Source: Selenomonas ruminantium subsp. lactilytica TAM6421
Lineage (GTDB): Bacteria > Bacillota > Negativicutes > Selenomonadales > Selenomonadaceae
Reading direction: 5' to 3'
NCBI RefSeq assembly: GCF_000284095.1
Contig: NC_017068.1
Coordinates: 2,046,001 to 2,110,000 of the forward strand
Length of the DNA: 64,000 nt
The notes under the pieces were generated by a model. The model was not told the DNA's origin. It was given only the letters and a program-made list of their open reading frames with translations, and did not search any database. A program made the translations under genes and the position numbers. Shown here one piece after another: positions 1 through 64,000 of this stretch (within the stretch, counting starts at the first letter, position 1; every line of letters starts with the position of its first letter).

Positions 1-294
1 CTCAGCCAGCGCTACCATCTCCCGGACAGTCTGTGCCGGCATATCCTGACGGAAGATGACCTGCCCGTCCAGAATGACCACCGCACCATTCATCAGCACA
101 AAGCCATCAAAGAGCCCCTCGCTGGTCATCTCCGCACTCAGATAAGCCCAAGGCCGCCCTGAAGCGATGAATGTACGATGCCCCGCCGCCCGCAACTCAT
201 GAATAGCCCGTTTTACCATAGGCGATATGCTCGTTCTTTTATGATGAATATTGATAAGTGTGCCGTCAATGTCGAAAAATACTGCTTTGGTCAA
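1..294 (-). CDS. HAD-superfamily (Cof-type) phosphatase, 3' part outside the window
   Basis: Only the N-terminal 98 codons are present; the gene runs off the left edge. The protein opens TKAVFFDIDGTLINIHHK, which is HAD motif I (DxDGT) with both aspartates. It then has a Cof-like segment with an ASGRP motif (motif II region) about 45 residues in, followed by FDGFVLMNGA, typical of Cof/YidA sugar-phosphate or flavin-phosphate phosphatases. The start is a TTG preceded by a G-rich Shine-Dalgarno-like run; no ATG fits before the DIDGT motif. Cytosolic hydrolase; the substrate cannot be told from the sequence. Family assignment is firm, exact function is not. Confidence 0.8.
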   Translation of the reverse strand, partial: MTKAVFFDIDGTLINIHHKRTSISPMVKRAIHELRAAGHRTFIASGRPWAYLSAEMTSEGLFDGFVLMNGAVVILDGQVIFRQDMPAQTVREMVALAE

Positions 295-377
295 AAAAAA
301 CCCCCGATTCTTAATAACTAATGAGAAAACTTCTTCTCTCCTATGTTACTAAAAATCAGGGGCTCATTCAAGAGCTT

Positions 378-980
378 TTAGCATTTATCTGCTATGCAAA
401 GGGAATATTCATAAGGCTGGGGAATGGTCAGCATGAAAGGCGTCTGCGAAAGGATTCCGGCAATCAGCTGATTGCGCAGCAGATAGTAATCCTCAGCCCT
501 GCCACCAGTTTCTTTCCAGTATGCACCATGCACATCAAAGCGCTGTTCCCAGCTGAAATGGTCCTCGCAATTGTCCGTAACAATATTGACACCATCGCAG
601 GGCATGCCATTGAGCGTACAGTCCTCAATCCGCTTATAGCACTGGCTGGCTGTGCTGTCTGAAGTGACAGCCTGCTCCTCGCCCAAAGCATAGGCAACAG
701 CCTGCAATTCATCCAGCCGTTCTTCATGACCGGCCAGGATTTTGACCGTCAGCTCTGCATAACGTCTTTCCACGCTTTCAATCCGCCCGCTGAGCCAGCC
801 ATGGATATTAGCTTCGTCAATGATTTCTTCCAACGGACAATTCTCGTCGTTCACGAAATCCCTGGCCGAAACCAGCCAACCTGACGTTTCCGCCTGAATG
901 GCGAAGCGCCGCACCAGTTCTTCCTGCATCCGAATCTTATCATACATCCAATAATGGATTGGCCCTAAAAAAGCACTCAT
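378..980 (-). CDS. conserved hypothetical protein, about 200 aa
   Basis: A 200-residue soluble protein starting MSAFLGPIHYWMYDKI. The start at 980 is chosen because a strong GGAGGAGGT lies just upstream; a longer frame reaching 1043 has no such site and its extra residues look like translated leader. The protein is rich in acidic residues, with helical stretches around residues 10-60 and 90-130 and no membrane segment or signal peptide. I have the impression of similar N-termini in anaerobic Firmicutes proteins of unknown function, but I cannot name a domain. It is followed downstream by the HAD phosphatase on the same strand, with an 83-nt gap. Function unknown. Confidence 0.7.
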   Translation of the reverse strand: MSAFLGPIHYWMYDKIRMQEELVRRFAIQAETSGWLVSARDFVNDENCPLEEIIDEANIHGWLSGRIESVERRYAELTVKILAGHEERLDELQAVAYALGEEQAVTSDSTASQCYKRIEDCTLNGMPCDGVNIVTDNCEDHFSWEQRFDVHGAYWKETGGRAEDYYLLRNQLIAGILSQTPFMLTIPQPYEYSLCIADKC

Positions 981-1059
981 CCTGTTACCTCCTCCTACAA
1001 TAGAACTATGGATTGGAAACGGATAGCTACCGTTCCTATCCACCTCGTTGTTTAAGCTG

Positions 1060-1262
1060 GTAAAATAGTGAGGTAATGGTTAGACGGGATTCCTCCTAGG
1101 ACCTACATGTCCGTATACGAGTCTGTTTACCATCCTCTCATTCCCAGCTGTTCGATTTATGCAGGTTGGGCTATCTTTCCAGATGCGTCCGTGTCAACCC
1201 ACAGGAGATTGAATCGGCAATGAGGAGTATGGTTCGCCATTGCAATTCTATCTTCAAGGAGC
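1060..1262 (+). ncRNA. possible IS110 bridge RNA region
   Basis: About 200 nt of non-coding DNA precede the transposase. IS110-group elements are known to encode a structured bridge (seek) RNA in this 5' position that pairs with target and donor DNA. I can see one short hairpin (GGAC-CTACAT-GTCC, near 1098-1112) but could not establish a full fold by eye. The call rests on position and family. Confidence 0.35.
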
Positions 1263-1269
1263 GATGTAC

Positions 1270-2478
1270 ATGAACGCAGTAGGGATTGATGTCTCGAAAG
1301 GCAGAAGCACAGTTGCCGTAGTAAAGCCTTTTGGTGAGACAGTAGCCAAACCTTTTGAGGTACGTCACACTAAAAGCGGCATGAACGACCTCGTGAATTA
1401 TTTAAATACCTTAGACGGCGAATGCCGCGTTGTCTTGGAGCACACAGGCCGCTACTACGAACCAATGGTTCGCTGGCTTTCTGGTGCCGGCCTGTTTGTT
1501 AGTGCTGTGAACCCCAAGTTAATCAAGAACTTCGATAACAACTCCCTGCGCCGCGTCAAAACAGATAAAGCTGATGCAAAGAAGATTGCACGCTACGCCC
1601 TTGACAAATGGCCTGAGCTGCGTCAGTATACAGCTATGGATAAAATACGTACACAGCTCAAACTCATGAACCGCCAGATGAGCTTCTACCAGAAGCAGCA
1701 GACGGCATACAAAAACAATTTAATAGCCTTAGTTGATGAAACCTATCCGGGAGCCAATAAATTCTTCACCAGCCCCAAGCGGCCAGATGGCAGCGAAAAG
1801 TGGATAGACTTCATCGAAAAATTTTGGCATGTGGATTGTGTTTGCAATATCAGCCTGTCTTCCTTTACAGACAAGTACCAGAAGTGGTGCAAAAAGCACG
1901 GCTATAATTTCCAGCCTGACAAGCCAAAGGAAATACGTGATGCTTCGTTGGAACTGATTGCCATATTACCTAAAGATGATATGACGAAAATGTTTATCCA
2001 TCAGGCTGTAGAACAGCTAAATGCCATTTCCAAGGCCGTAGAGGAACTTCGTCAACAAATGGATAGCCTAGCTTCCAAACTGCCGGAATATCCTGTTGTT
2101 ATGTCCATGTTCGGCGTAGGAACGACTCTTGGCCCACAGCTCATTGCCGAGATTGGCGATGTGCATAAATTCACCAAGCGCAGTCAGCTTACAGCCTTTG
2201 CAGGTGTAGACCCTGGAGTTAATGAATCTGGTGACTATGCCCAAAAGAGCGTTCACACCACTAAACATGGGTCTCCATATCTGAGAAAAACGTTATACCT
2301 CATAATGGATGTCTTGATTAAGCTACAACCAGAAGACGACCCTGTATACAGATTCATGGTGAAAAAACGTGATGAGGGTAAGCCCTACTACGTTTACATG
2401 ACAGCCGGAGCAAATAAGTTCCTGCGAATCTACTTTGGTAAAGTCAAGGAATACTTAAGCAGCTTACCTTTGGAATAA
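1270..2478 (+). CDS. IS110-family DEDD transposase
   Basis: A 402-residue recombinase that excises and inserts its own element. The N-terminal RuvC-like DEDD domain shows GIDVSKG (first Asp near residue 6), LEHTGRYYEP (Glu) and KTDKADAKKIARYA (the two later Asp). The C-terminal transposase_20 domain contains VGTTLGPQLIAEIGDV and AFAGVDPGVNESG, with the conserved serine that acts as nucleophile in this family nearby. The ATG at 1270 is preferred because AAGGAG lies 8 nt upstream; ATGs at 1240 and 1264 are badly spaced. The frame is intact and full length, so the element may be active. Confidence 0.92.
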   Translation: MNAVGIDVSKGRSTVAVVKPFGETVAKPFEVRHTKSGMNDLVNYLNTLDGECRVVLEHTGRYYEPMVRWLSGAGLFVSAVNPKLIKNFDNNSLRRVKTDKADAKKIARYALDKWPELRQYTAMDKIRTQLKLMNRQMSFYQKQQTAYKNNLIALVDETYPGANKFFTSPKRPDGSEKWIDFIEKFWHVDCVCNISLSSFTDKYQKWCKKHGYNFQPDKPKEIRDASLELIAILPKDDMTKMFIHQAVEQLNAISKAVEELRQQMDSLASKLPEYPVVMSMFGVGTTLGPQLIAEIGDVHKFTKRSQLTAFAGVDPGVNESGDYAQKSVHTTKHGSPYLRKTLYLIMDVLIKLQPEDDPVYRFMVKKRDEGKPYYVYMTAGANKFLRIYFGKVKEYLSSLPLE

Positions 2479-2670
2479 TAACAATTTCAGAAAATTCTTT
2501 ACAGGTTGACGCATTGCGGCAGCCTTTTTGTCGTGCCATAAAATCACTTCATAGAAATTTACTCCATTCCGAAATTTATGCTTGACTTTTTATTTGCAGG
2601 CTCGTATTAGATGAATCCAATATATCGGAAAACGGGCACGAAATCAGTAAAAAATGTTACAGGAATATAC

Positions 2671-2706
2671 AAGAGACAAGCTTCTGTAACCAAAAGCTTG
2701 TCTCTT
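2671..2706 (-). terminator. intrinsic terminator, probably bidirectional
   Basis: Perfect 13-bp inverted repeat AAGAGACAAGCTT / AAGCTTGTCTCTT with a 10-nt loop. It lies directly beyond the stop codon of the small exported protein (minus strand) and downstream of the IS110 element (plus strand). Confidence 0.8.
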
Positions 2707-2708
2707 TC

Positions 2709-3002
2709 TTATATGCGTATTTCACGACGTATGGCAAATTCAGCTGCGCGATTATCTGTCCATGTGCGTTCCGGCACATTGCGCCGCTCCCTTTGCAGAC
2801 GGCGCAATATCGCCACCCGCCGGGGCGGTGCCGGAAAATCATGAGACACCGTAAACATAGAAGCATCTGCCAGCTCCACTGCCAACATCCTCGCTGGCAG
2901 GACACTTACCTGACGGCAAGAGTCAACTAGCGGCGCCCAGACAAAAGCGGCCAGTAACATCATAACGGTCAAATTTCTTTTCATCAATGCATGATAAGGC
3001 AA
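2709..3002 (-). CDS. small predicted exported protein of unknown function
   Basis: About 97 residues. The segment MKRNLTVMMLLAAFVWAP is a clear signal peptide or N-terminal anchor, followed by a short arginine-rich mature part ending REIRI. The start is uncertain: the TTG at 3002 has GGAAAGG five bases upstream; the frame opens further up at 3032 and has an ATG at 2984 that would begin exactly at MKRN but lacks a ribosome site. The arginine-rich tail (ILRRLQRERRNVPERTW) is unusual for a secreted protein. No family recognised. Confidence 0.5.
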   Translation of the reverse strand: MPYHALMKRNLTVMMLLAAFVWAPLVDSCRQVSVLPARMLAVELADASMFTVSHDFPAPPRRVAILRRLQRERRNVPERTWTDNRAAEFAIRREIRI

Positions 3003-3101
3003 ATATGCCTTTCCGAATTTCTTCACCTCCATATGGTTAATGGGGTAATTCTAGCAGAAACCATTGCACCAATCTGTAACCAATGTCACATTATCAAAAT
3101 G

Positions 3102-3146
3102 AAAAATCCTGTTGACAGATACGCTATCTGCCAACAGGACTTTTTC
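3102..3146 (-). terminator. intrinsic terminator after the gpx remnant
   Basis: TCCTGTTG (3107-3114) pairs with CCAACAGGA (3131-3139), extended by inner pairs, and is flanked by A-run and T-run on the two sides. It would stop transcripts from the glutathione peroxidase remnant. Confidence 0.75.
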
Positions 3147-3173
3147 CTGAAACTTCGAAGTATTACTCTTCGG

Positions 3174-3413
3174 TCAATCAGAGCAGCTTCTCAATCTCTG
3201 CTGCTCAGTCAGATACTTGAAGAACGGCTGGGCCGTTTCGCCACGCACATCGCCCTTCTCGAAAATCTGGAAGGTCACGCCGTAATTCAAGCGGCAGAAT
3301 TCCTGTACTTTGTTGTTGCTCCCCGGCTCCTGACCTGCGAACTGATTGCAGGGTAAGCCCAAGATTTCCAGCCCCTGACCCTTGTACTTCATATAGAGAT
3401 CCTGCAGTTTGCA
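3174..3413 (-). pseudogene. glutathione peroxidase remnant, truncated at both ends
   Basis: The translated segment [19 protein letters not shown] continues with the family motif [13 protein letters not shown] and LNYGVTF, an unmistakable central part of a glutathione/thiol peroxidase (normally about 160-180 aa). The N-terminal third, including the peroxidatic Cys/Sec motif, is absent: a stop codon and the terminator of the upstream gene come directly before it. The C-terminal part with the WNFTKFL motif is also missing; the frame ends shortly after FFKYLTEQQ. No catalytic residue of the N-terminal loop remains, so it is a decayed gene. Confidence 0.75.
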
Positions 3414-3424
3414 AAAATAAAAAA

Positions 3425-3452
3425 GCTATGCACACCTTTGCATGTGCATAGC
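3425..3452 (-). terminator. intrinsic terminator of the DUF1097 gene
   Basis: Perfect 10-bp stem GCTATGCACA / TGTGCATAGC with an 8-nt loop, followed on the minus strand by a T-rich run. It lies 18 nt beyond the stop codon of the DUF1097 gene. Confidence 0.8.
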
Positions 3453-3469
3453 CAAATCACTATTCTCTA

Positions 3470-4015
3470 TTATGCAGTTACTTCCTTGGCCGTCTCCTTG
3501 CGCCGCAGAGAAGCGTTGCTCAGCTTCTGGGCCAGCCAGCCCACTGCGAGTCCCATAATATTGGAGCCGCAAATGTAGACAAAGGCATAGCCAAGATTCA
3601 GCCAGTAGTCGCTCTGCACGGGAAAGGCACTTAAATAATAACCGGCAAAAACACAGGAAAAAGTATTGAAGCCTACCAGTGAATGCTTGATGCAGGAAAA
3701 TTTCAACGATACCATCAGCACCAGAATCATGATGAATACCGCCAGCATATTGGCAAGCAATCCGGTCATGACCCCAGCGAAAACATCCGTGAGCACGATC
3801 GCCATAAGCGCCATGATGCCAGATGCGGCAGCGGTAACAGCTCCTTCCCTTATCGCCCTGCCATTTGCTCCAATAGCCAGATACCAAGCCCAGCCGATAA
3901 ACACAGCCCACACCGGCAGTTCCAGCAAAGCTCCCAGACAGGCTACAGCAGAAACAGCCGCCACTACAACATCCGTCTGGTTGATATCCTTTATTGCCCG
4001 AATTACTTGTTCCAT
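3470..4015 (-). CDS. DUF1097-family integral membrane protein
   Basis: 181 residues with about five hydrophobic segments (for example VVVAAVSAVACLGALLELP, MALMAIVLTDVFAGVMTGLL, MLAVFIMILVLMVSLKF and YAFVYICGSNIMGLAVGWL). The pattern of short helices rich in Gly and Ala and the ending NIMGLAVGWLAQKLS match the DUF1097 (YcdZ-like) inner-membrane family, whose function is unknown. The start at 4015 is the first ATG and gives a hydrophilic N-terminus (MEQVIRAIKDINQTD). It is monocistronic, with its own terminator. Confidence 0.75.
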   Translation of the reverse strand: MEQVIRAIKDINQTDVVVAAVSAVACLGALLELPVWAVFIGWAWYLAIGANGRAIREGAVTAAASGIMALMAIVLTDVFAGVMTGLLANMLAVFIMILVLMVSLKFSCIKHSLVGFNTFSCVFAGYYLSAFPVQSDYWLNLGYAFVYICGSNIMGLAVGWLAQKLSNASLRRKETAKEVTA

Positions 4016-4126
4016 AGGTCACGCTCCATACATTTCATATTGTTTTTTATTATTTTACGCGAATGAGAAGTTCCTGAAAAGGACATGAGTCCCGTTGCTA
4101 AAAATAACCGCTCTTTTGTTTACAAC

Positions 4127-4155
4127 TTTACACTTTATTTATATTATGATACTAT
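4127..4155 (+). promoter_or_regulatory. promoter of the TRAP operon
   Basis: TTTACA (4127-4132) and TACTAT (4150-4155) separated by exactly 17 nt, in AT-rich DNA 36 nt upstream of the dctP start. Assigned by eye from consensus resemblance. Confidence 0.6.
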
Positions 4156-4190
4156 TGTATTTATATTTTTGTATTCAGGAGGCGTATCAT

Positions 4191-5231
4191 GTGAAAAAGA
4201 ACTCATTATTAACTCCTATCTATGTAATCCTGCTCTGCTGCCTATTGCTCCCGCTCAGCGGCTGCGGGCTGGGCAAGCTGGCCAGAGAGCACCAGCAGGC
4301 TCAGGGCGGGCCGGTTGAACTGAAGCTGGCCTATCATCTGCCCGCTAATCATTATCTCTCCCAGGGGATGGAACGCTTTGCCCAGCGGGTCAATGAGCGC
4401 TCCCATGGCAGCATCAAGATTACCACTTATCCGGCGGGGCAGCTGTATACGGACAAGAGCATGAACGATGCCATCATGTCCGGCGGCCTTGATATGGGCC
4501 TCAACTCCACCGCCATGTGGACGACCGTTGTCCCGGCGCTTAACGTGCTCGACGTGCCCTTCCTGCTCAACAGCTATGATGCCGTAGGCAAGGCCATGAA
4601 CGGCAGTCTCGGCTATACGCTGACTACGGAGATGGAACGCAAAGGCGTCCATCCGCTGATTTGGGTAGACTATGGCTATGTACAGTTCTGCAACAACAGC
4701 CGCCAGCTTACCAAACCGGAAGACTTCCAAGGACTCCAGCTGCGAGGCTATGGCCAGATTCCCGCAGAAACCATCAAGGCTCTGGGAGCGTCCCCTGTGA
4801 CCATGAGCTCCGGCGAGGTCTATATGGCCATCCAGCGCGGCACCATCGACGGGCAGACCTCTGGCACCACGGCCATGCTGCAGCGAAAAATCCACGAGGT
4901 AAGCAAGTATTTGACCATGACCAATCATGCATTCTGCGAATTTGTCCTGGCCATGAACAATGCCTCCTGGGAACAGCTTACCGAGGAACAGAAGCAGCTC
5001 ATCAACGAATGCGCTGAAGAAACCCGTGAGGAAATCCACCAGCAGACAAAAGCCGAAGACCTGAAAGCCATGCGGCAGTTACAGGAAAAAGGCATGGAAG
5101 TATTTACCATCCCGCCGGAGGACATTCCCCGCTGGCAGGAAGTTACCATGCCTGTTCGCGAAAATTTCATCCGCAATACCGGCGATTTGGGGCGCCAGCT
5201 GGTCAACCAATGCCTGGCAGCCAATAATTGA
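4191..5231 (+). CDS. dctP: TRAP transporter substrate-binding lipoprotein (DctP family)
   Basis: 346-residue extracytoplasmic receptor that binds a carboxylate-type solute and delivers it to the DctQM permease. The GTG at 4191 has AGGAGG 8 nt upstream and opens a classic lipoprotein signal (VKKNSLLTPIYVILLCCLL) with lipobox LSGC, so the protein is anchored by a lipid rather than free. The DctP fold is seen in LKLAYHLPANHYLSQGMERF, the conserved ligand-Arg region LQLRGYGQ, and SGEVYMAIQRGTIDGQTSG. Substrate specificity cannot be read off. It is the first gene of a three-gene operon, 18 nt ahead of dctQ. Confidence 0.92.
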   Translation: MKKNSLLTPIYVILLCCLLLPLSGCGLGKLAREHQQAQGGPVELKLAYHLPANHYLSQGMERFAQRVNERSHGSIKITTYPAGQLYTDKSMNDAIMSGGLDMGLNSTAMWTTVVPALNVLDVPFLLNSYDAVGKAMNGSLGYTLTTEMERKGVHPLIWVDYGYVQFCNNSRQLTKPEDFQGLQLRGYGQIPAETIKALGASPVTMSSGEVYMAIQRGTIDGQTSGTTAMLQRKIHEVSKYLTMTNHAFCEFVLAMNNASWEQLTEEQKQLINECAEETREEIHQQTKAEDLKAMRQLQEKGMEVFTIPPEDIPRWQEVTMPVRENFIRNTGDLGRQLVNQCLAANN

Positions 5232-5249
5232 TGGAGGTGCACATATTCC

Positions 5250-5816
5250 ATGAAACAATTCATCCTCAGATTCGATGCCTTCCTGGGCCAGCTTACCCGA
5301 GCTGCAGCCATACTGGCAGGACTCTTTATCCTGCTCACTGCGTTTATCATTGTCTATGAAATCATCATGCGTGGTCTCTTCCACGCTCCGACAGAATGGG
5401 TGCTGGAGATTTCCACCTATTTCATCATCATGGCCGGCTTCCTGGGATTAGCGGTTACCTTCCGGGAACAGGCCCATGTGCGTGTGGATTTGCTGACGGA
5501 TAAACTCTCCGGCGAGATGCGCCGCAAGGTCAGTCTTGTCCTGAATTTCCTCGCCTTCTTCATTTTCCTGATTTTCATGACGGAAAGCATGGATTTGGTA
5601 ACGGCTTCCTATTCCTACAATAAACTATCCCCGTCCATCCTGCGCTTTCCTTTATTCATTCCCCAGCTGGCACTTGTGCTGGGCTCTGCCCTGTTATTAG
5701 GCGAGATTTTCTGCCGCTTCTGCTTTGACTGGCTACGGATCAGCAACACCAGCACCAACACTGACACCAACACGAAAGACTTGTCACAGGAAAAGGAGGC
5801 CGAAATATGTCCATGA
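5250..5816 (+). CDS. dctQ: TRAP transporter small permease (DctQ family)
   Basis: 188 residues, four hydrophobic helices, with the family motif FLGLAVTFREQAHVRVDLL between helices 2 and 3 and the preceding TEWVLEISTYFIIMAGF. It forms the small membrane subunit that stabilises the large permease. A GGAGGTG lies 12 nt upstream of the ATG. The hydrophilic tail carries a repeated NTSTNTDTNTK stretch. Its 3' end overlaps dctM by 10 nt, indicating coupled translation. Confidence 0.92.
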   Translation: MKQFILRFDAFLGQLTRAAAILAGLFILLTAFIIVYEIIMRGLFHAPTEWVLEISTYFIIMAGFLGLAVTFREQAHVRVDLLTDKLSGEMRRKVSLVLNFLAFFIFLIFMTESMDLVTASYSYNKLSPSILRFPLFIPQLALVLGSALLLGEIFCRFCFDWLRISNTSTNTDTNTKDLSQEKEAEICP

Positions 5817-7084
5817 TTTATGGTGCATGCATCACCGGCCTTTTCTTTGCCGGTATGCCCGTTGCCTTTGCACTTATCTTTGCCGCCATACTGGGAATGC
5901 TGTTATTTCTCGGCGGCCCGGCGGCATTCACGCAGATTCCCGTCATCGCTTACAAGACGCTGGATGATTTCGTCTTGGTTGCTGTCCCCCTCTACATCCT
6001 GATGAGCCAGATACTCTTGAAAGGACAAGTGGGCAACGGCCTGTTTGAATTGGGCAATAAATGGCTGGGACACCTGCCCGGAGGATTGGGCGTGGCCACC
6101 ATTTTTGCCTGCGCCATCTTTGCCGCCATCTCCGGTTCCAGCGTCGCTACCGCCGTAACCATCGGTGCCATGGCCATTCCCGAGATGCTTCAGCGCGGTT
6201 ATGAACGCACTACGGTGCTGGGCGCCGTGGCTGCAGGCGGAACGCTGGGCATCCTGATTCCTCCCAGCATCCCCATGATTCTCTTTGGCTCCATTACCGG
6301 CGAATCCGTCGGCAAGCTCTTTCTCTCCGGCATCATTCCCGGCGCCCTGCTGACACTGCTCTTCATCCTCTATCTGATATTCCGCTGCCGCACCATGGAA
6401 CGGCAGCTCGCAGCACCATGGAACGAACGCTTCCGCACGCTGCAGAAAAACATCTGGGGACTTATGCTGCCGGTCATCGTCGTGGGCGGCATCTATACCG
6501 GCATTTTTACCCCTACGGAAGCAGCCGCCGTCGGTACCTTATACAGTCTCGTCATTACCTTTTTCATATACCGCACCGTAAATGTTCAGGATATGACCGA
6601 AATCCTCACGGAAACCGTCAAGACCACCTCCATGATTTTCGCGATTATGGTCGGGGCCATGCTCTTTGGCTTCATCATGACCGCCATACAGGCACCGCAA
6701 GCCTTGATGGCACTGGTTACGGAATCAGCTGCCAGCAAATGGCTCATCTTCATCGGCATGAATATCACACTGCTGGCGTTGGGCTGCGTTCTCGAAACCG
6801 TATCCATCATCCTGATTATCCTGCCCATGCTCTTCCCCATCGTCAAGCATCTGGGCTTTGACCTCATCTGGTTCAATGTCGTCATGCTCATCAACATGGA
6901 ACTGGCCCTGATTACACCGCCTATTGGCATGAACCTGTTTGTCATCAAGGGAATCAGCCCCGACAGCCGCCTTCAGCAGATTATCGCAGGCTCGATTCCT
7001 TTCGCCCTTATCATGGTCCTGGAAATTGCCCTGCTCTGCCTGTTCCCCGAACTGGCCACCTGGCTGCCATCCATCCTGCAATAA
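5807..7084 (+). CDS. dctM: TRAP transporter large permease (DctM family)
   Basis: 425 residues with about 12 membrane segments; the sodium-coupled translocation subunit of the TRAP system. Family landmarks include ISGSSVATAVTIGAMAIP near residue 110, GGTLGILIPPSIPMILFG near 145, and the C-terminal ELALITPPIGMNLFVIKG. AAAGGAGG precedes the ATG at the correct distance inside the end of dctQ. It is the last gene of the operon and is followed by a perfect hairpin terminator. Confidence 0.94.
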   Translation: MSMIYGACITGLFFAGMPVAFALIFAAILGMLLFLGGPAAFTQIPVIAYKTLDDFVLVAVPLYILMSQILLKGQVGNGLFELGNKWLGHLPGGLGVATIFACAIFAAISGSSVATAVTIGAMAIPEMLQRGYERTTVLGAVAAGGTLGILIPPSIPMILFGSITGESVGKLFLSGIIPGALLTLLFILYLIFRCRTMERQLAAPWNERFRTLQKNIWGLMLPVIVVGGIYTGIFTPTEAAAVGTLYSLVITFFIYRTVNVQDMTEILTETVKTTSMIFAIMVGAMLFGFIMTAIQAPQALMALVTESAASKWLIFIGMNITLLALGCVLETVSIILIILPMLFPIVKHLGFDLIWFNVVMLINMELALITPPIGMNLFVIKGISPDSRLQQIIAGSIPFALIMVLEIALLCLFPELATWLPSILQ

Positions 7085-7105
7085 GCAACCGTTCTGCGGC
7101 ATAAA

Positions 7106-7133
7106 AGAGGCTGCTCCATATGGAGCAGCCTCT
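7106..7133 (+). terminator. terminator of the TRAP operon (bidirectional)
   Basis: A fully palindromic 28-nt sequence (AGAGGCTGCTCC / GGAGCAGCCTCT around CATATG-like centre) 21 nt beyond dctM and 15 nt beyond the convergent helicase gene, which it can also serve. Confidence 0.85.
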
Positions 7134-7148
7134 TGTGTCCAATGCACA

Positions 7149-8951
7149 TCAGCTTTGCAGCAAATTCATGATATAATCCTTGGTAAATTCCTTGCCCAGC
7201 CGTTCATCCGTTATCCCTCTGCCATAGAAATCAACATATGCCCAGCCGCTTTTCCTTTTCTGGAGCAGTATGCCATCGAGACTGAGCAGATCCTTGAATT
7301 CCTTGAAATTATTGGCTGAAGCCACACAATCCCCGATATTCTTCCGCATGCGATTCAGAACCGTATCCCGCTCGGTCTCCCACATCCGCAGTTTCGACGT
7401 ATCATGATGCGGGCGGGAATCGGATGGCGCCCGCCCCCGCGCATGCTCGATACTGTTCTGAAGCTTGCGCCTGTCCCGCGCCTTCCGGATGGTTGCCTCA
7501 CATTCATCCAGATGCGCAAGGATGGCCGTTTTGCTTTGATAAGCTGCATTATCGGTCATATCCACCAGCTTGATTTGCGCTCTGGTAACCGCAACATAGT
7601 AGAGGTTGAGTTCCTGTATGAAATCCTTGAACCGCTCATCCTGCTGTTCCAAATGATTCATGCCTGACCGGAGCTTTGCCGAACCAAAGCGGCAACTCAT
7701 ATAGCGGAAGCCCAAATCCGGGAAATCATCCATCAGTTTGACCGTATGCCATTCCAAGCCCTTACTGGTATGGGCATTGGTCAACACCACCGGTGCTTCC
7801 GGGTTGTTCATCCGGCGGGCAATATCCAGCAGTTCATACAAGTCATCCTCATGATTTTCCGCAATCTTCATTGCGGACAGTATCTCCATATCCGCAGTGC
7901 TCTCGGCATAGTCCTTCAGTTCCTCCTTGCCATGCAGGCGGTTCAGAAACTTGAATTTCCCTATGAAATCACTGCGCCGGTCAAAGAGAAATTCCTTGAC
8001 CGCGATGGCCGTCTTGAATACATCCTCGGGCTTCTTGACCAGAAAAACCCGCTCGGGCTTTTCCCGGTATTCATCAATCAAATCCACCAGCGTTGAATTT
8101 GTCCGGGTAATGCAGGCGGTCTGCTTATTCTTCAATTTCTCTTCATTAATCATGGAATTCATAGGATAGTATGGCACCTGTCCATCGTACAGCATATCCA
8201 TGAACACCTTCATGTAGAGATTAGCCCTGTCCAGAATCGGCTGGCGGGCGCGGAAAGAATTGGTCAGATGAAGCGCCACATCTGCTTTCTGCCGTGCCAG
8301 CGCATTGATGGCCCCGCGAAAGCCATAGATAGACTGATGGGAATCCCCCACGAAAATCCGGCTGCAGGAGGCCCGGTTGATGATGCTCAGCGTCACAGGA
8401 TTGCAATCCTGGCTCTCGTCTACCAGAATGCAGTCATATATCCTGCCCAAGCCTTGCTCCTCCGGCGAAAGCATCTGGAAAATCTTCAGATAATGGTCAT
8501 GGGGCATCGGCAGGCTTCCCTCTGCCACCAGCTCGAAAATCTTTTTTATTTCGCTATTGGGGAAATCACGCCCGGCGGATATAAGGAATTCCTTATATCG
8601 ATTCAGCAACTGGAAAAGCTCGTAATTTTCCTTATGCGGAAAGCAGTCGTGGAGCATATCTACCTTGATGGCTGCTAAATCCGGACGTGCCCCACTATGG
8701 AAAAAATGCCTGTAAGCCATGCTATGCATAGTCATAGCTCTGGTATTGGCAGGAAATACCTGATTGGCCTTGTCGGCGATACTGCGGTTGAAGGCCAGGT
8801 ACAGGAATCGCTTCTGTGGATTTGCACGGGCCACAGCCACCAGCGTGCTGGTCTTGCCAGAACCGGCACAGGCATCAACCTTCATGACCTGTCCCCGCTG
8901 CAGCGCCTGTGATGCTTTTATTATCTCTATCTGTTCAGATGATGCACGCAT
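7149..8951 (-). CDS. UvrD/Rep-like superfamily I DNA helicase
   Basis: 600 residues. Motifs of SF1A helicases in order: Walker A ACAGSGKTSTL (residues about 27-37), FNRSIADKA (Ia), ILVDESQDCNP (Walker B, about 175), GDSHQSIYGFRGA (III), NAHTSKGLEWHTVKL (V, about 395) and YVAVTRAQIKL (VI). It lacks the long accessory domains of UvrD or PcrA and looks like the compact FBH1-type or plasmid-type helicases. The C-terminal about 100 residues show no nuclease motif I can recognise. It stands alone between the TRAP operon and an accessory region, so it may be a repair or a mobile/defence-linked helicase. Start ATG follows a GAGAGA site. Confidence 0.85.
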   Translation of the reverse strand: MRASSEQIEIIKASQALQRGQVMKVDACAGSGKTSTLVAVARANPQKRFLYLAFNRSIADKANQVFPANTRAMTMHSMAYRHFFHSGARPDLAAIKVDMLHDCFPHKENYELFQLLNRYKEFLISAGRDFPNSEIKKIFELVAEGSLPMPHDHYLKIFQMLSPEEQGLGRIYDCILVDESQDCNPVTLSIINRASCSRIFVGDSHQSIYGFRGAINALARQKADVALHLTNSFRARQPILDRANLYMKVFMDMLYDGQVPYYPMNSMINEEKLKNKQTACITRTNSTLVDLIDEYREKPERVFLVKKPEDVFKTAIAVKEFLFDRRSDFIGKFKFLNRLHGKEELKDYAESTADMEILSAMKIAENHEDDLYELLDIARRMNNPEAPVVLTNAHTSKGLEWHTVKLMDDFPDLGFRYMSCRFGSAKLRSGMNHLEQQDERFKDFIQELNLYYVAVTRAQIKLVDMTDNAAYQSKTAILAHLDECEATIRKARDRRKLQNSIEHARGRAPSDSRPHHDTSKLRMWETERDTVLNRMRKNIGDCVASANNFKEFKDLLSLDGILLQKRKSGWAYVDFYGRGITDERLGKEFTKDYIMNLLQS

Positions 8952-9104
8952 TGTTCTCTCTCGTCTTCTTATCCAATCTCATATTCAATAGGTCTTCAGC
9001 TTGACTGAAACAGTCATAATAGCATACCACACGCTCGAATGAATCCGCAAGTACCTGCGCCATTACCAGCAGAATTCCATATCAGAACATTAGAAGCAGG
9101 CTAT

Positions 9105-9132
9105 TTGACATTTTCTGGCAAGCATCTATGAT
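9105..9132 (+). promoter_or_regulatory. possible promoter for the small membrane protein gene
   Basis: TTGACA (9105-9110) and TATGAT (9127-9132), 16 nt apart, in the 224-bp gap between the helicase and the small plus-strand gene. The rest of this gap shows nothing else recognisable. Confidence 0.45.
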
Positions 9133-9175
9133 GGAGTGTAACATTGTAAACTTATAGAAGGGCTGTGCTTTTTCC

Positions 9176-9415
9176 ATGTTATTTTTCTCCATGCTCCTGC
9201 TCGGTGCTGTTATCGGTTTTGTCGGTGCTGGCGGCCTTGGCTACCTGTTCAACGACCGTCTCGATTTCATGATTTTCATCCAGACCCTGGCAGGCCTTAT
9301 GATTGGTGCCTGGTTCGGAGCCAAGGGCACGCACCTTGCGCCGCTTCCTCTCCTCAAAGCTGCTATCGTCGCCTTGCCAGCCATCGGCGGCATTACCATG
9401 ATACTCTTCCAATAA
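9176..9415 (+). CDS. small two- to three-helix membrane protein, unknown
   Basis: 79 residues, strongly hydrophobic and glycine-rich: MLLLGAVIGFVGAGGLGYLF, then FIQTLAGLMIGAWFGAKG, then a third segment ending GGITMILFQ. The Gly-rich helices recall small permease-like or GlsB-like proteins, but no family can be named. The promoter-like element at 9105-9132 supports it, while the ribosome site (AGAAGG) is far from the ATG. The antisense frame over the same DNA is hydrophilic and less convincing. Confidence 0.5.
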   Translation: MLFFSMLLLGAVIGFVGAGGLGYLFNDRLDFMIFIQTLAGLMIGAWFGAKGTHLAPLPLLKAAIVALPAIGGITMILFQ

Positions 9416-9505
9416 CTCCATAACCGTGATATTCACTGCTCCCGGCAGTGGATACAAACGCCCCTTGAAACTGGAATGGCAGTAAAGGCCATGTTATAGC
9501 ACTGC

Positions 9506-11425
9506 TCACGCAAACAGATTCACAAACGTGTCCTTCGTTACTTTATCCAGACTTAAATCCACATCTGCCTCAGCAACGCTATCTACGAGAATCCCTCCAG
9601 CCTGAGCCAACACCGCTCTGAGTTTCAAACAAGATCCCACCGTAGCCCGAACGGCTTTCAGTGCGATATGCTCTTCCTTTCCATATCTTGCCACAATTCC
9701 AGAACCAAAGCCCGTGGTCATGAAGTAAAAGGTTTTCTTCCCCCGTGCATCGGCATGAACAAAGCCCAGGAAGTCTTCTTCCCGCTCGATTTTGTTATTG
9801 ATACTTATGGCCATGGTATGGCAGTTCAATAAATAATCATTAGATAACTGATTCGTGTCTGCTTCTCCCAAGACAAACTTGTAAGGAACAGGCTTTGAGT
9901 TATAGGTATATCGATTGAGCATGACGGCCGCCCAATCATTTACAAGCTTTTCACTCAAAAAGAAGGCTTCCGTGGCGCCACCCTTTTCCGGCGGAGCGTC
10001 TGTCATATCCCCCGAAAAGATGATTTCTTTCTTGCGGTCAAACTGTGTATTCCACCCCACATGATAATGCTGTGATACATAATGAAAATCCAAATCAACT
10101 CGGGCATCTGGCAGATTTTCCCAATGAATGCCCAGCACGCCATTTTTTGACAGCTTCAAGGACGAACAGAAGGGAACGCCCCCGATAAAGCGCTTTTCGC
10201 TGACAGGCATGGCATACTCTACTTCTGTAGGGATAAAAAACCTCTTCCCCTCCACCTTAGCCCTGATCACCTCCACAATCGACGCCAACAAAAGGTTCAG
10301 TATCTGCTGTTGTCCGACTGTCAATCCAGCTTCGCTTGCTGTAGCTTTAGCATAAGCCTTTCCATTCCGAATCAGATACATAAAAGCCTTCGGCTGCTGT
10401 GCCCGATAAAGAAGGCTATTGGCCAGACTTATCCGCTTGTAAATCGTCACCTTGGGAATTTCCTTTGCCGCCTCGGCAGGTTCTATGGTGTCATCCCAGG
10501 TGATACGCTCCAATATGCCGGTCTTTTTCACATACTTATGCTTGTCAGCTAATTTGCGGACACGATTCATTAAATGAGCCAGTTCTGTGGAATCTTTCTT
10601 GAAGGCCAGCCATAATTTCTTGTAACGCAAAAATTCTGCTGCCAGGGCTTCAACGCTGTTTTCCTCCACAAAGCGATGAAACAATGCCGTATACAAACCC
10701 GGTTTACTGCTTTGTATTTTGCCGCGGATAAGGGCAATGACATCCTGACTCTTTATCAGCAGAGTTGAGCCCGTAACCTTGAAGATAAGCAAACGCAAAA
10801 ATTCCTGAGCCGTAGGCGGCACCTTGCCCAACATATCATAGAGATAAATCCTGAGTTCCTTATTGGGAACGTCCTTTATCTCCACATCCATCCCTGTTTC
10901 CTTGATTATAATAGCAATACACTGAAGAACTTTTTGTGAAAGCGCCATCCCCGAGTCAATCATAGACTGGGTACGCTTTACTATTTCATCCTGCGCTATT
11001 ACATCGATTACCGTCAGCCTGATGGGATCACCTTCCGGAATCTGCAACTTGGTCGCAGGGACAAATACAACACTGCTATCCACCTTGGCATCATTTGTCA
11101 TATCGCCATTCTGCAAATATACCGTGAGATAATGCAGCAGCTGGTCTATCAGCCACTTTTCATCCGAAGCCTCTTGAACCTCATGAAAGTTTTGATAAAA
11201 ACCACGGTTCATGGCCAGCATATCGTAACCAAACTTGTCCCATAAAAAAAGCTGGGAATCCCTTTCCCTGAGTGCCGGACATGCCTTAGCCGCCCTTTCC
11301 GTGATGAAAATACCATGCTCTACATTCTCTGCGTTACGAATTGCCCCCACACTATCATCAGCACGATCACCAGAAGGAACTGCACGAAACAAGGTAAGCA
11401 CCGCTTGCTCATAATCACTAAACAT
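9506..11425 (-). CDS. large protein with a TerD-like C-terminal domain
   Basis: 639 residues. The C-terminal third (roughly residues 405-600) resembles the beta-sandwich of TerD/tellurite-resistance proteins: GVLGIHWENLPDARVDLDF, then IFSGDMTDAPPEKGGATEAF, matching the 'DLDL ... SGDxTxA ... E' pattern in which acidic residues bind calcium in TerD. The N-terminal 400 residues are mostly helical with VPPTAQEFLRLLIFKVTGS and TLLIKSQDVIALIRGK, similar in layout to MXAN_6230/SCO0930-type proteins that join a helical region to a TerD-like domain; this comparison is from memory. No signal peptide. It lies alone between a small membrane protein and a tnpB element. Probably a stress or defence protein; function unproven. 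Confidence 0.6.
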   Translation of the reverse strand: MFSDYEQAVLTLFRAVPSGDRADDSVGAIRNAENVEHGIFITERAAKACPALRERDSQLFLWDKFGYDMLAMNRGFYQNFHEVQEASDEKWLIDQLLHYLTVYLQNGDMTNDAKVDSSVVFVPATKLQIPEGDPIRLTVIDVIAQDEIVKRTQSMIDSGMALSQKVLQCIAIIIKETGMDVEIKDVPNKELRIYLYDMLGKVPPTAQEFLRLLIFKVTGSTLLIKSQDVIALIRGKIQSSKPGLYTALFHRFVEENSVEALAAEFLRYKKLWLAFKKDSTELAHLMNRVRKLADKHKYVKKTGILERITWDDTIEPAEAAKEIPKVTIYKRISLANSLLYRAQQPKAFMYLIRNGKAYAKATASEAGLTVGQQQILNLLLASIVEVIRAKVEGKRFFIPTEVEYAMPVSEKRFIGGVPFCSSLKLSKNGVLGIHWENLPDARVDLDFHYVSQHYHVGWNTQFDRKKEIIFSGDMTDAPPEKGGATEAFFLSEKLVNDWAAVMLNRYTYNSKPVPYKFVLGEADTNQLSNDYLLNCHTMAISINNKIEREEDFLGFVHADARGKKTFYFMTTGFGSGIVARYGKEEHIALKAVRATVGSCLKLRAVLAQAGGILVDSVAEADVDLSLDKVTKDTFVNLFA

Positions 11426-11464
11426 CTCCTCCAGCCGTTACTGAAAACTTATAAAAAGCTATAC

Positions 11465-11637
11465 AATTCATAAGAAAAGTTAACTTCTACGTTCCATTCC
11501 TCATTCTTTCCCACAAAGGGAGTTTCGCATCCACTTTTGCCGTCCCAAGGGGCAGGCTACTTGCGTTTGATGTAATGCTCCAGAGGCTTAAATTCCCCGC
11601 TAACGAACGGGTACATATCCGCATTGACTTGTAGGTG
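11465..11637 (-). ncRNA. predicted omega RNA (reRNA) and right end of the tnpB element
   Basis: Non-coding DNA directly after tnpB. On the minus strand it contains short stems such as TGCC-CCTTGGGAC-GGCA and TCCC-TTTGT-GGGA, then ends shortly before 11460. In characterised TnpB systems the guide RNA is transcribed from exactly this region, overlaps the end of tnpB, and its last about 15-20 nt outside the element serve as guide. Exact ends not determined. Confidence 0.5.
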
Positions 11638-12939
11638 TCAGCTTGCAGATTTGGACAGTTCCGCTTCTCCATAGCGTTTTAGATTTAATGCCGCCTGGAA
11701 GTCGCGGTCTATCACATTGCCACAATGCGGGCAAACATAAGTCCTGTCAGATAGCTTCAGGTCTTTCTTTACATAGCCACACTCGATACAGGTCTTAGAG
11801 CTTGGATACCACCTGTCAGCTATGACAACGGCTATCTTCGCCCAATGAGCCTTGTATTCTATCTGTCTGCGGAACTCGTAAAGGTTTTGCTCCTGAACCT
11901 TCTCCGACAATTGCTTGTTCTTCATCATCCCCTGCACATTCAGGTCTTCGAGACATATAAAACTTGGTTTTCGTCCTATTATTGCCGCTGTGGCCTGATG
12001 CACATGATTGGCTCTGATGTTCGCCAATCTGTGGTTGATTCGTAAAAGTCGCTTTTCACTTTTTATAAGGTTGCCTGTTTTACAGTAACTTTCTCCTTTC
12101 TTGTTCATCTGGTATTTACGAGATACCTGACGCTGCAACCTGCGTCTTCTTTTTTTGAGCTTCCTTATTGCATGGGTCTTGTTGATATTTCTGACTTTGG
12201 TAGCGTCAGAGACTATCGCCAAATCCTTTATACCTAAATCAACGCCTACACCTTCCGTGCGGGGCTGTCCCGGTTGCTTACGGATAAACTTCAAGCCACG
12301 CATAGGCTTCAGCTTGCGGGAAGGCCTAACCCCCACGGACAGCCACCAGCTCTCACCATCAAAGGTTATTCTTGGGCTGGTGTATTTTGCCTTGGTCGGG
12401 ATTCTGCCCTTCTCGGCGAGTTTTATCCAGTTGAGCCTCTGGCGATTCTTTTTCTTGCTGCCAGCCATATTCTCCAGTTTGACATGTGTATCTGTGAACT
12501 GGATTTTTACGTTATCTTGGTAGAAGCGGAAATCTCCGTTCTTCCTGCTGCGGAATTTTGGGTGCCCGTTCATGTCATAGACTGTCAGCTTCCTGCCTAT
12601 CCGGGCATAATGCCCAATCTTCTTGGGTAAATATCTGACATAGCCAGCCTGTTTCTGTTTTCGAAAGAAATTCTTATATGCTATGCACAAGTCTTTGATG
12701 GCCTGCTTGGTGACATTGTTTGATATGTCCAGCAACCAGGGCTTTTCCCCGGAATTGCGGAGAACGGTAAACTCCTTGCGAAGGTCATAATTGCTTTGGA
12801 GTTTGCGTCCTTCCCGAAAATTCTCCATCTGCTTGTCTAAAGCCCAGTTGTAGGCAAACCTTGAAGCACCTGCGAACTGAAACAGTTTAGTCCTCTGCTT
12901 GTTGTTCGGGAGCAGCCGTATCCTGATTGACCTTATCAC
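11638..12939 (-). CDS. tnpB: TnpB RNA-guided nuclease
   Basis: 433 residues with a complete catalytic set: GVDLGIKDLAIVSD (RuvC-I Asp, about residue 227), FICLEDLNVQGM (RuvC-II Glu, about 318), a CxxC...CxxC zinc ribbon (CIECGY and CPHCGN), then VIDRDFQAALNL (RuvC-III Asp, about 412). An N-terminal helical region (RIRLLPNNKQRTKLFQFAG and the AYNWAL motif) is the usual OrfB HTH. The GTG start at 12939 follows AAGGTGG; a TATAAT box (12962-12967 on the opposite strand) lies just upstream. The frame is intact, so the nuclease may be active with its omega RNA. Confidence 0.92.
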   Translation of the reverse strand: MIRSIRIRLLPNNKQRTKLFQFAGASRFAYNWALDKQMENFREGRKLQSNYDLRKEFTVLRNSGEKPWLLDISNNVTKQAIKDLCIAYKNFFRKQKQAGYVRYLPKKIGHYARIGRKLTVYDMNGHPKFRSRKNGDFRFYQDNVKIQFTDTHVKLENMAGSKKKNRQRLNWIKLAEKGRIPTKAKYTSPRITFDGESWWLSVGVRPSRKLKPMRGLKFIRKQPGQPRTEGVGVDLGIKDLAIVSDATKVRNINKTHAIRKLKKRRRRLQRQVSRKYQMNKKGESYCKTGNLIKSEKRLLRINHRLANIRANHVHQATAAIIGRKPSFICLEDLNVQGMMKNKQLSEKVQEQNLYEFRRQIEYKAHWAKIAVVIADRWYPSSKTCIECGYVKKDLKLSDRTYVCPHCGNVIDRDFQAALNLKRYGEAELSKSAS

Positions 12940-13124
12940 CTAAATCACCACCTTCATATATATTATACCTTAATGGTAGCGACATTTCTGGATTTTCGCA
13001 AGATTACAATGTAGCTAACATGGTTTTATAGCTATTTATAAGTTACTTTTATCTGTTGAAAGCCTCCTGTATCCAATCCGTATAGAATCAAATATATGCA
13101 TAATAACCGCCATATAAAATAAAA

Positions 13125-13196
13125 CCGGGCGGAAGGTATAATTACGCCACCCTAAAGGCGGCGTATGATTCATAAACAGGAACCTTCTATGCCCGG
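13125..13196. repeat. 72-nt imperfect palindrome with nested inner hairpin
   Basis: In the 406-bp gap between tnpB and hsdR. Outer arms CCGGGCGGAAGGT and ACCTTCTATGCCCGG pair with a small bulge; inside, ACGCC and GGCGT form a second stem near 13144-13163. Too elaborate for a plain terminator. It could be a MITE or REP-like sequence, or a structured RNA. I see nothing else in 12970-13345 apart from the tnpB promoter region. Confidence 0.55.
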
Positions 13197-13345
13197 AAAT
13201 ATCGATATCTATTTCTTATAATCTATTTTAACACTTATTGCTGCATTTGGCCATCATATTTGACATTAACCTACTGATTGTCAGCTTTCAGATTCCCATC
13301 TATACGACGCTGGCCGTTGCCTTGATGGTCCCTACAATACCTTTC

Positions 13346-16300
13346 CTACGCAATTTCACTGCCATTGTTGGTAATTTCTTTTACTTTAGCGAAGATATTG
13401 CCGACTTCTCCCACATTTTCCTTGAATAACTGTGCTACATTGCTCAATCCAGAAAAAGCCGGTTTCTTGACATCTTGGGGAATCATTTCGCCATTCTTGG
13501 CCAGATAATCAATGATGCGCTTCACAAAGTCAATCTGACGGAGGTTCAGGCGGTTCTCCTGCAGAAATTCAGCAAAAGCTTCTTCCAGCGCGGCTCTGTC
13601 CATCCCCACAGTTTTACGCACCATCAGCCCTACAGGACATTCACCATAGAGATGTCGGTAATCCTCATGGGTTCCCAATTCCTCCCACAGAATACGCTCT
13701 AATTCCTGCAAATCTGTAGCTGTCAGCCGCTTATTAGTACGAAGTTTGTGAACGGCAATATTATCCTGATGTTCTTTCAGGTAGCGTTCCACCTTCTTCT
13801 TGTAGCTTTCCGAAGTCTGCTCCGGCGTAACTACATGAGTTTCCTTAACCTCAAGGCGATTATCGGTAAAATCCGTATAATAGATTTTCGTACTCTCAGG
13901 TTCCAGAAACTTCAGCAAATCCCGCAATTCCGTCCGCACTTTTTCGATTTTATCCAGAGTCACATCATCCCAATATTCAGGATAACGCACTTGCTGAATA
14001 AAGGCCTGCTTCGTCTTTATCTGGGGGATAGTCTGCAAAGTTGTAGAACTCAGTTTATCGGCGGTTTCTTCCACCTGCTGGGCCTTTGCGGTAATATCTT
14101 TGGTCATCAGATAATCATACATCATACTGTACATCTTCTGGTCAAAGAAACGGGCCATTACATCATCATCTTGAGCAGGAATGATAGGCGCTATATGCTT
14201 GGCAATCTCCGCCACATCATCTGCGGTCAGATTTGCCCAACTGCATCTGTCCCGATACTTTTCCACCTGCTGGCGATTCTGAATAACACGGAAACTGCCA
14301 TTATCCAAAGCCATTACCGCACCATGCAGTTCTGCAAAGAGCTTCTGGGCAAACTCCTGCCGTTCCGTATCTTTATCCTTATGAAGCAACAGATACAGAT
14401 TGGCCTGCAAATTGTAGATGCGTTCCACCAAAGACGGCTGATTCTTGGTTTCTTTCAGCTTGTTGCCCTGCAAGCTGAAGTATTCGAAATTCCCGCCGTA
14501 ATCAAAAATGTAGAAATTCTTTTTGTCCAGTCCCGGGCCAAAAAGATCAGGACAAAGGCGTGTGCCCCGGCCTATCATCTGCCAGAACTTGCTGTAAGAA
14601 CGCACCATCTTAAAGAACACGAGATTCAGCACTTCCGGCACATCAATACCTGTATCCAGCATATCAACCGAAACAGCAATCTGCGGCATCTTGTCCGGCG
14701 TACGGAAATCATCAATAATCTGCTCGTGATAGTCAATACTGCCATCCACCTGCTGCATAAACGCATCGCCATACTCAGGATACATCTCATGGAAAATATC
14801 CACGATGAATTTAGCGTGCTTCCTGTTCTTGGCGAAGATGATGGTCTTGCCCAGCTTATCACCGCCATCAATATACTGCCCCATCGCCATCAAATCCTGA
14901 ATGACCATCTGCACCGTCTGACGATTAAACACGTATTTATTGAAAGCTGAACTCTGAATATCCGGGGCATTGTCACCAGCCAAACCGAATACTTCCTCGT
15001 AATGTTCCTTATCCTCTTCACTGAGGTCTTTATAATGAAGGCCATTCTTCATCAGTTTCGTGGTGCGTTCAAACTGCTCATAAGGCACGAGATACCCTTG
15101 CGCCACAGCCTCATCATACTGATAGGCAAAAGTGGGATTCCCCGCCTCCAGCTCAAACTGGCGGTAAGTATTCTTGTCCACCTCATTCTTAGGCGTTGCC
15201 GTAAGTCCCAACAGCATAGCATCGAAATACTGAAAAATCGCCTGATACCGCTGATAGATGCTTCGATGGCTCTCATCGATAATGATAAGGTCAAATGCAG
15301 CTGGCGAGAAAACTCTGCGCCCCTCAGGATTTTTCGCCGTGTCAATGGCGTTCATCATGGTGGGATAGGTACTGAAGATAATCCGCGCCGTTGCCGCATC
15401 ATCCCTGCTGTCCATCAGGCTGGCCATAGGTATCTCGTTGCTGAAAAAATCCATAAAGCTGCGCTTTGCTTGCCGCACCAGAGCAGTACGGTCAGCCAAA
15501 AACAAAATACGCTTCACCCAGCCGCCGCGAAATAGTACATCCGACAGGCTGATAGCCACACGGGTCTTGCCCGTCCCCGTTGCCTGCACGATAAGGGCTT
15601 TTCTGCGCTTATGATCGAAAGCCTCTTCCACCGCTTTGACTGCCTCAATCTGGTATGGCCTGCCTGCAATATCGTGATTCGGCTCAACCTCTGCCAACGT
15701 CTTCTGCATACCGTGCCTGTCCATACGCATCTGCAAATCATCCTGCGTAAAGAACCCCGAAACATCCCGGCGGGGATAACCGCCCTGCTCATCGAGAAAT
15801 ACTGTGCGCAGACCATTGGTCATAAAGATAAAAGGACGGCAGCCATATTTCGCCTCATAAGTGTTGGCATAGAGTTCTGCCTGTTTTGCCCCCTTCTCTG
15901 GGTCATAGCTGGTACGCTTAGCCTCCACAATAGCCAAAGGCTTCTGGTCTCTGCCGTAAAGTACATAATCCGAAAAGCCTGTATTCGAGGCATTGGGCAT
16001 ACCAGATACTTCTTCCTCAATACGGCAGTTATCGCCAATTATCCAACCCGCCGCTTCCAGGTCATAATCAATATACCGCTTGCGGGTTTCTGCTTCCGTG
16101 ATGGGATTGACATGGAACTCTCCCTGCGCCTGACGTTCCTTGCGCAGACGGATAACTTCCTGCTGAAGCTGCTCATTCTTCGCCCTTACATCATCCAGTT
16201 CCTGATTCTTTTCCTCCAGCTCATGCTGCTTCTGCGCAAGTATGGCATCTTTCTTTGCAATATCTTCTGCCTGCTTTTGGATTTCCTGCTGGCTGACAGC

Positions 16301-16759
16301 GGCCTTATCATCAGGAGATGGCAAAATACTTTCATCGAAAACCATTTCTCCCTGAATCGATGTATAGCAATAAGCCATCCAACTCAGAAACTCAAACAGG
16401 ATTCTAAGAGCCAGTACACCATCCCCATACGTAAGAGGTCTACCACCATGAGCGGCCCGATTGCCAAACAGACGCAGCTGGTCAAGCATGTGAAGCAGCT
16501 TATTATCCCCCACCACTTCACAAAAACCCCTATCCTTCAGCAAGGCAAAAAGTTCTCTATCCTTGCCGTATTTATACGGGTCACTCGTATCCATTCCCTC
16601 TGCACGATAAACCCATTTAATGCCCAGCTCCATAGCCGAACGCCCAAAGATAGCCGCCACTTCCGGCGCAATCGCCATTCCCTGTTCTGCTTTCCTGGCT
16701 CTCTCAGCTATATTAACCCATTGGGGTTCCTGATCAACAAAGTCAAAATTGGATGCCAT
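13346..16759 (-). CDS. hsdR: type I restriction enzyme, motor/nuclease subunit HsdR
   Basis: About 1137 residues. The N-terminal 150 residues form a helical DUF4145-like region, followed by a coiled coil (about 150-215). The nuclease core shows GFSDYVLYGRD and LAIVEAKRTS (PD-ExK, about 265-290). The SF2 translocase has VQATGTGKTRVA (Walker A), IIIDESHRSIYQRY (DESH) and LLGLTATPKNEVD, and MLDTGIDVPEVLNLVFFK later on. The C-terminal part is of the EcoEI_R_C type. The ATG at 16759 is preferred; an in-frame GTG at 16774 is the alternative. It cleaves DNA lacking methylation when assembled with HsdM and HsdS, and is the last gene of the RM locus, separated from hsdM by more than 5 kb of extra genes. 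Confidence 0.93.
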   Translation of the reverse strand: MASNFDFVDQEPQWVNIAERARKAEQGMAIAPEVAAIFGRSAMELGIKWVYRAEGMDTSDPYKYGKDRELFALLKDRGFCEVVGDNKLLHMLDQLRLFGNRAAHGGRPLTYGDGVLALRILFEFLSWMAYCYTSIQGEMVFDESILPSPDDKAAVSQQEIQKQAEDIAKKDAILAQKQHELEEKNQELDDVRAKNEQLQQEVIRLRKERQAQGEFHVNPITEAETRKRYIDYDLEAAGWIIGDNCRIEEEVSGMPNASNTGFSDYVLYGRDQKPLAIVEAKRTSYDPEKGAKQAELYANTYEAKYGCRPFIFMTNGLRTVFLDEQGGYPRRDVSGFFTQDDLQMRMDRHGMQKTLAEVEPNHDIAGRPYQIEAVKAVEEAFDHKRRKALIVQATGTGKTRVAISLSDVLFRGGWVKRILFLADRTALVRQAKRSFMDFFSNEIPMASLMDSRDDAATARIIFSTYPTMMNAIDTAKNPEGRRVFSPAAFDLIIIDESHRSIYQRYQAIFQYFDAMLLGLTATPKNEVDKNTYRQFELEAGNPTFAYQYDEAVAQGYLVPYEQFERTTKLMKNGLHYKDLSEEDKEHYEEVFGLAGDNAPDIQSSAFNKYVFNRQTVQMVIQDLMAMGQYIDGGDKLGKTIIFAKNRKHAKFIVDIFHEMYPEYGDAFMQQVDGSIDYHEQIIDDFRTPDKMPQIAVSVDMLDTGIDVPEVLNLVFFKMVRSYSKFWQMIGRGTRLCPDLFGPGLDKKNFYIFDYGGNFEYFSLQGNKLKETKNQPSLVERIYNLQANLYLLLHKDKDTERQEFAQKLFAELHGAVMALDNGSFRVIQNRQQVEKYRDRCSWANLTADDVAEIAKHIAPIIPAQDDDVMARFFDQKMYSMMYDYLMTKDITAKAQQVEETADKLSSTTLQTIPQIKTKQAFIQQVRYPEYWDDVTLDKIEKVRTELRDLLKFLEPESTKIYYTDFTDNRLEVKETHVVTPEQTSESYKKKVERYLKEHQDNIAVHKLRTNKRLTATDLQELERILWEELGTHEDYRHLYGECPVGLMVRKTVGMDRAALEEAFAEFLQENRLNLRQIDFVKRIIDYLAKNGEMIPQDVKKPAFSGLSNVAQLFKENVGEVGNIFAKVKEITNNGSEIA

Positions 16760-16788
16760 ACCATCACCGCCCACTTATTGCTAAATGA

Positions 16789-17556
16789 TTATTTCCTTCT
16801 TGCCCCTCGCACTCGTCTGCGCAGGAAAAATAACCAGACACCTATAAACTGTTCGTATTCCTTCGCACTTTCCATCTCGTCTATCTTTTTATAAATGCCA
16901 TTCTGGATTTTACTTTCATCATTGCCATATTTTCTGGCCAAAGCTTCCATAAAGTGACTGAAGTCCTGATAAACTTCCCGCCGTCCTTTTACCAGTGCAG
17001 TAGATGTATCATGCACGATATTTCCCTTTTCATCTAACTTGCCATTCAGATGAAGAACATCATTTATATCATGTTCCAGTTCTTCATCATAAGGATTTGT
17101 GGCAATTCTTCCATTTGCCCGATAGACTAATTTCTCAATATGTTCCTTCTTCCATGGCGAAATCGTTATCCGTTCATTACTCTTCGCCGCATCACAGGAT
17201 AAAACCTTCCTAGCGTCATCTGCGCCCCTTCCACCATCACAGCACCCCAACATATTGCTATAAGCTAAAACATGATCCTTTTTCCACTGAGTATCATTTT
17301 CGTTCTTCTTTACGGGCTGCCAATGCTCTATCACCATTGATTCATCATTGCGGATTCTTCTCATACAATATGCACATAAACCATGCTGTTCCTCATATAG
17401 TGCATTTCGTACTGTGGCTTTATCCAGCTAATCAAAGTAGCTTCGAAGCTTTTCCGTATCGATATCAGCAGCCGCTTTCCAACCGTCTTCTGCCTTTATC
17501 GCAGCTACCTGCTCCACCATCTTCTTCGGAGCATTCTGTTTCCTTATATGAATCAT
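16789..17556 (-). pseudogene. ptuB: Septu HNH endonuclease PtuB (TIGR02646-like), interrupted by an amber codon
   Basis: Reading from the ATG at 17556 gives MIHIRKQNAPKK...LRSYFD, then TAG (17430-17428), then in the same frame LDKATVRNALYEEQHGLCAYC followed by MRRIRNDESMVIEHWQP and the rest, 255 codons in all. CAYC plus IEHWQP is the zinc-binding/HNH signature of the TIGR02646 family, partner of SMC-like ATPases in Septu and some retrons. The start overlaps the ptuA stop (TAATG), as expected of a coupled pair. The stop lies before the CxxC, so neither the 42-residue peptide nor a product re-starting at 17364 would hold the complete motif. A single C-to-T change of CAG would explain it. Confidence 0.8.
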
Positions 17557-18833
17557 TACAATTCCTCCACCCAGCGATTGACGCGAAGAAACCGATTCAT
17601 TTCATCATATACTGGTGAAGTTTCGCCAAATTCTTCCTTTACGCTCTGCACGATCTCGTCTGCCCGGGCAAAATCACCTTCATCCACAGCCAGTTCTAAC
17701 TGCCGCTTGCGCTCAACAATATCTTCAGGACGGGAAGTGCTCCCCTGACGCAGTTCCAACACTTCATCAGCTGTATAACCATAAGCAGGTTCCAATATTT
17801 CCGTGGTTTTCAAATCAACAAGTTTAATTATGCGGGCATCCTTGATAGACGATATGACAATGGGCGAATGCGTTGCGATGATGAACTGAACACAAGGGAA
17901 CACCTGTCGTATAGCATCGAGAATCTTCCACTGCCATTTCGGATGCAGATGGGCATCTATCTCATCAATCAGTACAACACCTTCCAACTCAGAAAAGTCT
18001 TCCATACCGGGATTAAGCACCGCCGCCCTGTATGCCAGCTCCATAATCATGGACAGAATAGCCCGGTAGCCCGTACTGAGATTATAGATGGAGTCTTTAC
18101 GTTCCCCTATGGTAATTTCCATGCCTTGGGTTTCTATCGAATACTCGATTTTGATGTCATCAGGAGTTTCCAGCATGATAGCCATGAACTTCTTAATCGT
18201 ATTTTGGAATAACTGATACTCATGCACTGTATGCTTCTTTTGATATTCCAAAAAGCTCATTTTCAGGCACCAGTTTTGGATTACCTCTTCAATTCGCTTG
18301 CCCATCAAGCATTCTTGATAACCATCTTTTCGTAAAGTCATACCAGCAGTTACCATAAAATCCCTTTTCCCCACAACTGGGCTGGTATGCCAATCTCTAT
18401 CAAAATTCTGCAAACATAAAATAGGCAATTTTTTACCATTATCATTAAGCACAGAAGAAAAGAAATTCATTAAGTCAAAGTCAGCCATACGTTTCGAGTC
18501 ATCTTCATTATCACGACTCATACTTACTGAATACTTTCTTTCATCATCCCATTGCAACTCATATGAAATTTGTTGTGGAAATTGTGGAACGAAAGAATGC
18601 GTTGCATCGCCTTCCTTCCTATAAATACGACGAACAGTATCATTATATAACGTTTTGCCCTGCATACCACTTGTAGTTGAAAACATCGCACCCAAGCCAA
18701 TAGCCAGCGCATCTATCAATGATGTTTTTCCCGAACCATTATTTCCTATCAATAAATTAATTCCTTGAGAAAAATCGACAGTAATGTCCTCAAATCCTTT
18801 GAAGTTTTTAGCAGTTATATTTTTTAAAAACAT
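17556..18833 (-). CDS. ptuA: Septu-like AAA ATPase PtuA
   Basis: 425-residue SMC/OLD-like ATPase. Opens with KNITAKNFKGFEDITVDF and Walker A LLIGNNGSGKTSLIDAL (about residues 30-45); the ABC-type signature region is NLSTGYRAILSMIMELAYR (about 255) and Walker B is GVVLIDEIDAHLHPKWQW (about 295), followed by the His-switch IATHSPIVISS. It lacks the TOPRIM domain of OLD nucleases, which fits PtuA rather than OLD. The ribosome site AAAGGAG overlaps the end of the silent hsdS. Together with the HNH gene right after it, it forms a Septu (PtuAB) anti-phage module nested in the type I RM locus. Confidence 0.85.
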   Translation of the reverse strand: MFLKNITAKNFKGFEDITVDFSQGINLLIGNNGSGKTSLIDALAIGLGAMFSTTSGMQGKTLYNDTVRRIYRKEGDATHSFVPQFPQQISYELQWDDERKYSVSMSRDNEDDSKRMADFDLMNFFSSVLNDNGKKLPILCLQNFDRDWHTSPVVGKRDFMVTAGMTLRKDGYQECLMGKRIEEVIQNWCLKMSFLEYQKKHTVHEYQLFQNTIKKFMAIMLETPDDIKIEYSIETQGMEITIGERKDSIYNLSTGYRAILSMIMELAYRAAVLNPGMEDFSELEGVVLIDEIDAHLHPKWQWKILDAIRQVFPCVQFIIATHSPIVISSIKDARIIKLVDLKTTEILEPAYGYTADEVLELRQGSTSRPEDIVERKRQLELAVDEGDFARADEIVQSVKEEFGETSPVYDEMNRFLRVNRWVEEL

Positions 18834-18836
18834 ATA

Positions 18837-19480
18837 CTATCTCCTTTTATCTAAAATTTGATGTGAAAATAATATTTTACTGGCTTTTAATACTGCAATA
18901 CTTATCTCTGTTACCAATTTCGATTTGTCTGTGAAGGCTACAAAATCGGCGAATTGGTTTTGGAGTTCAATAGCAGGCAACAGAATGTCAAAATTGCTAA
19001 GTTGTGCTATTGAAAGATAAGCAACTGTTGTACCAGACACAACTTTGTCTATCTGTTGCCTTATACCCTGCGAATCAAATAGGTATGAGACATAGACAGG
19101 ATTGATTTCTGCTTCGCTTGTGTGAACCCAGCTAATCATGCCATCTTGAAAATAGAATTTATCTTTCGGCTTTATGATATAGCATTGTCCCAAGGTTCCT
19201 CGTGCTGTAACAAGTATATCACCGGCATGGGGGACTAAACCCTGCTGCTCAAATTCATTGAACTGTTGTTCAGATATGTATAAATCGCAAGTTTCCGTAT
19301 TAAAAACTATCTTTGAGATTAGGTCAGAAACACGCAGGAATGGTACACCTGCTGATGTTTGTTCACTCTGATATACACGTTTGCTAGAACCTACAGTGCA
19401 TATATCTTTGAATCGCTTTATTGGCCACTTCATCGGATTTGTCACGGGGTCGCCAAACATCTCGACAAACCGTGATTTGA
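18837..19480 (-). pseudogene. silent half-hsdS cassette (one target-recognition domain)
   Basis: Codes for one target-recognition domain and a C-terminal conserved helix, starting in the central conserved repeat (SRFVEMFGDPVTNPMKW) shared with hsdS. A TAG precedes the shared segment, there is no ribosome site before the internal ATG at 19460, and no N-terminal domain exists, so it is probably not expressed as such. It begins 3 nt after the recombinase gene. The helix ELQNQFADFVAFTDKSKL mirrors that of hsdS. It is in the same orientation as hsdS and would supply an alternative second half after recombination. Confidence 0.75.
19431..19480 (-). repeat. 50-bp direct repeat, copy 2 (silent hsdS)
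   Basis: 45 of 50 bases identical to 21102-21151, in the same orientation. It encodes the SRFxEMFGDPVTNPM linker of HsdS. Candidate crossover site of the recombinase encoded immediately before it. Confidence 0.8.
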
Positions 19481-19482
19481 GA

Positions 19483-20475
19483 TTATGCTATATACTTACG
19501 ATGAGAAATCTTCACATTATTTTGGTCAACCATGGCATATTCCATAGTTGTATCAATCTTGCTGTGACCTAAGAGCTGCTGAACCTGCTCTATGGGCATT
19601 CCTTTATCGATGGCTCTTGTGGCTAGGGTTCGTCTGAATTTATGCGGATGAACTCTTGTGATGCCTAATTTGCGGCCCATGTTCCGCAAACGTATCTCTA
19701 CGCCGCTGATTTGCAAACGGTTATGGGGATTTTGTATCGATACAAAGAGTGCAGGATTCTCGTCAGTACGACTATCCAGATAATTCTTTAGGTGTATCTT
19801 CGTTCTTGCATCGAAGTAAACCGGACGCTCCTTGCTCCCCTTGCCAAATACTACACATTCCCGGCTCTCAAAGTTCACATCACTGCGATTCAGACGTACC
19901 AATTCCCCTACACGCATGCCTGTGGAGGCCAACAAATCTATTATCGCCAAGTCACGGCTGTTGCTGCAGTTATCACGTATTTGCTCCAGTGATTCGTCCG
20001 TATAGGTTTCCTTAACCATCTTTGCCGTCTTGATTTTGTGAATACGGCGCACAGGGCTTTTCAATATATGGTTTTCTTCTTCTAACCAAGCAAAGAAACT
20101 GGATAGGATACGGCGAATATTATCGATATTCACCTTGCTACAACCACGAACCTCTTGATAATTAGAAAGATATTTCCGTAAATCCTCCGTAGTAATGTGC
20201 GTCAAATGCTTGTCTAGCTGTCCTATAGCCTTGACTATGGTTGACTGATAGTATTTTAGGGTTCGTTCACTGCAACCTTCTACCTTTTTAGCCGCAATAA
20301 ACATATTCACAAACTCATTATTGCTTATGCCCGTATCATTATCTGCCGTGCCACTGTCTGTGACCACTTTATTCGATAGGCATTCGGTCAACTTTTCACG
20401 GAGGCGCATTAACTGAGCATTATCCAAATAAGGAAGCATTCCCTGCATAATTTCGGTGATAAGGTAATCTTTCAT
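19483..20475 (-). CDS. tyrosine recombinase associated with hsdS switching
   Basis: 330 residues, XerC/D-like. An N-terminal SAM-like core-binding domain (about 55-150) precedes the catalytic domain with LLASTGMRVGELVRLNRSD (first Arg), VFGKGSKERPVYF, HPHKFRRTLATRA (His and second Arg) and LLGHSKIDTTMEYAMV (His/Tyr nucleophile, about 312). All catalytic residues are present. It sits between complete hsdS and a silent half-hsdS, the usual place of recombinases that reshuffle HsdS target domains in phase-variable type I systems. Start ATG follows AAAGGAAAAG. Its stop lies 3 nt before the 50-bp repeat. Confidence 0.9.
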   Translation of the reverse strand: MKDYLITEIMQGMLPYLDNAQLMRLREKLTECLSNKVVTDSGTADNDTGISNNEFVNMFIAAKKVEGCSERTLKYYQSTIVKAIGQLDKHLTHITTEDLRKYLSNYQEVRGCSKVNIDNIRRILSSFFAWLEEENHILKSPVRRIHKIKTAKMVKETYTDESLEQIRDNCSNSRDLAIIDLLASTGMRVGELVRLNRSDVNFESRECVVFGKGSKERPVYFDARTKIHLKNYLDSRTDENPALFVSIQNPHNRLQISGVEIRLRNMGRKLGITRVHPHKFRRTLATRAIDKGMPIEQVQQLLGHSKIDTTMEYAMVDQNNVKISHRKYIA

Positions 20476-20537
20476 ATAGACTTTTCCTTTCCACCAACCT
20501 CCGGCACCTCTTAATCCGTTACAATCATGATATTCAA

Positions 20538-21668
20538 TTAGCCAAAATAATCTTGCATAAGTTTTGCCTTTAGCGTCTGTAACGTTTCAATACTCTGCTG
20601 AATAGCAAGTTTCGATTTGTCGGTGATGGATACGAAGTCAGCGAATTGTTTTTGTAGTTCAACTGGTGGAAAAATAAACTCTATCTCTGAAAGTTGTCCT
20701 TTACTCAAAATTCCCTTCAATGCCATATTAACACCACTACAGATGTATTCTTTAGACAATCGAAACTGCTCATACATGAAGTATGTACTCTGTTCATTAG
20801 GAAGAATTGCATTTATCTGTTGGTTAAACGCTACTGCACGGTCAACGATAGCCACATTACCAATGGAGCGTAAACTTCCTGCAATACATGTCATTAAAAT
20901 ACTTCCTGCCTCAACTATACGTCCGACTTTTGCTCCTTCGTCGGAAAGGTACTCAGTTGCTGTTGTAAGATTTGTTGCTTCAGTGATATTGTCAGATTTT
21001 ATCCATTCAATATCGTTGCCGTAGTATTCTTTTACTTTGCGTGAAGGCGTGTTACCTGTCACGATTTCACATTTATCCGCTAGGCGAATACGCTCCCAAC
21101 CCATTGGATTCGTCACTGGGTCACCAAACATCTCGATAAACCGTGATTTGACAAGGTTATCTAATACAGTGATAGCTTCTTTACGGTTAAAGATAAGTTC
21201 CTGAATCTCATCAATGATATCCGCAATCCATTGTTGTTTTTCAAAAGGCCATATCGGAACATTGAAATCCTTTAGAACATCTTTACCAATAGCCTTAAAG
21301 GTACTTCCTGTCCCTTGTTCTGCCAAGCGTTCCTTATAGTAATCTAGTAAATAAAACAAATACTTTAAGTTAATATTTTCTTTTGGACGGATAGCAGCCA
21401 AGCCACGTCCGATACAACATTCTTCCTGTGCAATATTGACATCGCCAATAGGTGCTCTCACAGACATAAGAATATCATCCGCCATTGCAATCTTTTTGGG
21501 CGATGTACAATACATTCTGACAGTAGGATAAACTTCACCAAAATCTGATTTTCCTTGATAAAAAGGGATTCCCTCTCCCTTATCATTATACGATTCCGAA
21601 TCAGGTGATTGTCCCATTATTATTTCTGTAACTTCATATAGTGTTTTAGTCTCTGTCTTATTCATCAT
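20538..21668 (-). CDS. hsdS: type I restriction enzyme specificity subunit HsdS
   Basis: 376 residues with two target-recognition domains (about 5-150 and 195-340), each followed by a conserved helical spacer: the central one holds LVKSRFIEMFGDPVTNPMGW and the distal one ELQKQFADFVSITDKSKL. It decides the DNA sequence recognised by the HsdM/HsdR complex. The start ATG (21668) directly follows the stop of the PBECR4-like gene with GAGGA upstream, so the two are translationally linked. The second half could be replaced by the downstream silent cassette through the 50-bp direct repeats. Confidence 0.92.
   Translation of the reverse strand: MMNKTETKTLYEVTEIIMGQSPDSESYNDKGEGIPFYQGKSDFGEVYPTVRMYCTSPKKIAMADDILMSVRAPIGDVNIAQEECCIGRGLAAIRPKENINLKYLFYLLDYYKERLAEQGTGSTFKAIGKDVLKDFNVPIWPFEKQQWIADIIDEIQELIFNRKEAITVLDNLVKSRFIEMFGDPVTNPMGWERIRLADKCEIVTGNTPSRKVKEYYGNDIEWIKSDNITEATNLTTATEYLSDEGAKVGRIVEAGSILMTCIAGSLRSIGNVAIVDRAVAFNQQINAILPNEQSTYFMYEQFRLSKEYICSGVNMALKGILSKGQLSEIEFIFPPVELQKQFADFVSITDKSKLAIQQSIETLQTLKAKLMQDYFG
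21102..21151 (-). repeat. 50-bp direct repeat, copy 1 (inside hsdS)
   Basis: 45/50 identical to 19431-19480 and in direct orientation; lies between the two target-recognition domains of hsdS. Recombination between the copies would excise a 1671-bp circle with the second half of hsdS and the recombinase gene. Confidence 0.8.
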
Positions 21669-22343
21669 CTATTCCTCACGAGTATATCTGTTCATTAGCT
21701 CCTGAACTATTTCTATATTGTTGCCCAAGTATAATTGGGCAACATCCTTTATTGATGTGAAATTTTTCCCAGCTAATTTATGGTCAATATAACCAAACTC
21801 CCAATTATCTTTATCAGCAATTTCTCTTACCAGCACCAAGCATACTGGATTTTCTTTTTTCACCACTTCACGAATAGACTGCCTTTTCAATGTCACAGGG
21901 TAATCTTCTTTTGCTCTGCGAAATCCCAAAGAAACAACACAACGTGTGTCACCTGCAAAATAATCCGCATTGATATGAATATCGTTGTTTATGGATTCAC
22001 CAATCCAAAATTTATTATACAGCAGCTCAGGAAGATAGTTCAGAACTGACAGCTTCATATTCGTAAATCCATTGGGATTAAAGCGGATTTTATGGGGTGA
22101 AAGCATCTTGTTCAGACACATTTTGTAAAAGTCTCTGGGGCTTACATAATCTGCATATTTTATCCCAGTCAAATGCTGAAAATTATTCTGGGTAAACTTT
22201 ATCTTTTTATGTTCTATAGTCCCCGAAGCTAAGTCTTTATATATTATAACGAAAATCCGTCCTGCTAATTTTTCCTTATATCCTTGCGCAGCTGCAACCA
22301 GAATATCGATAGCCTGTTGTGCAGTATATCTCTTTATTCCCAA
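21669..22343 (-). CDS. PBECR4-like (BECR-fold) putative RNase, candidate toxin
   Basis: 224 residues. Features resemble the PBECR4 family (phage Barnase-EndoU-ColicinE5/D-RelE-like nuclease 4): the N-terminal helix AAAQGYKEKLAGRIFVIIYK, the hallmark NNFQHLTGIKY near residue 53, SPRDFYKMCLNKML, a lysine-bearing segment NMKLSVLNYLPELLYNKFW, and the final strand pair with DNWEFGYIDHKLAG. The domain call is from memory of the family profile. The start is TTG at 22343 with AGAGGTG correctly placed; no ATG fits. It lies between hsdM and hsdS, directly behind a promoter, two 54-nt repeats and a hairpin, the gene order of type III toxin-antitoxin loci. An antiviral or accessory role inside the RM locus is inferred. 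Confidence 0.6.
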   Translation of the reverse strand: MGIKRYTAQQAIDILVAAAQGYKEKLAGRIFVIIYKDLASGTIEHKKIKFTQNNFQHLTGIKYADYVSPRDFYKMCLNKMLSPHKIRFNPNGFTNMKLSVLNYLPELLYNKFWIGESINNDIHINADYFAGDTRCVVSLGFRRAKEDYPVTLKRQSIREVVKKENPVCLVLVREIADKDNWEFGYIDHKLAGKNFTSIKDVAQLYLGNNIEIVQELMNRYTREE

Positions 22344-22366
22344 AATAACACCTCTATATAATAAAT

Positions 22367-22389
22367 GAGGCCATCAAACTGATGGCCTC
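22367..22389 (-). terminator. hairpin between the repeat RNA and the PBECR4-like gene
   Basis: Perfect 10-bp stem GAGGCCATCA / TGATGGCCTC with a 3-nt loop, followed on the minus strand by ATTTATTATAT rather than a solid T-run, so it would stop most but not all transcripts. In type III toxin-antitoxin loci a leaky terminator in just this place sets the RNA-to-toxin ratio. Confidence 0.7.
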
Positions 22390-22536
22390 TAACCTGCCGA
22401 TTTTTCTGTCGTCCCCCGACATCATCAGCCCTTACGTCTGACAGTTGTTTGGAGTTTTTCCGTCGCTCCCCGACATCACTGGCCCTTACGTCCAGCATTC
22501 ATTTGGGATTTTTAAGGTGTCGGCACACCATTCCTT
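22390..22536 (-). ncRNA. candidate RNA antitoxin with two 54-nt repeats
   Basis: A transcript starting about 7 nt after the TATAAT box would carry a first hairpin (GGTGT/ACACC, near 22511-22530), then two tandem repeats and end at the 10-bp hairpin. No open reading frame is evident in it. Each repeat can form two short stems, and the loop GGG of stem 1 could pair with a CCC/TCC near the repeat start to make a pseudoknot, as in ToxI-type RNAs. Assignment is inferred from position, structure and covariation. Confidence 0.5.
22403..22510 (-). repeat. two tandem 54-nt repeats with covarying stems
   Basis: Unit 1 at 22510-22457 and unit 2 at 22456-22403, 40 of 54 positions identical without gaps. 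Conserved core GACGTAAGGGC and TGATGTCGGGG. Stem 1 is CTGG/CCAG in unit 1 and TCAG/CTGA in unit 2: three of four base pairs differ and all three changes are compensatory. Stem 2 is TGTCG/CGAC(G or A), with a G-U to A-U change. Each unit ends in an A-run. Confidence 0.85.
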
Positions 22537-22542
22537 ACTTGT

Positions 22543-22571
22543 ATTATACAATTTTTTCCTGAATTACGCAA
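22543..22571 (-). promoter_or_regulatory. promoter of the repeat RNA and PBECR4-like gene
   Basis: Minus-strand TTGCGT (22571-22566) and a perfect TATAAT (22548-22543) with a 17-nt spacer, in the 242-bp gap just after the hsdM stop codon. It gives the repeats, the putative toxin and hsdS their own transcription start inside the RM locus. Confidence 0.75.
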
Positions 22572-22585
22572 GACTACAGCGGATT

Positions 22586-24049
22586 CTAGCCTTCCCCCAG
22601 TAGTTCGCGTAATTTTTCCATATCATTGTTAAACTCCATATTCAGCTCGTCCAGCTTCGTCATCATTTCCAACGTACTGGGATATTCCACCGGCACATAC
22701 TCGATTTCCTTATACTTATTGATGGAGAGGTCATAGCCATTTTGCTGGATTTCCTCCACGGGAACGAAGAAACTCTTCTCCGTGCGCTTGCGGCCTTCTT
22801 CCTGTTCCAGATTCTTGAACCGGGCGATAATGTCAGGAATATCGTTCTCCTCAATCTCCTGCCGCTTGTCATCAAGGCTGTAGCCGTCTGCCTGCATATC
22901 GTAGAACCAAACCTTGTCCGTACCGCCTGCATTTGTCTTGGTAAAGAAGAGTATTGCCGTGGACACCCCTGCATAAGGCTTGAACACGCCGCTAGGCATG
23001 GAAACCACTGCTGTCAATTTGTTGTTATCCACCAGTTCCTTGCGCAGAGCCTGATGAGCCTTGGAGGAACCAAAGAGCACGCCATCCGGAACAATTACCG
23101 CAGCTCTGCCGCCCAGTTTCAAGATACGCAGGAACAAGGCGAGGAAAAGCAGTTCTGTTTTCTTGGTCTTAGTGACACGCAACAGACTTTCCTCCACCGT
23201 TTCATTGTCCAGAGAGCCTTTAAATGGAGGATTGGCCAGACAAAGGGTATAGAGTTCCTTATCGGGATTATGCTTGGAAAGGCTGTCTTTATAGTCAATG
23301 CTGGGATTTTGCACACCATGAAGCATCATGTTCATGGTGCCGATGCGCAGCATGGTGGGGTCAGTATCAAAGCCGTGGAACATGGTGGTATTGAAATGCT
23401 TTGCCTGCTCATCATCCAACAGCATATCTCCATGATTCTTCCGGATAAATTCTTCTGCCGCTACTAAGAATCCTGCCGTGCCCATGGCCGGATCTACTAC
23501 AATATCCGAAGGCTGCGGAGATGCCATCTCCACCATCATCTTGATGATATGACGCGGCGTGCGGAACTGGCCGTTGATTTTGGAAGAAGCCAGCTTGGAT
23601 AACATGTACTCGTACAGATCGCCCTTGCTGTCTTCCTCATTCAGTTCCAGCTTGTCAATGCCCTCAATGATTTTTGCTAGTTTGTCCGGCGCAGAAATCT
23701 GGAAGGTTGCATCTTTCATAAAGCGGGTATAGGACGCATCATCATCGGGATGCAGATTCTTAATAAAGGGAAAAATCTCCTCCTGCATAAGCTGAAACTG
23801 TACGGCCGGAGCTAAGTTCTTGAACTTGCTCCAACGATAATTCTGCTGTTCCGGCCCAAAGATTTTTTCTTCGTTCTCAAAGCCCAACAACGCCGCATTT
23901 GCTTCGTTCTCTGTCTCTATATCATCAAGCTGTTTGATAAACAGCAGATAGGTAAACTGTTCAATAACCAACAGAGGATTTGTCAATCCGCCCGTCCAAA
24001 AGGTATCCCATATCTGGTCAACTTTATTTCGCTCTTCGCCTACTAACAT
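22586..24049 (-). CDS. hsdM: type I DNA adenine methyltransferase HsdM
   Basis: 487 residues. The N-terminal HsdM_N helical domain (about 1-130) is followed by the methyltransferase fold: motif I VVDPAMGTAGFLVAA (about residue 185) binds S-adenosylmethionine and LANPPFKGS (motif IV NPPF, about 272) is the N6-adenine catalytic motif. The C-terminal helices contact HsdS. Methylates the target adenine for self-protection and is needed for restriction. First gene of the RM locus; ATG at 24049 follows GAGGAT, and a TTGACA/TACAAT promoter lies upstream. Confidence 0.95.
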   Translation of the reverse strand: MLVGEERNKVDQIWDTFWTGGLTNPLLVIEQFTYLLFIKQLDDIETENEANAALLGFENEEKIFGPEQQNYRWSKFKNLAPAVQFQLMQEEIFPFIKNLHPDDDASYTRFMKDATFQISAPDKLAKIIEGIDKLELNEEDSKGDLYEYMLSKLASSKINGQFRTPRHIIKMMVEMASPQPSDIVVDPAMGTAGFLVAAEEFIRKNHGDMLLDDEQAKHFNTTMFHGFDTDPTMLRIGTMNMMLHGVQNPSIDYKDSLSKHNPDKELYTLCLANPPFKGSLDNETVEESLLRVTKTKKTELLFLALFLRILKLGGRAAVIVPDGVLFGSSKAHQALRKELVDNNKLTAVVSMPSGVFKPYAGVSTAILFFTKTNAGGTDKVWFYDMQADGYSLDDKRQEIEENDIPDIIARFKNLEQEEGRKRTEKSFFVPVEEIQQNGYDLSINKYKEIEYVPVEYPSTLEMMTKLDELNMEFNNDMEKLRELLGEG

Positions 24050-24084
24050 TTCTTATCCTCCCACGCACATATAAATCTTCTTTT

Positions 24085-24113
24085 ATTGTATAGTTTATAG
24101 GCGTAGATGTCAA
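24085..24113 (-). promoter_or_regulatory. promoter of hsdM
   Basis: Minus-strand TTGACA (24113-24108) and TACAAT (24090-24085) with a 17-nt spacer. The -35 box is also part of one arm of the argH terminator hairpin. Confidence 0.6.
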
Positions 24114-24161
24114 AAACAGCCTCACCGAAGACGATTGTCCCGGCAAGGCTGTTTTTTGACA
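24108..24161 (-). terminator. terminator of the arginine operon
   Basis: Long inverted repeat: TGTCAAAAACAGCCT (24108-24122) and AGGCTGTTTTTTGACA (24147-24161), with one unpaired base. The A/T parts give T-runs in both directions. It lies about 40 nt beyond argH. Confidence 0.7.
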
Positions 24162-24163
24162 TT

Positions 24164-24219
24164 TGACCAGTCAAATCTGACCAGTCAATTCCTGACTTGT
24201 CAGATTTGCTGACCAGACA
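24164..24219. promoter_or_regulatory. array of TGACNNGTCA palindromes
   Basis: TGACCAGTCA at 24164-24173 and 24178-24187, TGACTTGTCA at 24193-24202 (covering the argH stop codon) and a degenerate TGACCAGACA at 24210-24219: spaced 14, 15 and 17 nt. It lies between the arg operon end and the hsdM promoter. The same palindrome recurs elsewhere in the window. Possibly a binding array for an unknown regulator. Confidence 0.5.
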
Positions 24220-25618
24220 GAGCTGTATTGCTTTTTTTCTCCACCTCAATAAGCTCCTGCGCGGCTTCCAGCTGGCGTTTTACCTGCTTATCGGAAGTGC
24301 CGCCCAAGGAGTTGCGCTGGTTGACGCAGGTCTCGGGCTTCAGGGCTTCGGCGATGTCGGATTCGAACAGCGGCGAGAGCTTCTGCAGTTCCGGCAGGGT
24401 CATATCCGCAAGATATTTGCCCTGGGCAATGCATTCATGCACCGCGGTACCGGCAACGGCATGGGCCTGACGGAAGGGCAGGCCCTTCTTGACCAGATAG
24501 TCCGCCAAATCCGTGGCGTTGGAGAAGTCCTCCTCCACGGCTTTACGCATGACATCCTTCTTGATCTTCATGCCACGAATCAGCTGGGCATAAACACCTA
24601 AGCTGAACTTCACCGTATCGATGGCGTCGAAGATGCCTTCCTTGTCCTCCTGCAGGTCCTTGTTGTAAGCCAAGGGCAGGCCTTTGACGGTGGAAAGCAT
24701 GGCCATAAGGTGGCCCACTACTCTGCCCGTCTTGCCTCTTACCAGTTCGGAGACATCGGGGTTCTTCTTCTGGGGCATCATGGAAGAGCCTGTGCAATGG
24801 GCATCGTCCAGTTCCACGAAGGAGAACTCGCGGCTGCACCAGAGGATGGTCTCTTCCGACAGGCGGGAGAGATGCACCATCAGAATGCTGGCTGCGGCCA
24901 AGAATTCCATAATGTAGTCACGGTCGCTGACGGCATCGAGGCTGTTGCTGTAAATCTGCTCGAAGTTCAGCTGCTTGGCCACCAGTTCCCGGTCGATGGG
25001 GAACGTGGTGCCGGCCAGAGCGCCTGCGCCCAAAGGCATGATGTCTGCCCGTTTGTAAACACCTTCGAACCGGGCATAGTCACGGGAAAGCATGCCGAAG
25101 TAAGCCATCAGATGATGGGCAAAGAGAATGGGCTGGGCCCGCTGGAGATGGGTGTAACCAGGCATGATGACATCCTGATTTTTCTTGGCCAGCTCCACCA
25201 GGGCTTCCTGCAGGTTGATGATTTCCTGCTGGACAGCCACTACTTCCCTACGCACATACATGTGGGTATCGAGGGCCACCTGGTCATTGCGGCTGCGGGC
25301 AGTATGGAGCCGCCCGCCAGCTTCGCCAATGGCCTCGGTCAATCGCTTTTCGATATTCATATGAATATCTTCCAAATCCACGGAGAAGTCAAAGTCCCCT
25401 GCTTCAATCTGGCCTTCGATGTCCTTGAGGCCCTGCAGGATGGCCCCGCAGTCGTCCTCGGAGATGATGCCGCATTTGGACAGCATGATGGCATGAGCGA
25501 TGGAACCGGCAATGTCCTCGTGGTACATGCGCTTGTCAAAGTTTATGGAGGCCTGGAACTCGTTGACCATTTCGTCTACGGTCTTGGTGAAACGGCCTCC
25601 CCACATAGCCTCGCTCAT
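24200..25618 (-). CDS. argH: argininosuccinate lyase
   Basis: 472 residues, the family's usual length. Cleaves argininosuccinate to arginine and fumarate, the last step of arginine synthesis. Opens [21 protein letters not shown]; contains [28 protein letters not shown] (active-site His) and the fumarase-superfamily signature [12 protein letters not shown] (about residue 280). Final gene of argCJBDFGH; its start overlaps the argG stop by 4 nt. Cytosolic tetramer by family. Confidence 0.97.
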
Positions 25619-26829
25619 TTACCAGTCTTCTCCTGCATCAGAGCACGAACCTTCAGCGGCAGGCCGAAGAGGTTGATGAAGCCCGTAGCATCTGCCTGGT
25701 TGTATACGTCATCATGCTCGAAGGTTACAAATTCCTGACTGTACAGGGAGTACGGGGAAGTGGAACCTGCGGAGATGATGTTGCCCTTGTAGAGTTTCAG
25801 TTTCACCTGGCCCGTTACCGTCTGCTGGGTGCTGTTGACGAATGCATCCAGAGCTTCGCGGAGCTGGCAGAACCACATGCCATCGTAAACGAGCTCAGCA
25901 TAGCGGATAGCTACCTGCTGCTTGTAGTGATAGGTGTTGCGATCAAGGCAGAGGTATTCCAGTTCACGATGTGCATAGTAGAGCAGAGCTCCGCCCGGGT
26001 TCTCATACACGCCGCGGGACTTCATGCCCACCAGACGGTTTTCGCAGATATCCACAATGCCGACGCCATTGCGGGCACCGATCTTGTTGAGTTCTTCCAT
26101 GAGTTCCACAGCGCCCATTTTCTTGCCGTTGACGCCCACCGGTTCGCCCTGTTCAAAGTCGATGGTCACATATTCCGGTTCGTCCGGAGCATCCTTCGGA
26201 GCCTTGGAAATCAGGAACATGCTGTCATGGGGTTCGTTGGCGGGATCTTCCAGATCTGCGCCTTCATGGGACAGATGCCAGATGTTTCTATCCATGGAAT
26301 AGGTCTTGTTTTCCGTAGCGATGGGAATATCATGCTTCTTGGCATATTCGATTTCAGCGGAGCGGGAATCGAGATCCCATTCACGCCAGGGAGCGATCAG
26401 GGTGATGTTGGGAGCCAGAGCCTTGACGGTGAGCTCGAAACGTACCTGGTCATTGCCCTTGCCGGTAGCGCCGTGAGCGATGGCATCCGCGCCTTCCTGC
26501 TTGGCGATTTCCACCAGTTTTTTGGCAATGATCGGGCGGGCAAAGGAAGTGCCTAAGAGGTACTTGTCTTCGTAAACAGCACCGGCCTTCAGCGTGGGCC
26601 ATACATATTCCTTGAGGAATTCTTCCTTGAGGTCTGCAATATAAACCTTGGAAGCACCGGATTTCAGCGCCTTATCATGAACGGCATCCAGTTCATCGCC
26701 CTGCCCTACATCAGCGCAGCAGGCGATAACTTCGCAGCCATCGTAGTTTTCCTTGAGCCAGGGAATGATAACGGAGGTATCCAGACCGCCGGAGTAAGCC
26801 AGAACTACTTTTTTAATCTGTTTAGCCAT
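25615..26829 (-). CDS. argG: argininosuccinate synthase
   Basis: 404 residues. Joins citrulline and aspartate with ATP. The P-loop-like nucleotide site is [17 protein letters not shown] near the N-terminus; [14 protein letters not shown] (about 115) and the citrulline/aspartate-binding segments [15 protein letters not shown] follow as expected. ATG at 26829 with an AAGGAAG-type site upstream. It lies 39 nt after argF and overlaps argH. Confidence 0.97.
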
Positions 26830-26868
26830 AATATTACTTCCTTTCCACTTCTAAAATCTATAATCGCC

Positions 26869-27798
26869 TCAGCCCATAGTCAAAGCCATAATGGCCTTCT
26901 GGGTGTGCAGGCGGTTTTCTGCTTCGTCAAAAATCACATGGGCGTTTGCTTCCAACACTTCCTCGGTGATTTCCTCACCGCGGTAAGCCGGCAGGCAGTG
27001 CATGACGATGGCCCGCTTATCGGCATGAGCCAGAAGCTCCTTGTTCACCTGATAGGGAGCAAAGATTTTCTTGCGTTCATCATGCTCCTCTTCCTGGCCC
27101 ATGCTGGCCCAGGTGTCGGTGACCACGATATCGGCACCTTTGACGGCTTCCACCGGGTCCGTTACCAGTTCGATGCTGGCGCCCGTGAGCTTGGCATCTT
27201 CTTTAGCCAGCTTCGTTACCGTAGCATCGGGCTTGTAGTTTTCCGGGGTAGCTGCCACAAAGGTCATGCCTGCTTTAGCACAGCCGTACATGTAGGAGTT
27301 GGTCATGTTGTTGCCATCCCCCACATAAGCCATCTTGAGGCCCTTGAGGTTCTTGCCCTTATGTTCCTGAATGGTCAGGAGATCCGTGAGCACTTGGCAG
27401 GGATGCAGGAGATCCGTCAACGCATTGATAACGGGGATATCGGCGTATTTAGCCAGCTCCTCCACCCTATCATGACCGTAGGTACGGATCATGATACCGT
27501 CCAGATAGCGGGACAATACCCGGGCCGTATCTTTGATAGGTTCGCCCCGGCCCAGCTGCAGGTCACGGTTGGACAGGAACAGTGCCTGACCACCTAACTG
27601 ATACATGCCCACTTCAAAGGAAACCCTTGTTCTGGTGGAGGATTTTTCAAAAATCATGCCCAGGGTCTTGCCCTTGAGCAGATGATGTTCAATCCCCGCT
27701 TTCTGCTTGGCCTTCAATTCATGGGCCAGCGCCAAAATCTCCTGTACCTCATCCACGGAAAGTTCGTGGATGGATAACATATCGCGTCCTTTTAACAT
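26869..27798 (-). CDS. argF: ornithine carbamoyltransferase
   Basis: 309 residues. Transfers the carbamoyl group from carbamoyl phosphate to ornithine, giving citrulline. Carbamoyl-phosphate motif KSSTRTRVSFEVGM (about residue 50), LLHPCQVLTDLLTIQEH (His-Pro-Cys-Gln) and the ornithine-binding HCLPAYRGEEIT near the C-terminus are intact; DTWASMGQEEE is the usual SMG loop. Start MLKGRDMLSIHEL is typical of the family. Eleven nt after argD. Confidence 0.97.
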   Translation of the reverse strand: MLKGRDMLSIHELSVDEVQEILALAHELKAKQKAGIEHHLLKGKTLGMIFEKSSTRTRVSFEVGMYQLGGQALFLSNRDLQLGRGEPIKDTARVLSRYLDGIMIRTYGHDRVEELAKYADIPVINALTDLLHPCQVLTDLLTIQEHKGKNLKGLKMAYVGDGNNMTNSYMYGCAKAGMTFVAATPENYKPDATVTKLAKEDAKLTGASIELVTDPVEAVKGADIVVTDTWASMGQEEEHDERKKIFAPYQVNKELLAHADKRAIVMHCLPAYRGEEITEEVLEANAHVIFDEAENRLHTQKAIMALTMG

Positions 27799-27809
27799 CC
27801 AAAGCCCCC

Positions 27810-29012
27810 TTAGTCCGCGTATTTGCCGATTACTTCATCCATTACGGCAAACGCTTCGTCAATCTGTGCGGTAGTGATGATTAGTGGCGGGATAAAGCGC
27901 AAAACTTTCCCGGCCGTGCAATTGATGATGAGGCCCTGAGCCAGGCAATCATTAACGATATCCCGGCCATGGTCTGCACTGACCAGCTCTGCTCCGAGAA
28001 TCAGCCCTTCACCACGCACATCTACTATAAATTTTGGATATTTAGCAGCTAATTCCTGCAATTTATCCTTAAAATATTTGCCTACGGCCTGGATATTTTT
28101 GAGGAAATCTTCCTGCGGCACCGTATCCAGCACCACATTGGCTGCGGCACAAGCCAGGGGATTGCCCCCGAAGGTCGTGCCATGGTCGCCGGGCTTGAAG
28201 GCCGCTGCCACCTTGTCGGTGACGATAAAGGCTCCAATGGGCACGCCGCCGGCCAGACCCTTGGCCAAGGTCACGATATCCGGCTTGATGCCGTAGTTCT
28301 CATAGGCGAAGAACTTGCCGCTGCGGCCGATGCCGGCCTGAATCTCATCGAGAATCAGCAGAGCGCCATGCTTGTCACAAAGGGCTCTGACCTGCTTGAG
28401 GTAATCTGCATCCGGTGTATGGACGCCGCCTTCCCCCTGAATGGTTTCCAGCATCACAGCCGCCGTCTTGTCGCTGATCTTTGCTTCCAGCTCGGCAATA
28501 TCATTGTAATGCACATAACTGAAACCAGCGGGCAACGGCCCTAAGCCCTCATGATAATGGGGCTGGCCCGTAGCCGTCAGCGTGGCAATGGTACGACCGT
28601 GGAAGCTTTCCCAGGCGGAGATGATTTCCGTCTTTTCCGGGTTGATGCTGTAACCATACTTGCGGGCAATCTTGATGGCTCCTTCATTGGCTTCCGCACC
28701 GGAATTGCCGAAGAAGGCCTTGTCCAGACCGCTGAGCTTCACGAGCTTGGCCGCGGCATCAGCCTGGGGCTGGGTGTAGTAGAGGTTGGAGCAGTGGATG
28801 AGTTTCCCAGCCTGCTCGGCTACGGCCTGCACCAGAGCCTTATTGTTATGCCCCAATACATTTACCGCAATGCCCCCCAAGAAGTCCAGATACTTCTTGC
28901 CGTTAATATCCCAGACATAGGCACCGTCGCCATGGTCAAGGACTATCTTATAGCGGTTGAAGACCGGCAGATAGCTTTGCTGATCCTCCGCAAAAATTTC
29001 CTGTTCCTGCAT
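27810..29012 (-). CDS. argD: acetylornithine aminotransferase
   Basis: 400 residues, class III PLP aminotransferase. Converts N-acetylglutamate semialdehyde to N-acetylornithine; the same fold can also serve in lysine synthesis. Landmarks: FLGGIAVNVLGHNN, FFGNSGAEANEGAIKIARKY (phosphate cup), LILDEIQAGIGRSGKFFA and TLAKGLAGGVPIGAF, where the Lys of LAKG binds PLP. The start at 29012 (MQEQEIFAEDQQSYL) is chosen because AAGGAG is 6 nt upstream; a frame reaching 29096 would run into argB. Confidence 0.96.
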   Translation of the reverse strand: MQEQEIFAEDQQSYLPVFNRYKIVLDHGDGAYVWDINGKKYLDFLGGIAVNVLGHNNKALVQAVAEQAGKLIHCSNLYYTQPQADAAAKLVKLSGLDKAFFGNSGAEANEGAIKIARKYGYSINPEKTEIISAWESFHGRTIATLTATGQPHYHEGLGPLPAGFSYVHYNDIAELEAKISDKTAAVMLETIQGEGGVHTPDADYLKQVRALCDKHGALLILDEIQAGIGRSGKFFAYENYGIKPDIVTLAKGLAGGVPIGAFIVTDKVAAAFKPGDHGTTFGGNPLACAAANVVLDTVPQEDFLKNIQAVGKYFKDKLQELAAKYPKFIVDVRGEGLILGAELVSADHGRDIVNDCLAQGLIINCTAGKVLRFIPPLIITTAQIDEAFAVMDEVIGKYAD

Positions 29013-29022
29013 AGATTTCTCC

Positions 29023-29907
29023 TTAACGTACCACCTGGGTGCCAATGCCCCGGGAGGTAAAGATTTCCAAGATGATGGAGTGCGGCAGGCGCCCATCGAT
29101 GATATGGGTCTTGCCCGTGCCCTGCTCCAAGGAAGTCAGGCAGGCTTCCACTTTCGGAATCATGCCGCCGGCGATAATGCCTTCTTTGATATACTGGCGG
29201 GCATCCGGCAGATGCAGCGTGGAGATGAAACTTGACTTGTCATTGAAGTCCTTGTAGATACCTTCGATATCCGTCAGAAGCAGGAGCTTTTCTGCCTGCA
29301 AAGCCCCGGCAATCTCCGCCGCCACATAGTCAGCGTTGATGTTGTAGCTCTCGCCGTTATCCCCGACACCAATGGGCGCGATAACGGGCACATAGCCCTG
29401 CTCCAGCAGGTCTTCGAGAATCCCCGTGTCCACCTTTTCCACTTCGCCTACATAGCCGATATCCACCGTTTTGGTGTCCTCTCCTTCGTAGACCGTGGCC
29501 AGCTTCTTTTTGGCCTTGATGAGGCCTGCATCTTTACCGCTGAGGCCCACAGCCCGCACGCCCCGGCGGTTCAGGAGATTGACGATTTCGGAGTTCACCT
29601 TGCCGTCCAGCACCATTTCCGCAATCTCGATGGTTTCCGCATCGGTAACCCGCAGGCCCGCCACGAAGTCCGACTCCTTGCCCACCTTCTTGAGGAAGCC
29701 CGTGATGTCCGGGCCGCCGCCATGGACGATTACCGGGCGGATGCCCACGTATTTCATCAGGGCAATATCCTGCATGACCTTTTCCTTGAGGTCATCGTTG
29801 ATCATGGCGTTGCCGCCGTATTTGATGACGATGGTCTTGCCGTAGAACTGCTGGATATAGGGCAGGGCCTCCACTAAGATGGCGGCTTTGTCTTCTGCTG
29901 TAAACAT
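29023..29907 (-). CDS. argB: acetylglutamate kinase
   Basis: 294 residues. Phosphorylates N-acetylglutamate. Amino-acid kinase motifs VIKYGGNAM (Lys, Gly-Gly loop), IRPVIVHGGGPDI (about 60), NRRGVRAVGLSGKDA and YVPVIAPIGVGDNGESYNINAD are in place, with LLLTDIEGIYKD near residue 210. An N-terminal helix preceding the kinase core (AAILVEALPYIQQFYGKT) suggests the hexameric, arginine-inhibited form, which is an inference. It lies between argJ and argD with 10-12 nt gaps. Confidence 0.96.
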   Translation of the reverse strand: MFTAEDKAAILVEALPYIQQFYGKTIVIKYGGNAMINDDLKEKVMQDIALMKYVGIRPVIVHGGGPDITGFLKKVGKESDFVAGLRVTDAETIEIAEMVLDGKVNSEIVNLLNRRGVRAVGLSGKDAGLIKAKKKLATVYEGEDTKTVDIGYVGEVEKVDTGILEDLLEQGYVPVIAPIGVGDNGESYNINADYVAAEIAGALQAEKLLLLTDIEGIYKDFNDKSSFISTLHLPDARQYIKEGIIAGGMIPKVEACLTSLEQGTGKTHIIDGRLPHSIILEIFTSRGIGTQVVR

Positions 29908-29919
29908 CGCCCTGCCCCC

Positions 29920-31131
29920 TTAGGTGTGGTATTCGCCGTTGATCTTCACGTATTCATAGGAGAAGTCGCAGCTCCAGATGTCGGCTTTCGCATCGCCATC
30001 GCCCATATCAATGCCGATTACGATATCATGAGCTTCCATGACCTTGCGGAGTTCCGCTTCGTCATATTTGGCGCCAACACCGTTGGCATAAACGGGAATG
30101 CCACCGAATTTCACCACGGTCTTATTAGGATCCATGGGCACGCCGGCATACCCCACGGCACAGATAACTCGCCCCCAGTTGGGATCCTCACCGAAGAAGG
30201 CGGTCTTCACCAGCGGGCTCTTGGCTACGCTCATGCCAATGGTCTTGGCATCGGCAAAGCTCTTGGCCCCGGTTACGGAAATGGTCAGGAACTTGGTAGC
30301 GCCCTCGCCATCGGCTGCAATCTTCTTGGACAGCTCCTGGCAGATATTCTTGAGGGTGGCCTTGAAGAGTTCATAGTCTTCATTTTCCTCGGTGATCTTG
30401 GCATTGCCAGCGGCACCGTTAGCCATCACGATAACCATATCGTTAGTGCTCATATCGCCGTCAATGGAAATCATGTTGAAGGAAACCTCCACGATTTCCG
30501 ACAGGGCCTGCTGCAGGAGCTTGCTGTCGATAGCCGCGTCCGTGGTGATAAAGCAGAGCATCGTCGCCATGTTGGGCTGAATCATGCCAGAACCCTTGGC
30601 AATAGCACCGAAGCGCACTTCCTTGCCGCCGAGAGTGATTTCCGTAGCGCAGGCCTTGGAATAAGTATCCGTAGTGATGATGGCCTTGCCGGCGTTCTCA
30701 CTGCCCTCGGTGGAGAGCTCCTTCACGGCCTGTTTGATGCCTGCTTCCATCTTGTCCATGGGCAGGTTCACACCGATAACGCCAGTGGAAGCAACCACTA
30801 CATCATCAGCCTTGCAGCCCAGAGCCGTAGCCGTGATATCCTGCATGGCAGCGGCGTCCTTTTCGCCCTGCTCGCCGGTGCAGGCATTGGCGCAGCCCGC
30901 GTTGGCAGTGATGGCATGGGCCATGCCCGTGGCCACAACCTTCTTGGAAGCCCGAACCGGGGCCGAAGCCACCGCATTCTGGGTAAAGGTACCGGCCACT
31001 GCCGCTTCCTGCTCCGTATAGATAACGGCTACATCGAGATTGCCGCTCTTCTTGATACCGGCTTTGACACCAGCAGCCTGAAATCCCTGCGGATAGGTAA
31101 CACCCGCTTTTTTATGTGCATCACTAAACAT
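29920..31131 (-). CDS. argJ: bifunctional ornithine acetyltransferase / N-acetylglutamate synthase
   Basis: 403 residues. Recycles the acetyl group from N-acetylornithine to glutamate. The self-cleavage site is QPNMATMLCF: cleavage before the Thr yields alpha and beta chains and makes this Thr the nucleophile. Oxyanion-hole residues lie in VASTGVIGVNLPM. Also IDGDMSTNDMVIVMANG and AFFGEDPNWGRVICA. The start at 31131 follows GGAGGAATATTC. No separate argA is present, so whether it makes the first acetylglutamate itself is open. Confidence 0.95.
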   Translation of the reverse strand: MFSDAHKKAGVTYPQGFQAAGVKAGIKKSGNLDVAVIYTEQEAAVAGTFTQNAVASAPVRASKKVVATGMAHAITANAGCANACTGEQGEKDAAAMQDITATALGCKADDVVVASTGVIGVNLPMDKMEAGIKQAVKELSTEGSENAGKAIITTDTYSKACATEITLGGKEVRFGAIAKGSGMIQPNMATMLCFITTDAAIDSKLLQQALSEIVEVSFNMISIDGDMSTNDMVIVMANGAAGNAKITEENEDYELFKATLKNICQELSKKIAADGEGATKFLTISVTGAKSFADAKTIGMSVAKSPLVKTAFFGEDPNWGRVICAVGYAGVPMDPNKTVVKFGGIPVYANGVGAKYDEAELRKVMEAHDIVIGIDMGDGDAKADIWSCDFSYEYVKINGEYHT

Positions 31132-31168
31132 GAATATTCCTCCCAAAAGTTTTTGTCTCTTATTTCAA

Positions 31169-32203
31169 TCAGGGATAAAGGGGTACAAAATCCAACCCCA
31201 TGCGTTCCTCGAAACCGCAGGCGATGTTGAAGTTCTGCACCGCCTGTCCTGCCGCCCCCTTCACGAGGTTGTCGATGGCGGAAAGAACGATTACCCGTCC
31301 CGTGCGCTCATCCACATGCCAGGCGATATCGCAGAAGTTGGAGCCTCGGACTTCCTTGGTGGAGGGATAAGCCCCGGCGCCCAACAGGCGGATAAAGTAT
31401 TCCTTGCCGTAGAGCTTCTCGAAGGCGGCGCTGACCAGATCTGCGGTCACGCCTTCCTTGAGGCTCGCATAGCAGGTGGAGAGAATCCCTCGGGACATGG
31501 GCACCAGATGAGGCGTGAAGTTCAGGAGAACCTTTTCCCCGGAAAGTTCCGTCAATGCCTGCTCAATCTCCGGCGTATGTCGGTGCTTGGCCACGTTGTA
31601 AGCCCGGAAGTTATCGTAGAGTTCCGGGAAGTGGTTGGCCTGCTTAGCGCCGCGGCCTGCTCCCGACACACCGGATTTAGCATCCACGATGATGGTGTTC
31701 ACATCGATCAGATGCTGCTTGGCCAGCGGGGCCAGAGCCAAGATGCTGGCGGTGGTGAAGCAGCCGGCGTTGCCGATGATCTTGGCCGTCTTGATCTGCT
31801 CCCGATAGAGCTCTGCCAAACCGTAAACACGCTCCGCATCCGTGTGGGTATGGGGAACATGGTACCAGGCCTCATAAACTTCCGTATCACTGAAGCGATA
31901 ATCCGCACCCAGGTCGATGATGCGCACCGGCATCCCCGCCAATGCCCGGCCGACTTCCATGGCATGACCATGAGGCAAACCGATGAAGACGAAATCACTG
32001 TCCTTGCCAATCCGTTCGATATCCTTCATGGACTCCAGTTCCATATCGTAGAGACCACGCAGATGTGGATAAAGGCTGGCAATCTTCTCGCCGGTATGAC
32101 TTTCCGAAGTGATATGCACCACTTCCGCCTGCGGATGCTGATAAAGCAACCGCAACAATTCGGCTCCGGCATAACCGGTAGCTCCGATAACGCTGACCTT
32201 CAT
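31169..32203 (-). CDS. argC: N-acetyl-gamma-glutamyl-phosphate reductase
   Basis: 344 residues. NADPH-dependent reduction of the acyl phosphate to the semialdehyde. VSVIGATGYAGAELLRLL is the Rossmann nucleotide motif, and IGNAGCFTTASILALAPL holds the catalytic Cys (about residue 148). GLPHGHAM and KSGVSGAGRGAK are family motifs. The start at 32203 follows AGAGGAGG; the frame opens further up at 32227 without a site. First gene of the arg operon. Confidence 0.96.
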   Translation of the reverse strand: MKVSVIGATGYAGAELLRLLYQHPQAEVVHITSESHTGEKIASLYPHLRGLYDMELESMKDIERIGKDSDFVFIGLPHGHAMEVGRALAGMPVRIIDLGADYRFSDTEVYEAWYHVPHTHTDAERVYGLAELYREQIKTAKIIGNAGCFTTASILALAPLAKQHLIDVNTIIVDAKSGVSGAGRGAKQANHFPELYDNFRAYNVAKHRHTPEIEQALTELSGEKVLLNFTPHLVPMSRGILSTCYASLKEGVTADLVSAAFEKLYGKEYFIRLLGAGAYPSTKEVRGSNFCDIAWHVDERTGRVIVLSAIDNLVKGAAGQAVQNFNIACGFEERMGLDFVPLYP

Positions 32204-32229
32204 AGAGAAATCCTCCTCTGGCATCAATT

Positions 32230-32330
32230 TGACCTGTCAATACGGATTCAGTTTCCGTCATTTTCGACCAGTCAACTGTACCCTGTAAACTATGTTTATA
32301 ATTATACATCTATGTTGCATAAAATTGCAA
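32230..32330 (-). promoter_or_regulatory. promoter and leader of the arginine operon
   Basis: Minus-strand TTGCAA (32330-32325) and TATAAT (32306-32301), 18 nt apart. The -10 sits in an AT-rich near-palindrome ATGTATAATTATAAACAT, a place where an arginine repressor might bind, although it is not a good ARG box. The 95-nt leader carries TTGACCTGTCAA-type palindromes at 32230-32239 and (one mismatch) 32265-32274. Confidence 0.5.
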
Positions 32331-32350
32331 CCCCTATTTATAAAAATTCA

Positions 32351-32359
32351 TGCTATAAT
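32351..32359 (+). promoter_or_regulatory. extended -10 promoter of the glycosyltransferase gene
   Basis: TGCTATAAT, an extended -10 element, 30 nt upstream of the start codon; no good -35 at the normal distance. It is divergent from the arg operon promoter. Confidence 0.55.
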
Positions 32360-32388
32360 GTGATTAGAATTTTTCAAGGAGTATACTT

Positions 32389-33231
32389 ATGAAAAAACAT
32401 AAAAAACGACGAATTTATCGAAAATTTTTCCGCTTTATCTTCCTTTTAGTATTGGTCTTCTTTCTGACCTTTTTCCTGGCGGGCGGTTTTGCCCTCTTTG
32501 CGCCGCGCACCTGGCAGCATGTGGGCGACTTCCTGCCCCGGCTTGAAGCCGTACTGCCTGCCAACCAGCAAACCGATGCACCTAAGGAAATCTCCACCAT
32601 GGACCGGCTCAGCCGCATGGTATTCCTCAAGCGGGCAGTGGATGCCCGGATTGACAAGTCAAACTATGTCAAGCTGCGGGATATCCCCGAAGATATGCAG
32701 AACGCCATCATTGCCGTGGAGGATAGCCGCTTCTACAGCCACTATGGTTTTGATGTGCAGGGCATTATGCGAGCTACGCTTGTCAATCTCCAATATGGAG
32801 AAGTCACAGAAGGCGCCAGCACCATTACCCAGCAGCTGGTCAAGAACCTCTTCCTTTCCCATGAGCAATCCTTTGGCCGCAAGGCCGAGGAACTGCTGCT
32901 GTCATTGGATATGGAGGCCAACTACAGCAAGAGCGAAATCCTGGAAATGTATCTGAACACCATTTACTACGGTTCCAATTTCTACGGCATCGGCCCGGCG
33001 TCCAAAGGCTATTTCGATAAAAAACCTCAGGAGCTGAAGCTCCCCGAAGCGGCTATGCTGGCCGGAACGCCTAACGCTCCTTCCCTCTACTCTCCCTATG
33101 TGGATTTCATGCTGGCCAAGAAACGCCAGTTTGTCGTGATCGACGCCATGGTACGCAATGGCTATATCGATAAATCCACCGCTGAATCCGCCAAGATAAA
33201 GCCGATCTATCTGGCCAATCCAAGCGAATAA
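32389..33231 (+). CDS. mtgA: monofunctional peptidoglycan glycosyltransferase (GT51)
   Basis: 280 residues. Polymerises lipid II into glycan strands at the outer face of the inner membrane. One N-terminal anchor (FIFLLVLVFFLTFFLAGGF) after a very basic tail, then the GT51 motifs AVEDSRFYSHYGFD (catalytic Glu, about 110), GASTITQQLVKNLFLS, RKAEELLLSLDME (third motif) and EMYLNTIYYGSNFYGI. There is no transpeptidase domain: the protein ends after PNAPSLYSPY and a short helix. AAGGAG precedes the ATG. Divergent from argC, single gene. Confidence 0.92.
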   Translation: MKKHKKRRIYRKFFRFIFLLVLVFFLTFFLAGGFALFAPRTWQHVGDFLPRLEAVLPANQQTDAPKEISTMDRLSRMVFLKRAVDARIDKSNYVKLRDIPEDMQNAIIAVEDSRFYSHYGFDVQGIMRATLVNLQYGEVTEGASTITQQLVKNLFLSHEQSFGRKAEELLLSLDMEANYSKSEILEMYLNTIYYGSNFYGIGPASKGYFDKKPQELKLPEAAMLAGTPNAPSLYSPYVDFMLAKKRQFVVIDAMVRNGYIDKSTAESAKIKPIYLANPSE

Positions 33232-33236
33232 AAGAA

Positions 33237-33276
33237 AAAGGAGACTAAGCCCCAATTTCTGGAGCCTGTCTCCTTT
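33237..33276 (+). terminator. intrinsic terminator of mtgA
   Basis: AAAGGAGAC (from 33237) pairs with GTCTCCTTT (to 33276), with inner pairing around a loop, followed by a T-rich run; it can also serve the convergent gene at 33280. Confidence 0.75.
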
Positions 33277-33279
33277 ATT

Positions 33280-33846
33280 TTATTTCTTTTTATTGCCGGC
33301 TTTAACCTGTTCCTCAGTGCTGCGGTCTAAATGTTTGTAGAACTGTTCGCAGAGGTTGTTGAAGGTATTCACAGAATCGCCTTCGCTCTTGTTGGCACGA
33401 ATCTCATAAGTGTAGAGGAGTTCATTGGTACCGGATTTGAACACATCAAAGAAGAAGGTGGTACGGCTGTTGTTTGCTACCGTCAGCACCACATAAGCAT
33501 CGGCATAATTGGCTACGTTTTCCTTGTAGATCTTGGCTGCCTGACGGCGGTCCAAGGACTTGATATCCACGTTGGTGGCCGTCTTGATGCCTTCAGCTAC
33601 GGCATCATAAGAAATCACATAGCTGCGGGACACGCGGCTGGCATCCGACACAATCTGCGTCAGCATATCCTTGTTGGGTGCCTTGTCATCCCTCTGCATA
33701 TAAAGCGGAGCTGCCACTGCAATGCGTTTTACGGCAGTGATATCCGCACCTTCCTGTACCGTCACCTTGTCGGCATTAGCAAAAGCAACCTGAGCACTCA
33801 GCACAACCATGCAAAGAGTGAGCAACATCTGAACAATTTTTTTCAT
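33280..33846 (-). CDS. exported protein of unknown function
   Basis: 188 residues. A clear signal peptide (MKKIVQMLLTLCMVVLSAQVAFA with AFA cleavage site). The mature part starts ADKVTVQEGADITAVKRIAVAAP, then IYKENVANYADAYVVLTVANN and FFFDVFKSGTNELLYTYEI, an alpha/beta layout similar to small periplasmic proteins of the Selenomonads that I cannot assign to a named family. The start at 33846 has GGAGGG upstream; a longer frame to 33894 lacks one. The lysine-rich end (AGNKKK) is unusual. Function unknown. Confidence 0.75.
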   Translation of the reverse strand: MKKIVQMLLTLCMVVLSAQVAFANADKVTVQEGADITAVKRIAVAAPLYMQRDDKAPNKDMLTQIVSDASRVSRSYVISYDAVAEGIKTATNVDIKSLDRRQAAKIYKENVANYADAYVVLTVANNSRTTFFFDVFKSGTNELLYTYEIRANKSEGDSVNTFNNLCEQFYKHLDRSTEEQVKAGNKKK

Positions 33847-33959
33847 GGATTGTTTCCCTCCACACATATAAAATTTCGCGATAAAATCGCACATCTAATA
33901 TTGTACACTATTTCGGATAATTCTGCTAGTCTTTAACCAGCAAAGCCGGACAAAAAAAT

Positions 33960-33989
33960 GATACCGGACTCCAACAAGAGCCCGGTATC
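33960..33989 (-). terminator. intrinsic terminator of transketolase
   Basis: GATACCGG / CCGGTATC stem (33960-33967 and 33982-33989), followed on the minus strand by ATTTTTTTG. It lies 14 nt past the tkt stop codon. Confidence 0.8.
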
Positions 33990-34003
33990 GATATGTCTGA
34001 TAC

Positions 34004-36007
34004 TTATTTGTTGTCAGCTACGACCTTGCGCACTACTTCAGCCACATGGTCAACCGTGAAGCCGAATTTCTCGAAGAGAACGCCAGCCGGTGCAGAAGCG
34101 CCGAAGCCCTTCATGGAAACCGTTGCGCCATCGAGGCCAACGTATTTGCCCCAGCCGAAATCACCGAGAGCTTCCACGGCTACGCGGGCGCGGACGTTCT
34201 TCGGCAGGATGCTGGCTTTGTATTCAGCACTCTGCTGCTCGAAGAGATCCATGCAGGGCATGGAAACGACGCGAACGTCCACGCCTTCGCCAGCCAGTTT
34301 TGCCTGGGCTTCCACTGCCAGGGAAACTTCAGAACCCGTAGCGATGATGATACCGTCCATATTAGCAGCATCTTTCGCTTCGGATACCACATAAGCACCC
34401 TTGAGAGCTTCCTTGGAGGAACCCGCCAGCTGCGGCAGGTTCTGACGAGTCAGCACCAGCGCCGTCGGCGTCTTTTCGCTGGTCACAGCCAGATACCAGC
34501 CAGCGGCCGTTTCCGTAGCGTCAGCCGGGCGGAAGACGTTGACATTCGGCGTGGAGCGCAGCATAGCCAGCTGTTCGATTGGCTCATGGGTCGGGCCATC
34601 TTCGCCAACACCGATGCTGTCATGGGTCAGGACATAGGTCACGGGCAGGCCCATCAGTGCAGCCAGACGAACCATGGGCTTGATGTAGTCGCTGAACACG
34701 AAGAAAGTAGCCACATAATTGCGCAGGCCACCATGCAGGGTGATGCCGTTGGCAATAGCTGCCATAGCCAGTTCGCGCACGCCGAAGTGCAGGTTGCGGC
34801 CAGCATAGTTGTCCTTGGAGAAATCGCCGGCATCCTTCATGTCCGTCTTGTTGGACGGAGCCAGGTCAGCACTGCCGCCGAAGAGGTTCGGCAGGAGATC
34901 CTTGAGGCGGTTGATCATGGTGCCGGAAACAGCACGGGTAGCCTGTGCCTTGTCTTCATAGAACCAGAATTCTTCATTGTCCAGCAGAGCCTGAGCATCA
35001 ACCGGTGCATGGAACTTATCCCATTTAGCCTTGAGTTCCGGGAACTTCGCGCAGTAGTCAGCAAAGAGCTTATTCCAGGCTTCTTCTGCCTGAGCCCCCT
35101 TAGCAGCCAGTTCCTGATAGTGGTCATAGACATTCTGCGGAATGTTGAAGCTCTTGTCCGGTTCCGGCCAGCCAAGAGTTTCCTTGAGGGCCTTGACATT
35201 TTCTACACCCAGGGGTTCGCCATGAGCGCTGGCCTTGCCCTGCTTAGCCGGGCAGCCATAGCCAATCTGCGTCTTCACCGTGATGAAGGACGGATGTTCC
35301 TTATCAGCCTTGGCAGCTTCGATAGCCTTGCCGATGGCCTCAAGGTCATTGCCGTCTTCCACCGTCAGCGTCTGGAAGCCGAAAGCCTGCATGCGTTTTT
35401 CCACATTTTCCGTGAAGGCGATATCCGTGCTGCCTTCGATGGAGATATTGTTGGAATCGTAAAGGATAATGAGTTTGGAGAGACCGAGGGTGCCAGCCAG
35501 AGAGAAAGCCTCGGAGGAAATGCCTTCCATCATGCAGCCGTCGCCGCCCAGAGCGAAGGTGTAATGGTCAACCACATCATAGCCCGGCTGATTGAATTCA
35601 GCAGCCAGATGTGCTTCAGCCATAGCCATGCCCACAGCCATGCCCATGCCGGCGCCCAGCGGGCCCGTGGTGGCTTCAACACCAACCGTATGGCCGTATT
35701 CCGGATGACCAGGCGTCAAGGAACCATCCTGACGGAAGTTCTTCATATCGTCCATGGTCAGGCCATAGCCAAAGTAATGGAGCAAGGAATAGAGCAGCGT
35801 AGAACCATGTCCACCGGACAGGATGAAACGGTCACGGTTAGCCCACTGGGGGTTCTTCGGATTGTGGTTCATATGGTTAGCCCACAGCTCATAAGCCATA
35901 GGTGCACTGCCCAGGGGCAGGCCCGGATGGCCGGAATTTGCCTTCTGCACAGCATCAGCTGCCAGAACGCGGATAGCATTTACACAAGTAGTATCGATGT
36001 TACTCAA
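34004..36007 (-). CDS. tkt: transketolase
   Basis: 667 residues, full length. Moves two-carbon units between sugar phosphates in the non-oxidative pentose phosphate path, with thiamine diphosphate. ANSGHPGLPLGSAPMAYELW near the N-terminus, GGDGCMMEGISSEAFSLAG (TPP motif GDG...N, about 155), HDSIGVGEDGPTHEPIEQ (about 470) and FRPADATETAAGWYLA in the C-terminal half. GGAGAG lies upstream of the ATG. Single gene, terminators on both sides. Confidence 0.97.
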   Translation of the reverse strand: MSNIDTTCVNAIRVLAADAVQKANSGHPGLPLGSAPMAYELWANHMNHNPKNPQWANRDRFILSGGHGSTLLYSLLHYFGYGLTMDDMKNFRQDGSLTPGHPEYGHTVGVEATTGPLGAGMGMAVGMAMAEAHLAAEFNQPGYDVVDHYTFALGGDGCMMEGISSEAFSLAGTLGLSKLIILYDSNNISIEGSTDIAFTENVEKRMQAFGFQTLTVEDGNDLEAIGKAIEAAKADKEHPSFITVKTQIGYGCPAKQGKASAHGEPLGVENVKALKETLGWPEPDKSFNIPQNVYDHYQELAAKGAQAEEAWNKLFADYCAKFPELKAKWDKFHAPVDAQALLDNEEFWFYEDKAQATRAVSGTMINRLKDLLPNLFGGSADLAPSNKTDMKDAGDFSKDNYAGRNLHFGVRELAMAAIANGITLHGGLRNYVATFFVFSDYIKPMVRLAALMGLPVTYVLTHDSIGVGEDGPTHEPIEQLAMLRSTPNVNVFRPADATETAAGWYLAVTSEKTPTALVLTRQNLPQLAGSSKEALKGAYVVSEAKDAANMDGIIIATGSEVSLAVEAQAKLAGEGVDVRVVSMPCMDLFEQQSAEYKASILPKNVRARVAVEALGDFGWGKYVGLDGATVSMKGFGASAPAGVLFEKFGFTVDHVAEVVRKVVADNK

Positions 36008-36069
36008 TGTGTCTCTCTCCTTACCTGTTACAAGATTGTTTATTCACAAACATCATTCTACAAAAAATA

Positions 36070-36110
36070 ATGGAAAATGTACAGTCCCTTTGCGCATTTT
36101 CCATTAATTT
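36070..36110 (-). terminator. intrinsic terminator after aroH-like gene
   Basis: ATGGAAAATG and CATTTTCCAT arms with a 15-nt loop and T-runs on both sides, in the 159-nt gap between the aroH-like gene and tkt. Confidence 0.75.
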
Positions 36111-36166
36111 TTTTTATGATGTTTTAAGAAACGATTATATATAATTACGTTTTCTCAAAATGAAGC

Positions 36167-36529
36167 TCAAAAGTTTCGCAAATCCGGACGTAATTCCTGC
36201 GCTTTCCCCATATAAACATGCTGGATGTCCGCCTGTTTGAGATCCGTATTCACCAGCAACAGCACCCGGATGCAACGCTCCATAGCACCTTCCACATCCG
36301 GTACCCGGTTGTCGAACAATGGCACCTTGTCAAAGCCCTCCATCTGCCGTGCCCCTGTGGACGGGAAGCCAGCGGTCAAATCATCGGTGCAGCCAAAGAT
36401 GCAGGCCCCGATGTCCTCAGGCTTGACTTTGTTGCGGCGCAGAATCTGGGACAGCAGCATCTTGGCTGCCTGCCAGATTTCCTCTTTCTTGTTTTCCCCT
36501 ACGACAATTGCTCCACGAATTCCTCTCAT
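36167..36529 (-). CDS. aroH: AroH-family chorismate mutase-like protein (catalytic Glu absent)
   Basis: 120 residues, ungapped against Bacillus subtilis AroH from Arg7 to Arg90 when aligned from memory. Present: MRGIRGAI (Arg7 equivalent, here Arg5), ARQMEG (Arg63 equivalent) and RCIRVLLLV (Arg90 equivalent, here Arg88). Absent: the Glu78 equivalent, which in AroH enzymes lies in the sequence QE(M/I)xV; here the stretch is FDNRVPDVEGAM with Val at that place. The family normally converts chorismate to prephenate in phenylalanine/tyrosine synthesis. The gene lies 32 nt downstream of the UbiB-like gene. Whether it still acts as a mutase is doubtful. Confidence 0.75.
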   Translation of the reverse strand: MRGIRGAIVVGENKKEEIWQAAKMLLSQILRRNKVKPEDIGACIFGCTDDLTAGFPSTGARQMEGFDKVPLFDNRVPDVEGAMERCIRVLLLVNTDLKQADIQHVYMGKAQELRPDLRNF

Positions 36530-36561
36530 AAATCATTCCTCCTATGTTCAGGCACCGCCTA

Positions 36562-38163
36562 TTATGGTTCCCGATGAATCTCCCAGATAATCCGCAAACT
36601 GAGGATAAAGGCAATCAGATAACCCAAAAAGCCCAATAAAGGTATCTCCATGATCTTCGGTGTCATCTGGGTGGTACAAATGGTGCTGGAGCCCAAAAGC
36701 AGGGCTGCCACCAGCAGGGCCAGTATCACCTTGTTGATCATACGATCCAAATGACGCAGGGGTTCCTCCGAACCCGTCACATCCAGATTCACCTTGGTCT
36801 GACCGCTCATGGTCATCTTGAGGATGTCTGAAATCTGCTCAGGCAGCTGGGCTGACTTCTTCAAAAGCATCATGCCCTCTTGCTTGGCTTTTTCGATTTC
36901 GTCCTTCCAGTCAAAGTTCCGCTTATAATCCACCGCCAGACTCCGGGCAAAAATCTCCACGAAGCTGACCTTGGGGCAGCAAAGACGCATAACCCCCTCA
37001 ACCGTCAGCACCCCCCGGGCAAACATGGACAGCCCCTGGGGACAGACAATATGGTGCACCCGCATCAGATTCATGATCTGCCGGGTCAGCACCCCCATCT
37101 GCAATTCACTGAAGTCCAAACTGCTATACTGGGCCAGCATGGCATCGATATCCTGATAAAGGGCCGTATGGTTGATCTTTCCCCTGACAATCCCCAGGGA
37201 AAGCACCGCCGCCTTCATTTCGAAGGTATCGTGATGCGCCAAGGAATAAACCGCCTTGCGGATAGCTGCCCGATCCCGTCCGGAAAGGCGTCCCATCATG
37301 CCCAGATCCAGCCAGACGATGCGGCCGTTGCGAATCCAGATATTGCCGGGATGGGGATCTGCATGGAAGAAACCATCCTCAATGATCTGCCGCACATAAT
37401 TCTCACCCAGGCGACGCCCCAACGTATTGATATCATAGCCCCGCTCCTTCAGCTTGGCAAAATCATCAATACAGATGCCATCCACGTATTCCATCACCAG
37501 TATATGCTGCATGGACAGGTTGCGATAGACCTTCGGACAGGTGACATAATCCACATCCTGATTGAGATGGGCAAATTCCTCAATATGATCCGCCTCCATG
37601 AGAAAATCCATTTCCTGCTTGGCAATGGTCCACATTTCGTCGAGTACCATATTGAAATCAATGACATCCTGGGAGCGGCTCACCACCTTCAGCAGCGTGG
37701 CCGCCCGCTTCAGCAGCACGATATCCTTGCTCATGATCTCATAGATGCCCGGCCGCTGTACCTTCACCACCACTTTTTCCCCGGTGGTCAGCACCGCTTT
37801 ATGTACCTGAGCAATGCTGGCTGAGCCAATCGCCCCTTCATCGATGTAGGAGAACACCTGATTCCAGCGACGGTTGTACTCCCGCTCGATAACCTCAATC
37901 ACGGTGGAAAAAGGCATGGGCTTGGCTTCAGTCTGCAGCTTCATGAGTTCATCGCAGTATTCCGGCGGCAAAAAATCCGGCCGCATGCTCAAAACCTGCC
38001 CCAGTTTCACAAAGGTAGGCCCCAGATCCTCAAGGATCTGCCGCAATTTCTCCGGTGTCATGCCCTTGACGACTTCCCGCTTGCGCAGTACCGCCACCAT
38101 TTCCTTCAAACGTTCCGTGGTGCCGGCATCTTCAGTTTTCGTATTAAAGAACTTTCCCAGCAT
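36562..38163 (-). CDS. ubiB: UbiB/ABC1-family atypical kinase
   Basis: 533 residues. Hallmarks: the family-specific KxGQ motif in GPTFVKLGQVLSMRPDFLP (about residue 50), the A-rich nucleotide loop GSASIAQVHKAV, KVQRPG (ion-pair Lys region), FFHADPHPGNIWIRNGRIVWLDLGMMG (catalytic loop and DxG). Two membrane helices at the C-terminus (VILALLVAALLLGSSTIC and LLGFLGYLIAFILSL). Family members assist isoprenoid quinone or lipid metabolism; the exact job here is unknown. ATG at 38163; first of a probable two-gene unit with the aroH-like gene. Confidence 0.9.
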   Translation of the reverse strand: MLGKFFNTKTEDAGTTERLKEMVAVLRKREVVKGMTPEKLRQILEDLGPTFVKLGQVLSMRPDFLPPEYCDELMKLQTEAKPMPFSTVIEVIEREYNRRWNQVFSYIDEGAIGSASIAQVHKAVLTTGEKVVVKVQRPGIYEIMSKDIVLLKRAATLLKVVSRSQDVIDFNMVLDEMWTIAKQEMDFLMEADHIEEFAHLNQDVDYVTCPKVYRNLSMQHILVMEYVDGICIDDFAKLKERGYDINTLGRRLGENYVRQIIEDGFFHADPHPGNIWIRNGRIVWLDLGMMGRLSGRDRAAIRKAVYSLAHHDTFEMKAAVLSLGIVRGKINHTALYQDIDAMLAQYSSLDFSELQMGVLTRQIMNLMRVHHIVCPQGLSMFARGVLTVEGVMRLCCPKVSFVEIFARSLAVDYKRNFDWKDEIEKAKQEGMMLLKKSAQLPEQISDILKMTMSGQTKVNLDVTGSEEPLRHLDRMINKVILALLVAALLLGSSTICTTQMTPKIMEIPLLGFLGYLIAFILSLRIIWEIHREP

Positions 38164-38210
38164 AGCACTGGCTCCTTTATCCTGGTTCGCTTCAGAGTTT
38201 ATCCCTTGAT

Positions 38211-39833
38211 TTATTTCTTGCCGTATTTCTCTGCTAATTGCTGTTTGACCGTCTCATTGGCCAGGAAGTCATCATAGGTGGTCACGCGGTCCACTACACC
38301 GTCCGGCGTGATATCGATGATGCGGTTGGCAATGGTCTGGACGAACTCATGGTCATGAGATACGAACAGAGCCGTGCCGCCGAAGGAAATCAGGCCGTTG
38401 TTGAGGGCCGTGATGGATTCCAGATCCAGATGGTTGGTGGGCTCGTCCATCAGCAGGACGTTAGCGCCGGAGAGCATCATCTTGGACAGCATGCAGCGCA
38501 CGCGCTCGCCACCGGAGAGCACGGAGGCCTTCTTGAGGCTTTCCTCGCCGGAGAACAGCATGCGGCCCAAGAAACCGCGCACGAAGGTTTCATCCGGGTC
38601 CTTGGAATACTGGCGCAGCCAATCCACCAGGGACAGGGATACGCCATCGAAGTAAGCGGAATTATCTGCCGGCAGGTAGCTCTGGGTAGTAGTTACGCCC
38701 CATTTGAAGGTACCTTCATCCGCCTCTTCCTCACCCATGAGGATCTTGAACAGCATGGTCTTGCCGATGCTGTTGGGGCCGACAAAGGCCACCTTGTCAC
38801 CGCGCTTCAGCGTGAAGCTGACATTCTTCAACACCTGTTCGCCATCCACAGTCTTGGAAATGCCATCCACCTGCAGCAGCTGGTCGCCAGCTTCGCGGTC
38901 CGGCGTGAAGGCAATATAGGGATAACGGCGGGAAGAGGGCTTGATGTCCTCCACCTTGATCTTATCGAGGAGTTTCTTACGGCTCGTAGCCTGCTTGGAT
39001 TTGGCGGCATTAGCGGCAAAACGGGCGATGAAATTCTGCAGTTCCTTGATCTTTTCCTCGGCCTTCTTGTTCTGCTCCTTCTGCAGCTGCAGGGCCAGCT
39101 GGCTGGACTGATACCAGAAATCATAGTTGCCGGCATAGAGCTGAATGGCACCGAAGTCCACATCGCAGATATAGGTGCAGACCTGATTCAGGAAGTGACG
39201 GTCATGGGATACGACGATAACCGTATTCTCAAAATTGGCCAGGAAGTCTTCCAGCCAGTTGATTGACTCCACATCGAGGTGGTTGGTAGGCTCGTCCAGG
39301 AGCAGGATGTCCGGATTGCCGAACAGTGCCTGTGCCAGCAGGACGCGAACCTTTTCCTTGGCCGTGAGATCAGCCATCTTCATGGTATGTTCGTCTTCGG
39401 GAATACCCAGACCATTCAGCAGGCGGGCAGCTTCCGACTCCGCATCCCAGCCGTTGAGTTCGGCAAATTCCGCTTCCAGTTCCGAAGCCTTCATGCCATC
39501 TTCCTCGGAGAAATCCGGCTTAGCATAGAGAGCATCCTTCTCGTCCATGATTTCCACCAGACGCTTATGCCCCATGATAACCGTGCGCAGCACCTCGTAA
39601 TCATCATAAGCGTAATGGTCCTGCTGCAGCACAGCCAGACGCTCACCCGGCGTGATCTCGATATTGCCGCCGGTCGGCTCGATCTCTCCGGACAAAAGCT
39701 TCAGAAAGGTGGATTTACCGGCACCATTGGCACCGATGATACCATAACAGTTCCCCGGCGTAAATTTCAGATTTACATCCTTATACAGAACGCGCTTACC
39801 AAACTGTAAACTCACATTATTAGTAGTAATCAT
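38211..39833 (-). CDS. ABC-F family ATPase
   Basis: 540 residues, two ABC domains joined by a linker (about 240-310) rich in Lys and Gln. Walker A: IIGANGAGKSTFLKLL and VGPNSIGKTMLFKIL; Walker B: ILLLDEPTNHLD and VLLMDEPTNHLD. The first signature is degenerate (ADLTAKEKVRVLLAQ) while the second is normal (LSGGERVR), the pattern of the YbiT/YkpA branch. No membrane domains: ABC-F proteins act on ribosomes as translation factors. The specific subfamily role cannot be fixed. Short AGAGAGG upstream. Confidence 0.93.
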   Translation of the reverse strand: MITTNNVSLQFGKRVLYKDVNLKFTPGNCYGIIGANGAGKSTFLKLLSGEIEPTGGNIEITPGERLAVLQQDHYAYDDYEVLRTVIMGHKRLVEIMDEKDALYAKPDFSEEDGMKASELEAEFAELNGWDAESEAARLLNGLGIPEDEHTMKMADLTAKEKVRVLLAQALFGNPDILLLDEPTNHLDVESINWLEDFLANFENTVIVVSHDRHFLNQVCTYICDVDFGAIQLYAGNYDFWYQSSQLALQLQKEQNKKAEEKIKELQNFIARFAANAAKSKQATSRKKLLDKIKVEDIKPSSRRYPYIAFTPDREAGDQLLQVDGISKTVDGEQVLKNVSFTLKRGDKVAFVGPNSIGKTMLFKILMGEEEADEGTFKWGVTTTQSYLPADNSAYFDGVSLSLVDWLRQYSKDPDETFVRGFLGRMLFSGEESLKKASVLSGGERVRCMLSKMMLSGANVLLMDEPTNHLDLESITALNNGLISFGGTALFVSHDHEFVQTIANRIIDITPDGVVDRVTTYDDFLANETVKQQLAEKYGKK

Positions 39834-39866
39834 AGACTATTAATTATCCTCTCTCTCATTGAATCA

Positions 39867-40652
39867 TTATCGCGAAAGCATTTCGCGGAACATACTCATA
39901 ATACTCTGCCCATAGGAATAGCCGGGCACTGCCCATCTGCCATTGAGATCCGTCCAGCTGCTGAGCGTCTGGGAACCATAAGAGCTGCGTACCAGGGAGT
40001 AACGCGGATCAACCACAGGTTCCACAGGCTGGCGCGTGGATGCATAGGCCAGCAGATGCTGGATCTGCGCACGCACGCCTAATTTAGCGGAACTGAAATA
40101 CGCCCCCTTCACCTCATTGCTGGTCGTCCCCAGCCCACAATAGTTATTCTGATCAGCCGTCACCGTTCCGCCATAACGGAAGAATCCCGTTTCCTTCAAA
40201 GCCTGGGCAAAGGCCACATCGAGGCGGATGCCTTCTCTGGCACCTTCTTCATAATAGTAAGCCACCAGTTCTTTCGGCGACACGGAAATATCCGGTCTCG
40301 GGTTGACACTCAGGAGATATTTCACGCACTGTTCCTGACTGGCCAGAGCCGTACCGATAATGGAATCATCAAAAGCCGATACCGTCTGCGGAACCTTCAG
40401 CCCCACTTCCTTTTTTTCTGTCACCGGCGGGTGCAGGATTGCGTCCACGCGGGCTTCCAGACTATTATGGCTGCCGCGCTCCACAGTGCGGGAGCTGCCA
40501 CTCATATTCAGGGAATGATTGGTATCCACCTTGGTTTCCATTTCTGGCTGTACCGCCATATGCCGGGCCTCTGCCTGATTTGACCATGCTAAGGCAAAAC
40601 TTCCCGCCAATAAACCGGCCAGCAAAAATCTCGAATAACGGTTAAACAACAC
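39867..40652 (-). CDS. exported N-acetylglucosaminidase-type peptidoglycan hydrolase
   Basis: 261 residues with signal peptide (FLLAGLLAGSFALAWSNQAEA). The C-terminal glucosaminidase domain (about 110-255) shows VAFAQALKETGFFRYGG with the catalytic Glu, NNYCGLGTT and LGVRAQIQHLLAYAST, then WAVPGYSYGQSIMSMF. Cuts GlcNAc-MurNAc bonds in peptidoglycan. The region of about 30-100 is a low-complexity linker. Downstream of the NCS2-like permease by 18 nt, so co-transcription is likely. Confidence 0.85.
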   Translation of the reverse strand: MLFNRYSRFLLAGLLAGSFALAWSNQAEARHMAVQPEMETKVDTNHSLNMSGSSRTVERGSHNSLEARVDAILHPPVTEKKEVGLKVPQTVSAFDDSIIGTALASQEQCVKYLLSVNPRPDISVSPKELVAYYYEEGAREGIRLDVAFAQALKETGFFRYGGTVTADQNNYCGLGTTSNEVKGAYFSSAKLGVRAQIQHLLAYASTRQPVEPVVDPRYSLVRSSYGSQTLSSWTDLNGRWAVPGYSYGQSIMSMFREMLSR

Positions 40653-40670
40653 GAACAGTACACTCCTAAC

Positions 40671-41852
40671 TTACTCTCTAATTACCATCTTACACAAAGC
40701 ATAAACAAACGCCGCAGTTCCTATCGCGACTGCAAAATCCCCCGTCAGGGGCAGCAGCACCACCAAAACGAGCACCGTCAACAATTCCCTCCGCCGCTGA
40801 TTTTCCTCAGCGGACAGGGGACAATCCTGCAGTGTTTCCAGCAAAAGCAGGACGCCACCGCCCACAAAAACAGGCACCAGCATCGCAGGAAAATCAGCCA
40901 GGGCCGCCAGCAATGGCTCACAAAACAAGGCCAAGGCCAATACCGCAGCTGCCACAAGGCCTGCCCGTCTGCCACTTACAGCCTCACGGCTCGCCGCCGC
41001 GGCAGGCGAGATCACCAATGGCGTCATTCCCGCCCATGCGCCCAACGCATTGAAAGCCAACAAGGCCTTCACCCCGTCAACAGTCTTTTGCCCTTTGGCC
41101 AGGGCTGACCAGGTACAGGCATGGATGACGCTCAACATGACAGTGAGGCTGAGCACCGTCAGCCCATAGAAGCCCCCATCCTGTTCCGGGAAAGACAGGG
41201 CCAGCATACCGGCCACCTTCTGCAATCCCTCCGGCTGGAAAAACGGCGCCGCCGGAACAGCCCAAAAGCCTTCCCAAAGGGTTGCTATGGCTGTAACCAG
41301 CATCCCGGCAAAAAGGGCACTATGCCGCCGGCCGGCCAGCAATATCAGGGTTATGCCCAGACCTGCCATGCTCCAATAGAACAAGGGATCGGCCATATCC
41401 CCCAGCATCGTGACCTGCCAGGCTGAGGTAATGATGATCCGCCCCAGCTTCAAGCCCAGGAAGATCAGGAATACCGCCAGCGCCAGCTTTATTCCCCAGG
41501 GGAAAAATGGCGCCATCTGTTTGCGCCCCAGCCTGGTTCCTGCCTGCCAAAGGATAAAGCCCAGCAGGGAAGCATAAAAACAGCTGCCCAGAACAGTCTG
41601 CCAGCCCAGGCCATGGGATATGGCCACGATATAGACCAGATATCCCGTTACCGTAAGCGAAGGTGCGAGTACCACGGCCTGCCCGCGCCGGGCCAGCCAT
41701 AACGTCCCCACCAGGGCGAGAAGGACACTTGCCGTAAAGCAGCCGGCAAAATCCATGCCGGCCAGCGATAACATACCAGCTGACGCCGTAAAAGATGCCA
41801 AGGCACATACAGCCATCGTCACGCCAGTAAAAATATCCCGGCTTAAATCCAT
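40671..41852 (-). CDS. NCS2/AzgA-like nucleobase permease
   Basis: 393 residues, about 12 hydrophobic helices. The start of the protein, MDLSRDIFTGVTMAVCALASF and the following SLAGMDFAGCFTASVLLALVGTL, matches the layout of AzgA/NCS2 purine permeases, as do APSLTVTGYLVY (the usual APGMGLNAY region) and AWAGMTPLVISPAAA. Substrate unknown and the match is loose. The start at 41852 has GGAGG upstream; the frame opens earlier at 41882. Confidence 0.6.
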   Translation of the reverse strand: MDLSRDIFTGVTMAVCALASFTASAGMLSLAGMDFAGCFTASVLLALVGTLWLARRGQAVVLAPSLTVTGYLVYIVAISHGLGWQTVLGSCFYASLLGFILWQAGTRLGRKQMAPFFPWGIKLALAVFLIFLGLKLGRIIITSAWQVTMLGDMADPLFYWSMAGLGITLILLAGRRHSALFAGMLVTAIATLWEGFWAVPAAPFFQPEGLQKVAGMLALSFPEQDGGFYGLTVLSLTVMLSVIHACTWSALAKGQKTVDGVKALLAFNALGAWAGMTPLVISPAAAASREAVSGRRAGLVAAAVLALALFCEPLLAALADFPAMLVPVFVGGGVLLLLETLQDCPLSAEENQRRRELLTVLVLVVLLPLTGDFAVAIGTAAFVYALCKMVIRE

Positions 41853-41917
41853 GCCTTTTCCAACCTCCACACAGTATATCAATTCTATTTTACCACAGGA
41901 ATATGAAAATTGACAGG

Positions 41918-43825
41918 TCAGGGCCTTATTTTTAATCGCCCCTTGTTGAACAGGTCACTGGCCCCCTGATACCAAGTAATGGCCTCATTTTCCAGCTGCT
42001 CATCGACAGGTACCGGCTGATAGATGCTGTTTTGCCAATCGGTTATTGCATAAGTGACCGCCCGCCGGCCCGGTTCCAGGATCACCAGCTTATCATCGCG
42101 GATATACCCCATGCTCTGATAGGTGCTGATAAAGATGCGGTCAGCCTCTGGCGGCGTACGGAAGATATCCCGTCCCATAAAGCGGGAATCATAGGACAAG
42201 CCCAGCATTCCCATAAGGGTGGGCGCCAGATCCATCTGACTGATCAGCCGGTCGTTCTGTCCGGGGGCGATCAGGCCGGGTGCATAAATCATACAGGGAA
42301 TGTGATAGCGGTTTACCGGCAATTCCGTCTTACCGGCAGCCCGGGCCTGATGGTCCGCTACAATGACGAAGACCGTATCCTTGAACCAGGGCTTCTCCTG
42401 CGCCCGGCGCAGGAAGTCGGCAATGGCCCAGTCGGTATAGCGCACAGCACCTTCCCGCTCTCCCTGCTTGGCCTCCACCCGGCCTTCCGGGAAGGTATAG
42501 GGGCTATGATTGCTGGTGGTCATCACCATTTCCATGGCCCGCTCACCTTTAGCTGCATGCTCATCCATGGACTTCAGCACCTGAGTGAAGAGCACCTCAT
42601 CCGCTACGCCCCAGGCCGTTTCCTGAATGACCTCCTCGCTGGGAATCTCCACCCGGTCTTTGATCGTATAGCCATTGCTGCTGAAGAATTCATTCATATT
42701 GTCAAAATAGCCGTAACCGCCATAAATGAAGTCCGTCTGATAACCGTTCTGCCGCAGGACATCCCCTAATGTGGCCAGATTATCACAATTCTGCCGCCGC
42801 AGGATGGATTGTCCCGGCGTCGGCGGCACAGCCAGGGAAATGGCCTCCAAGCCGCGCACGGTCCTGGTGCCCGTGGCGTACATGCGGGTGAACATATAAG
42901 AATCCGCTGCCAGCTTGTCCAGCTCCGGTGTCCAGGATTCCTGCGCTCCCAAGGCTCCCACGTAATTGGCGCTGAGGCTTTCTACCGTAATCAGCACCAC
43001 ATTTGGCTTGCGCCCGGTCAGTTCATTGCGATTCTCCACCCGACGGCCAATGCCGCCATCTTCCCTGAAGCTGACATTATCTGCTGCCAACAGGCTTCGC
43101 AGATTATATAATACGGCATTTTCGTTGGCTTCCTTGTAAAACTGATGGTAATCCAATTCATTGCTGAAAAACGCATGGACAAAACCATAGGGGCCATTGC
43201 CTGCCAGCTCGATATTATACTGATTGGGACTGACTTTTTCCCGCCACTCATCCCGGCTGCTGGTGGCGATCAGCGATAACACGATAACGGTCAGGACAAT
43301 CTCCAGGAAAATCCGCCCCTTCTGCTTGGGATTGAATGGCGGACAAAGGAAACGGCTCTGGCCGTAAGTCATGCCCCCCGCTGCCAGCAGCAAGGCGGGA
43401 ATGATAGCCCACATGGGATAGGCTTCCATGATATTGCCAATCATTTCCGTGGTATAGATCAGATAATCCACTGCGATGAAATTGAAGTTCGTATGGAATT
43501 CCTGCCAAAAAAAGAACAACGCTGTCGTGGAAAAGGCCAGCAGGAAATTCAGCAGGAATGCTGCTGCCAGTACCAGGAGCTGTCCCCACTTTCGGTTCAG
43601 CCAGCTGGTGGGCAAAAGCAACAACAACAAAGCAATCGGCAGACAGAAAAAAACCGCCGCACAAGTATCATAAAACAGGCCAAACGCAAAGGTCCGCAAA
43701 ACGTCCATTGCGCTCAAGGATACCGTCGACAGGGTGATCATAAACAACAACATGCGCAGGGCTGACTGCGTCCCTAAAAAAGTCACAAACAAACTGCCCA
43801 GATAGCGCATCCGATGAAACTTCAT
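41918..43825 (-). CDS. LTA synthase / sulfatase-family phosphoglycerol transferase-like protein
   Basis: 635 residues. Five N-terminal membrane helices (about 1-165) and a periplasmic alkaline-phosphatase-like domain (about 255-600). Metal/nucleophile motifs: NVVLITVESLSANYVGA (Glu), TRTVRGLEAIS (Thr nucleophile) and VFVIVADHQAR (Asp-His). LTA synthases and OpgB-type enzymes transfer glycerol-phosphate from phosphatidylglycerol; in a diderm Firmicute the acceptor is unknown. The stop codon overlaps a TGACAGGTCA palindrome at 41911-41920. Confidence 0.85.
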   Translation of the reverse strand: MKFHRMRYLGSLFVTFLGTQSALRMLLFMITLSTVSLSAMDVLRTFAFGLFYDTCAAVFFCLPIALLLLLLPTSWLNRKWGQLLVLAAAFLLNFLLAFSTTALFFFWQEFHTNFNFIAVDYLIYTTEMIGNIMEAYPMWAIIPALLLAAGGMTYGQSRFLCPPFNPKQKGRIFLEIVLTVIVLSLIATSSRDEWREKVSPNQYNIELAGNGPYGFVHAFFSNELDYHQFYKEANENAVLYNLRSLLAADNVSFREDGGIGRRVENRNELTGRKPNVVLITVESLSANYVGALGAQESWTPELDKLAADSYMFTRMYATGTRTVRGLEAISLAVPPTPGQSILRRQNCDNLATLGDVLRQNGYQTDFIYGGYGYFDNMNEFFSSNGYTIKDRVEIPSEEVIQETAWGVADEVLFTQVLKSMDEHAAKGERAMEMVMTTSNHSPYTFPEGRVEAKQGEREGAVRYTDWAIADFLRRAQEKPWFKDTVFVIVADHQARAAGKTELPVNRYHIPCMIYAPGLIAPGQNDRLISQMDLAPTLMGMLGLSYDSRFMGRDIFRTPPEADRIFISTYQSMGYIRDDKLVILEPGRRAVTYAITDWQNSIYQPVPVDEQLENEAITWYQGASDLFNKGRLKIRP

Positions 43826-43913
43826 ATTTCGGCCCCCAAAATCTCTAATTACTCACAAGTACCCTCCATTATACAAGAAAAGCCCAGCGGTGACAATCAT
43901 TCGCTGCAAAAGA

Positions 43914-43939
43914 GGGAGCAACCCTTAGCGGTCGCTCCC
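43914..43939 (-). terminator. intrinsic terminator of the EF-G-like gene
   Basis: GGGAGC / GCTCCC stem with inner ACC/GGT pairing, 12 nt beyond the EF-G-like stop codon, followed by a short T-rich run on the minus strand. Confidence 0.65.
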
Positions 43940-43951
43940 CCTGCTGAAAAA

Positions 43952-46024
43952 TCAGGCTTGCTTATTTTTTTGCTGCTCTTCGATGATCTTGACGGCTTCC
44001 CGTTCCGGCACTGCCTCATAGCGGGCAAATTCCAGGCTGTAGCTGCCGCGCCCCTGCGTCAGACTGCGCAGGTCCGTGGCGAAACGATAGAGCTCAGCTT
44101 CCGGAATCAAGGCGGAAATCTCACTCATATCCTTGCCCTTGCTGTCCACCCCCAGGATATGGGCGCGCTTGCTGTTTAGCTTGCCCATCACATCGCCCAT
44201 GTAATACTCCGGCGTAACCACGCGGATGGTATCGATGGGTTCCAACAGGATGGGCGAAGCATCCATGACGCCCTTGCGGATGGCAATGCCTGCCGCCGTC
44301 TTGAAGGCCGCTTCGGAGGAATCCACCGAATGATAAGAACCATCATAGAGATTGACCTTGACATCCACTACGGGGAAACCGGCCATAACACCAGCGGCCA
44401 AAGCCTCTTCCGTGCCCTTTTCCACGGCGGGGATGTACTGACGGGGCACGCTGCCGCCGAAGATGGTCTCCGTGAAGACATTGCCCTCACCGGCAGGCTG
44501 CGGGCTGATCTCGAGCCAGACATCACCGAACTGGCCATGACCGCCGCTCTGCTTCTTATGCCGCCCCTGCACCTGCACGCTCTTGCGGATGGTTTCCCGA
44601 TAGGCCACCTTGGGCTGGGACAAGACCATTTCCGCACCGAATTTCCGCTGCAGCTGCTCGGCCAGAATTTCCAGATGCACCTCACCCACACCTTTGACCA
44701 AAGTTTCCTTGGTCTCCTGGCGTTTTTTGACCACGATGGTGGGATCTTCGTCCTGCTGCTTGGCCAGGGCACCGAATACCTTGTCTTCCTCACCCTTTTT
44801 CTTGGAGGTCACGGCCATTTCCAGCATGGGTTCCGGATAGGTGATAGCCTCATACTGAATGGGATTGTTCTTGTCGCAGAGGGTATCGCCAGTGCGCACC
44901 TGCTGGAGCTTCGTGGTCACCACGATATCCCCGGCGGCCACCTGGGAGAGATTCTCCTGCCGCTTGCCCTGCATGGTAAAGAGGGTGCCGATGCGTTCCT
45001 CGTTGTTCTTGTTCACATGGAGATAGCTGGCGTCCCCCTTCATCTCCCCGGACAGAACACGGATGAAGCTCTGCCGGCCCACAAAGGGATCCACCGTGGT
45101 CTTGAAGACCTGCGCCGAGAAGGCATCTTCCGTATGGCGCTCCTTGATCTCGCCGCTGGCCGGATCGGTGCCGATGGACACCTTGAAATAGGGCGTCGGC
45201 ATATATTCCACCAGATCATTCATGAGCTGGCGGATGCCGATATTCTGTTTGGCCGAAGCGCAGAATACCGGGAAAATCTTGCCGGCCTGAATGCCTTCGA
45301 TCAGGGCAGCTGCCACTTCCAATTCGGTGATTTCCTCACCTTCGATGTATTTTTCCAGGAGTTCATTATTGAACTCGGCCACGGCCTCAATCAGCTTCTG
45401 GCGGGCAATCTCCACATCGCCCTTGATGTATTCCGGTACCTCGTCCTTCACCACTTCATTATCGTGGGTGACGATCTTCATATGCAGGGCCAGCAGATCC
45501 ACCACACCCTGAAAAGCGGCTTCTTTGCCGATGGGAATCTGTACCGGCACGACGCCATCACCGAAACGCACTCGCAATTCCTCCACCACGCCGTCAAAAT
45601 CGGCATGTTCCCGGTCCATCTTGTTGATCAGGAAGGCCCGGGGCAGCTCATTCTCCTCTGCACAGGTCCAGGCACTTTCCGTCCCCGACTTGATGCCGGA
45701 GGAGGCAGAGATTACGATGAGCGCGCTATCGGCCGCCACCATGGCACCCTTTACATCACCTACAAAATCGGGATAGCCCGGTGTGTCGATGAAGTTCAGC
45801 TTGAAGTCCCGCCATTCACAAGCCACGAGCTTGTCTCCAATGGTCATCTTGCGCTTGCTTTCCTCGGGATCATAATCCAAAGCACTGGTGCCGTCTTCCA
45901 CGCTGCCCAGCCGCTTCACCACGCCTGTATTGAACAAGCAGGCGTCCAACAGACTAGTCTTGCCAGTTTTGCCATGTCCAGCTACTGCAATATTGCGGAT
46001 ATTGGTACTCTTGTAGTTCTTCAT
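43952..46024 (-). CDS. EF-G-like translational GTPase (FusA2-type paralogue)
   Basis: 690 residues. G1 AVAGHGKTGKTSLLDA, G3 FIDTPGYPDFVG, G4 LINKMDREHADFDG; then EF-G domains II to V, with PVVDVKVNLYDGSYHSVDSSE in domain IV and HILGVDSKGKDMSEISALIPEAE in domain V. Switch I lacks the usual RGITI; it reads SKRKMTIGDKLVAC, a mark of the EF-G-like paralogue present beside true EF-G in Clostridia and Negativicutes. Role uncertain (ribosome recycling or stress). The start at 46024 follows GGAGGG. Confidence 0.9.
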   Translation of the reverse strand: MKNYKSTNIRNIAVAGHGKTGKTSLLDACLFNTGVVKRLGSVEDGTSALDYDPEESKRKMTIGDKLVACEWRDFKLNFIDTPGYPDFVGDVKGAMVAADSALIVISASSGIKSGTESAWTCAEENELPRAFLINKMDREHADFDGVVEELRVRFGDGVVPVQIPIGKEAAFQGVVDLLALHMKIVTHDNEVVKDEVPEYIKGDVEIARQKLIEAVAEFNNELLEKYIEGEEITELEVAAALIEGIQAGKIFPVFCASAKQNIGIRQLMNDLVEYMPTPYFKVSIGTDPASGEIKERHTEDAFSAQVFKTTVDPFVGRQSFIRVLSGEMKGDASYLHVNKNNEERIGTLFTMQGKRQENLSQVAAGDIVVTTKLQQVRTGDTLCDKNNPIQYEAITYPEPMLEMAVTSKKKGEEDKVFGALAKQQDEDPTIVVKKRQETKETLVKGVGEVHLEILAEQLQRKFGAEMVLSQPKVAYRETIRKSVQVQGRHKKQSGGHGQFGDVWLEISPQPAGEGNVFTETIFGGSVPRQYIPAVEKGTEEALAAGVMAGFPVVDVKVNLYDGSYHSVDSSEAAFKTAAGIAIRKGVMDASPILLEPIDTIRVVTPEYYMGDVMGKLNSKRAHILGVDSKGKDMSEISALIPEAELYRFATDLRSLTQGRGSYSLEFARYEAVPEREAVKIIEEQQKNKQA

Positions 46025-46098
46025 CGACAGTCCCTCCATTTCATATACTGTTTTCTATATTCTCTGAAAACATTGTAAATCCTGCAAGAAGATAAAAA

Positions 46099-46127
46099 AA
46101 GCCGCTCCCACTTTCGTGAGAGCGGCT
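46099..46127 (-). terminator. intrinsic terminator of the HU gene
   Basis: AAGCCGCTCCCAC / GTGAGAGCGGCTT with one mismatch and a tight TTTC loop; followed by TTTTTTTATC on the minus strand. Confidence 0.85.
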
Positions 46128-46138
46128 TAGCCGTCAAA

Positions 46139-46411
46139 TTAGTATTTAACGCTGGATTTGAATGCGAGGCTGTCGCTGGCAGCAATCTCAATGGTCTCAC
46201 CCGTCTGCGGGTTACGGCCAGAGCGTGCATTGCGATGGGCCTTCTTGAAGGTACCAAAGCCGATCAGACGAATCTCTGCATCAGCCTTTACGCTTTCTTT
46301 TACCGTTTCGAGCAGTGCGTCAACAACGGCTTTCGTGTCTTTCTTGGATACACCGGCAGCTTCAGCAACTTTGTCAACTAAAGCAGTTTTGCTAATAACT
46401 TCTTTTGCCAT
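46139..46411 (-). CDS. hup: DNA-binding protein HU
   Basis: 90 residues, complete histone-like protein. MAKEVISKTALVDKVAEAAG opens the helical body, followed by IRLIGFGTFKKAHRNARSGR and NPQTGETIEI, the DNA-bending arm with its Pro. The start at 46411 follows AAAGGGG; a strong TTGACG-N17-TATAAT promoter lies just upstream. Compacts and bends DNA. Confidence 0.97.
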   Translation of the reverse strand: MAKEVISKTALVDKVAEAAGVSKKDTKAVVDALLETVKESVKADAEIRLIGFGTFKKAHRNARSGRNPQTGETIEIAASDSLAFKSSVKY

Positions 46412-46445
46412 AGTAGTAATCCCCTTTCTCGTTCTTACACGACGT

Positions 46446-46474
46446 ATTATAGCGGATAAGCACGGGTTCGTCAA
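46446..46474 (-). promoter_or_regulatory. promoter of the HU gene
   Basis: Minus-strand TTGACG (46474-46469) and TATAAT (46451-46446), 17-nt spacer, close to the consensus. Confidence 0.8.
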
Positions 46475-46505
46475 CAATTTACGCAGATTATCTGCCTATT
46501 GCACC

Positions 46506-47375
46506 TCAGCCATACAGTTTCCGCTCAATGGCCTGAGCCGTTTTCGTTACCGCCAGACCGCCTTCACTGGTTTCCCGAAGACTCTTGGGCAGAGCCTTGC
46601 CGATGCGGTTCATGGCATCAATCACCTCATCCACAGGAATCACCGAAGCAATCCCTGACAATGTCATATCCGCAGCCAGCATAGCCTCAATAGCGGCAAA
46701 ACCATTGCGCTTGACACAGGGCACTTCCACCAGCCCTGCCACCGGATCACAGACCAGCCCTAAAAGATTCTTGATGGCCAGGGCTACAGCGTTGCCCACC
46801 TGGGCCGGCGTGCCGCCCGCAAGTTCTACTAAGGCCCCGGCTGCCATGCCCGCTGCCGTGCCGCATTCGGCCTGACAGCCACCTTCAGCCCCCGCAATGG
46901 AAGCGTTCTGGTCGATGACCATGCCGATGCCCGCCGCCGTGAACAGCGCCCTGACCATCTGTTCATCGGTCAGCTGCCTTTCCTGCTGCGCCGCATAGAG
47001 GGCCGCCGGCACGATGCCGCAGGAACCGGCCGTAGGGCAGGCCACGATCCGCCCCATCACCGCATTGACCTCACTGATGCCCACAGCATAAGCCGCAGCC
47101 GCCAACACCTGCTCCCCCATATAGCCCTGCCGGCGATAGGCAAACAGCTTTTTGGCATCGCCGCCCGTAAGCCCGCTCAGGGATTTTTCCGTATTGCTGA
47201 TACCGCGCTCGATGGAGGCCTTCATGGTCTCCCAGTTCAGCGCCATGCTCTTCATGATTTCCGCCCGCGGCAATTGACTGTCATGGCATTCCCGCCCGAT
47301 GACGATCTCATGGATGGGCTGCTGCGCCGCCTCTGCCAAGGCCGCCAGTTCACCGATTGTATTGAAATTCCTCAT
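46506..47375 (-). CDS. sdaAA: L-serine dehydratase, iron-sulfur-dependent, alpha subunit
   Basis: 289 residues. Turns L-serine into pyruvate and ammonia with a 4Fe-4S cluster. Conserved PTAGSCGIVPAALYAA (Cys, about residue 135), GAEGGCQAECGTAAGMAAGALVEL (Cys-rich part) and VCDPVAGLVEVPCVKRN; the three cluster Cys are visible. The start at 47375 follows AGAGGAG. It lies 25 nt after sdaAB; together they form the two-chain enzyme seen in Gram-positive anaerobes. Confidence 0.95.
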   Translation of the reverse strand: MRNFNTIGELAALAEAAQQPIHEIVIGRECHDSQLPRAEIMKSMALNWETMKASIERGISNTEKSLSGLTGGDAKKLFAYRRQGYMGEQVLAAAAYAVGISEVNAVMGRIVACPTAGSCGIVPAALYAAQQERQLTDEQMVRALFTAAGIGMVIDQNASIAGAEGGCQAECGTAAGMAAGALVELAGGTPAQVGNAVALAIKNLLGLVCDPVAGLVEVPCVKRNGFAAIEAMLAADMTLSGIASVIPVDEVIDAMNRIGKALPKSLRETSEGGLAVTKTAQAIERKLYG

Positions 47376-47400
47376 GCTTTCTTTCTCTCCTCTGAAAGTC

Positions 47401-48063
47401 TCAAATCGCCGGAATGGCGAAGGCATACTGCACCGCAGCGGCCTGCCGGCACTCGGCGATCACGTCGGGTGCCGGCTGCTCGTCCAGCTCCATGATCATC
47501 ATGGCTGTTTCCCCGCGGTTCTGCCGCGACACCCGCATGAAGGCAATATTCACTTCCGCATGGGCCAGAATCTGCGTGACCTTGGTGATCACGCCGGGAC
47601 AATCGTGATGAATGGTGATCAGTGCCGGATACTGACCGGTCAATTCCACATTGTAGCCATCGATATTGCTGATGACGATATTGCCACCACCTACCGAAGC
47701 CCCTGTCACCCGGGCCATGCGCCCGGACTGACCGGTCAGGAAGATCACCGCCGTATTGGGATGGGCCTCCTCCAGATTCACCGTCTGAAAGCTGAATTCC
47801 AGCCCCTTGTCCCGGGCAATATGCAGGGCCTCACGGATGCGCTCATCCTCCGGGCCAAAGCCTAAGATCCCGCCAATCAAGGCCTTATCCGTGCCATGGC
47901 CGCGATAGGTGCGGGCAAAGGAACCATGCAGATTGATCTCTGCCTTCACCGGCTCCTCCCCCAGGATCTTCCGGGCCATCAGCCCCAGCCGCACCGCTCC
48001 CGCCGTATGGGAGCTGGAGGGCCCGATCATGATGGGGCCTACGATATCAAATACTCCGTGCAT
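47401..48063 (-). CDS. sdaAB: L-serine dehydratase, iron-sulfur-dependent, beta subunit
   Basis: 220 residues. MHGVFDIVGPIMIGPSSSHTAGAVR is the N-terminal serine-binding signature of the beta chain (PSSSHT). The C-terminal half holds an ACT domain (YPALITIHHDCPGVITKVTQIL), which probably senses serine. GHGTDKALIGGILG is also typical. Start at 48063 follows AGAGAGGA. Expressed with sdaAA. Confidence 0.95.
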   Translation of the reverse strand: MHGVFDIVGPIMIGPSSSHTAGAVRLGLMARKILGEEPVKAEINLHGSFARTYRGHGTDKALIGGILGFGPEDERIREALHIARDKGLEFSFQTVNLEEAHPNTAVIFLTGQSGRMARVTGASVGGGNIVISNIDGYNVELTGQYPALITIHHDCPGVITKVTQILAHAEVNIAFMRVSRQNRGETAMMIMELDEQPAPDVIAECRQAAAVQYAFAIPAI

Positions 48064-48087
48064 AATTATCCTCTCTTTGGTCAAAAT

Positions 48088-48115
48088 AATCCCGCTGATC
48101 ACGATCAGCGGGATT
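48088..48115 (-). terminator. intrinsic terminator of dapA
   Basis: Perfect 13-bp stem AATCCCGCTGATC / GATCAGCGGGATT with a very short loop, then ATTTTG on the minus strand. Confidence 0.8.
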
Positions 48116-48130
48116 GGCTTCTATCCTGAA

Positions 48131-49018
48131 TTATTTGATCAGCCCATGGTTGCGCAGAGCAGCCTCGAGCTTTTCCTCATGCTGGGGTTCCATTTCACTG
48201 AGGGGCATGCGCAGCGGGCCGGCATCATAGCCCAGCTTGCGCATGGCAACTTTGACCGGAATCGGATTGACTTCGCAGAAGAGCGCATCGATAAGATCTG
48301 CATACTCAATCTGCATCTGTTCTGCCTTCTTCGTATCCCCGTCAAAGAACGCCTGGCACATATCATGGGTTTCCTGGGGTGCCACGTTGGAGAGCACGGA
48401 AATAACGCCCTGACCGCCCAGGGACAGGATCGGCACGATCTGATCGTCATTGCCGGAATAGAGCACCAGGTCATCGCCGACAGCAGCCCGCAGGCGCAGG
48501 ATCTTGGACAGGTCGCCGTTAGCTTCCTTCACGGCTACGATATTCGGATGCTTGGACAGGGCCACATAGGTTTCCGTCGCAATGGCCACACCTGTACGGG
48601 AAGGCACATCATAGAGGATGATGGGGATGTTCACCGCATCGGCAATGGCCGTATAATGGGCAATCAAGCCCTTCTGCGTGCATTTATTGTAGTAGGGAGT
48701 CACCACCAGCAGGGCATCCGCGCCCACGCTTTCCGCATATTTGGAAAGATCCACTGCATAGCTGGTCTCATTGGAGCCCGTACCGGCAATCACCGGAATC
48801 CGGCCCTTGACATGCTCCACAGCAAATTTGATGGCTGCCCGATGCTCCGCATCGCTCATGGTGGCGGATTCACCCGTCGTGCCCGTGATGATGATGGCAT
48901 CGGTATGATTCTTTATCTGATCATCAATGATGCGGCCCAATTCCGCAAAATTTATCCCGTCTTCCGTATACGGAGTGATAATGGCTACACCTGCGCCACG
49001 AAAAATCGGTTTTTTCAT
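48131..49018 (-). CDS. dapA: 4-hydroxy-tetrahydrodipicolinate synthase
   Basis: 295 residues. Condenses pyruvate with aspartate semialdehyde on the lysine/diaminopimelate path. TTGESATMSDAEH (Thr-Thr catalytic pair), VTPYYNKCTQKGL (Tyr), IILYDVPSRTGVAI (Tyr/Arg) and PNIVAVKEANGD with the Schiff-base Lys (about 163) are all in place. The start at 49018 follows GGGAGGG. It has its own promoter at 49072-49100. Confidence 0.96.
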   Translation of the reverse strand: MKKPIFRGAGVAIITPYTEDGINFAELGRIIDDQIKNHTDAIIITGTTGESATMSDAEHRAAIKFAVEHVKGRIPVIAGTGSNETSYAVDLSKYAESVGADALLVVTPYYNKCTQKGLIAHYTAIADAVNIPIILYDVPSRTGVAIATETYVALSKHPNIVAVKEANGDLSKILRLRAAVGDDLVLYSGNDDQIVPILSLGGQGVISVLSNVAPQETHDMCQAFFDGDTKKAEQMQIEYADLIDALFCEVNPIPVKVAMRKLGYDAGPLRMPLSEMEPQHEEKLEAALRNHGLIK

Positions 49019-49071
49019 GAAAAGCCCTCCCAGCAAACTACGATATTTGCGATTTATTTCAACTAGATTTT

Positions 49072-49100
49072 ATTATCCCATGGACGACGGGCAAAGTCAA
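49072..49100 (-). promoter_or_regulatory. promoter of dapA
   Basis: Minus-strand TTGACT (49100-49095) and GATAAT (49077-49072) with a 17-nt spacer, in the gap between aroB and dapA. A small hairpin (CAATCTG/CAGATTG) just before it may end aroB transcripts. Confidence 0.6.
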
Positions 49101-49150
49101 CGCCTTAGCCGCCAATCTGCACAGATTGCGTCAAAAAACACATTTCCTGC

Positions 49151-50239
49151 TCAGTCGGCCGCAACAGCAGCCATGGCCTCACGGACAATCTCCTCCGGCA
49201 CATCGTTGCGGCAGATCACTTCGCCGATGGACTTCATAAGCACCCAGGTGACCTTCCCGCCCACGGTCTTCTTGTCATGGAAGATGTCACCATACATATT
49301 GTCCACCAGCACGCCGGCAGCCTGCAAGGGCAGCTTATAAGCCGCCACCAGGGCCTGCACCCGGCTGACGTCCTGCTTTTCAATCAGCCCCAGCTTTTCG
49401 CTGATATGGGCAGCGCCCACCATGCCGGTGGCCACAGCTTCGCCATGGTTATAGCGCACATAGCCGGTTTCCTTTTCAATGGCATGGCCAATGGTATGGC
49501 CAAAATTCAGGATGCGGCGCAAACCCGCTTCCTTTTCATCCTGACTGACCACAGCGGCTTTGATCTCACAGGAACGGGCAATCATATGCACCAGGGCTTC
49601 CGGCTCCAAGGCCAATACTGCCGCCTGGTTTTCCTCCAGGAAGCGGAAGAATGCTTCATCATAGATGATGCCGTATTTGATGATCTCCCCAAGCCCCGTG
49701 TAGATTTCCCGCCTGGGCAGGGTGCTCATATAATTGAGCTCCATAAAGACGGCCTGGGGCTGATAGAAGGCGCCGATAAGATTCTTGCCCAGCTCATGGT
49801 TGACGGCCACCTTGCCGCCCACGCTGGAATCCACCTGAGCCAGCAGGCTCGTGGGCAGCTGCACGAAGGGCACGCCCCGCATATAGGAAGCCGCCACGAA
49901 GCCGGCCAGATCACCGACCACGCCGCCTCCTAAAGCGAATATCGGGGATTTGCGGTCAAGGCCTGCCTCAATCGCCCGCGTAAATACTTCATTGGCCACC
50001 GCCAGCGATTTGGATTTTTCCCCGGCAGGGATCTGAACGATATCCACCTCCAGCCCCCCCTGGGCCAAAATAGCCTGCACCTTGGCAGCATACAGGGGCC
50101 CTACATTGGTATCCGTCACCAGCAGGGCCTTTTGTGAGAAGCCCGCCTGCCGGACAAAATCCACGACTTCCTTTTCGATATCATAGCCAATCACAATATC
50201 GTAGCTTTTTTCGCCTAAATCCACCCGTACCTTACGCAT
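49151..50239 (-). CDS. aroB: 3-dehydroquinate synthase
   Basis: 362 residues. Makes dehydroquinate from DAHP using NAD and zinc. GGGVVGDLAGFVAASYMRG (NAD loop, about 100), QVDSSVGGKVAVNHELGKN, GLGEIIKYG, and zinc ligands in ILNFGHTIGHAIE and RYNHGEAVATGM. Its start overlaps aroK by 8 nt. Third gene of aroC-aroK-aroB. Confidence 0.96.
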   Translation of the reverse strand: MRKVRVDLGEKSYDIVIGYDIEKEVVDFVRQAGFSQKALLVTDTNVGPLYAAKVQAILAQGGLEVDIVQIPAGEKSKSLAVANEVFTRAIEAGLDRKSPIFALGGGVVGDLAGFVAASYMRGVPFVQLPTSLLAQVDSSVGGKVAVNHELGKNLIGAFYQPQAVFMELNYMSTLPRREIYTGLGEIIKYGIIYDEAFFRFLEENQAAVLALEPEALVHMIARSCEIKAAVVSQDEKEAGLRRILNFGHTIGHAIEKETGYVRYNHGEAVATGMVGAAHISEKLGLIEKQDVSRVQALVAAYKLPLQAAGVLVDNMYGDIFHDKKTVGGKVTWVLMKSIGEVICRNDVPEEIVREAMAAVAAD

Positions 50240-50762
50240 GGAGTGCCCCCCTTGTTTTCAACGTCTTGACGATGATCTCCACCACCTGCAGCGGCGACAA
50301 TTCACTGGTGTCCACGGCAAAATCCGCCTGAGCATACAGGCTTTCCCGCTCAGCCAGCAGTTTGGTCACAGCCTGCCGCCGGTCGCCATTATCTTCCTTG
50401 TCCAAGACCGGACGGGTGCCCCGGCAGCGCGTGCGCTCCAGCACCGTATCCACATCCGCCTGCAGGCAGACGACAGTCCCCCCCTGCTTCAGGGCCGCCA
50501 TATTCGCCGGATCCTTCACGACGCCGCCGCCTGTGGAAATCACGGCGTTGCGGCGGCTGCCCAACCGCACAGCCAAGTCATGCTCCAGCTGGCGGAAATG
50601 GTCTTCGCCAAATTTGGCAAAGATTTCCGGAATGGTCATGCCCGCTTCTTCTTCAATCTTGACATCCATATCGATAAAGGCACAGCCCAGCTTCTGGGCC
50701 AGCATCTTGCCCGTGCTGGTCTTGCCCGTGCCCATAAAGCCAATCAGGATCACATTACGCAT
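50232..50762 (-). CDS. aroK: shikimate kinase
   Basis: 176 residues. Phosphorylates shikimate. Walker A GFMGTGKTSTGKML, FIDMDVKIEEEAGM (shikimate Asp), ISTGGGVVKD and the lid Arg in RCRGTRPVLD. The start at 50762 is inside the end of aroC (8-nt overlap) with GGTGG just before it; the frame runs far further upstream in aroC but this is a shadow of aroC. Confidence 0.95.
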   Translation of the reverse strand: MRNVILIGFMGTGKTSTGKMLAQKLGCAFIDMDVKIEEEAGMTIPEIFAKFGEDHFRQLEHDLAVRLGSRRNAVISTGGGVVKDPANMAALKQGGTVVCLQADVDTVLERTRCRGTRPVLDKEDNGDRRQAVTKLLAERESLYAQADFAVDTSELSPLQVVEIIVKTLKTRGALHA

Positions 50763-51927
50763 GGAGCCACCAGTCCTTTGCCAGACGTTCCTTGTAAGCC
50801 TGCATGGCCGCCTTGACATCAGCCAGCGCGTCACTGCCGAATTTCTCACAGATGGCCTGGGCAATGACAAAAGCCACCATGGCTTCCCCCACCACCGAAG
50901 CTGCCGATACCGCACAGGTGTCGCTGCGCTCCTTGCAGGCCAGCACGGCTTCCCGGCTCTTGATATCGATGGATTTCAGCGGCGTCATCAGCGTCGGAAT
51001 CGGCTTCATGGCCGCCCGCAGGACAACTTCCTCGCCATTGGTCATGCCGCCCTCCAGACCGCCGGCACGGTTGGTCCTGCGATAGACCTTGCCCGCCTCA
51101 TCCACAAAGATCTCATCATGGATCTCACTGCCCGGCAGACGGCCGCAGTCAAAGCCGGCACCGATCTCCACACCCTTGATGGCCTGAATGGACATCATGG
51201 CTGCGGAAAGCCGCGCGTCGAGACGTCTGTCCCACTGGATATGGCTGCCCAATCCCATGGGCAGACCCTTGACGATGACCTCAAAGATGCCGCCCAGGGT
51301 ATCCCCGGCAGCCTTGGCCTCGTCGATACGCTGTTTCATCTGCTGTTCTGCATCCGCATCGTAACAATTGAGCTCTGAACCAATATCTTCACCGATCTTT
51401 GACCGGTCAATCTTTGACATGTCAACATCGATGCCGCCCAGCGTGGTCACATGGGAAACAACCTCTATGCCCAATTCCCGCAGGAACGCCTTGCAGACAG
51501 CGCCCACTGCCACCCGCATGGTGGTCTCCCGGGCACTGGAGCGTTCCAGTATATCCCGCACATCCTGACGGTCATATTTCATCACGCCGGTCAGATCCGC
51601 ATGGCCGGGGCGGGCAGCCGTGACGCTTGCGCCCTCAGGCTCACCGAAGGCCGCCATGCGCCCATTCCAGTTGGCAAAGTCCTTGTTGATGACCTGCAGG
51701 GTTATGGGCCCCCCCAGGGTTTCATTGAAACGTACACCTGAGAGCACTTCCACCTTGTCCGTCTCTATCTTCATGCGTCCGCCGCGGCCATAGCCCTGCT
51801 GGCGGCGGGCCAGGTCCCTGTCAATATCTTCCCTTTCCAGCCGCAGGCCTGCCGGCAGTCCTTCCAAAATAGCCGTCAGCCGCGGGCCATGGGATTCCCC
51901 GGCCGTCATAAAACGCAATTCACTCAT
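50755..51927 (-). CDS. aroC: chorismate synthase
   Basis: 390 residues. Uses reduced FMN to form chorismate from EPSP. Signatures GESHGPRLTAILEGLPAGL near the N-terminus, RQQGYGRGGRM, RPGHADLTGVMKY, RSSARETTMRVAVGA and the C-terminal RSDTCAVSAASVVGEAMVAF. The start at 51927 follows GAGGTG. The coding sequence includes two TTGACNNGTCAA palindromes at 51400-51409 and 51415-51424. First gene of the aro set. Confidence 0.96.
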   Translation of the reverse strand: MSELRFMTAGESHGPRLTAILEGLPAGLRLEREDIDRDLARRQQGYGRGGRMKIETDKVEVLSGVRFNETLGGPITLQVINKDFANWNGRMAAFGEPEGASVTAARPGHADLTGVMKYDRQDVRDILERSSARETTMRVAVGAVCKAFLRELGIEVVSHVTTLGGIDVDMSKIDRSKIGEDIGSELNCYDADAEQQMKQRIDEAKAAGDTLGGIFEVIVKGLPMGLGSHIQWDRRLDARLSAAMMSIQAIKGVEIGAGFDCGRLPGSEIHDEIFVDEAGKVYRRTNRAGGLEGGMTNGEEVVLRAAMKPIPTLMTPLKSIDIKSREAVLACKERSDTCAVSAASVVGEAMVAFVIAQAICEKFGSDALADVKAAMQAYKERLAKDWWLHA

Positions 51928-52029
51928 AAGCACACCTCAATTTGTAGCAAATTTAAACAGTTATTACTAGTTTAGTGTATCGTTGTGTATAAATCAAGGC
52001 ATCTTTGTTGTATTTTCATCTATTTTTGT

Positions 52030-52599
52030 CTACTTGTCAGATACAGCATAAATATTCACCACTAAATCCGTGACCAAATCCTGTCCCTCCGTCCTGACAG
52101 TCACGTTATGCACCTGTACCAGACGTTCGCCATTTTGCAGGCCCTGCATAAACTTTAACAAAGAAAAATACCCGCCCTGCAGGCACAAACGCAGGGATAG
52201 ACACGCTATATCCATATCATCATTGCCTTTCTGCGGACGTATCAATTGCAGCTGCAGCCGGCTCTGCTGCGCCAGACGCTCAATCTCCACTATAAATCTG
52301 CTCATATCCATCTTATCAGGTATAGCCAGCATAGCCCGTTGCTGCCGTTTGTCCAATTCTGCCTGATACTCTTTGCGATTCAAATGGGCATTTTGAAAAT
52401 TGCCTATGACCACAACTTCCCCAGCAGCGGCTGACGCCTCGTTGCGGTACTCTTGAGCAGCCTGTTTCAGCGGCATATGCACCAGCAGAAAGAAAAGGCT
52501 CAATAGCCCCGTCGTTCCCAACACTAACAGCCACAGCAGCGTCCCCCCCTCCCTGCCATGCCTATATTTTTTTAGTCTTGCCAGCAGTTTTTCCATCAT
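52030..52599 (-). CDS. pilO: PilO-like type IV pilus/type II secretion assembly protein
   Basis: 189 residues. One N-terminal membrane helix (GTLLWLLVLGTTGLLSLFFLLV) after a basic tail, followed by a coiled stretch and a small alpha/beta domain (about 70-185) as in PilO/GspM: MSRFIVEIERLAQQSRLQLQLIRPQ and SLLKFMQGLQNGERLVQVHNVTV. It is thought to form the inner-membrane alignment complex with PilM and PilN. Overlaps the previous gene by 38 nt. Last gene of the pilus operon. Confidence 0.75.
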   Translation of the reverse strand: MMEKLLARLKKYRHGREGGTLLWLLVLGTTGLLSLFFLLVHMPLKQAAQEYRNEASAAAGEVVVIGNFQNAHLNRKEYQAELDKRQQRAMLAIPDKMDMSRFIVEIERLAQQSRLQLQLIRPQKGNDDMDIACLSLRLCLQGGYFSLLKFMQGLQNGERLVQVHNVTVRTEGQDLVTDLVVNIYAVSDK

Positions 52600-53773
52600 C
52601 CCTGTTGTTCTCCCAATTTATCGTCAACGAAAATTTCACCATCCCTGCAGGCTCCTGTGATTTTCCAGACATTCCGGAATCATGCAATTCTGCCCCGTTG
52701 GGAAAAAAATCCTTATCCTGCTCCAGACTATCCACCAAGTCCGCCAATGCATCATAATTTACCGCCTGTCCTTCCAGCTTCAGACTGCAGTTTTCCTCGT
52801 CCGTCACCATATTGGTCATGAAAACGCCCTCCCTGGTATCCGCTCCCAGATGCACCAGTACACTGTACCACTGAGGCCCCTTCCCCTGCAGTGACTGCAT
52901 CAGCTGCTCCCGTCTTTCAATATCCCTGCAACGGGCCTCCACCGCCAGCATTTCCTGCTTTTCCGCTGCCAAACTGGCCAGTTCTGCCCCTTGCGCCTCT
53001 GCTGCCCGTCTGGCCTGCGCATAGCCATAAAAATCTATTCCTGCCCACAGCACCAGAAACAGGGCCATAATGCCCAGCCAACAGGCCGCCACCCTCATCC
53101 AGGACAGCTGCACAGCCGGTCGACTGCAAAAGCCATGCTTTTCTCCAGTCTGAGAAAGATACCGTTCCATGCCACTCCGGGCATCATTTTCCTCTCCACC
53201 AGCAATGGCATCTGCCATATTCAGCCCCACTGCCGAAAAAGCACTCTGCACCTCCTGCAGGTAAGACCGGCGTACGCCCCAAATGGTACATTGATTTCCT
53301 GCTGTCTGCCCCAGCGGTTCACACAGGCAGACAAAGGCCTCTGCGCTCAACCCCCTGGTCGCCAGCTTATCATCCATTTCCCAATAAGCGGCCTCCGTCT
53401 GCTGGGATGCTGTCAGATGGGGTGGCAAGCTGATAGCATAACCAATCACTTCCTGTTCCGGCACCACATAGACCAAATCTGCATCCTGCCAGCCCTTTTT
53501 GGCCAATTCCAAAGCCGCCTGCCCAGCCACCTTTTCCAAGGACATCAGCTCATCCATATTATACTCACCACTATCGGTTCCAAAGGGATTTTCCAGGGGC
53601 ACATCACTAGCTTCTTTCAGCTGCCAGTCATCGCCAGACCTCCGATAATACAACAGACCCCATCTTTCTCCATTCTTTTCCGGAACCAAAGCGACACACG
53701 TCTGCTTCTGTGGGAAAAAAAATTCTTTAATCCGTCCAGCCCATCCACTTATAATCTGTTTTTCCTTTTTCAT
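52562..53773 (-). CDS. fused PilM-like and PilN-like assembly protein
   Basis: 403 residues. The N-terminal about 200 residues resemble the cytosolic actin-like PilM/GspL part but shortened (VVPEQEVIGYAISLPPHLT, AYWEMDDKLATRGLSAEAF). A membrane helix (VAACWLGIMALFLVLWAGIDFYG, about 232-254) follows, then a coiled coil and a PilN-like domain (QWYSVLVHLGADTREGVFMTN, NYDALADLVDSLEQ). Thus PilM and PilN, normally separate, are one chain. It overlaps pilO (38 nt) and the upstream pilX-like gene (47 nt). Confidence 0.7.
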   Translation of the reverse strand: MKKEKQIISGWAGRIKEFFFPQKQTCVALVPEKNGERWGLLYYRRSGDDWQLKEASDVPLENPFGTDSGEYNMDELMSLEKVAGQAALELAKKGWQDADLVYVVPEQEVIGYAISLPPHLTASQQTEAAYWEMDDKLATRGLSAEAFVCLCEPLGQTAGNQCTIWGVRRSYLQEVQSAFSAVGLNMADAIAGGEENDARSGMERYLSQTGEKHGFCSRPAVQLSWMRVAACWLGIMALFLVLWAGIDFYGYAQARRAAEAQGAELASLAAEKQEMLAVEARCRDIERREQLMQSLQGKGPQWYSVLVHLGADTREGVFMTNMVTDEENCSLKLEGQAVNYDALADLVDSLEQDKDFFPNGAELHDSGMSGKSQEPAGMVKFSLTINWENNRDDGKTAGKTKKI

Positions 53774-54206
53774 CTATGATCTTTTTTACCTCTGTTTTAA
53801 GCTTGACATGAGGTTCAAGCAACTTTTCCAAAGCACTTTCCCGCCTGAAAGCCGTTACTACCAGATAAAGTTTTCCCTTACTGACCACAGCATAAGTATA
53901 GGTGGCAATATCTCCTGCTTTCCCCTGTTCCAAAGAAATTTTGCCTCCCTCCTGCAAGGCATCCAGCTGGGTTTCATAGGAAGTCAATCTCATCCACAGG
54001 TTTTCCGTCGCCCCTTCGGCTGCCAAACGCAATTGCATTTCCAGGCGATACTGCTCTATATTCTCCGCTTCCTGGCGAGCGAGACGAAACAGGCCCCGCC
54101 CCAAAAACAACATAATGAACAGCAAGAAAAGCAAAACAACGGACACCATGCCCTGCTGGCTCCTATTCTTCCGATATGCAAACAGCGCTGCACAGACTGT
54201 ATTCAT
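53727..54206 (-). CDS. PilX-like minor pilin-type protein
   Basis: 159 residues. N-terminus RKNRSQQGMVSVVLLFLLFIML: a short basic leader with a prepilin-peptidase-like QG site, then a long hydrophobic helix, and a globular domain. Position +5 is Val, not Glu, as is often seen in PilX/GspK-type subunits. The middle region LEMQLRLAAEGATENLWMRL suits GspK/PilX. Lies between the PilW-like and PilM-N genes with overlaps on both sides. Confidence 0.65.
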   Translation of the reverse strand: MNTVCAALFAYRKNRSQQGMVSVVLLFLLFIMLFLGRGLFRLARQEAENIEQYRLEMQLRLAAEGATENLWMRLTSYETQLDALQEGGKISLEQGKAGDIATYTYAVVSKGKLYLVVTAFRRESALEKLLEPHVKLKTEVKKIIDEKGKTDYKWMGWTD

Positions 54207-54726
54207 GATTAGTCACCCCACTTCGGCCCGCCAGTTGCACACGGTAAACGCCTGTCCATTGCGCATCTTCATCAATGGTAAAAGAGGTGATCTCCACTGG
54301 CGCCAGCTCGTGATTTCCCGTCAAAGGGGCATCATCACTACAAATCAGTTTCATCACCCCATCCACCTTGCGCATCTCATATGTAGTTTTAATCACATCC
54401 TCTGTAGGTTTAAACTCCTCCTTTTTAGGTTCCAGCGGATTATTCTTTTTATAGAAAACATAGCTCCCGCATTTGGTCCATTTCTCTATTTTCTTCGCTC
54501 TCAGGGATTCTTCCATTATTTCCTGAAAGGCTATCTGCACTTCCTGTTCCAGTTCTCCATCTGCCACCTGCCAAAAATACATTTTAATTCCCCAAATGAA
54601 TATCGTTATAGCTGTCATAAACAGCATGGCAATGACAGCTATGGAGACAGCTGTTTCATAAAGGATTATCCCCTTTTGATTGGCTATGTGGCGCCAGCCA
54701 ACGCACAAACACCAATTTCTCCTCAT
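54163..54726 (-). CDS. PilW-like minor pilin
   Basis: 187 residues. Prepilin motif IANQKG then IILYETAVSIAVIAML: cleavage after Gly gives Ile1 and Glu5, the canonical type IV pilin pattern. C-terminal globular part with two Cys pairs possible (KCGSYVF, LICSDD). The ATG at 54726 has GGGAGGTG upstream; the frame continues upstream into the PilV-like gene, which it overlaps by 71 nt. Confidence 0.7.
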   Translation of the reverse strand: MRRNWCLCVGWRHIANQKGIILYETAVSIAVIAMLFMTAITIFIWGIKMYFWQVADGELEQEVQIAFQEIMEESLRAKKIEKWTKCGSYVFYKKNNPLEPKKEEFKPTEDVIKTTYEMRKVDGVMKLICSDDAPLTGNHELAPVEITSFTIDEDAQWTGVYRVQLAGRSGVTNHEYSLCSAVCISEE

Positions 54727-55066
54727 GACCACGCACCTCCCAGGAAATTTCCACCTGCAACTGCCAGCCCCCAGCCTCTTGCTGACAATAACTTCGCAGT
54801 TGATAGCTACAACCATTCTGTCCCAAATCCGCTTCTTTTCCCTGATATGGCAGTTCTGACGGCAACACACCCTCCTTATTCAGCCTGCCCTGTGCATAAG
54901 AAATCTGTGCCCGGCCCAAATAAAGGGCCGTTGCCTGTTGAGCCGCTATATTTTTCAATTCTGCCGCCTTGACATACAATGCAGCCGAACCAGCCATTAT
55001 CAGTAAAAGCAGCCCGGCTAGCAATGCTTCCCACAGGAAAAAACCTGCTTCACTTTTTCTTCTCAA
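54656..55066 (-). CDS. PilV-like minor pilin
   Basis: 136 residues. Leader MRRKSEAG, then FFLWEALLAGLLLLIM: prepilin cleavage after Gly with Glu5 present. The remaining part is a short globular domain (IAAQQATALYLGRAQISYAQG and QLQVEISWEVRG). Its ATG overlaps the preceding gene's stop by 4 nt. Confidence 0.75.
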   Translation of the reverse strand: MRRKSEAGFFLWEALLAGLLLLIMAGSAALYVKAAELKNIAAQQATALYLGRAQISYAQGRLNKEGVLPSELPYQGKEADLGQNGCSYQLRSYCQQEAGGWQLQVEISWEVRGHEEKLVFVRWLAPHSQSKGDNPL

Positions 55067-55596
55067 CTGCCACCACGCTCCATGCGGATTCGTCCGCCTT
55101 TGCTGATGATAATCCGGCGCCCTTCCCGGGGATAACCCTTAAAATACACCAACAAGGTCATCAGTCCCATATCCGTTTCCAAATGCGTCCAACCATTGAC
55201 TTCAAAGGAAATCTGCGTGTTATTATGTTCATGGGGAAAATCGCCCTGCTTATTGATTTTCTCAATCTGCACCCCAGGATAATAGACATGATAATGCATA
55301 ATATAACGGTTGCCCCCCGTCAATCTGCTGCCATCCTGCAACAGATCCAGCCGGGCGAATTTTTCTTCCGGCTTTTGCGCACCATATTTCCACCCCCTAT
55401 CCCTTACCAGCCGATTAAGAGCCTGACAATGACGGATATCTGCCAATAGCTCTTCCGCTTCATACTCCACCACCATCTGCCGATAGATCTTAAAGCCACG
55501 CGGGATTGCCTGGGCAGAAAAAAGCAGGATTACCATTGCGACCAGCATCATTTCCCAGAGCATGAAACCAGCTTCCCTTCTCCTTATGGACAACAT
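55063..55596 (-). CDS. GspH/FimT-like minor pseudopilin
   Basis: 177 residues. Leader MLSIRRREAG, then FMLWEMMLVAMVILLF (Glu5 present). The remainder has beta-rich stretches (RYIMHYHVYYPGVQI, TQISFEVNGWTHLE) and a glycine-rich end RIIISKGGRIRMERGG, as in FimT/GspH. Start at 55596 has GGAGG upstream; overlaps the peptidase gene by 13 nt. Confidence 0.7.
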   Translation of the reverse strand: MLSIRRREAGFMLWEMMLVAMVILLFSAQAIPRGFKIYRQMVVEYEAEELLADIRHCQALNRLVRDRGWKYGAQKPEEKFARLDLLQDGSRLTGGNRYIMHYHVYYPGVQIEKINKQGDFPHEHNNTQISFEVNGWTHLETDMGLMTLLVYFKGYPREGRRIIISKGGRIRMERGGS

Positions 55597-56189
55597 AACC
55601 AGGCCTCCACCAGATCCTGACAATGAGTGCCGAAAGCAAAGGCCGCAATCGCCCCCATGACGAGAAAGGGGCCAAAGGGCACGACCAGATTTTTCACCGA
55701 CCTCATTTTCAGCCAAATGCCGAGACCATATAAACTCCCAGCTATAAAGGCAATATACAAGCAGACCAGCATGCCTGCCAGTCCCAGCCACCCCCCCAGA
55801 GCCGCTGCCAGTTTTACATCTCCCCAGCCCATGCCCCGGGGATAAAGCAGGCGCAAACCTCCAAGAAAACCACCGCCCAGGGCAGCTCCCAGACAGGCCT
55901 CCTCACAGCTCATCCTGCCCAGCAGCAATGGCAATAAGCCCAACAATAACAGCGCCAGCACCAGCCTATCAAATATCAGCAGATAGCGGCAATCCAGCAG
56001 TGCTATCAATACCAGCAAGGCCGAAAACAAAAGCCCCAAGAACATTCCTTCTATCTCAAATTTCCAGAACATCGCGGAAATAATCAGCATTATCAACAGC
56101 CATTGACACAATATTTGCCGACATAGCTGCCAGGAAAAGGTCTCTGGCAGCAGCTGCTCAGTTCCCTGATTCACTTTTGACTCCACCAT
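55584..56189 (-). CDS. pilD: prepilin peptidase (A24 family), lacking the methylase domain
   Basis: 201 residues, about six membrane helices. Catalytic aspartates in IALLDCRYLLIFD and GMGWGDVKLAAALGG (GxGxGD), the latter near residue 130. The usual N-terminal zinc-finger/methyltransferase domain (two CxxC pairs) is missing, so it probably cleaves but does not methylate pilins, or is of the archaeal/TadV-like short form. The start at 56189 has GGGAG upstream, inside the pilin gene (32-nt overlap). Confidence 0.85.
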   Translation of the reverse strand: MVESKVNQGTEQLLPETFSWQLCRQILCQWLLIMLIISAMFWKFEIEGMFLGLLFSALLVLIALLDCRYLLIFDRLVLALLLLGLLPLLLGRMSCEEACLGAALGGGFLGGLRLLYPRGMGWGDVKLAAALGGWLGLAGMLVCLYIAFIAGSLYGLGIWLKMRSVKNLVVPFGPFLVMGAIAAFAFGTHCQDLVEAWLCCP

Positions 56190-56586
56190 GACCAAAAGCT
56201 CCCGCTGTATATCCCTCACATGTAGCCCGCGTATTATCTATGGATGTGCCATCAACCTTCACCGTCTCAATCTCATATTTGCCGGATTTCATTTCCACTA
56301 TACTTCCGTCAGAAAGCTTGCATTTCCCATGGGGCGGTTTCAATTGGCCAACATCGCTGATATACTCCTTCAGATCCGACACATCCTTCGGATCCTTGCC
56401 ATTTTCCAGCTGATAAACAGCTATCGCTGCATCTAAAGTTGCTAAATCACTTTGCACTTTTGTCGTATTGGCCGAAACCATCGTTGCCGTAAATCTCGGT
56501 ACGGCCATAGAAGCCATTATCCCAACAATGGCCACTGCCACCAAAATTCCCAGCAGAGAAAAGCCGCTTTGTCCACAATTTCGCAT
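56158..56586 (-). CDS. major pseudopilin-like protein lacking Glu5
   Basis: 142 residues. Leader MRNCGQSG, then FSLLGILVAVAIVGIMASM: all the features of a type II pseudopilin or type IVa pilin helix, but position 5 is Gly where Glu is nearly invariant. The globular part shows ATLDAAIAVYQLENGKDPKDV, LKEYISDVGQLKPPHGK, and GKYEIETVKVDG, as in PulG-type subunits. First gene of the operon. Whether it is a working subunit is unclear. Confidence 0.8.
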   Translation of the reverse strand: MRNCGQSGFSLLGILVAVAIVGIMASMAVPRFTATMVSANTTKVQSDLATLDAAIAVYQLENGKDPKDVSDLKEYISDVGQLKPPHGKCKLSDGSIVEMKSGKYEIETVKVDGTSIDNTRATCEGYTAGAFGHGGVKSESGN

Positions 56587-56686
56587 AACAATCCCTCCAT
56601 TGTCGTATATTTGTATGATGTTTTTATGAGAATTCTTCTACAAGTGATAATAATCTCCTGCTTATTCTTAAAAAATTATTAAAAAA

Positions 56687-56714
56687 AATGACCGATCAAA
56701 AATGACCGGTCATT
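56687..56714 (-). terminator. intrinsic terminator of the PFOR gene
   Basis: AATGACCG / CGGTCATT stem with a 12-nt loop, followed on the minus strand by T8. The stem is built around a TGACCGGTCA palindrome (56703-56712). Confidence 0.85.
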
Positions 56715-56736
56715 CTGACACAACTTACAATATTAA

Positions 56737-59700
56737 TTATTTGCCTGCCAGGACTTTATAACCTTCATAACGACTCTTGGCATCGTTCTGCGTCTTCTCA
56801 AAGAGTGCTTCAGCAGCTTCGGGGAAGGAACGCTGGAGATTGATGTAGCGGTTTTCGCCCATCAGGAATTCCTGGAACTTGTCAAAGTTCGGTTCCTTGG
56901 AATCCAGGCTGAACGGGTTCTTGTCCGTATCCACCAGCTGCGGGTTGTAACGGTAGTTCACCCAATAGCCGCATTCCACAGCCAGTTTTGCTTCGAGCTG
57001 GCTGTTGCCCATGCCCTTGCGGATGCCGTGGTTGATGCACGGTGCATAGGCAATGATCAGGGACGGGCCATGATAAGCTTCAGCTTCCGTGATAGCCTTC
57101 ATGAGCTGGTTGTGGTCAGCGCCCATAGCCACCTGAGCCACATAGACATAGCCGTAGGACTTGGCCATCATGCCGAGATCCTTCTTCTTGGTCTTCTTAC
57201 CAGCAGCAGCGAACTGGGCGATGGCAGCAGCCGGCGTGGACTTGGAAGCCTGACCGCCAGTATTGGAGTAAACTTCGGTATCGAAGACGAGGACATTGAC
57301 ATCTTCGCCGGAAACCAGCACATGGTCAAGGCCGCCGTAACCGATATCGTAAGCCCAGCCGTCGCCGCCCAGGATCCACTGGGAACGCTTCACGAAGTAA
57401 TCCTTGTTGTCATAGAGCTTATTGAGGAGCTCATCGCTGCCCTTTTCAGCATCCAGCAGAGCCGCCAGCTTGTCGGCACGTTCACGGGAGCCTTCGCCCT
57501 CGTTCATGTTGTCAACCCATTCCGTCAAAGCGGCCTTGAGTTCTTCGCTGCCCTTGCCGGCTTCTACAGCAGCCTTGGCATCAGCAGCCAGGGAATCACG
57601 GACGGATTTCGTACCCAGGAACATGCCCAGACCGAATTCAGCGTTATCCTCGAACAGGGAGTTTGCCCAAGCCGGGCCATGTCCCTTGTGGTTCACCGTA
57701 TAAGGCATAGCCGGTGCACTGCCGCCCCAGATGGAGGAGCAGCCCGTAGCATTGGCTACCATCATGCGGTCGCCGAAGAGCTGGGTCAGCAGTTTTGCGT
57801 ACGGAGTCTCGCCGCAGCCTGCGCAGGCGCCGGAGAACTCGAGCAACGGCTGTTCGAACTGGGAACCCAGAACCGTGCTCTTCTTCATCGGGTTCTTCTT
57901 CGGTGCAACCTTCTTGGCATCTACACCGTAATCGAACCAAGCCTGCTGTGCCTTGAGCTCGTCATCCAGCGGCTTCATATCGAGAGCCTTCACCGGGCAG
58001 ACCTGAGCGCAGTTGCCGCAGCCCAGGCAGTCCATCGTGGATACAGCCACCGTGAAGGTATAATCTTTGATGGCCTTCGTCTGCTTGGAGGGGAAACCTG
58101 CCGGAGCATTCTTGAGCTCTTCTTCCGTGGTGAGAACCGGACGGATAGCAGCATGGGGGCAGACATAGGAGCACTGGTTACAGCCAATACACTTGTCCGT
58201 GTTCCAAACCGGTACATTGATAGCCGTACCGCGTTTTTCGTAAGCAGCACCGCCTACCGGGAAGGTACCATCCACCATTTCGCCATTGAACTTGGATACA
58301 GGCAGCTTGTCGCCTTCCTGACGGTTCATGACATCCTGGACTTCCGTGATGAATGCCGGAACATCTTTCTTCTCTACGGCTTCATCAGCAGCATCAGCCC
58401 AAGCAGCGGGAACCTCTACCTTGTGCAGGGCTTCGATGCCCTTGTCGATGGCGCCGTTGTTCATGTTGACGACTTTCTCACCCTTCTTGCCGTAGGACTT
58501 GACCACTGCGTCCTTGAGGTATTCCACGGCAGTGTCGATGGGAATGATGGCCGCAATCTTGAAGAAGGCAGACTGCATGACCATATTGAAGCGGCCGCCG
58601 AGCCCCAGTTCCTTCGCGATATCCACAGCATTTACCGTATAGAACTCGATATCGTTCTTGGCGATATAGCGTTTCATATAAGCCGGCAGATGCTTGTCGA
58701 GATCTGCATCGGACCAAACGGTGTTCAGCAGGAACTTGCCGCCCTTCTTGAGTCCGGCCAGCAGGTCGTATTTATAAACATAGGACTGCTGGGAGCAGGA
58801 AATGAAGTCCGCATTGTTGATGAGATACGGGCTGTTTATGGGCTGCTTGCCGAAGCGCAGGTGGGACATGGTGATACCGCCGGACTTCTTGGAGTCATAG
58901 GCAAAGTAAGCCTGAGCATACATGTCCGTCTTATCACCGATGATCTTGATGGCGCTCTTGTTGGCACCAACCGTACCATCAGAACCCAGGCCCCAGAACT
59001 TGCAGGCGGTGGTGCCTTCCGGTGTCAGATTCACATCGCTCATAACCGGTACGAGGCTCGTATGGGTTACATCATCATCGATACCGATGGTGAAGCCATC
59101 CTTCGGGGCGTCCTTCTTGAGTTCTTCGAACACAGCGAAAATCTGATCCGGCGTGGTGTCCTTGCCGCCGAGGCCGAAACGGCCGCCCACGATGATCGGG
59201 TTGAGCTCAGAACCATAGAACGCAGATTTGACATCCAGATACAGCGGCTCGCCCAGAGAACCCGGTTCCTTGGTATGGTCAAGAACAGCGACTTTCTTGA
59301 CGGTCTTCGGCATGAACTGGAAGAAGTGCTTGATGGAGAACGGACGATAGAGATGTACGGACATCAGGCCGACCTTCTCGCCCTGCTTGTTGAGGTAATC
59401 CACCGTTTCCTGCACGGCCTGGCAAACAGACCCCATGGCGATGATGATGCGGTCAGCATCCTCGGCACCATAGTAGTCGAAAAGGTGATGCTCACGACCC
59501 GTGATCTTGGCCATATCCGCCATAGCCTCTTCCACCAGTTCCGGCAGAGCGTCATAATAAGCGTTGGAAGCTTCACGTTCCTGGAAGTATACATCCGGAT
59601 TCTGAGCCGTACCACGGATAACCGGATGATCCGGATTCAAAGCACGACGGCGGAATTCCTTCACAGCTTCCCAATCGAGGATCTTGCCCAGGTCATCATA

Positions 59701-60261
59701 ATCCACCACTTCGATTTTCTGGATCTCATGGGATGTGCGGAAACCATCAAAGAAGTTGATGAAAGGTACGCGGCCTTTGATGGCTACGAGATGAGCCACA
59801 GCAGCCAGGTCCATGACTTCCTGCACGCTGGCTTCGCAGAGCATTGCGCAACCGGTCTGGCGGGCAGCCATGACATCCTGATGGTCACCGAAGATATTCA
59901 GGGAGTTTGCGGCCAAAGCACGGGCAGATACATGGAATACACCCGGCAGCAGCTCGCCAGCCACCTTGTAAAGGTTCGGAATCATAAGCAGGAAACCCTG
60001 GGATGCGGTATACGTGGTGGTCAGAGCACCAGCCTGCAACGAACCATGCACAGCACCAGCGGCACCAGCCTCCGACTGCAGTTCAATGACGCGGACCTTC
60101 TGACCGAAGAGGTTGGTCTTGCCCTTGGCTGCATCTTCATCCACATGCTCAGCCATCGGTGAGGATGGCGTAATCGGATAGATTGCAGCAACGTCCGTAA
60201 AAGCGTAGGAGATGTATGCGGCGGCCTGGTTGCCGTCCATGGTTTTCATCTTTTTGCTCAT
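56737..60261 (-). CDS. nifJ: pyruvate:ferredoxin (flavodoxin) oxidoreductase
   Basis: 1174 residues, the single-chain form. Oxidises pyruvate to acetyl-CoA and CO2, reducing ferredoxin. Domain I begins MKTMDGNQAAAYISYAFTDV with IYPITPSSPMAEHVDE; two 4Fe-4S clusters at CIGCNQCSYVCPHAA and CLGCGNCAQVCPVKA (about 690-760); TPP-binding region with CAGCGETPYAKLLTQLFG, NATGCSSIWGG and GGDGWAYDIGYGG. The final FDTEVYSNTGGQASKST carries the usual third cluster neighbour. Own promoter, own terminator. Central to an anaerobic lifestyle. Confidence 0.97.
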   Translation of the reverse strand: MSKKMKTMDGNQAAAYISYAFTDVAAIYPITPSSPMAEHVDEDAAKGKTNLFGQKVRVIELQSEAGAAGAVHGSLQAGALTTTYTASQGFLLMIPNLYKVAGELLPGVFHVSARALAANSLNIFGDHQDVMAARQTGCAMLCEASVQEVMDLAAVAHLVAIKGRVPFINFFDGFRTSHEIQKIEVVDYDDLGKILDWEAVKEFRRRALNPDHPVIRGTAQNPDVYFQEREASNAYYDALPELVEEAMADMAKITGREHHLFDYYGAEDADRIIIAMGSVCQAVQETVDYLNKQGEKVGLMSVHLYRPFSIKHFFQFMPKTVKKVAVLDHTKEPGSLGEPLYLDVKSAFYGSELNPIIVGGRFGLGGKDTTPDQIFAVFEELKKDAPKDGFTIGIDDDVTHTSLVPVMSDVNLTPEGTTACKFWGLGSDGTVGANKSAIKIIGDKTDMYAQAYFAYDSKKSGGITMSHLRFGKQPINSPYLINNADFISCSQQSYVYKYDLLAGLKKGGKFLLNTVWSDADLDKHLPAYMKRYIAKNDIEFYTVNAVDIAKELGLGGRFNMVMQSAFFKIAAIIPIDTAVEYLKDAVVKSYGKKGEKVVNMNNGAIDKGIEALHKVEVPAAWADAADEAVEKKDVPAFITEVQDVMNRQEGDKLPVSKFNGEMVDGTFPVGGAAYEKRGTAINVPVWNTDKCIGCNQCSYVCPHAAIRPVLTTEEELKNAPAGFPSKQTKAIKDYTFTVAVSTMDCLGCGNCAQVCPVKALDMKPLDDELKAQQAWFDYGVDAKKVAPKKNPMKKSTVLGSQFEQPLLEFSGACAGCGETPYAKLLTQLFGDRMMVANATGCSSIWGGSAPAMPYTVNHKGHGPAWANSLFEDNAEFGLGMFLGTKSVRDSLAADAKAAVEAGKGSEELKAALTEWVDNMNEGEGSRERADKLAALLDAEKGSDELLNKLYDNKDYFVKRSQWILGGDGWAYDIGYGGLDHVLVSGEDVNVLVFDTEVYSNTGGQASKSTPAAAIAQFAAAGKKTKKKDLGMMAKSYGYVYVAQVAMGADHNQLMKAITEAEAYHGPSLIIAYAPCINHGIRKGMGNSQLEAKLAVECGYWVNYRYNPQLVDTDKNPFSLDSKEPNFDKFQEFLMGENRYINLQRSFPEAAEALFEKTQNDAKSRYEGYKVLAGK

Positions 60262-60339
60262 GTTGTTTATTGCTCCCCTCTAAAATAGAATACGTTGAAT
60301 AAGGAACAGGAAATCGAGTTGCCTGTTCACACAATCTCT

Positions 60340-60368
60340 ATTATACACCGCCGCAAAACAATTGTAAA
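60340..60368 (-). promoter_or_regulatory. promoter of the PFOR gene
   Basis: Minus-strand TTTACA (60368-60363) and TATAAT (60345-60340), 17-nt spacer, about 80 nt upstream of the start. Confidence 0.75.
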
Positions 60369-60401
60369 CAAAACGAAAACGCACTTTTCATAATTGTAGG
60401 T

Positions 60402-60427
60402 TATCTTACAATAATCATTATAAGATA
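60402..60427. promoter_or_regulatory. possible PerR/Fur-type operator
   Basis: Palindrome TATCTTA-N12-TAAGATA containing, on the minus strand, TTATAATGATTATTG (60423-60409), which matches the PerR box TTATAATNATTATAA at 13 of 15 positions. It lies between the PFOR promoter and the divergent small gene, overlapping a possible -10 of the latter (TATAAG, 60419-60424). Confidence 0.5.
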
Positions 60428-60543
60428 TTTTTCCCGGCAGCAGGATTTATTTATCCATTGTCGAAGTATTGCAATAAATCATGGGATTGCTTTTGCCGTA
60501 AGTGAATGGGATCTGCTGAATTGATTGGGAGCGTGATTCACAA

Positions 60544-60828
60544 ATGATCAAAAACATCACTATCTATGTCATCATGAAACTGGAATACGGACAGGGACAG
60601 GAAAATGTCTATTCCAGCATCCTCAACGTATCCTCCAGTAAAAGCACCGCCGAAACCTTCAAAGAACATTATGAGGAACTGTTTGCCGACGAAATCCAGA
60701 ATGAACATGATGGACGCTTCGTGTCCATCCATATGCACAAGGCACTGATCCAGTTGGACGATGAGATCATCGCCCCGGACATGTTCATCCGGTTTATCGG
60801 CGACAAGAAAATCAAAGATACGTTCTAA
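60544..60828 (+). CDS. small conserved-looking protein, unknown
   Basis: 94 residues starting MIKNITIYVIMKLEYGQGQEN, then SSKSTAETFKEHYEELFADE and FVSIHMHKALIQLDDEIIAP, a compact alpha/beta protein without membrane segments. A GGGAGCGTG lies 10 nt upstream of the ATG. Divergent from PFOR with a possible PerR-type operator in between. No family recognised. Followed by a strong terminator. Confidence 0.65.
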   Translation: MIKNITIYVIMKLEYGQGQENVYSSILNVSSSKSTAETFKEHYEELFADEIQNEHDGRFVSIHMHKALIQLDDEIIAPDMFIRFIGDKKIKDTF

Positions 60829-60885
60829 CACATAACACAGATTTCATTTATTGGAACTATAAATAAAAAATATTATGCGTAAAAA

Positions 60886-60915
60886 ATCCCCGCTGAAATT
60901 TCCTTCAGCGGGGAT
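60886..60915. terminator. bidirectional terminator
   Basis: Perfect 12-bp stem ATCCCCGCTGAA / TTCAGCGGGGAT with a 6-nt loop, A-run on one side, T-rich on the other. Serves the small gene at 60544 and the tRNA on the opposite strand. Confidence 0.85.
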
Positions 60916-60933
60916 TCATTATGTTTAAAGTAA

Positions 60934-61010
<77 letters not shown>

Positions 61011-61080
61011 GCAACGAATAATAGTATAGCGCAAACCAAAACACAATGCAAGTATTTTTTTTACTTTTATTATGATTTTT

Positions 61081-61623
61081 TTATTTTTTTTCCGCCATTA
61101 CTTCCTTGAGGCCATAAACAGCACCGGCAAAGGCGGCGCCCATAATCCGCGTTTCATGGTCTGGCTGTTTTTTTAGCTCACTTATACGCGCATGGAAAGA
61201 ATCCTCTGCTATCGCTATATTCAGGTAAATAGCCAGGCTGAGCTTGTCCTGCAACTCCTTAGAAGTCAGAAATCCTGCTACCAATTTGCCACGGCGCTTT
61301 GGCTTTTCGGCGGCGGTCAGAGCATTGGATACAGCCTGTATGATCGGATCATGAAATTTGTCTGCCACCCGCCAGGCTGACATGCAGGCCTTTTTCATCT
61401 TCATGCCATCCCTGACCAGGAAGAAAATAATCAAAGATGCCATGGCCAATACGCTTTTATTGATCGTTGCCCGCTTATTGCAGGATTCATACAGTTCCAC
61501 GGGATCTGCATCCGTCCGCAGCCCCAGATCTATCGCCTGGGAAATATCTTCTGCGCCTGGCTGAAAGAAGAGCCCTGCCGCCGTCATACAGCCACGGGCA
61601 CGCTCTACTGCGTCTCTATCCAT
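61081..61623 (-). CDS. protein of unknown function next to dhaKL
   Basis: About 180 residues, mostly alpha-helical and basic: ARGCMTAAGLFFQPGAEDIS, INKSVLAMASLIIFFLVRDGM, AVSNALTAAEKPKRRGKLVAG, MGAAFAGAVYGLKEVMAEKK. One mildly hydrophobic segment (VLAMASLIIFFLV) may be buried rather than membrane. The start at 61623 has GAGGTG upstream; an in-frame ATG at 61650 is possible. It follows dhaL at a short distance, so a role in the same pathway is likely, but no family is recognised. Confidence 0.65.
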   Translation of the reverse strand: MDRDAVERARGCMTAAGLFFQPGAEDISQAIDLGLRTDADPVELYESCNKRATINKSVLAMASLIIFFLVRDGMKMKKACMSAWRVADKFHDPIIQAVSNALTAAEKPKRRGKLVAGFLTSKELQDKLSLAIYLNIAIAEDSFHARISELKKQPDHETRIMGAAFAGAVYGLKEVMAEKK

Positions 61624-61651
61624 GTTCATCACCTCGGCGATTTTTGCCATC

Positions 61652-62305
61652 CTATTCTAATCCTGCACTTCTCGCGGCAGCCGTTCTGCACATCGATTGC
61701 AGCATCAGCATGACCGTGGTCGCCCCCGGATCCTGATGACCGATACTGCGCTCACCGATGTAGGCGGCCCTGCCCTTGCTGGCCTGAATCGTCTTGGTAT
61801 ATTCCACGCCTTTCCCAGCCGCTTCAGCACCAGCCTGGAGAATCTCCACAAAGCCATGTCCCTCTTCCAAAGCCTGTTGCATGGCTCGGACAGCCGGGAA
61901 CAAGGCATCCAGCATGGTCTTTTCCCCTTCCGTGCTCCTGCCGATATGTGCCACGCCCATAGCACCTTCCTCAAAGGCTGCCACGAGATTTGCCTCTTCC
62001 ATTTCGAGATTGTCAATCTTGATCATGCCAGCCTGCAAATAGAATTTGCCAAACAAAGGGCCAGCGGAGCCGCCGATTTCCGTGATACAGCGCATCCCTA
62101 CATGCTGCAGGATCTCTCCCATATTGTCTTTATTAGCTTTTAATTCCGGCAGATCCCTCAGGATGATGCGGGCAAAGCGGGCCATATTCGTGCCATGGTC
62201 GCCATCACCGATGACGTTATCCAAATGATTCAGTTCTTCCTCATGCTCGATGATATCCCTGCTGATTGCCTCCAGGGCATCCAGCATATAATCCTTTCCA
62301 AACAT
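61652..62305 (-). CDS. dhaL: dihydroxyacetone kinase subunit L-like
   Basis: 217 residues. NVIGDGDHGTNMARFA (the Asp-rich metal/ADP motif, about residue 30), ITEIGGSAGPLFGKFY, EGEKTMLDALFPA and SKGRAAYIGERSIGHQDPGA, all as in DhaL. With DhaK it phosphorylates dihydroxyacetone or a similar small ketone, using ATP or a PTS-phosphorylated ADP; no dhaM is present in the window. It lies 14 nt after dhaK. Confidence 0.9.
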   Translation of the reverse strand: MFGKDYMLDALEAISRDIIEHEEELNHLDNVIGDGDHGTNMARFARIILRDLPELKANKDNMGEILQHVGMRCITEIGGSAGPLFGKFYLQAGMIKIDNLEMEEANLVAAFEEGAMGVAHIGRSTEGEKTMLDALFPAVRAMQQALEEGHGFVEILQAGAEAAGKGVEYTKTIQASKGRAAYIGERSIGHQDPGATTVMLMLQSMCRTAAARSAGLE

Positions 62306-62319
62306 ACAGACGTCCTCCT

Positions 62320-63306
62320 TTAACGCCTGATAACGGGCGTTGCCGCTGCCGCATCATAAAGTGCTTTCAAATGCGGATCCAGGCGCATCAGGCTGATTGA
62401 AAAACCGCCCATTTCCATCGAAGTCATATAGTTGCCAATCATCGTGTCGTAAATCACGATTCCCTGTTCAGCCAGGTACTCATGCACGAATTCATTGATC
62501 ACATAAAGCTCCATCAATGGTGTACCACCGAGACCATTGATCAGCACCACCACTTCGCTGTTCTCATAGTTGCAATCGAGCAGGATAAGCTCGAGCATCT
62601 GCCGCGCCGTCTCCCTGGCATTCATCATTTCACAACGCACAACGCCCGGTTCACCATGCAATCCCATGCCGATTTCCATTTCCCGCTCCCCCAGCTCAAA
62701 ACTGGGCTCGCCATCTGCCGGAATCACGCAGGGACGGCAGGCAACGCCCACCGTACGCAGGCCGCAAGCTGCCCATTCTGCCACTTTCTTTACGCCGTAC
62801 AGATCTGTTCCCATTTCCGCTTCGGCTCCGGCAATCTTCAGGATCAGCACCACGCCAGCCAGACCGCGCCGCCCGACAGACTTATTTTTCTGCGTAGCTA
62901 CGTCATCGGCTATGACAACGGAATCCACCGCAATGCCTTCCATCTGTGCCAGTTCCATCGCCATGCGGAAATTCAGCACATCGCCGGTATAGTTCACGAT
63001 AATGCAGAGCACACCTGCTTCCGTCTGTACTTCCCGGATTCCCTTCAATATCATATCCGGTGTAGGCGAAGAAAAAATCTTGCCAGGAATGGCTGCATCG
63101 AGCATTCCATAGCCCACATAACCGCTGGGAGCCGGCTCATGGCCGCAGCCGCAGCCAAAGGCCAGCGCGACTCGGTCCGTTCTCAGCTTCTGCCTGACCA
63201 TGACATTACAGTCCGGCAGCTGACGGAGAATCCCTGGCTTTGCCAAAGCCATTCCCCTTGCGACTTCAGCTTCCAGATTTTCCGGCTCGTTGATGAACTT
63301 CTTCAC
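62320..63306 (-). CDS. dhaK: dihydroxyacetone kinase subunit K-like, divergent glycine loop
   Basis: 328 residues. Substrate-binding subunit. Present: GHEPAPSGYVGYGMLDAAIPG (the His of GHEP), VNYTGDVLNFRMAME, ADDVATQKNK, GRRGLAGVVLI, MEIGMGLHGEPGV (the His that binds the substrate covalently) and NGLGGTPLMELYV. Odd: the loop that is GGGSGHEPxH in typical DhaK reads GCGCGHEPAP, with two extra Cys and no second His. The start is the GTG at 63306, with AGAGGTGAGG in front. Confidence 0.88.
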   Translation of the reverse strand: MKKFINEPENLEAEVARGMALAKPGILRQLPDCNVMVRQKLRTDRVALAFGCGCGHEPAPSGYVGYGMLDAAIPGKIFSSPTPDMILKGIREVQTEAGVLCIIVNYTGDVLNFRMAMELAQMEGIAVDSVVIADDVATQKNKSVGRRGLAGVVLILKIAGAEAEMGTDLYGVKKVAEWAACGLRTVGVACRPCVIPADGEPSFELGEREMEIGMGLHGEPGVVRCEMMNARETARQMLELILLDCNYENSEVVVLINGLGGTPLMELYVINEFVHEYLAEQGIVIYDTMIGNYMTSMEMGGFSISLMRLDPHLKALYDAAAATPVIRR

Positions 63307-63412
63307 GACCTCACCTCTTTGCATATATCAGACAGAATTTTACCAATGTTCATTAATTCGTGCCGAGGTTTCTTTTTTCCTGCCTGCCGAAAAGTTTTTA
63401 CCGCAAAGAAAA

Positions 63413-63442
63413 ACTGCACAAAGTCTTTCGACCATGTGCAGT
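63413..63442 (-). terminator. intrinsic terminator of the DUF1294 gene
   Basis: ACTGCACA / TGTGCAGT arms with a 14-nt loop, followed by TTTTTCTTT on the minus strand. Confidence 0.75.
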
Positions 63443-63448
63443 ATCGAT

Positions 63449-63721
63449 TTATTTCCAATGCAGATATACCAGCCCTGCCACCTGCAGCAGCAGAATCACC
63501 GGCACACCGTAACGGAATTTCAGATGCCTCGTCTTATGCCGGAAAACCTGCATAGCCAGCAAAGCCCCGATGCTGCCACCCAAGAGGGCCAACAACAGCA
63601 GTACTTTCTCCGGCACCCGCCAACTGTCCAGCTTGGCAAAGAGCTTATCGCCGCCGTAAACTACCAGAACCACTATGTTGATGATTGCTAGATACCAGTA
63701 AAATATTTCGTGCATGTTCAT
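63449..63721 (-). CDS. DUF1294 family membrane protein
   Basis: 90 residues, three helices: IFYWYLAIINIVVLVVYGGDK, EKVLLLLALLGGSIGALLAM and VPVILLLQVAGLVYLHW. The motif YGGDKLFAK...WRVPE and FRHKTRHLKF are hallmarks of DUF1294, a family of unknown function. AGGATAG upstream of the ATG. Eleven nt after the preceding small gene. Confidence 0.85.
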   Translation of the reverse strand: MNMHEIFYWYLAIINIVVLVVYGGDKLFAKLDSWRVPEKVLLLLALLGGSIGALLAMQVFRHKTRHLKFRYGVPVILLLQVAGLVYLHWK

Positions 63722-63732
63722 AATACTATCCT

Positions 63733-63939
63733 TTATCCACCAAAATAACCAATCTGCCCGACAACATCCTTATTCTTTTCCTTGCATTCCAGGATGCGTT
63801 TATACAATCTTTTATAGTATTCCTTGTAAATCGGTTTCAGGGGACTCTCCTGAATGGCTTCCAGGGCTTCCACAAGTTCCAGATCCGAATACTGATGCGG
63901 GTGATGCATGACATCCACAGCTCGATGCAAGTCTTTCAT
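63733..63939 (-). CDS. small soluble protein, unknown
   Basis: 68 residues, MKDLHRAVDVMHHPHQYSD then helical LVEALEAIQESPLKPIYKEY; basic and alpha-helical. A strong GGAGGA upstream supports it. No family recognised. Upstream of DUF1294 and probably co-transcribed. Nothing is visible in the remaining 60 bases to the window end. Confidence 0.65.
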   Translation of the reverse strand: MKDLHRAVDVMHHPHQYSDLELVEALEAIQESPLKPIYKEYYKRLYKRILECKEKNKDVVGQIGYFGG

Positions 63940-64000
63940 GATGCGCTCTTCCTCCTACACAGAAATACACAGCTATCCCTATATTTGAATTCCATACGAG

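Follow-up and report, generated by a model that had tools for sequence, protein, structure and literature searches.

What is the function of two diverged tandem repeats placed directly before the gene of a predicted ribonuclease, between the hsdM and hsdS genes of a type I restriction locus? We have found them in a stretch of 64,000 nt of Selenomonas ruminantium subsp. lactilytica TAM6421 (NC_017068.1, positions 2,046,001–2,110,000), which we will call the window. We consider it very probable that the repeats are an RNA antitoxin and that the next gene codes for its toxin, a ribonuclease of the PBECR4 type.

The repeat pair and its surroundings

A repeat search of the window gives two tandem copies of 54 nt in positions 22401–22454 and 22455–22508, with 74% identity. 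An earlier sequence-only reading had also described two copies with 14 differences in 54 positions, as we find; it placed them in 22403–22510, so that the repeats are present but their register was off by two bases only. The RNA strand is the minus strand: unit 1 runs from TCCC to AAAAA (22508–22455) and is followed by unit 2, from CTCC to AAAAA (22454–22401). Each unit has a start of four nucleotides, two stems and a final A-run. Stem 1 is CTGG/CCAG in unit 1 and TCAG/CTGA in unit 2: three of its four pairs are changed on both sides, while its loop ACGTAAGGG is identical in the two copies, just as the sequence-only reading had noticed. Stem 2 is GTCG/CGAC in both, with loop GGGAG in unit 1 and GGGGA in unit 2. 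This core had been extended by an outer pair which goes from T-G to T-A; the pair is present in the window, but it is not conserved in all relatives.

The changes in the stems had been attributed to selection on RNA structure, a wider alignment being proposed as the check. Covariation in such alignments (14 units; 7 whole arrays) supports this idea. In the 14 units, which come from 7 arrays, both stems are paired in 112 of 112 cells, with 20 cells changed on both sides; the covariation is 0.540 versus 0.280 in shuffled alignments, and none of 500 shuffles reaches it. These shuffles, like the others given below, are uncorrected for relatedness. A pseudoknot between the GGG of loop 1 and the start of the unit had also been suggested. 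It has to be rejected: two loop-1 Gs are constant in all 14 units, the starts vary (CTCT, CCCG, GGCC) and the unit alignment has no covariation between them. MFE folding is weak, with z −1.37 and −0.43 for the single units and −1.42 for the whole stretch. Since the single-unit values are weak, the case rests on comparison and not on folding energy.

The sequence-only reading overlooked the context of this RNA, all of it on the minus strand. Upstream there is a promoter-like site TTGCGT-17-TATAAT (22543–22571), found by eye and checked for position; a promoter scan of the window does not list it on that strand. TATAAT is also found upstream in six of the seven family-A arrays with toxin, the exception being L038. 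A leader hairpin GGTG-TGCCGA-CACC (22516–22529) precedes the repeats, and a tail TCGGCA (22395–22400), complementary to the leader loop TGCCGA, follows them. Between the RNA and the gene there is a hairpin like that of an intrinsic terminator, with a 10-bp stem (22367–22389); folding of 22365–22392 gives −17.8 kcal/mol and z −6.33. The gene itself (21669–22343, TTG start) codes for 224 amino acids with the PBECR4 domain (PF18813), a predicted RNase and our proposed toxin. Its neighbours are hsdM upstream (22586–24049, type I modification subunit) and hsdS downstream (20538–21668, specificity subunit). They belong to a dense defence block (13346–24049), in the order hsdM, RNA-PBECR4 module, hsdS, integrase, a second, shorter hsdS, ptuA, ptuB and hsdR. 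The two hsdS genes and the integrase are perhaps an inversion system, and ptuA with ptuB we take to be Septu. An IS605-type OrfB (TnpB-like) gene is found near the restriction block, in positions 11638–12939 of the minus strand.

No Rfam family accounts for the array: Rfam at gathering cut-offs finds only a tRNA in the whole window, and its abiF model has no match at the array. The drum model (RF02958) has none in the window at gathering, nor in the array-bearing locus L001 at E ≤ 1.

The protein matches PF18813 in residues 14–178 (Pfam scan, E = 5.4e-28, 99.1 bits versus a curated cut-off of 27). Its residues H57, K97 and T151 mark positions where all 44 relatives in the alignment have a His, a Lys or Arg and a Ser or Thr, respectively; of 54 relatives 10 were left out of this alignment, being near-duplicates, fragments or broken frames. 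PBECR4 has the His and the C-terminal Ser/Thr of the BECR active site, as given in PMC5512222. Its endoribonuclease activity and a processing of the repeats are inferred, since only active-site-like residues are conserved. The ToxN family has no match to the protein up to E 1 in the Pfam scan, a comparison of sequence profiles and not of folds, nor does PADLOC up to E 1. An AlphaFold model from four sequences was poor (pLDDT 47.1) and too weak for a structure search; among solved structures a profile search matched nothing but three proteasome chains (E 0.53–0.76).

PF18813 is concentrated in the family of the window, in 38 of 189 genomes (37 above the cut-off) versus 4 of 398 genomes sampled in the phylum, two of which (the window's own and G003) belong to its genus. 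Single-protein scans of genome contigs and viral contigs gave no relative. A closer protein alignment added three loci from genomes (Selenomonas felix, a Schwartzia MAG, an uncultured Veillonellaceae), and their arrays repeat exactly those of L040, L036 and L038; in viral contigs neither this alignment nor later scans found any relative. A DNA-pattern search gave two matches which look like chance and were discarded.

Predicted pairing between the two units

A two-unit array of the window type precedes a PBECR4 gene in seven loci (the window, L012 and L036–L040). As judged from the sequences, the start of one unit would pair with the loop of stem 2 in its partner unit and not with its own. In the window the four nucleotides TCCC match GGGGA, and CTCC matches GGGAG. 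The letters change together elsewhere: CTCT with GAGAG in L039 and L040, CCCG with GCGGG in L037, CTCG with GCGAG and TCCG with GCGGA in L082. In L012 GGCC and GGGCA pair only in three of four positions. The leader loop and the tail also covary, as TGCCGA/TCGGCA, GGTCAG/CTGACC, GGCTGA/TCAGTC and GTCTGA/TCAGAC.

In 14 two-unit arrays, with the position of the elements verified in all of them, the cross-unit pairs are Watson-Crick in 53 of 56 and 53 of 56 cases, versus 31 of 56 and 33 of 56 for pairs inside the same unit; the leader and tail pair in 74 of 84. Shuffling of the 10 distinct rows gives p = 4.5e-4 and 5e-5 for the cross-unit pairs and about 1e-3 for leader and tail. The whole structure in seven arrays has 29 pairs, with 98.0% of the cells paired; in 19 of the pairs both sides are changed, versus a mean of 8.3 in the shuffles. 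Its covariation is 0.585 versus 0.279, not reached in 500 shuffles. One stem-1 pair is omitted from this score, as the aligner shifted two rows. Taken alone, the inter-unit and leader-tail pairs are 95.9% paired, 10 of 14 are changed on both sides and the covariation is 0.626 versus 0.276 (0 of 500). Own-unit pairing fits worse (78.6% paired, 0.381 versus 0.246, reached by 7 of 500 shuffles) and was rejected as the main structure; it is somewhat above the shuffles because starts and loops share their composition. The pseudoknots expected of an antitoxin RNA are supported by this covariation of loops and strands, a comparative result without probing data.

A complementary difference would account for the lack of identity between the two units, as the pairs favour joining the units over pairing of a unit with itself. 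The rule is not strict, given that the units of L037 are nearly alike. A one-unit array (L083, G058), inspected by eye and outside the counts, begins with TCCG, which matches the loop GCGGA of the same unit: such a self-match is what a ring of one would need.

The same network appears outside the family. Searches with protein sequences first gave the Erysipelothrix phage phi1605, later Enterococcus plasmids and phages and in the end 96 records of plasmids and 14 of phages. The query matters: with the window protein, or with those of L048 and L049, one phage record is found, while the phi1605 and Enterococcus proteins find many. We opened 17 outside loci, which have 15 distinct arrays or regions, as the array of L132 is that of L133 and the array of L146 that of L134. 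By eye we could resolve the elements of eleven arrays, all of them before PBECR4 genes, in the same order and with a similar spacing but different letters. Six are from phages (phi1605, EF3, Javan100, D4840, PLgT-1 and a Latilactobacillus phage) and five from plasmids (E. durans, Avibacterium, Macrococcoides, Pediococcus and Lactiplantibacillus); Erysipelothrix, Enterococcus, Lactococcus, Streptococcus and lactobacilli are among the taxa represented. Their cross-unit pairs are Watson-Crick in 44 of 44 and 43 of 44 cases (87 of 88), versus 29 of 44 and 26 of 44 inside the units. In phi1605 CTTG matches GCAAG, CCAA matches GTTGG and the leader GCTTGA matches the tail TCAAGC. These arrays had no part in deriving the network, but they were parsed with it in mind, and two of them have a stem 2 of 3 bp. 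In phage phiLC3 (L138) the network fits only in part and was left unparsed. Arrays were not parsed in L143, L144 and L147 either, and the last two show no evident RNA. L143 (363–1380, Ligilactobacillus salivarius plasmid pCTN1046) has no evident RNA array; its PBECR4 gene starts 4 nt after a protein gene, perhaps a protein partner.

A strict scan for the whole network detects it in 5 of the 7 training loci, in 5 of 8 loci in which the toxin is missing or cut and in 8 of 17 outside regions. It is detected in none of the upstream regions of 45 other PBECR4 genes, those of drum type included. Shuffled sequences gave 0 of 1400, 0 of 1600, 1 of 3400 and 0 of 9000 matches respectively. The scan misses two training arrays and three of the toxin-less or cut ones; its eight outside positives include one array twice, L143 was entered at two places and L132 was not entered. 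An own-unit variant of the network was found in none of 77 regions. The limits were set after the sequences had been seen and after a lax scan, which was uninformative: it also matched 3–14% of the shuffles and 14 of the 45 other loci.

RNAs before other PBECR4 genes

Most of these genes have a terminator-like hairpin not more than 140 nt ahead of their PF18813 match: it is found in 46 of 54 loci, versus 7 of 48 open reading frames of the window. The scan covered 54 of 61 loci, near-duplicates included; the window frames were measured from their start and one of the seven is the PBECR4 gene itself. Nearly all the other PBECR4 loci displayed have, by eye, a different non-coding stretch and a terminator-like hairpin, L045 and L060 being the exceptions.

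In many cases the stretch is a known RNA. The drum RNA (RF02958), above gathering, lies directly before PBECR4 on the same strand in L004, L006, L008–L011, L013, L018, L021, L024, L041, L057, L066 and L068. It is above the cut-off at 25 places in the 189 genomes of the family and is directly followed by a PF18813 match in 20 of them, one of which (G006, L020) has by eye a reading frame with an internal deletion. After four of the other five drums tblastn detects C-terminal remnants of PBECR4; the last one, L108, looks by eye like one of these four. Among four matches below the cut-off, three precede a PF18813 match and the one in G047 does not. In the phylum sample drum is found in 2 of 398 genomes, one of them outside the family (G295, L100) and without PBECR4 after it. 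This count began from intact RNAs and is blind to how often the RNA decays first. A literature search for drum found no paper on its function.

Other non-coding stretches before PBECR4 genes resemble further types of RNA and have no match in Rfam upstream on the same strand. This is the case for L014, L015, L017 and L067, with repeats of 73 nt in L015 and L017, for L016, and also for L019, L025, L046, L047, L054–L056, L058, L059 and L061. In L016 a DUF3800-VIII RNA (RF03075) is found in positions 1361–1423, just after the PBECR4 gene; it was rejected as a partner, being downstream and on the other strand.

A probable RNA antitoxin and its alternatives

The anatomy of the locus, the covariation, the association with PBECR4 across taxa, the RNAs without a toxin and the deleted toxins are all observed, and the best reading of them is a type III-like module in which both the fold of the toxin and the architecture of the RNA are new. 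How it would work is inferred: no experiment has addressed transcription, toxicity, binding, processing, trigger or stoichiometry. A single promoter would drive the leader, the two repeats and the tail. The terminator-like hairpin would keep the RNA in excess, and a slight read-through would make the toxin. The RNA is predicted to form a closed set of pseudoknots, in which each hairpin loop pairs with a strand of 4–6 nt: the leader loop with the tail, the unit-2 loop with the unit-1 start and the unit-1 loop with the unit-2 start. The last would be an H-type pseudoknot with the A-rich linker as its third loop. The toxin may cut the RNA at the A-runs; the folded RNA would then bind and block the PBECR4 nuclease. 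Loss of the RNA supply, by loss of a plasmid or shut-off of transcription by a phage, would free the toxin.

A different trigger is conceivable for the same molecules: the module might be a guard of the restriction system, set off when its neighbour is inhibited, like PrrC, an anticodon nuclease which lies in a type I locus. The window module lies between hsdM and hsdS with hsdR nearby, that of L051 follows a gene for an MmeI-type enzyme and that of phi1605 a gene annotated as a type III restriction subunit; however, no restriction gene is seen beside L050 or the module of the Avibacterium plasmid, and no statistics were made. This guard function, compatible with an RNA antitoxin of PBECR4, remains a tentative proposal, and we rate it as rather unlikely.

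Our unit model finds strong arrays (E < 1e-8) in 15 of the 189 genomes. Another 16 of the 31 genomes with matches have weak ones only (E 2.7e-4 to 0.1), which are excluded from the counts; three that we inspected (L084, L088, L089) show no array. Among the 15 strong loci seven lead into PBECR4, one (G021) stops at the contig end where the gene begins, and in the other seven the terminator is not followed by PBECR4. An array is found before efp in L074, a gene named by eye, and directly before hsdS in L077 and L079; in genomes G002 and G007 the array is directly before hsdS and the toxin gene is absent. There is no convincing PBECR4 remnant in the seven toxin-less family-A arrays: the sole match, of 24 amino acids (E 0.005, L079), is inside hsdS. 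An RNA which is kept where the toxin has been lost is expected of a toxin-antitoxin pair, with the caveat that the search started from intact RNAs.

The structured RNA could instead be only an attenuator or another regulatory 5' region, governing read-through into the PBECR4 gene, which PBECR4 itself may sense or cut, and no antitoxin in trans. The RNA immediately precedes the gene and is separated from it by a terminator-like hairpin, as is also the case for attenuators; yet arrays without PBECR4 in seven genomes and drums before deleted toxins are unexpected of a pure cis-regulator, and we consider this explanation improbable.

The seven arrays without PBECR4 leave room for an independent role of the RNA; that it acts alone, for instance as an mRNA leader of restriction genes or a sponge triggered by phages, with PBECR4 merely a frequent neighbour, is hardly credible when about half of the strong family loci lead into PBECR4 and the network precedes it in 11 records of other taxa, a count biased by searches that started from PBECR4.

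The RNA antitoxin and PBECR4 toxin may be compared with known systems. According to PMC5086642, the type III systems are ToxIN, CptIN and TenpIN, with toxins related to ToxN, and their layout is tandem repeats, a Rho-independent terminator and the toxin gene. The window locus has this layout, but its toxin is not a homologue of ToxN, CptN or TenpN by sequence profile. The RNAs of these systems also form pseudoknots; CptI has about two repeats, of 45 nt, with a first loop of one base and an A-rich second loop (PMC5086642 and PMC4627078), which the A-rich linkers of the window RNA seem to recall. Here the units are of 52–55 nt, the array has no match in Rfam and the pseudoknots bridge the two units and join leader to tail, whereas those of type III close inside one repeat. 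The recent type III-like pair AbiF-RCd22 also has two RNA motifs and a terminator before a toxin gene which is not ToxN, and RCd22 is reported to neutralise AbiF by direct interaction; its protein is Abi_2/AbiF and its motifs have 33 and 35 nt (PMC12373285). Drum shares with the window RNA its layout and its place before PBECR4 genes, but it is a single model of 112 positions.

PBECR domains have been described as predicted RNases of polyvalent phage proteins, a domain group with the same active site as the window protein; fusions and solo copies are presented, and no RNA partner is named in the accessible part of PMC5512222. The sole other paper with the term, on C. difficile proteins, names PBECR3 (PMC9403866). 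In a literature search on PBECR4/PF18813, drum RNA/DUF3800 and new type III families, which did not cover many journals or any preprints, we found no paper on an RNA-PBECR4 pair. As the proposed toxin is PBECR4 and no such paper was found, we do not file the pair under the families based on ToxN. It points to a toxin-antitoxin pair based on RNA which is widespread in bacteria, plasmids and phages and apparently undescribed. A more ambitious proposal, to which we give an even chance, is that PBECR4 nucleases supply the toxins for a large group of toxin-antitoxin systems, as yet undescribed, in which several unrelated RNAs neutralise them, drum among these RNAs. In the window the RNA would close on itself by three reciprocal pseudoknots which involve the leader, both units and the tail; this would oblige the repeats to be different and to pair with each other. 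It would cage two or three toxin molecules; the copies in restriction loci would be guards which fire when restriction is blocked.

If the reading as antitoxin and toxin is true, RNA-neutralised toxins reach another nuclease fold and drum gains a proposed function. The reciprocal pairing of the repeats is a precise prediction which can be mutated. A poorly annotated protein of Enterococcus plasmids (77 records) and phages (14 records) would become half of a maintenance or defence module; on plasmids and phages it appears as "PBECR4 domain-containing", hypothetical or without annotation. The 77 Enterococcus records are part of the 96 matching plasmid records, 76 of which have at least 99% identity and 57 are predicted to be conjugative. 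L133 and L132 are Enterococcus plasmids with the PBECR4 gene and a two-unit RNA, and one of these records is named as a vanA plasmid. In the Enterococcus phage EF3 (L134) the PBECR4 module is shortly followed by a RatA antitoxin RNA (RF01776, 85.1 bits, positions 967–1052).
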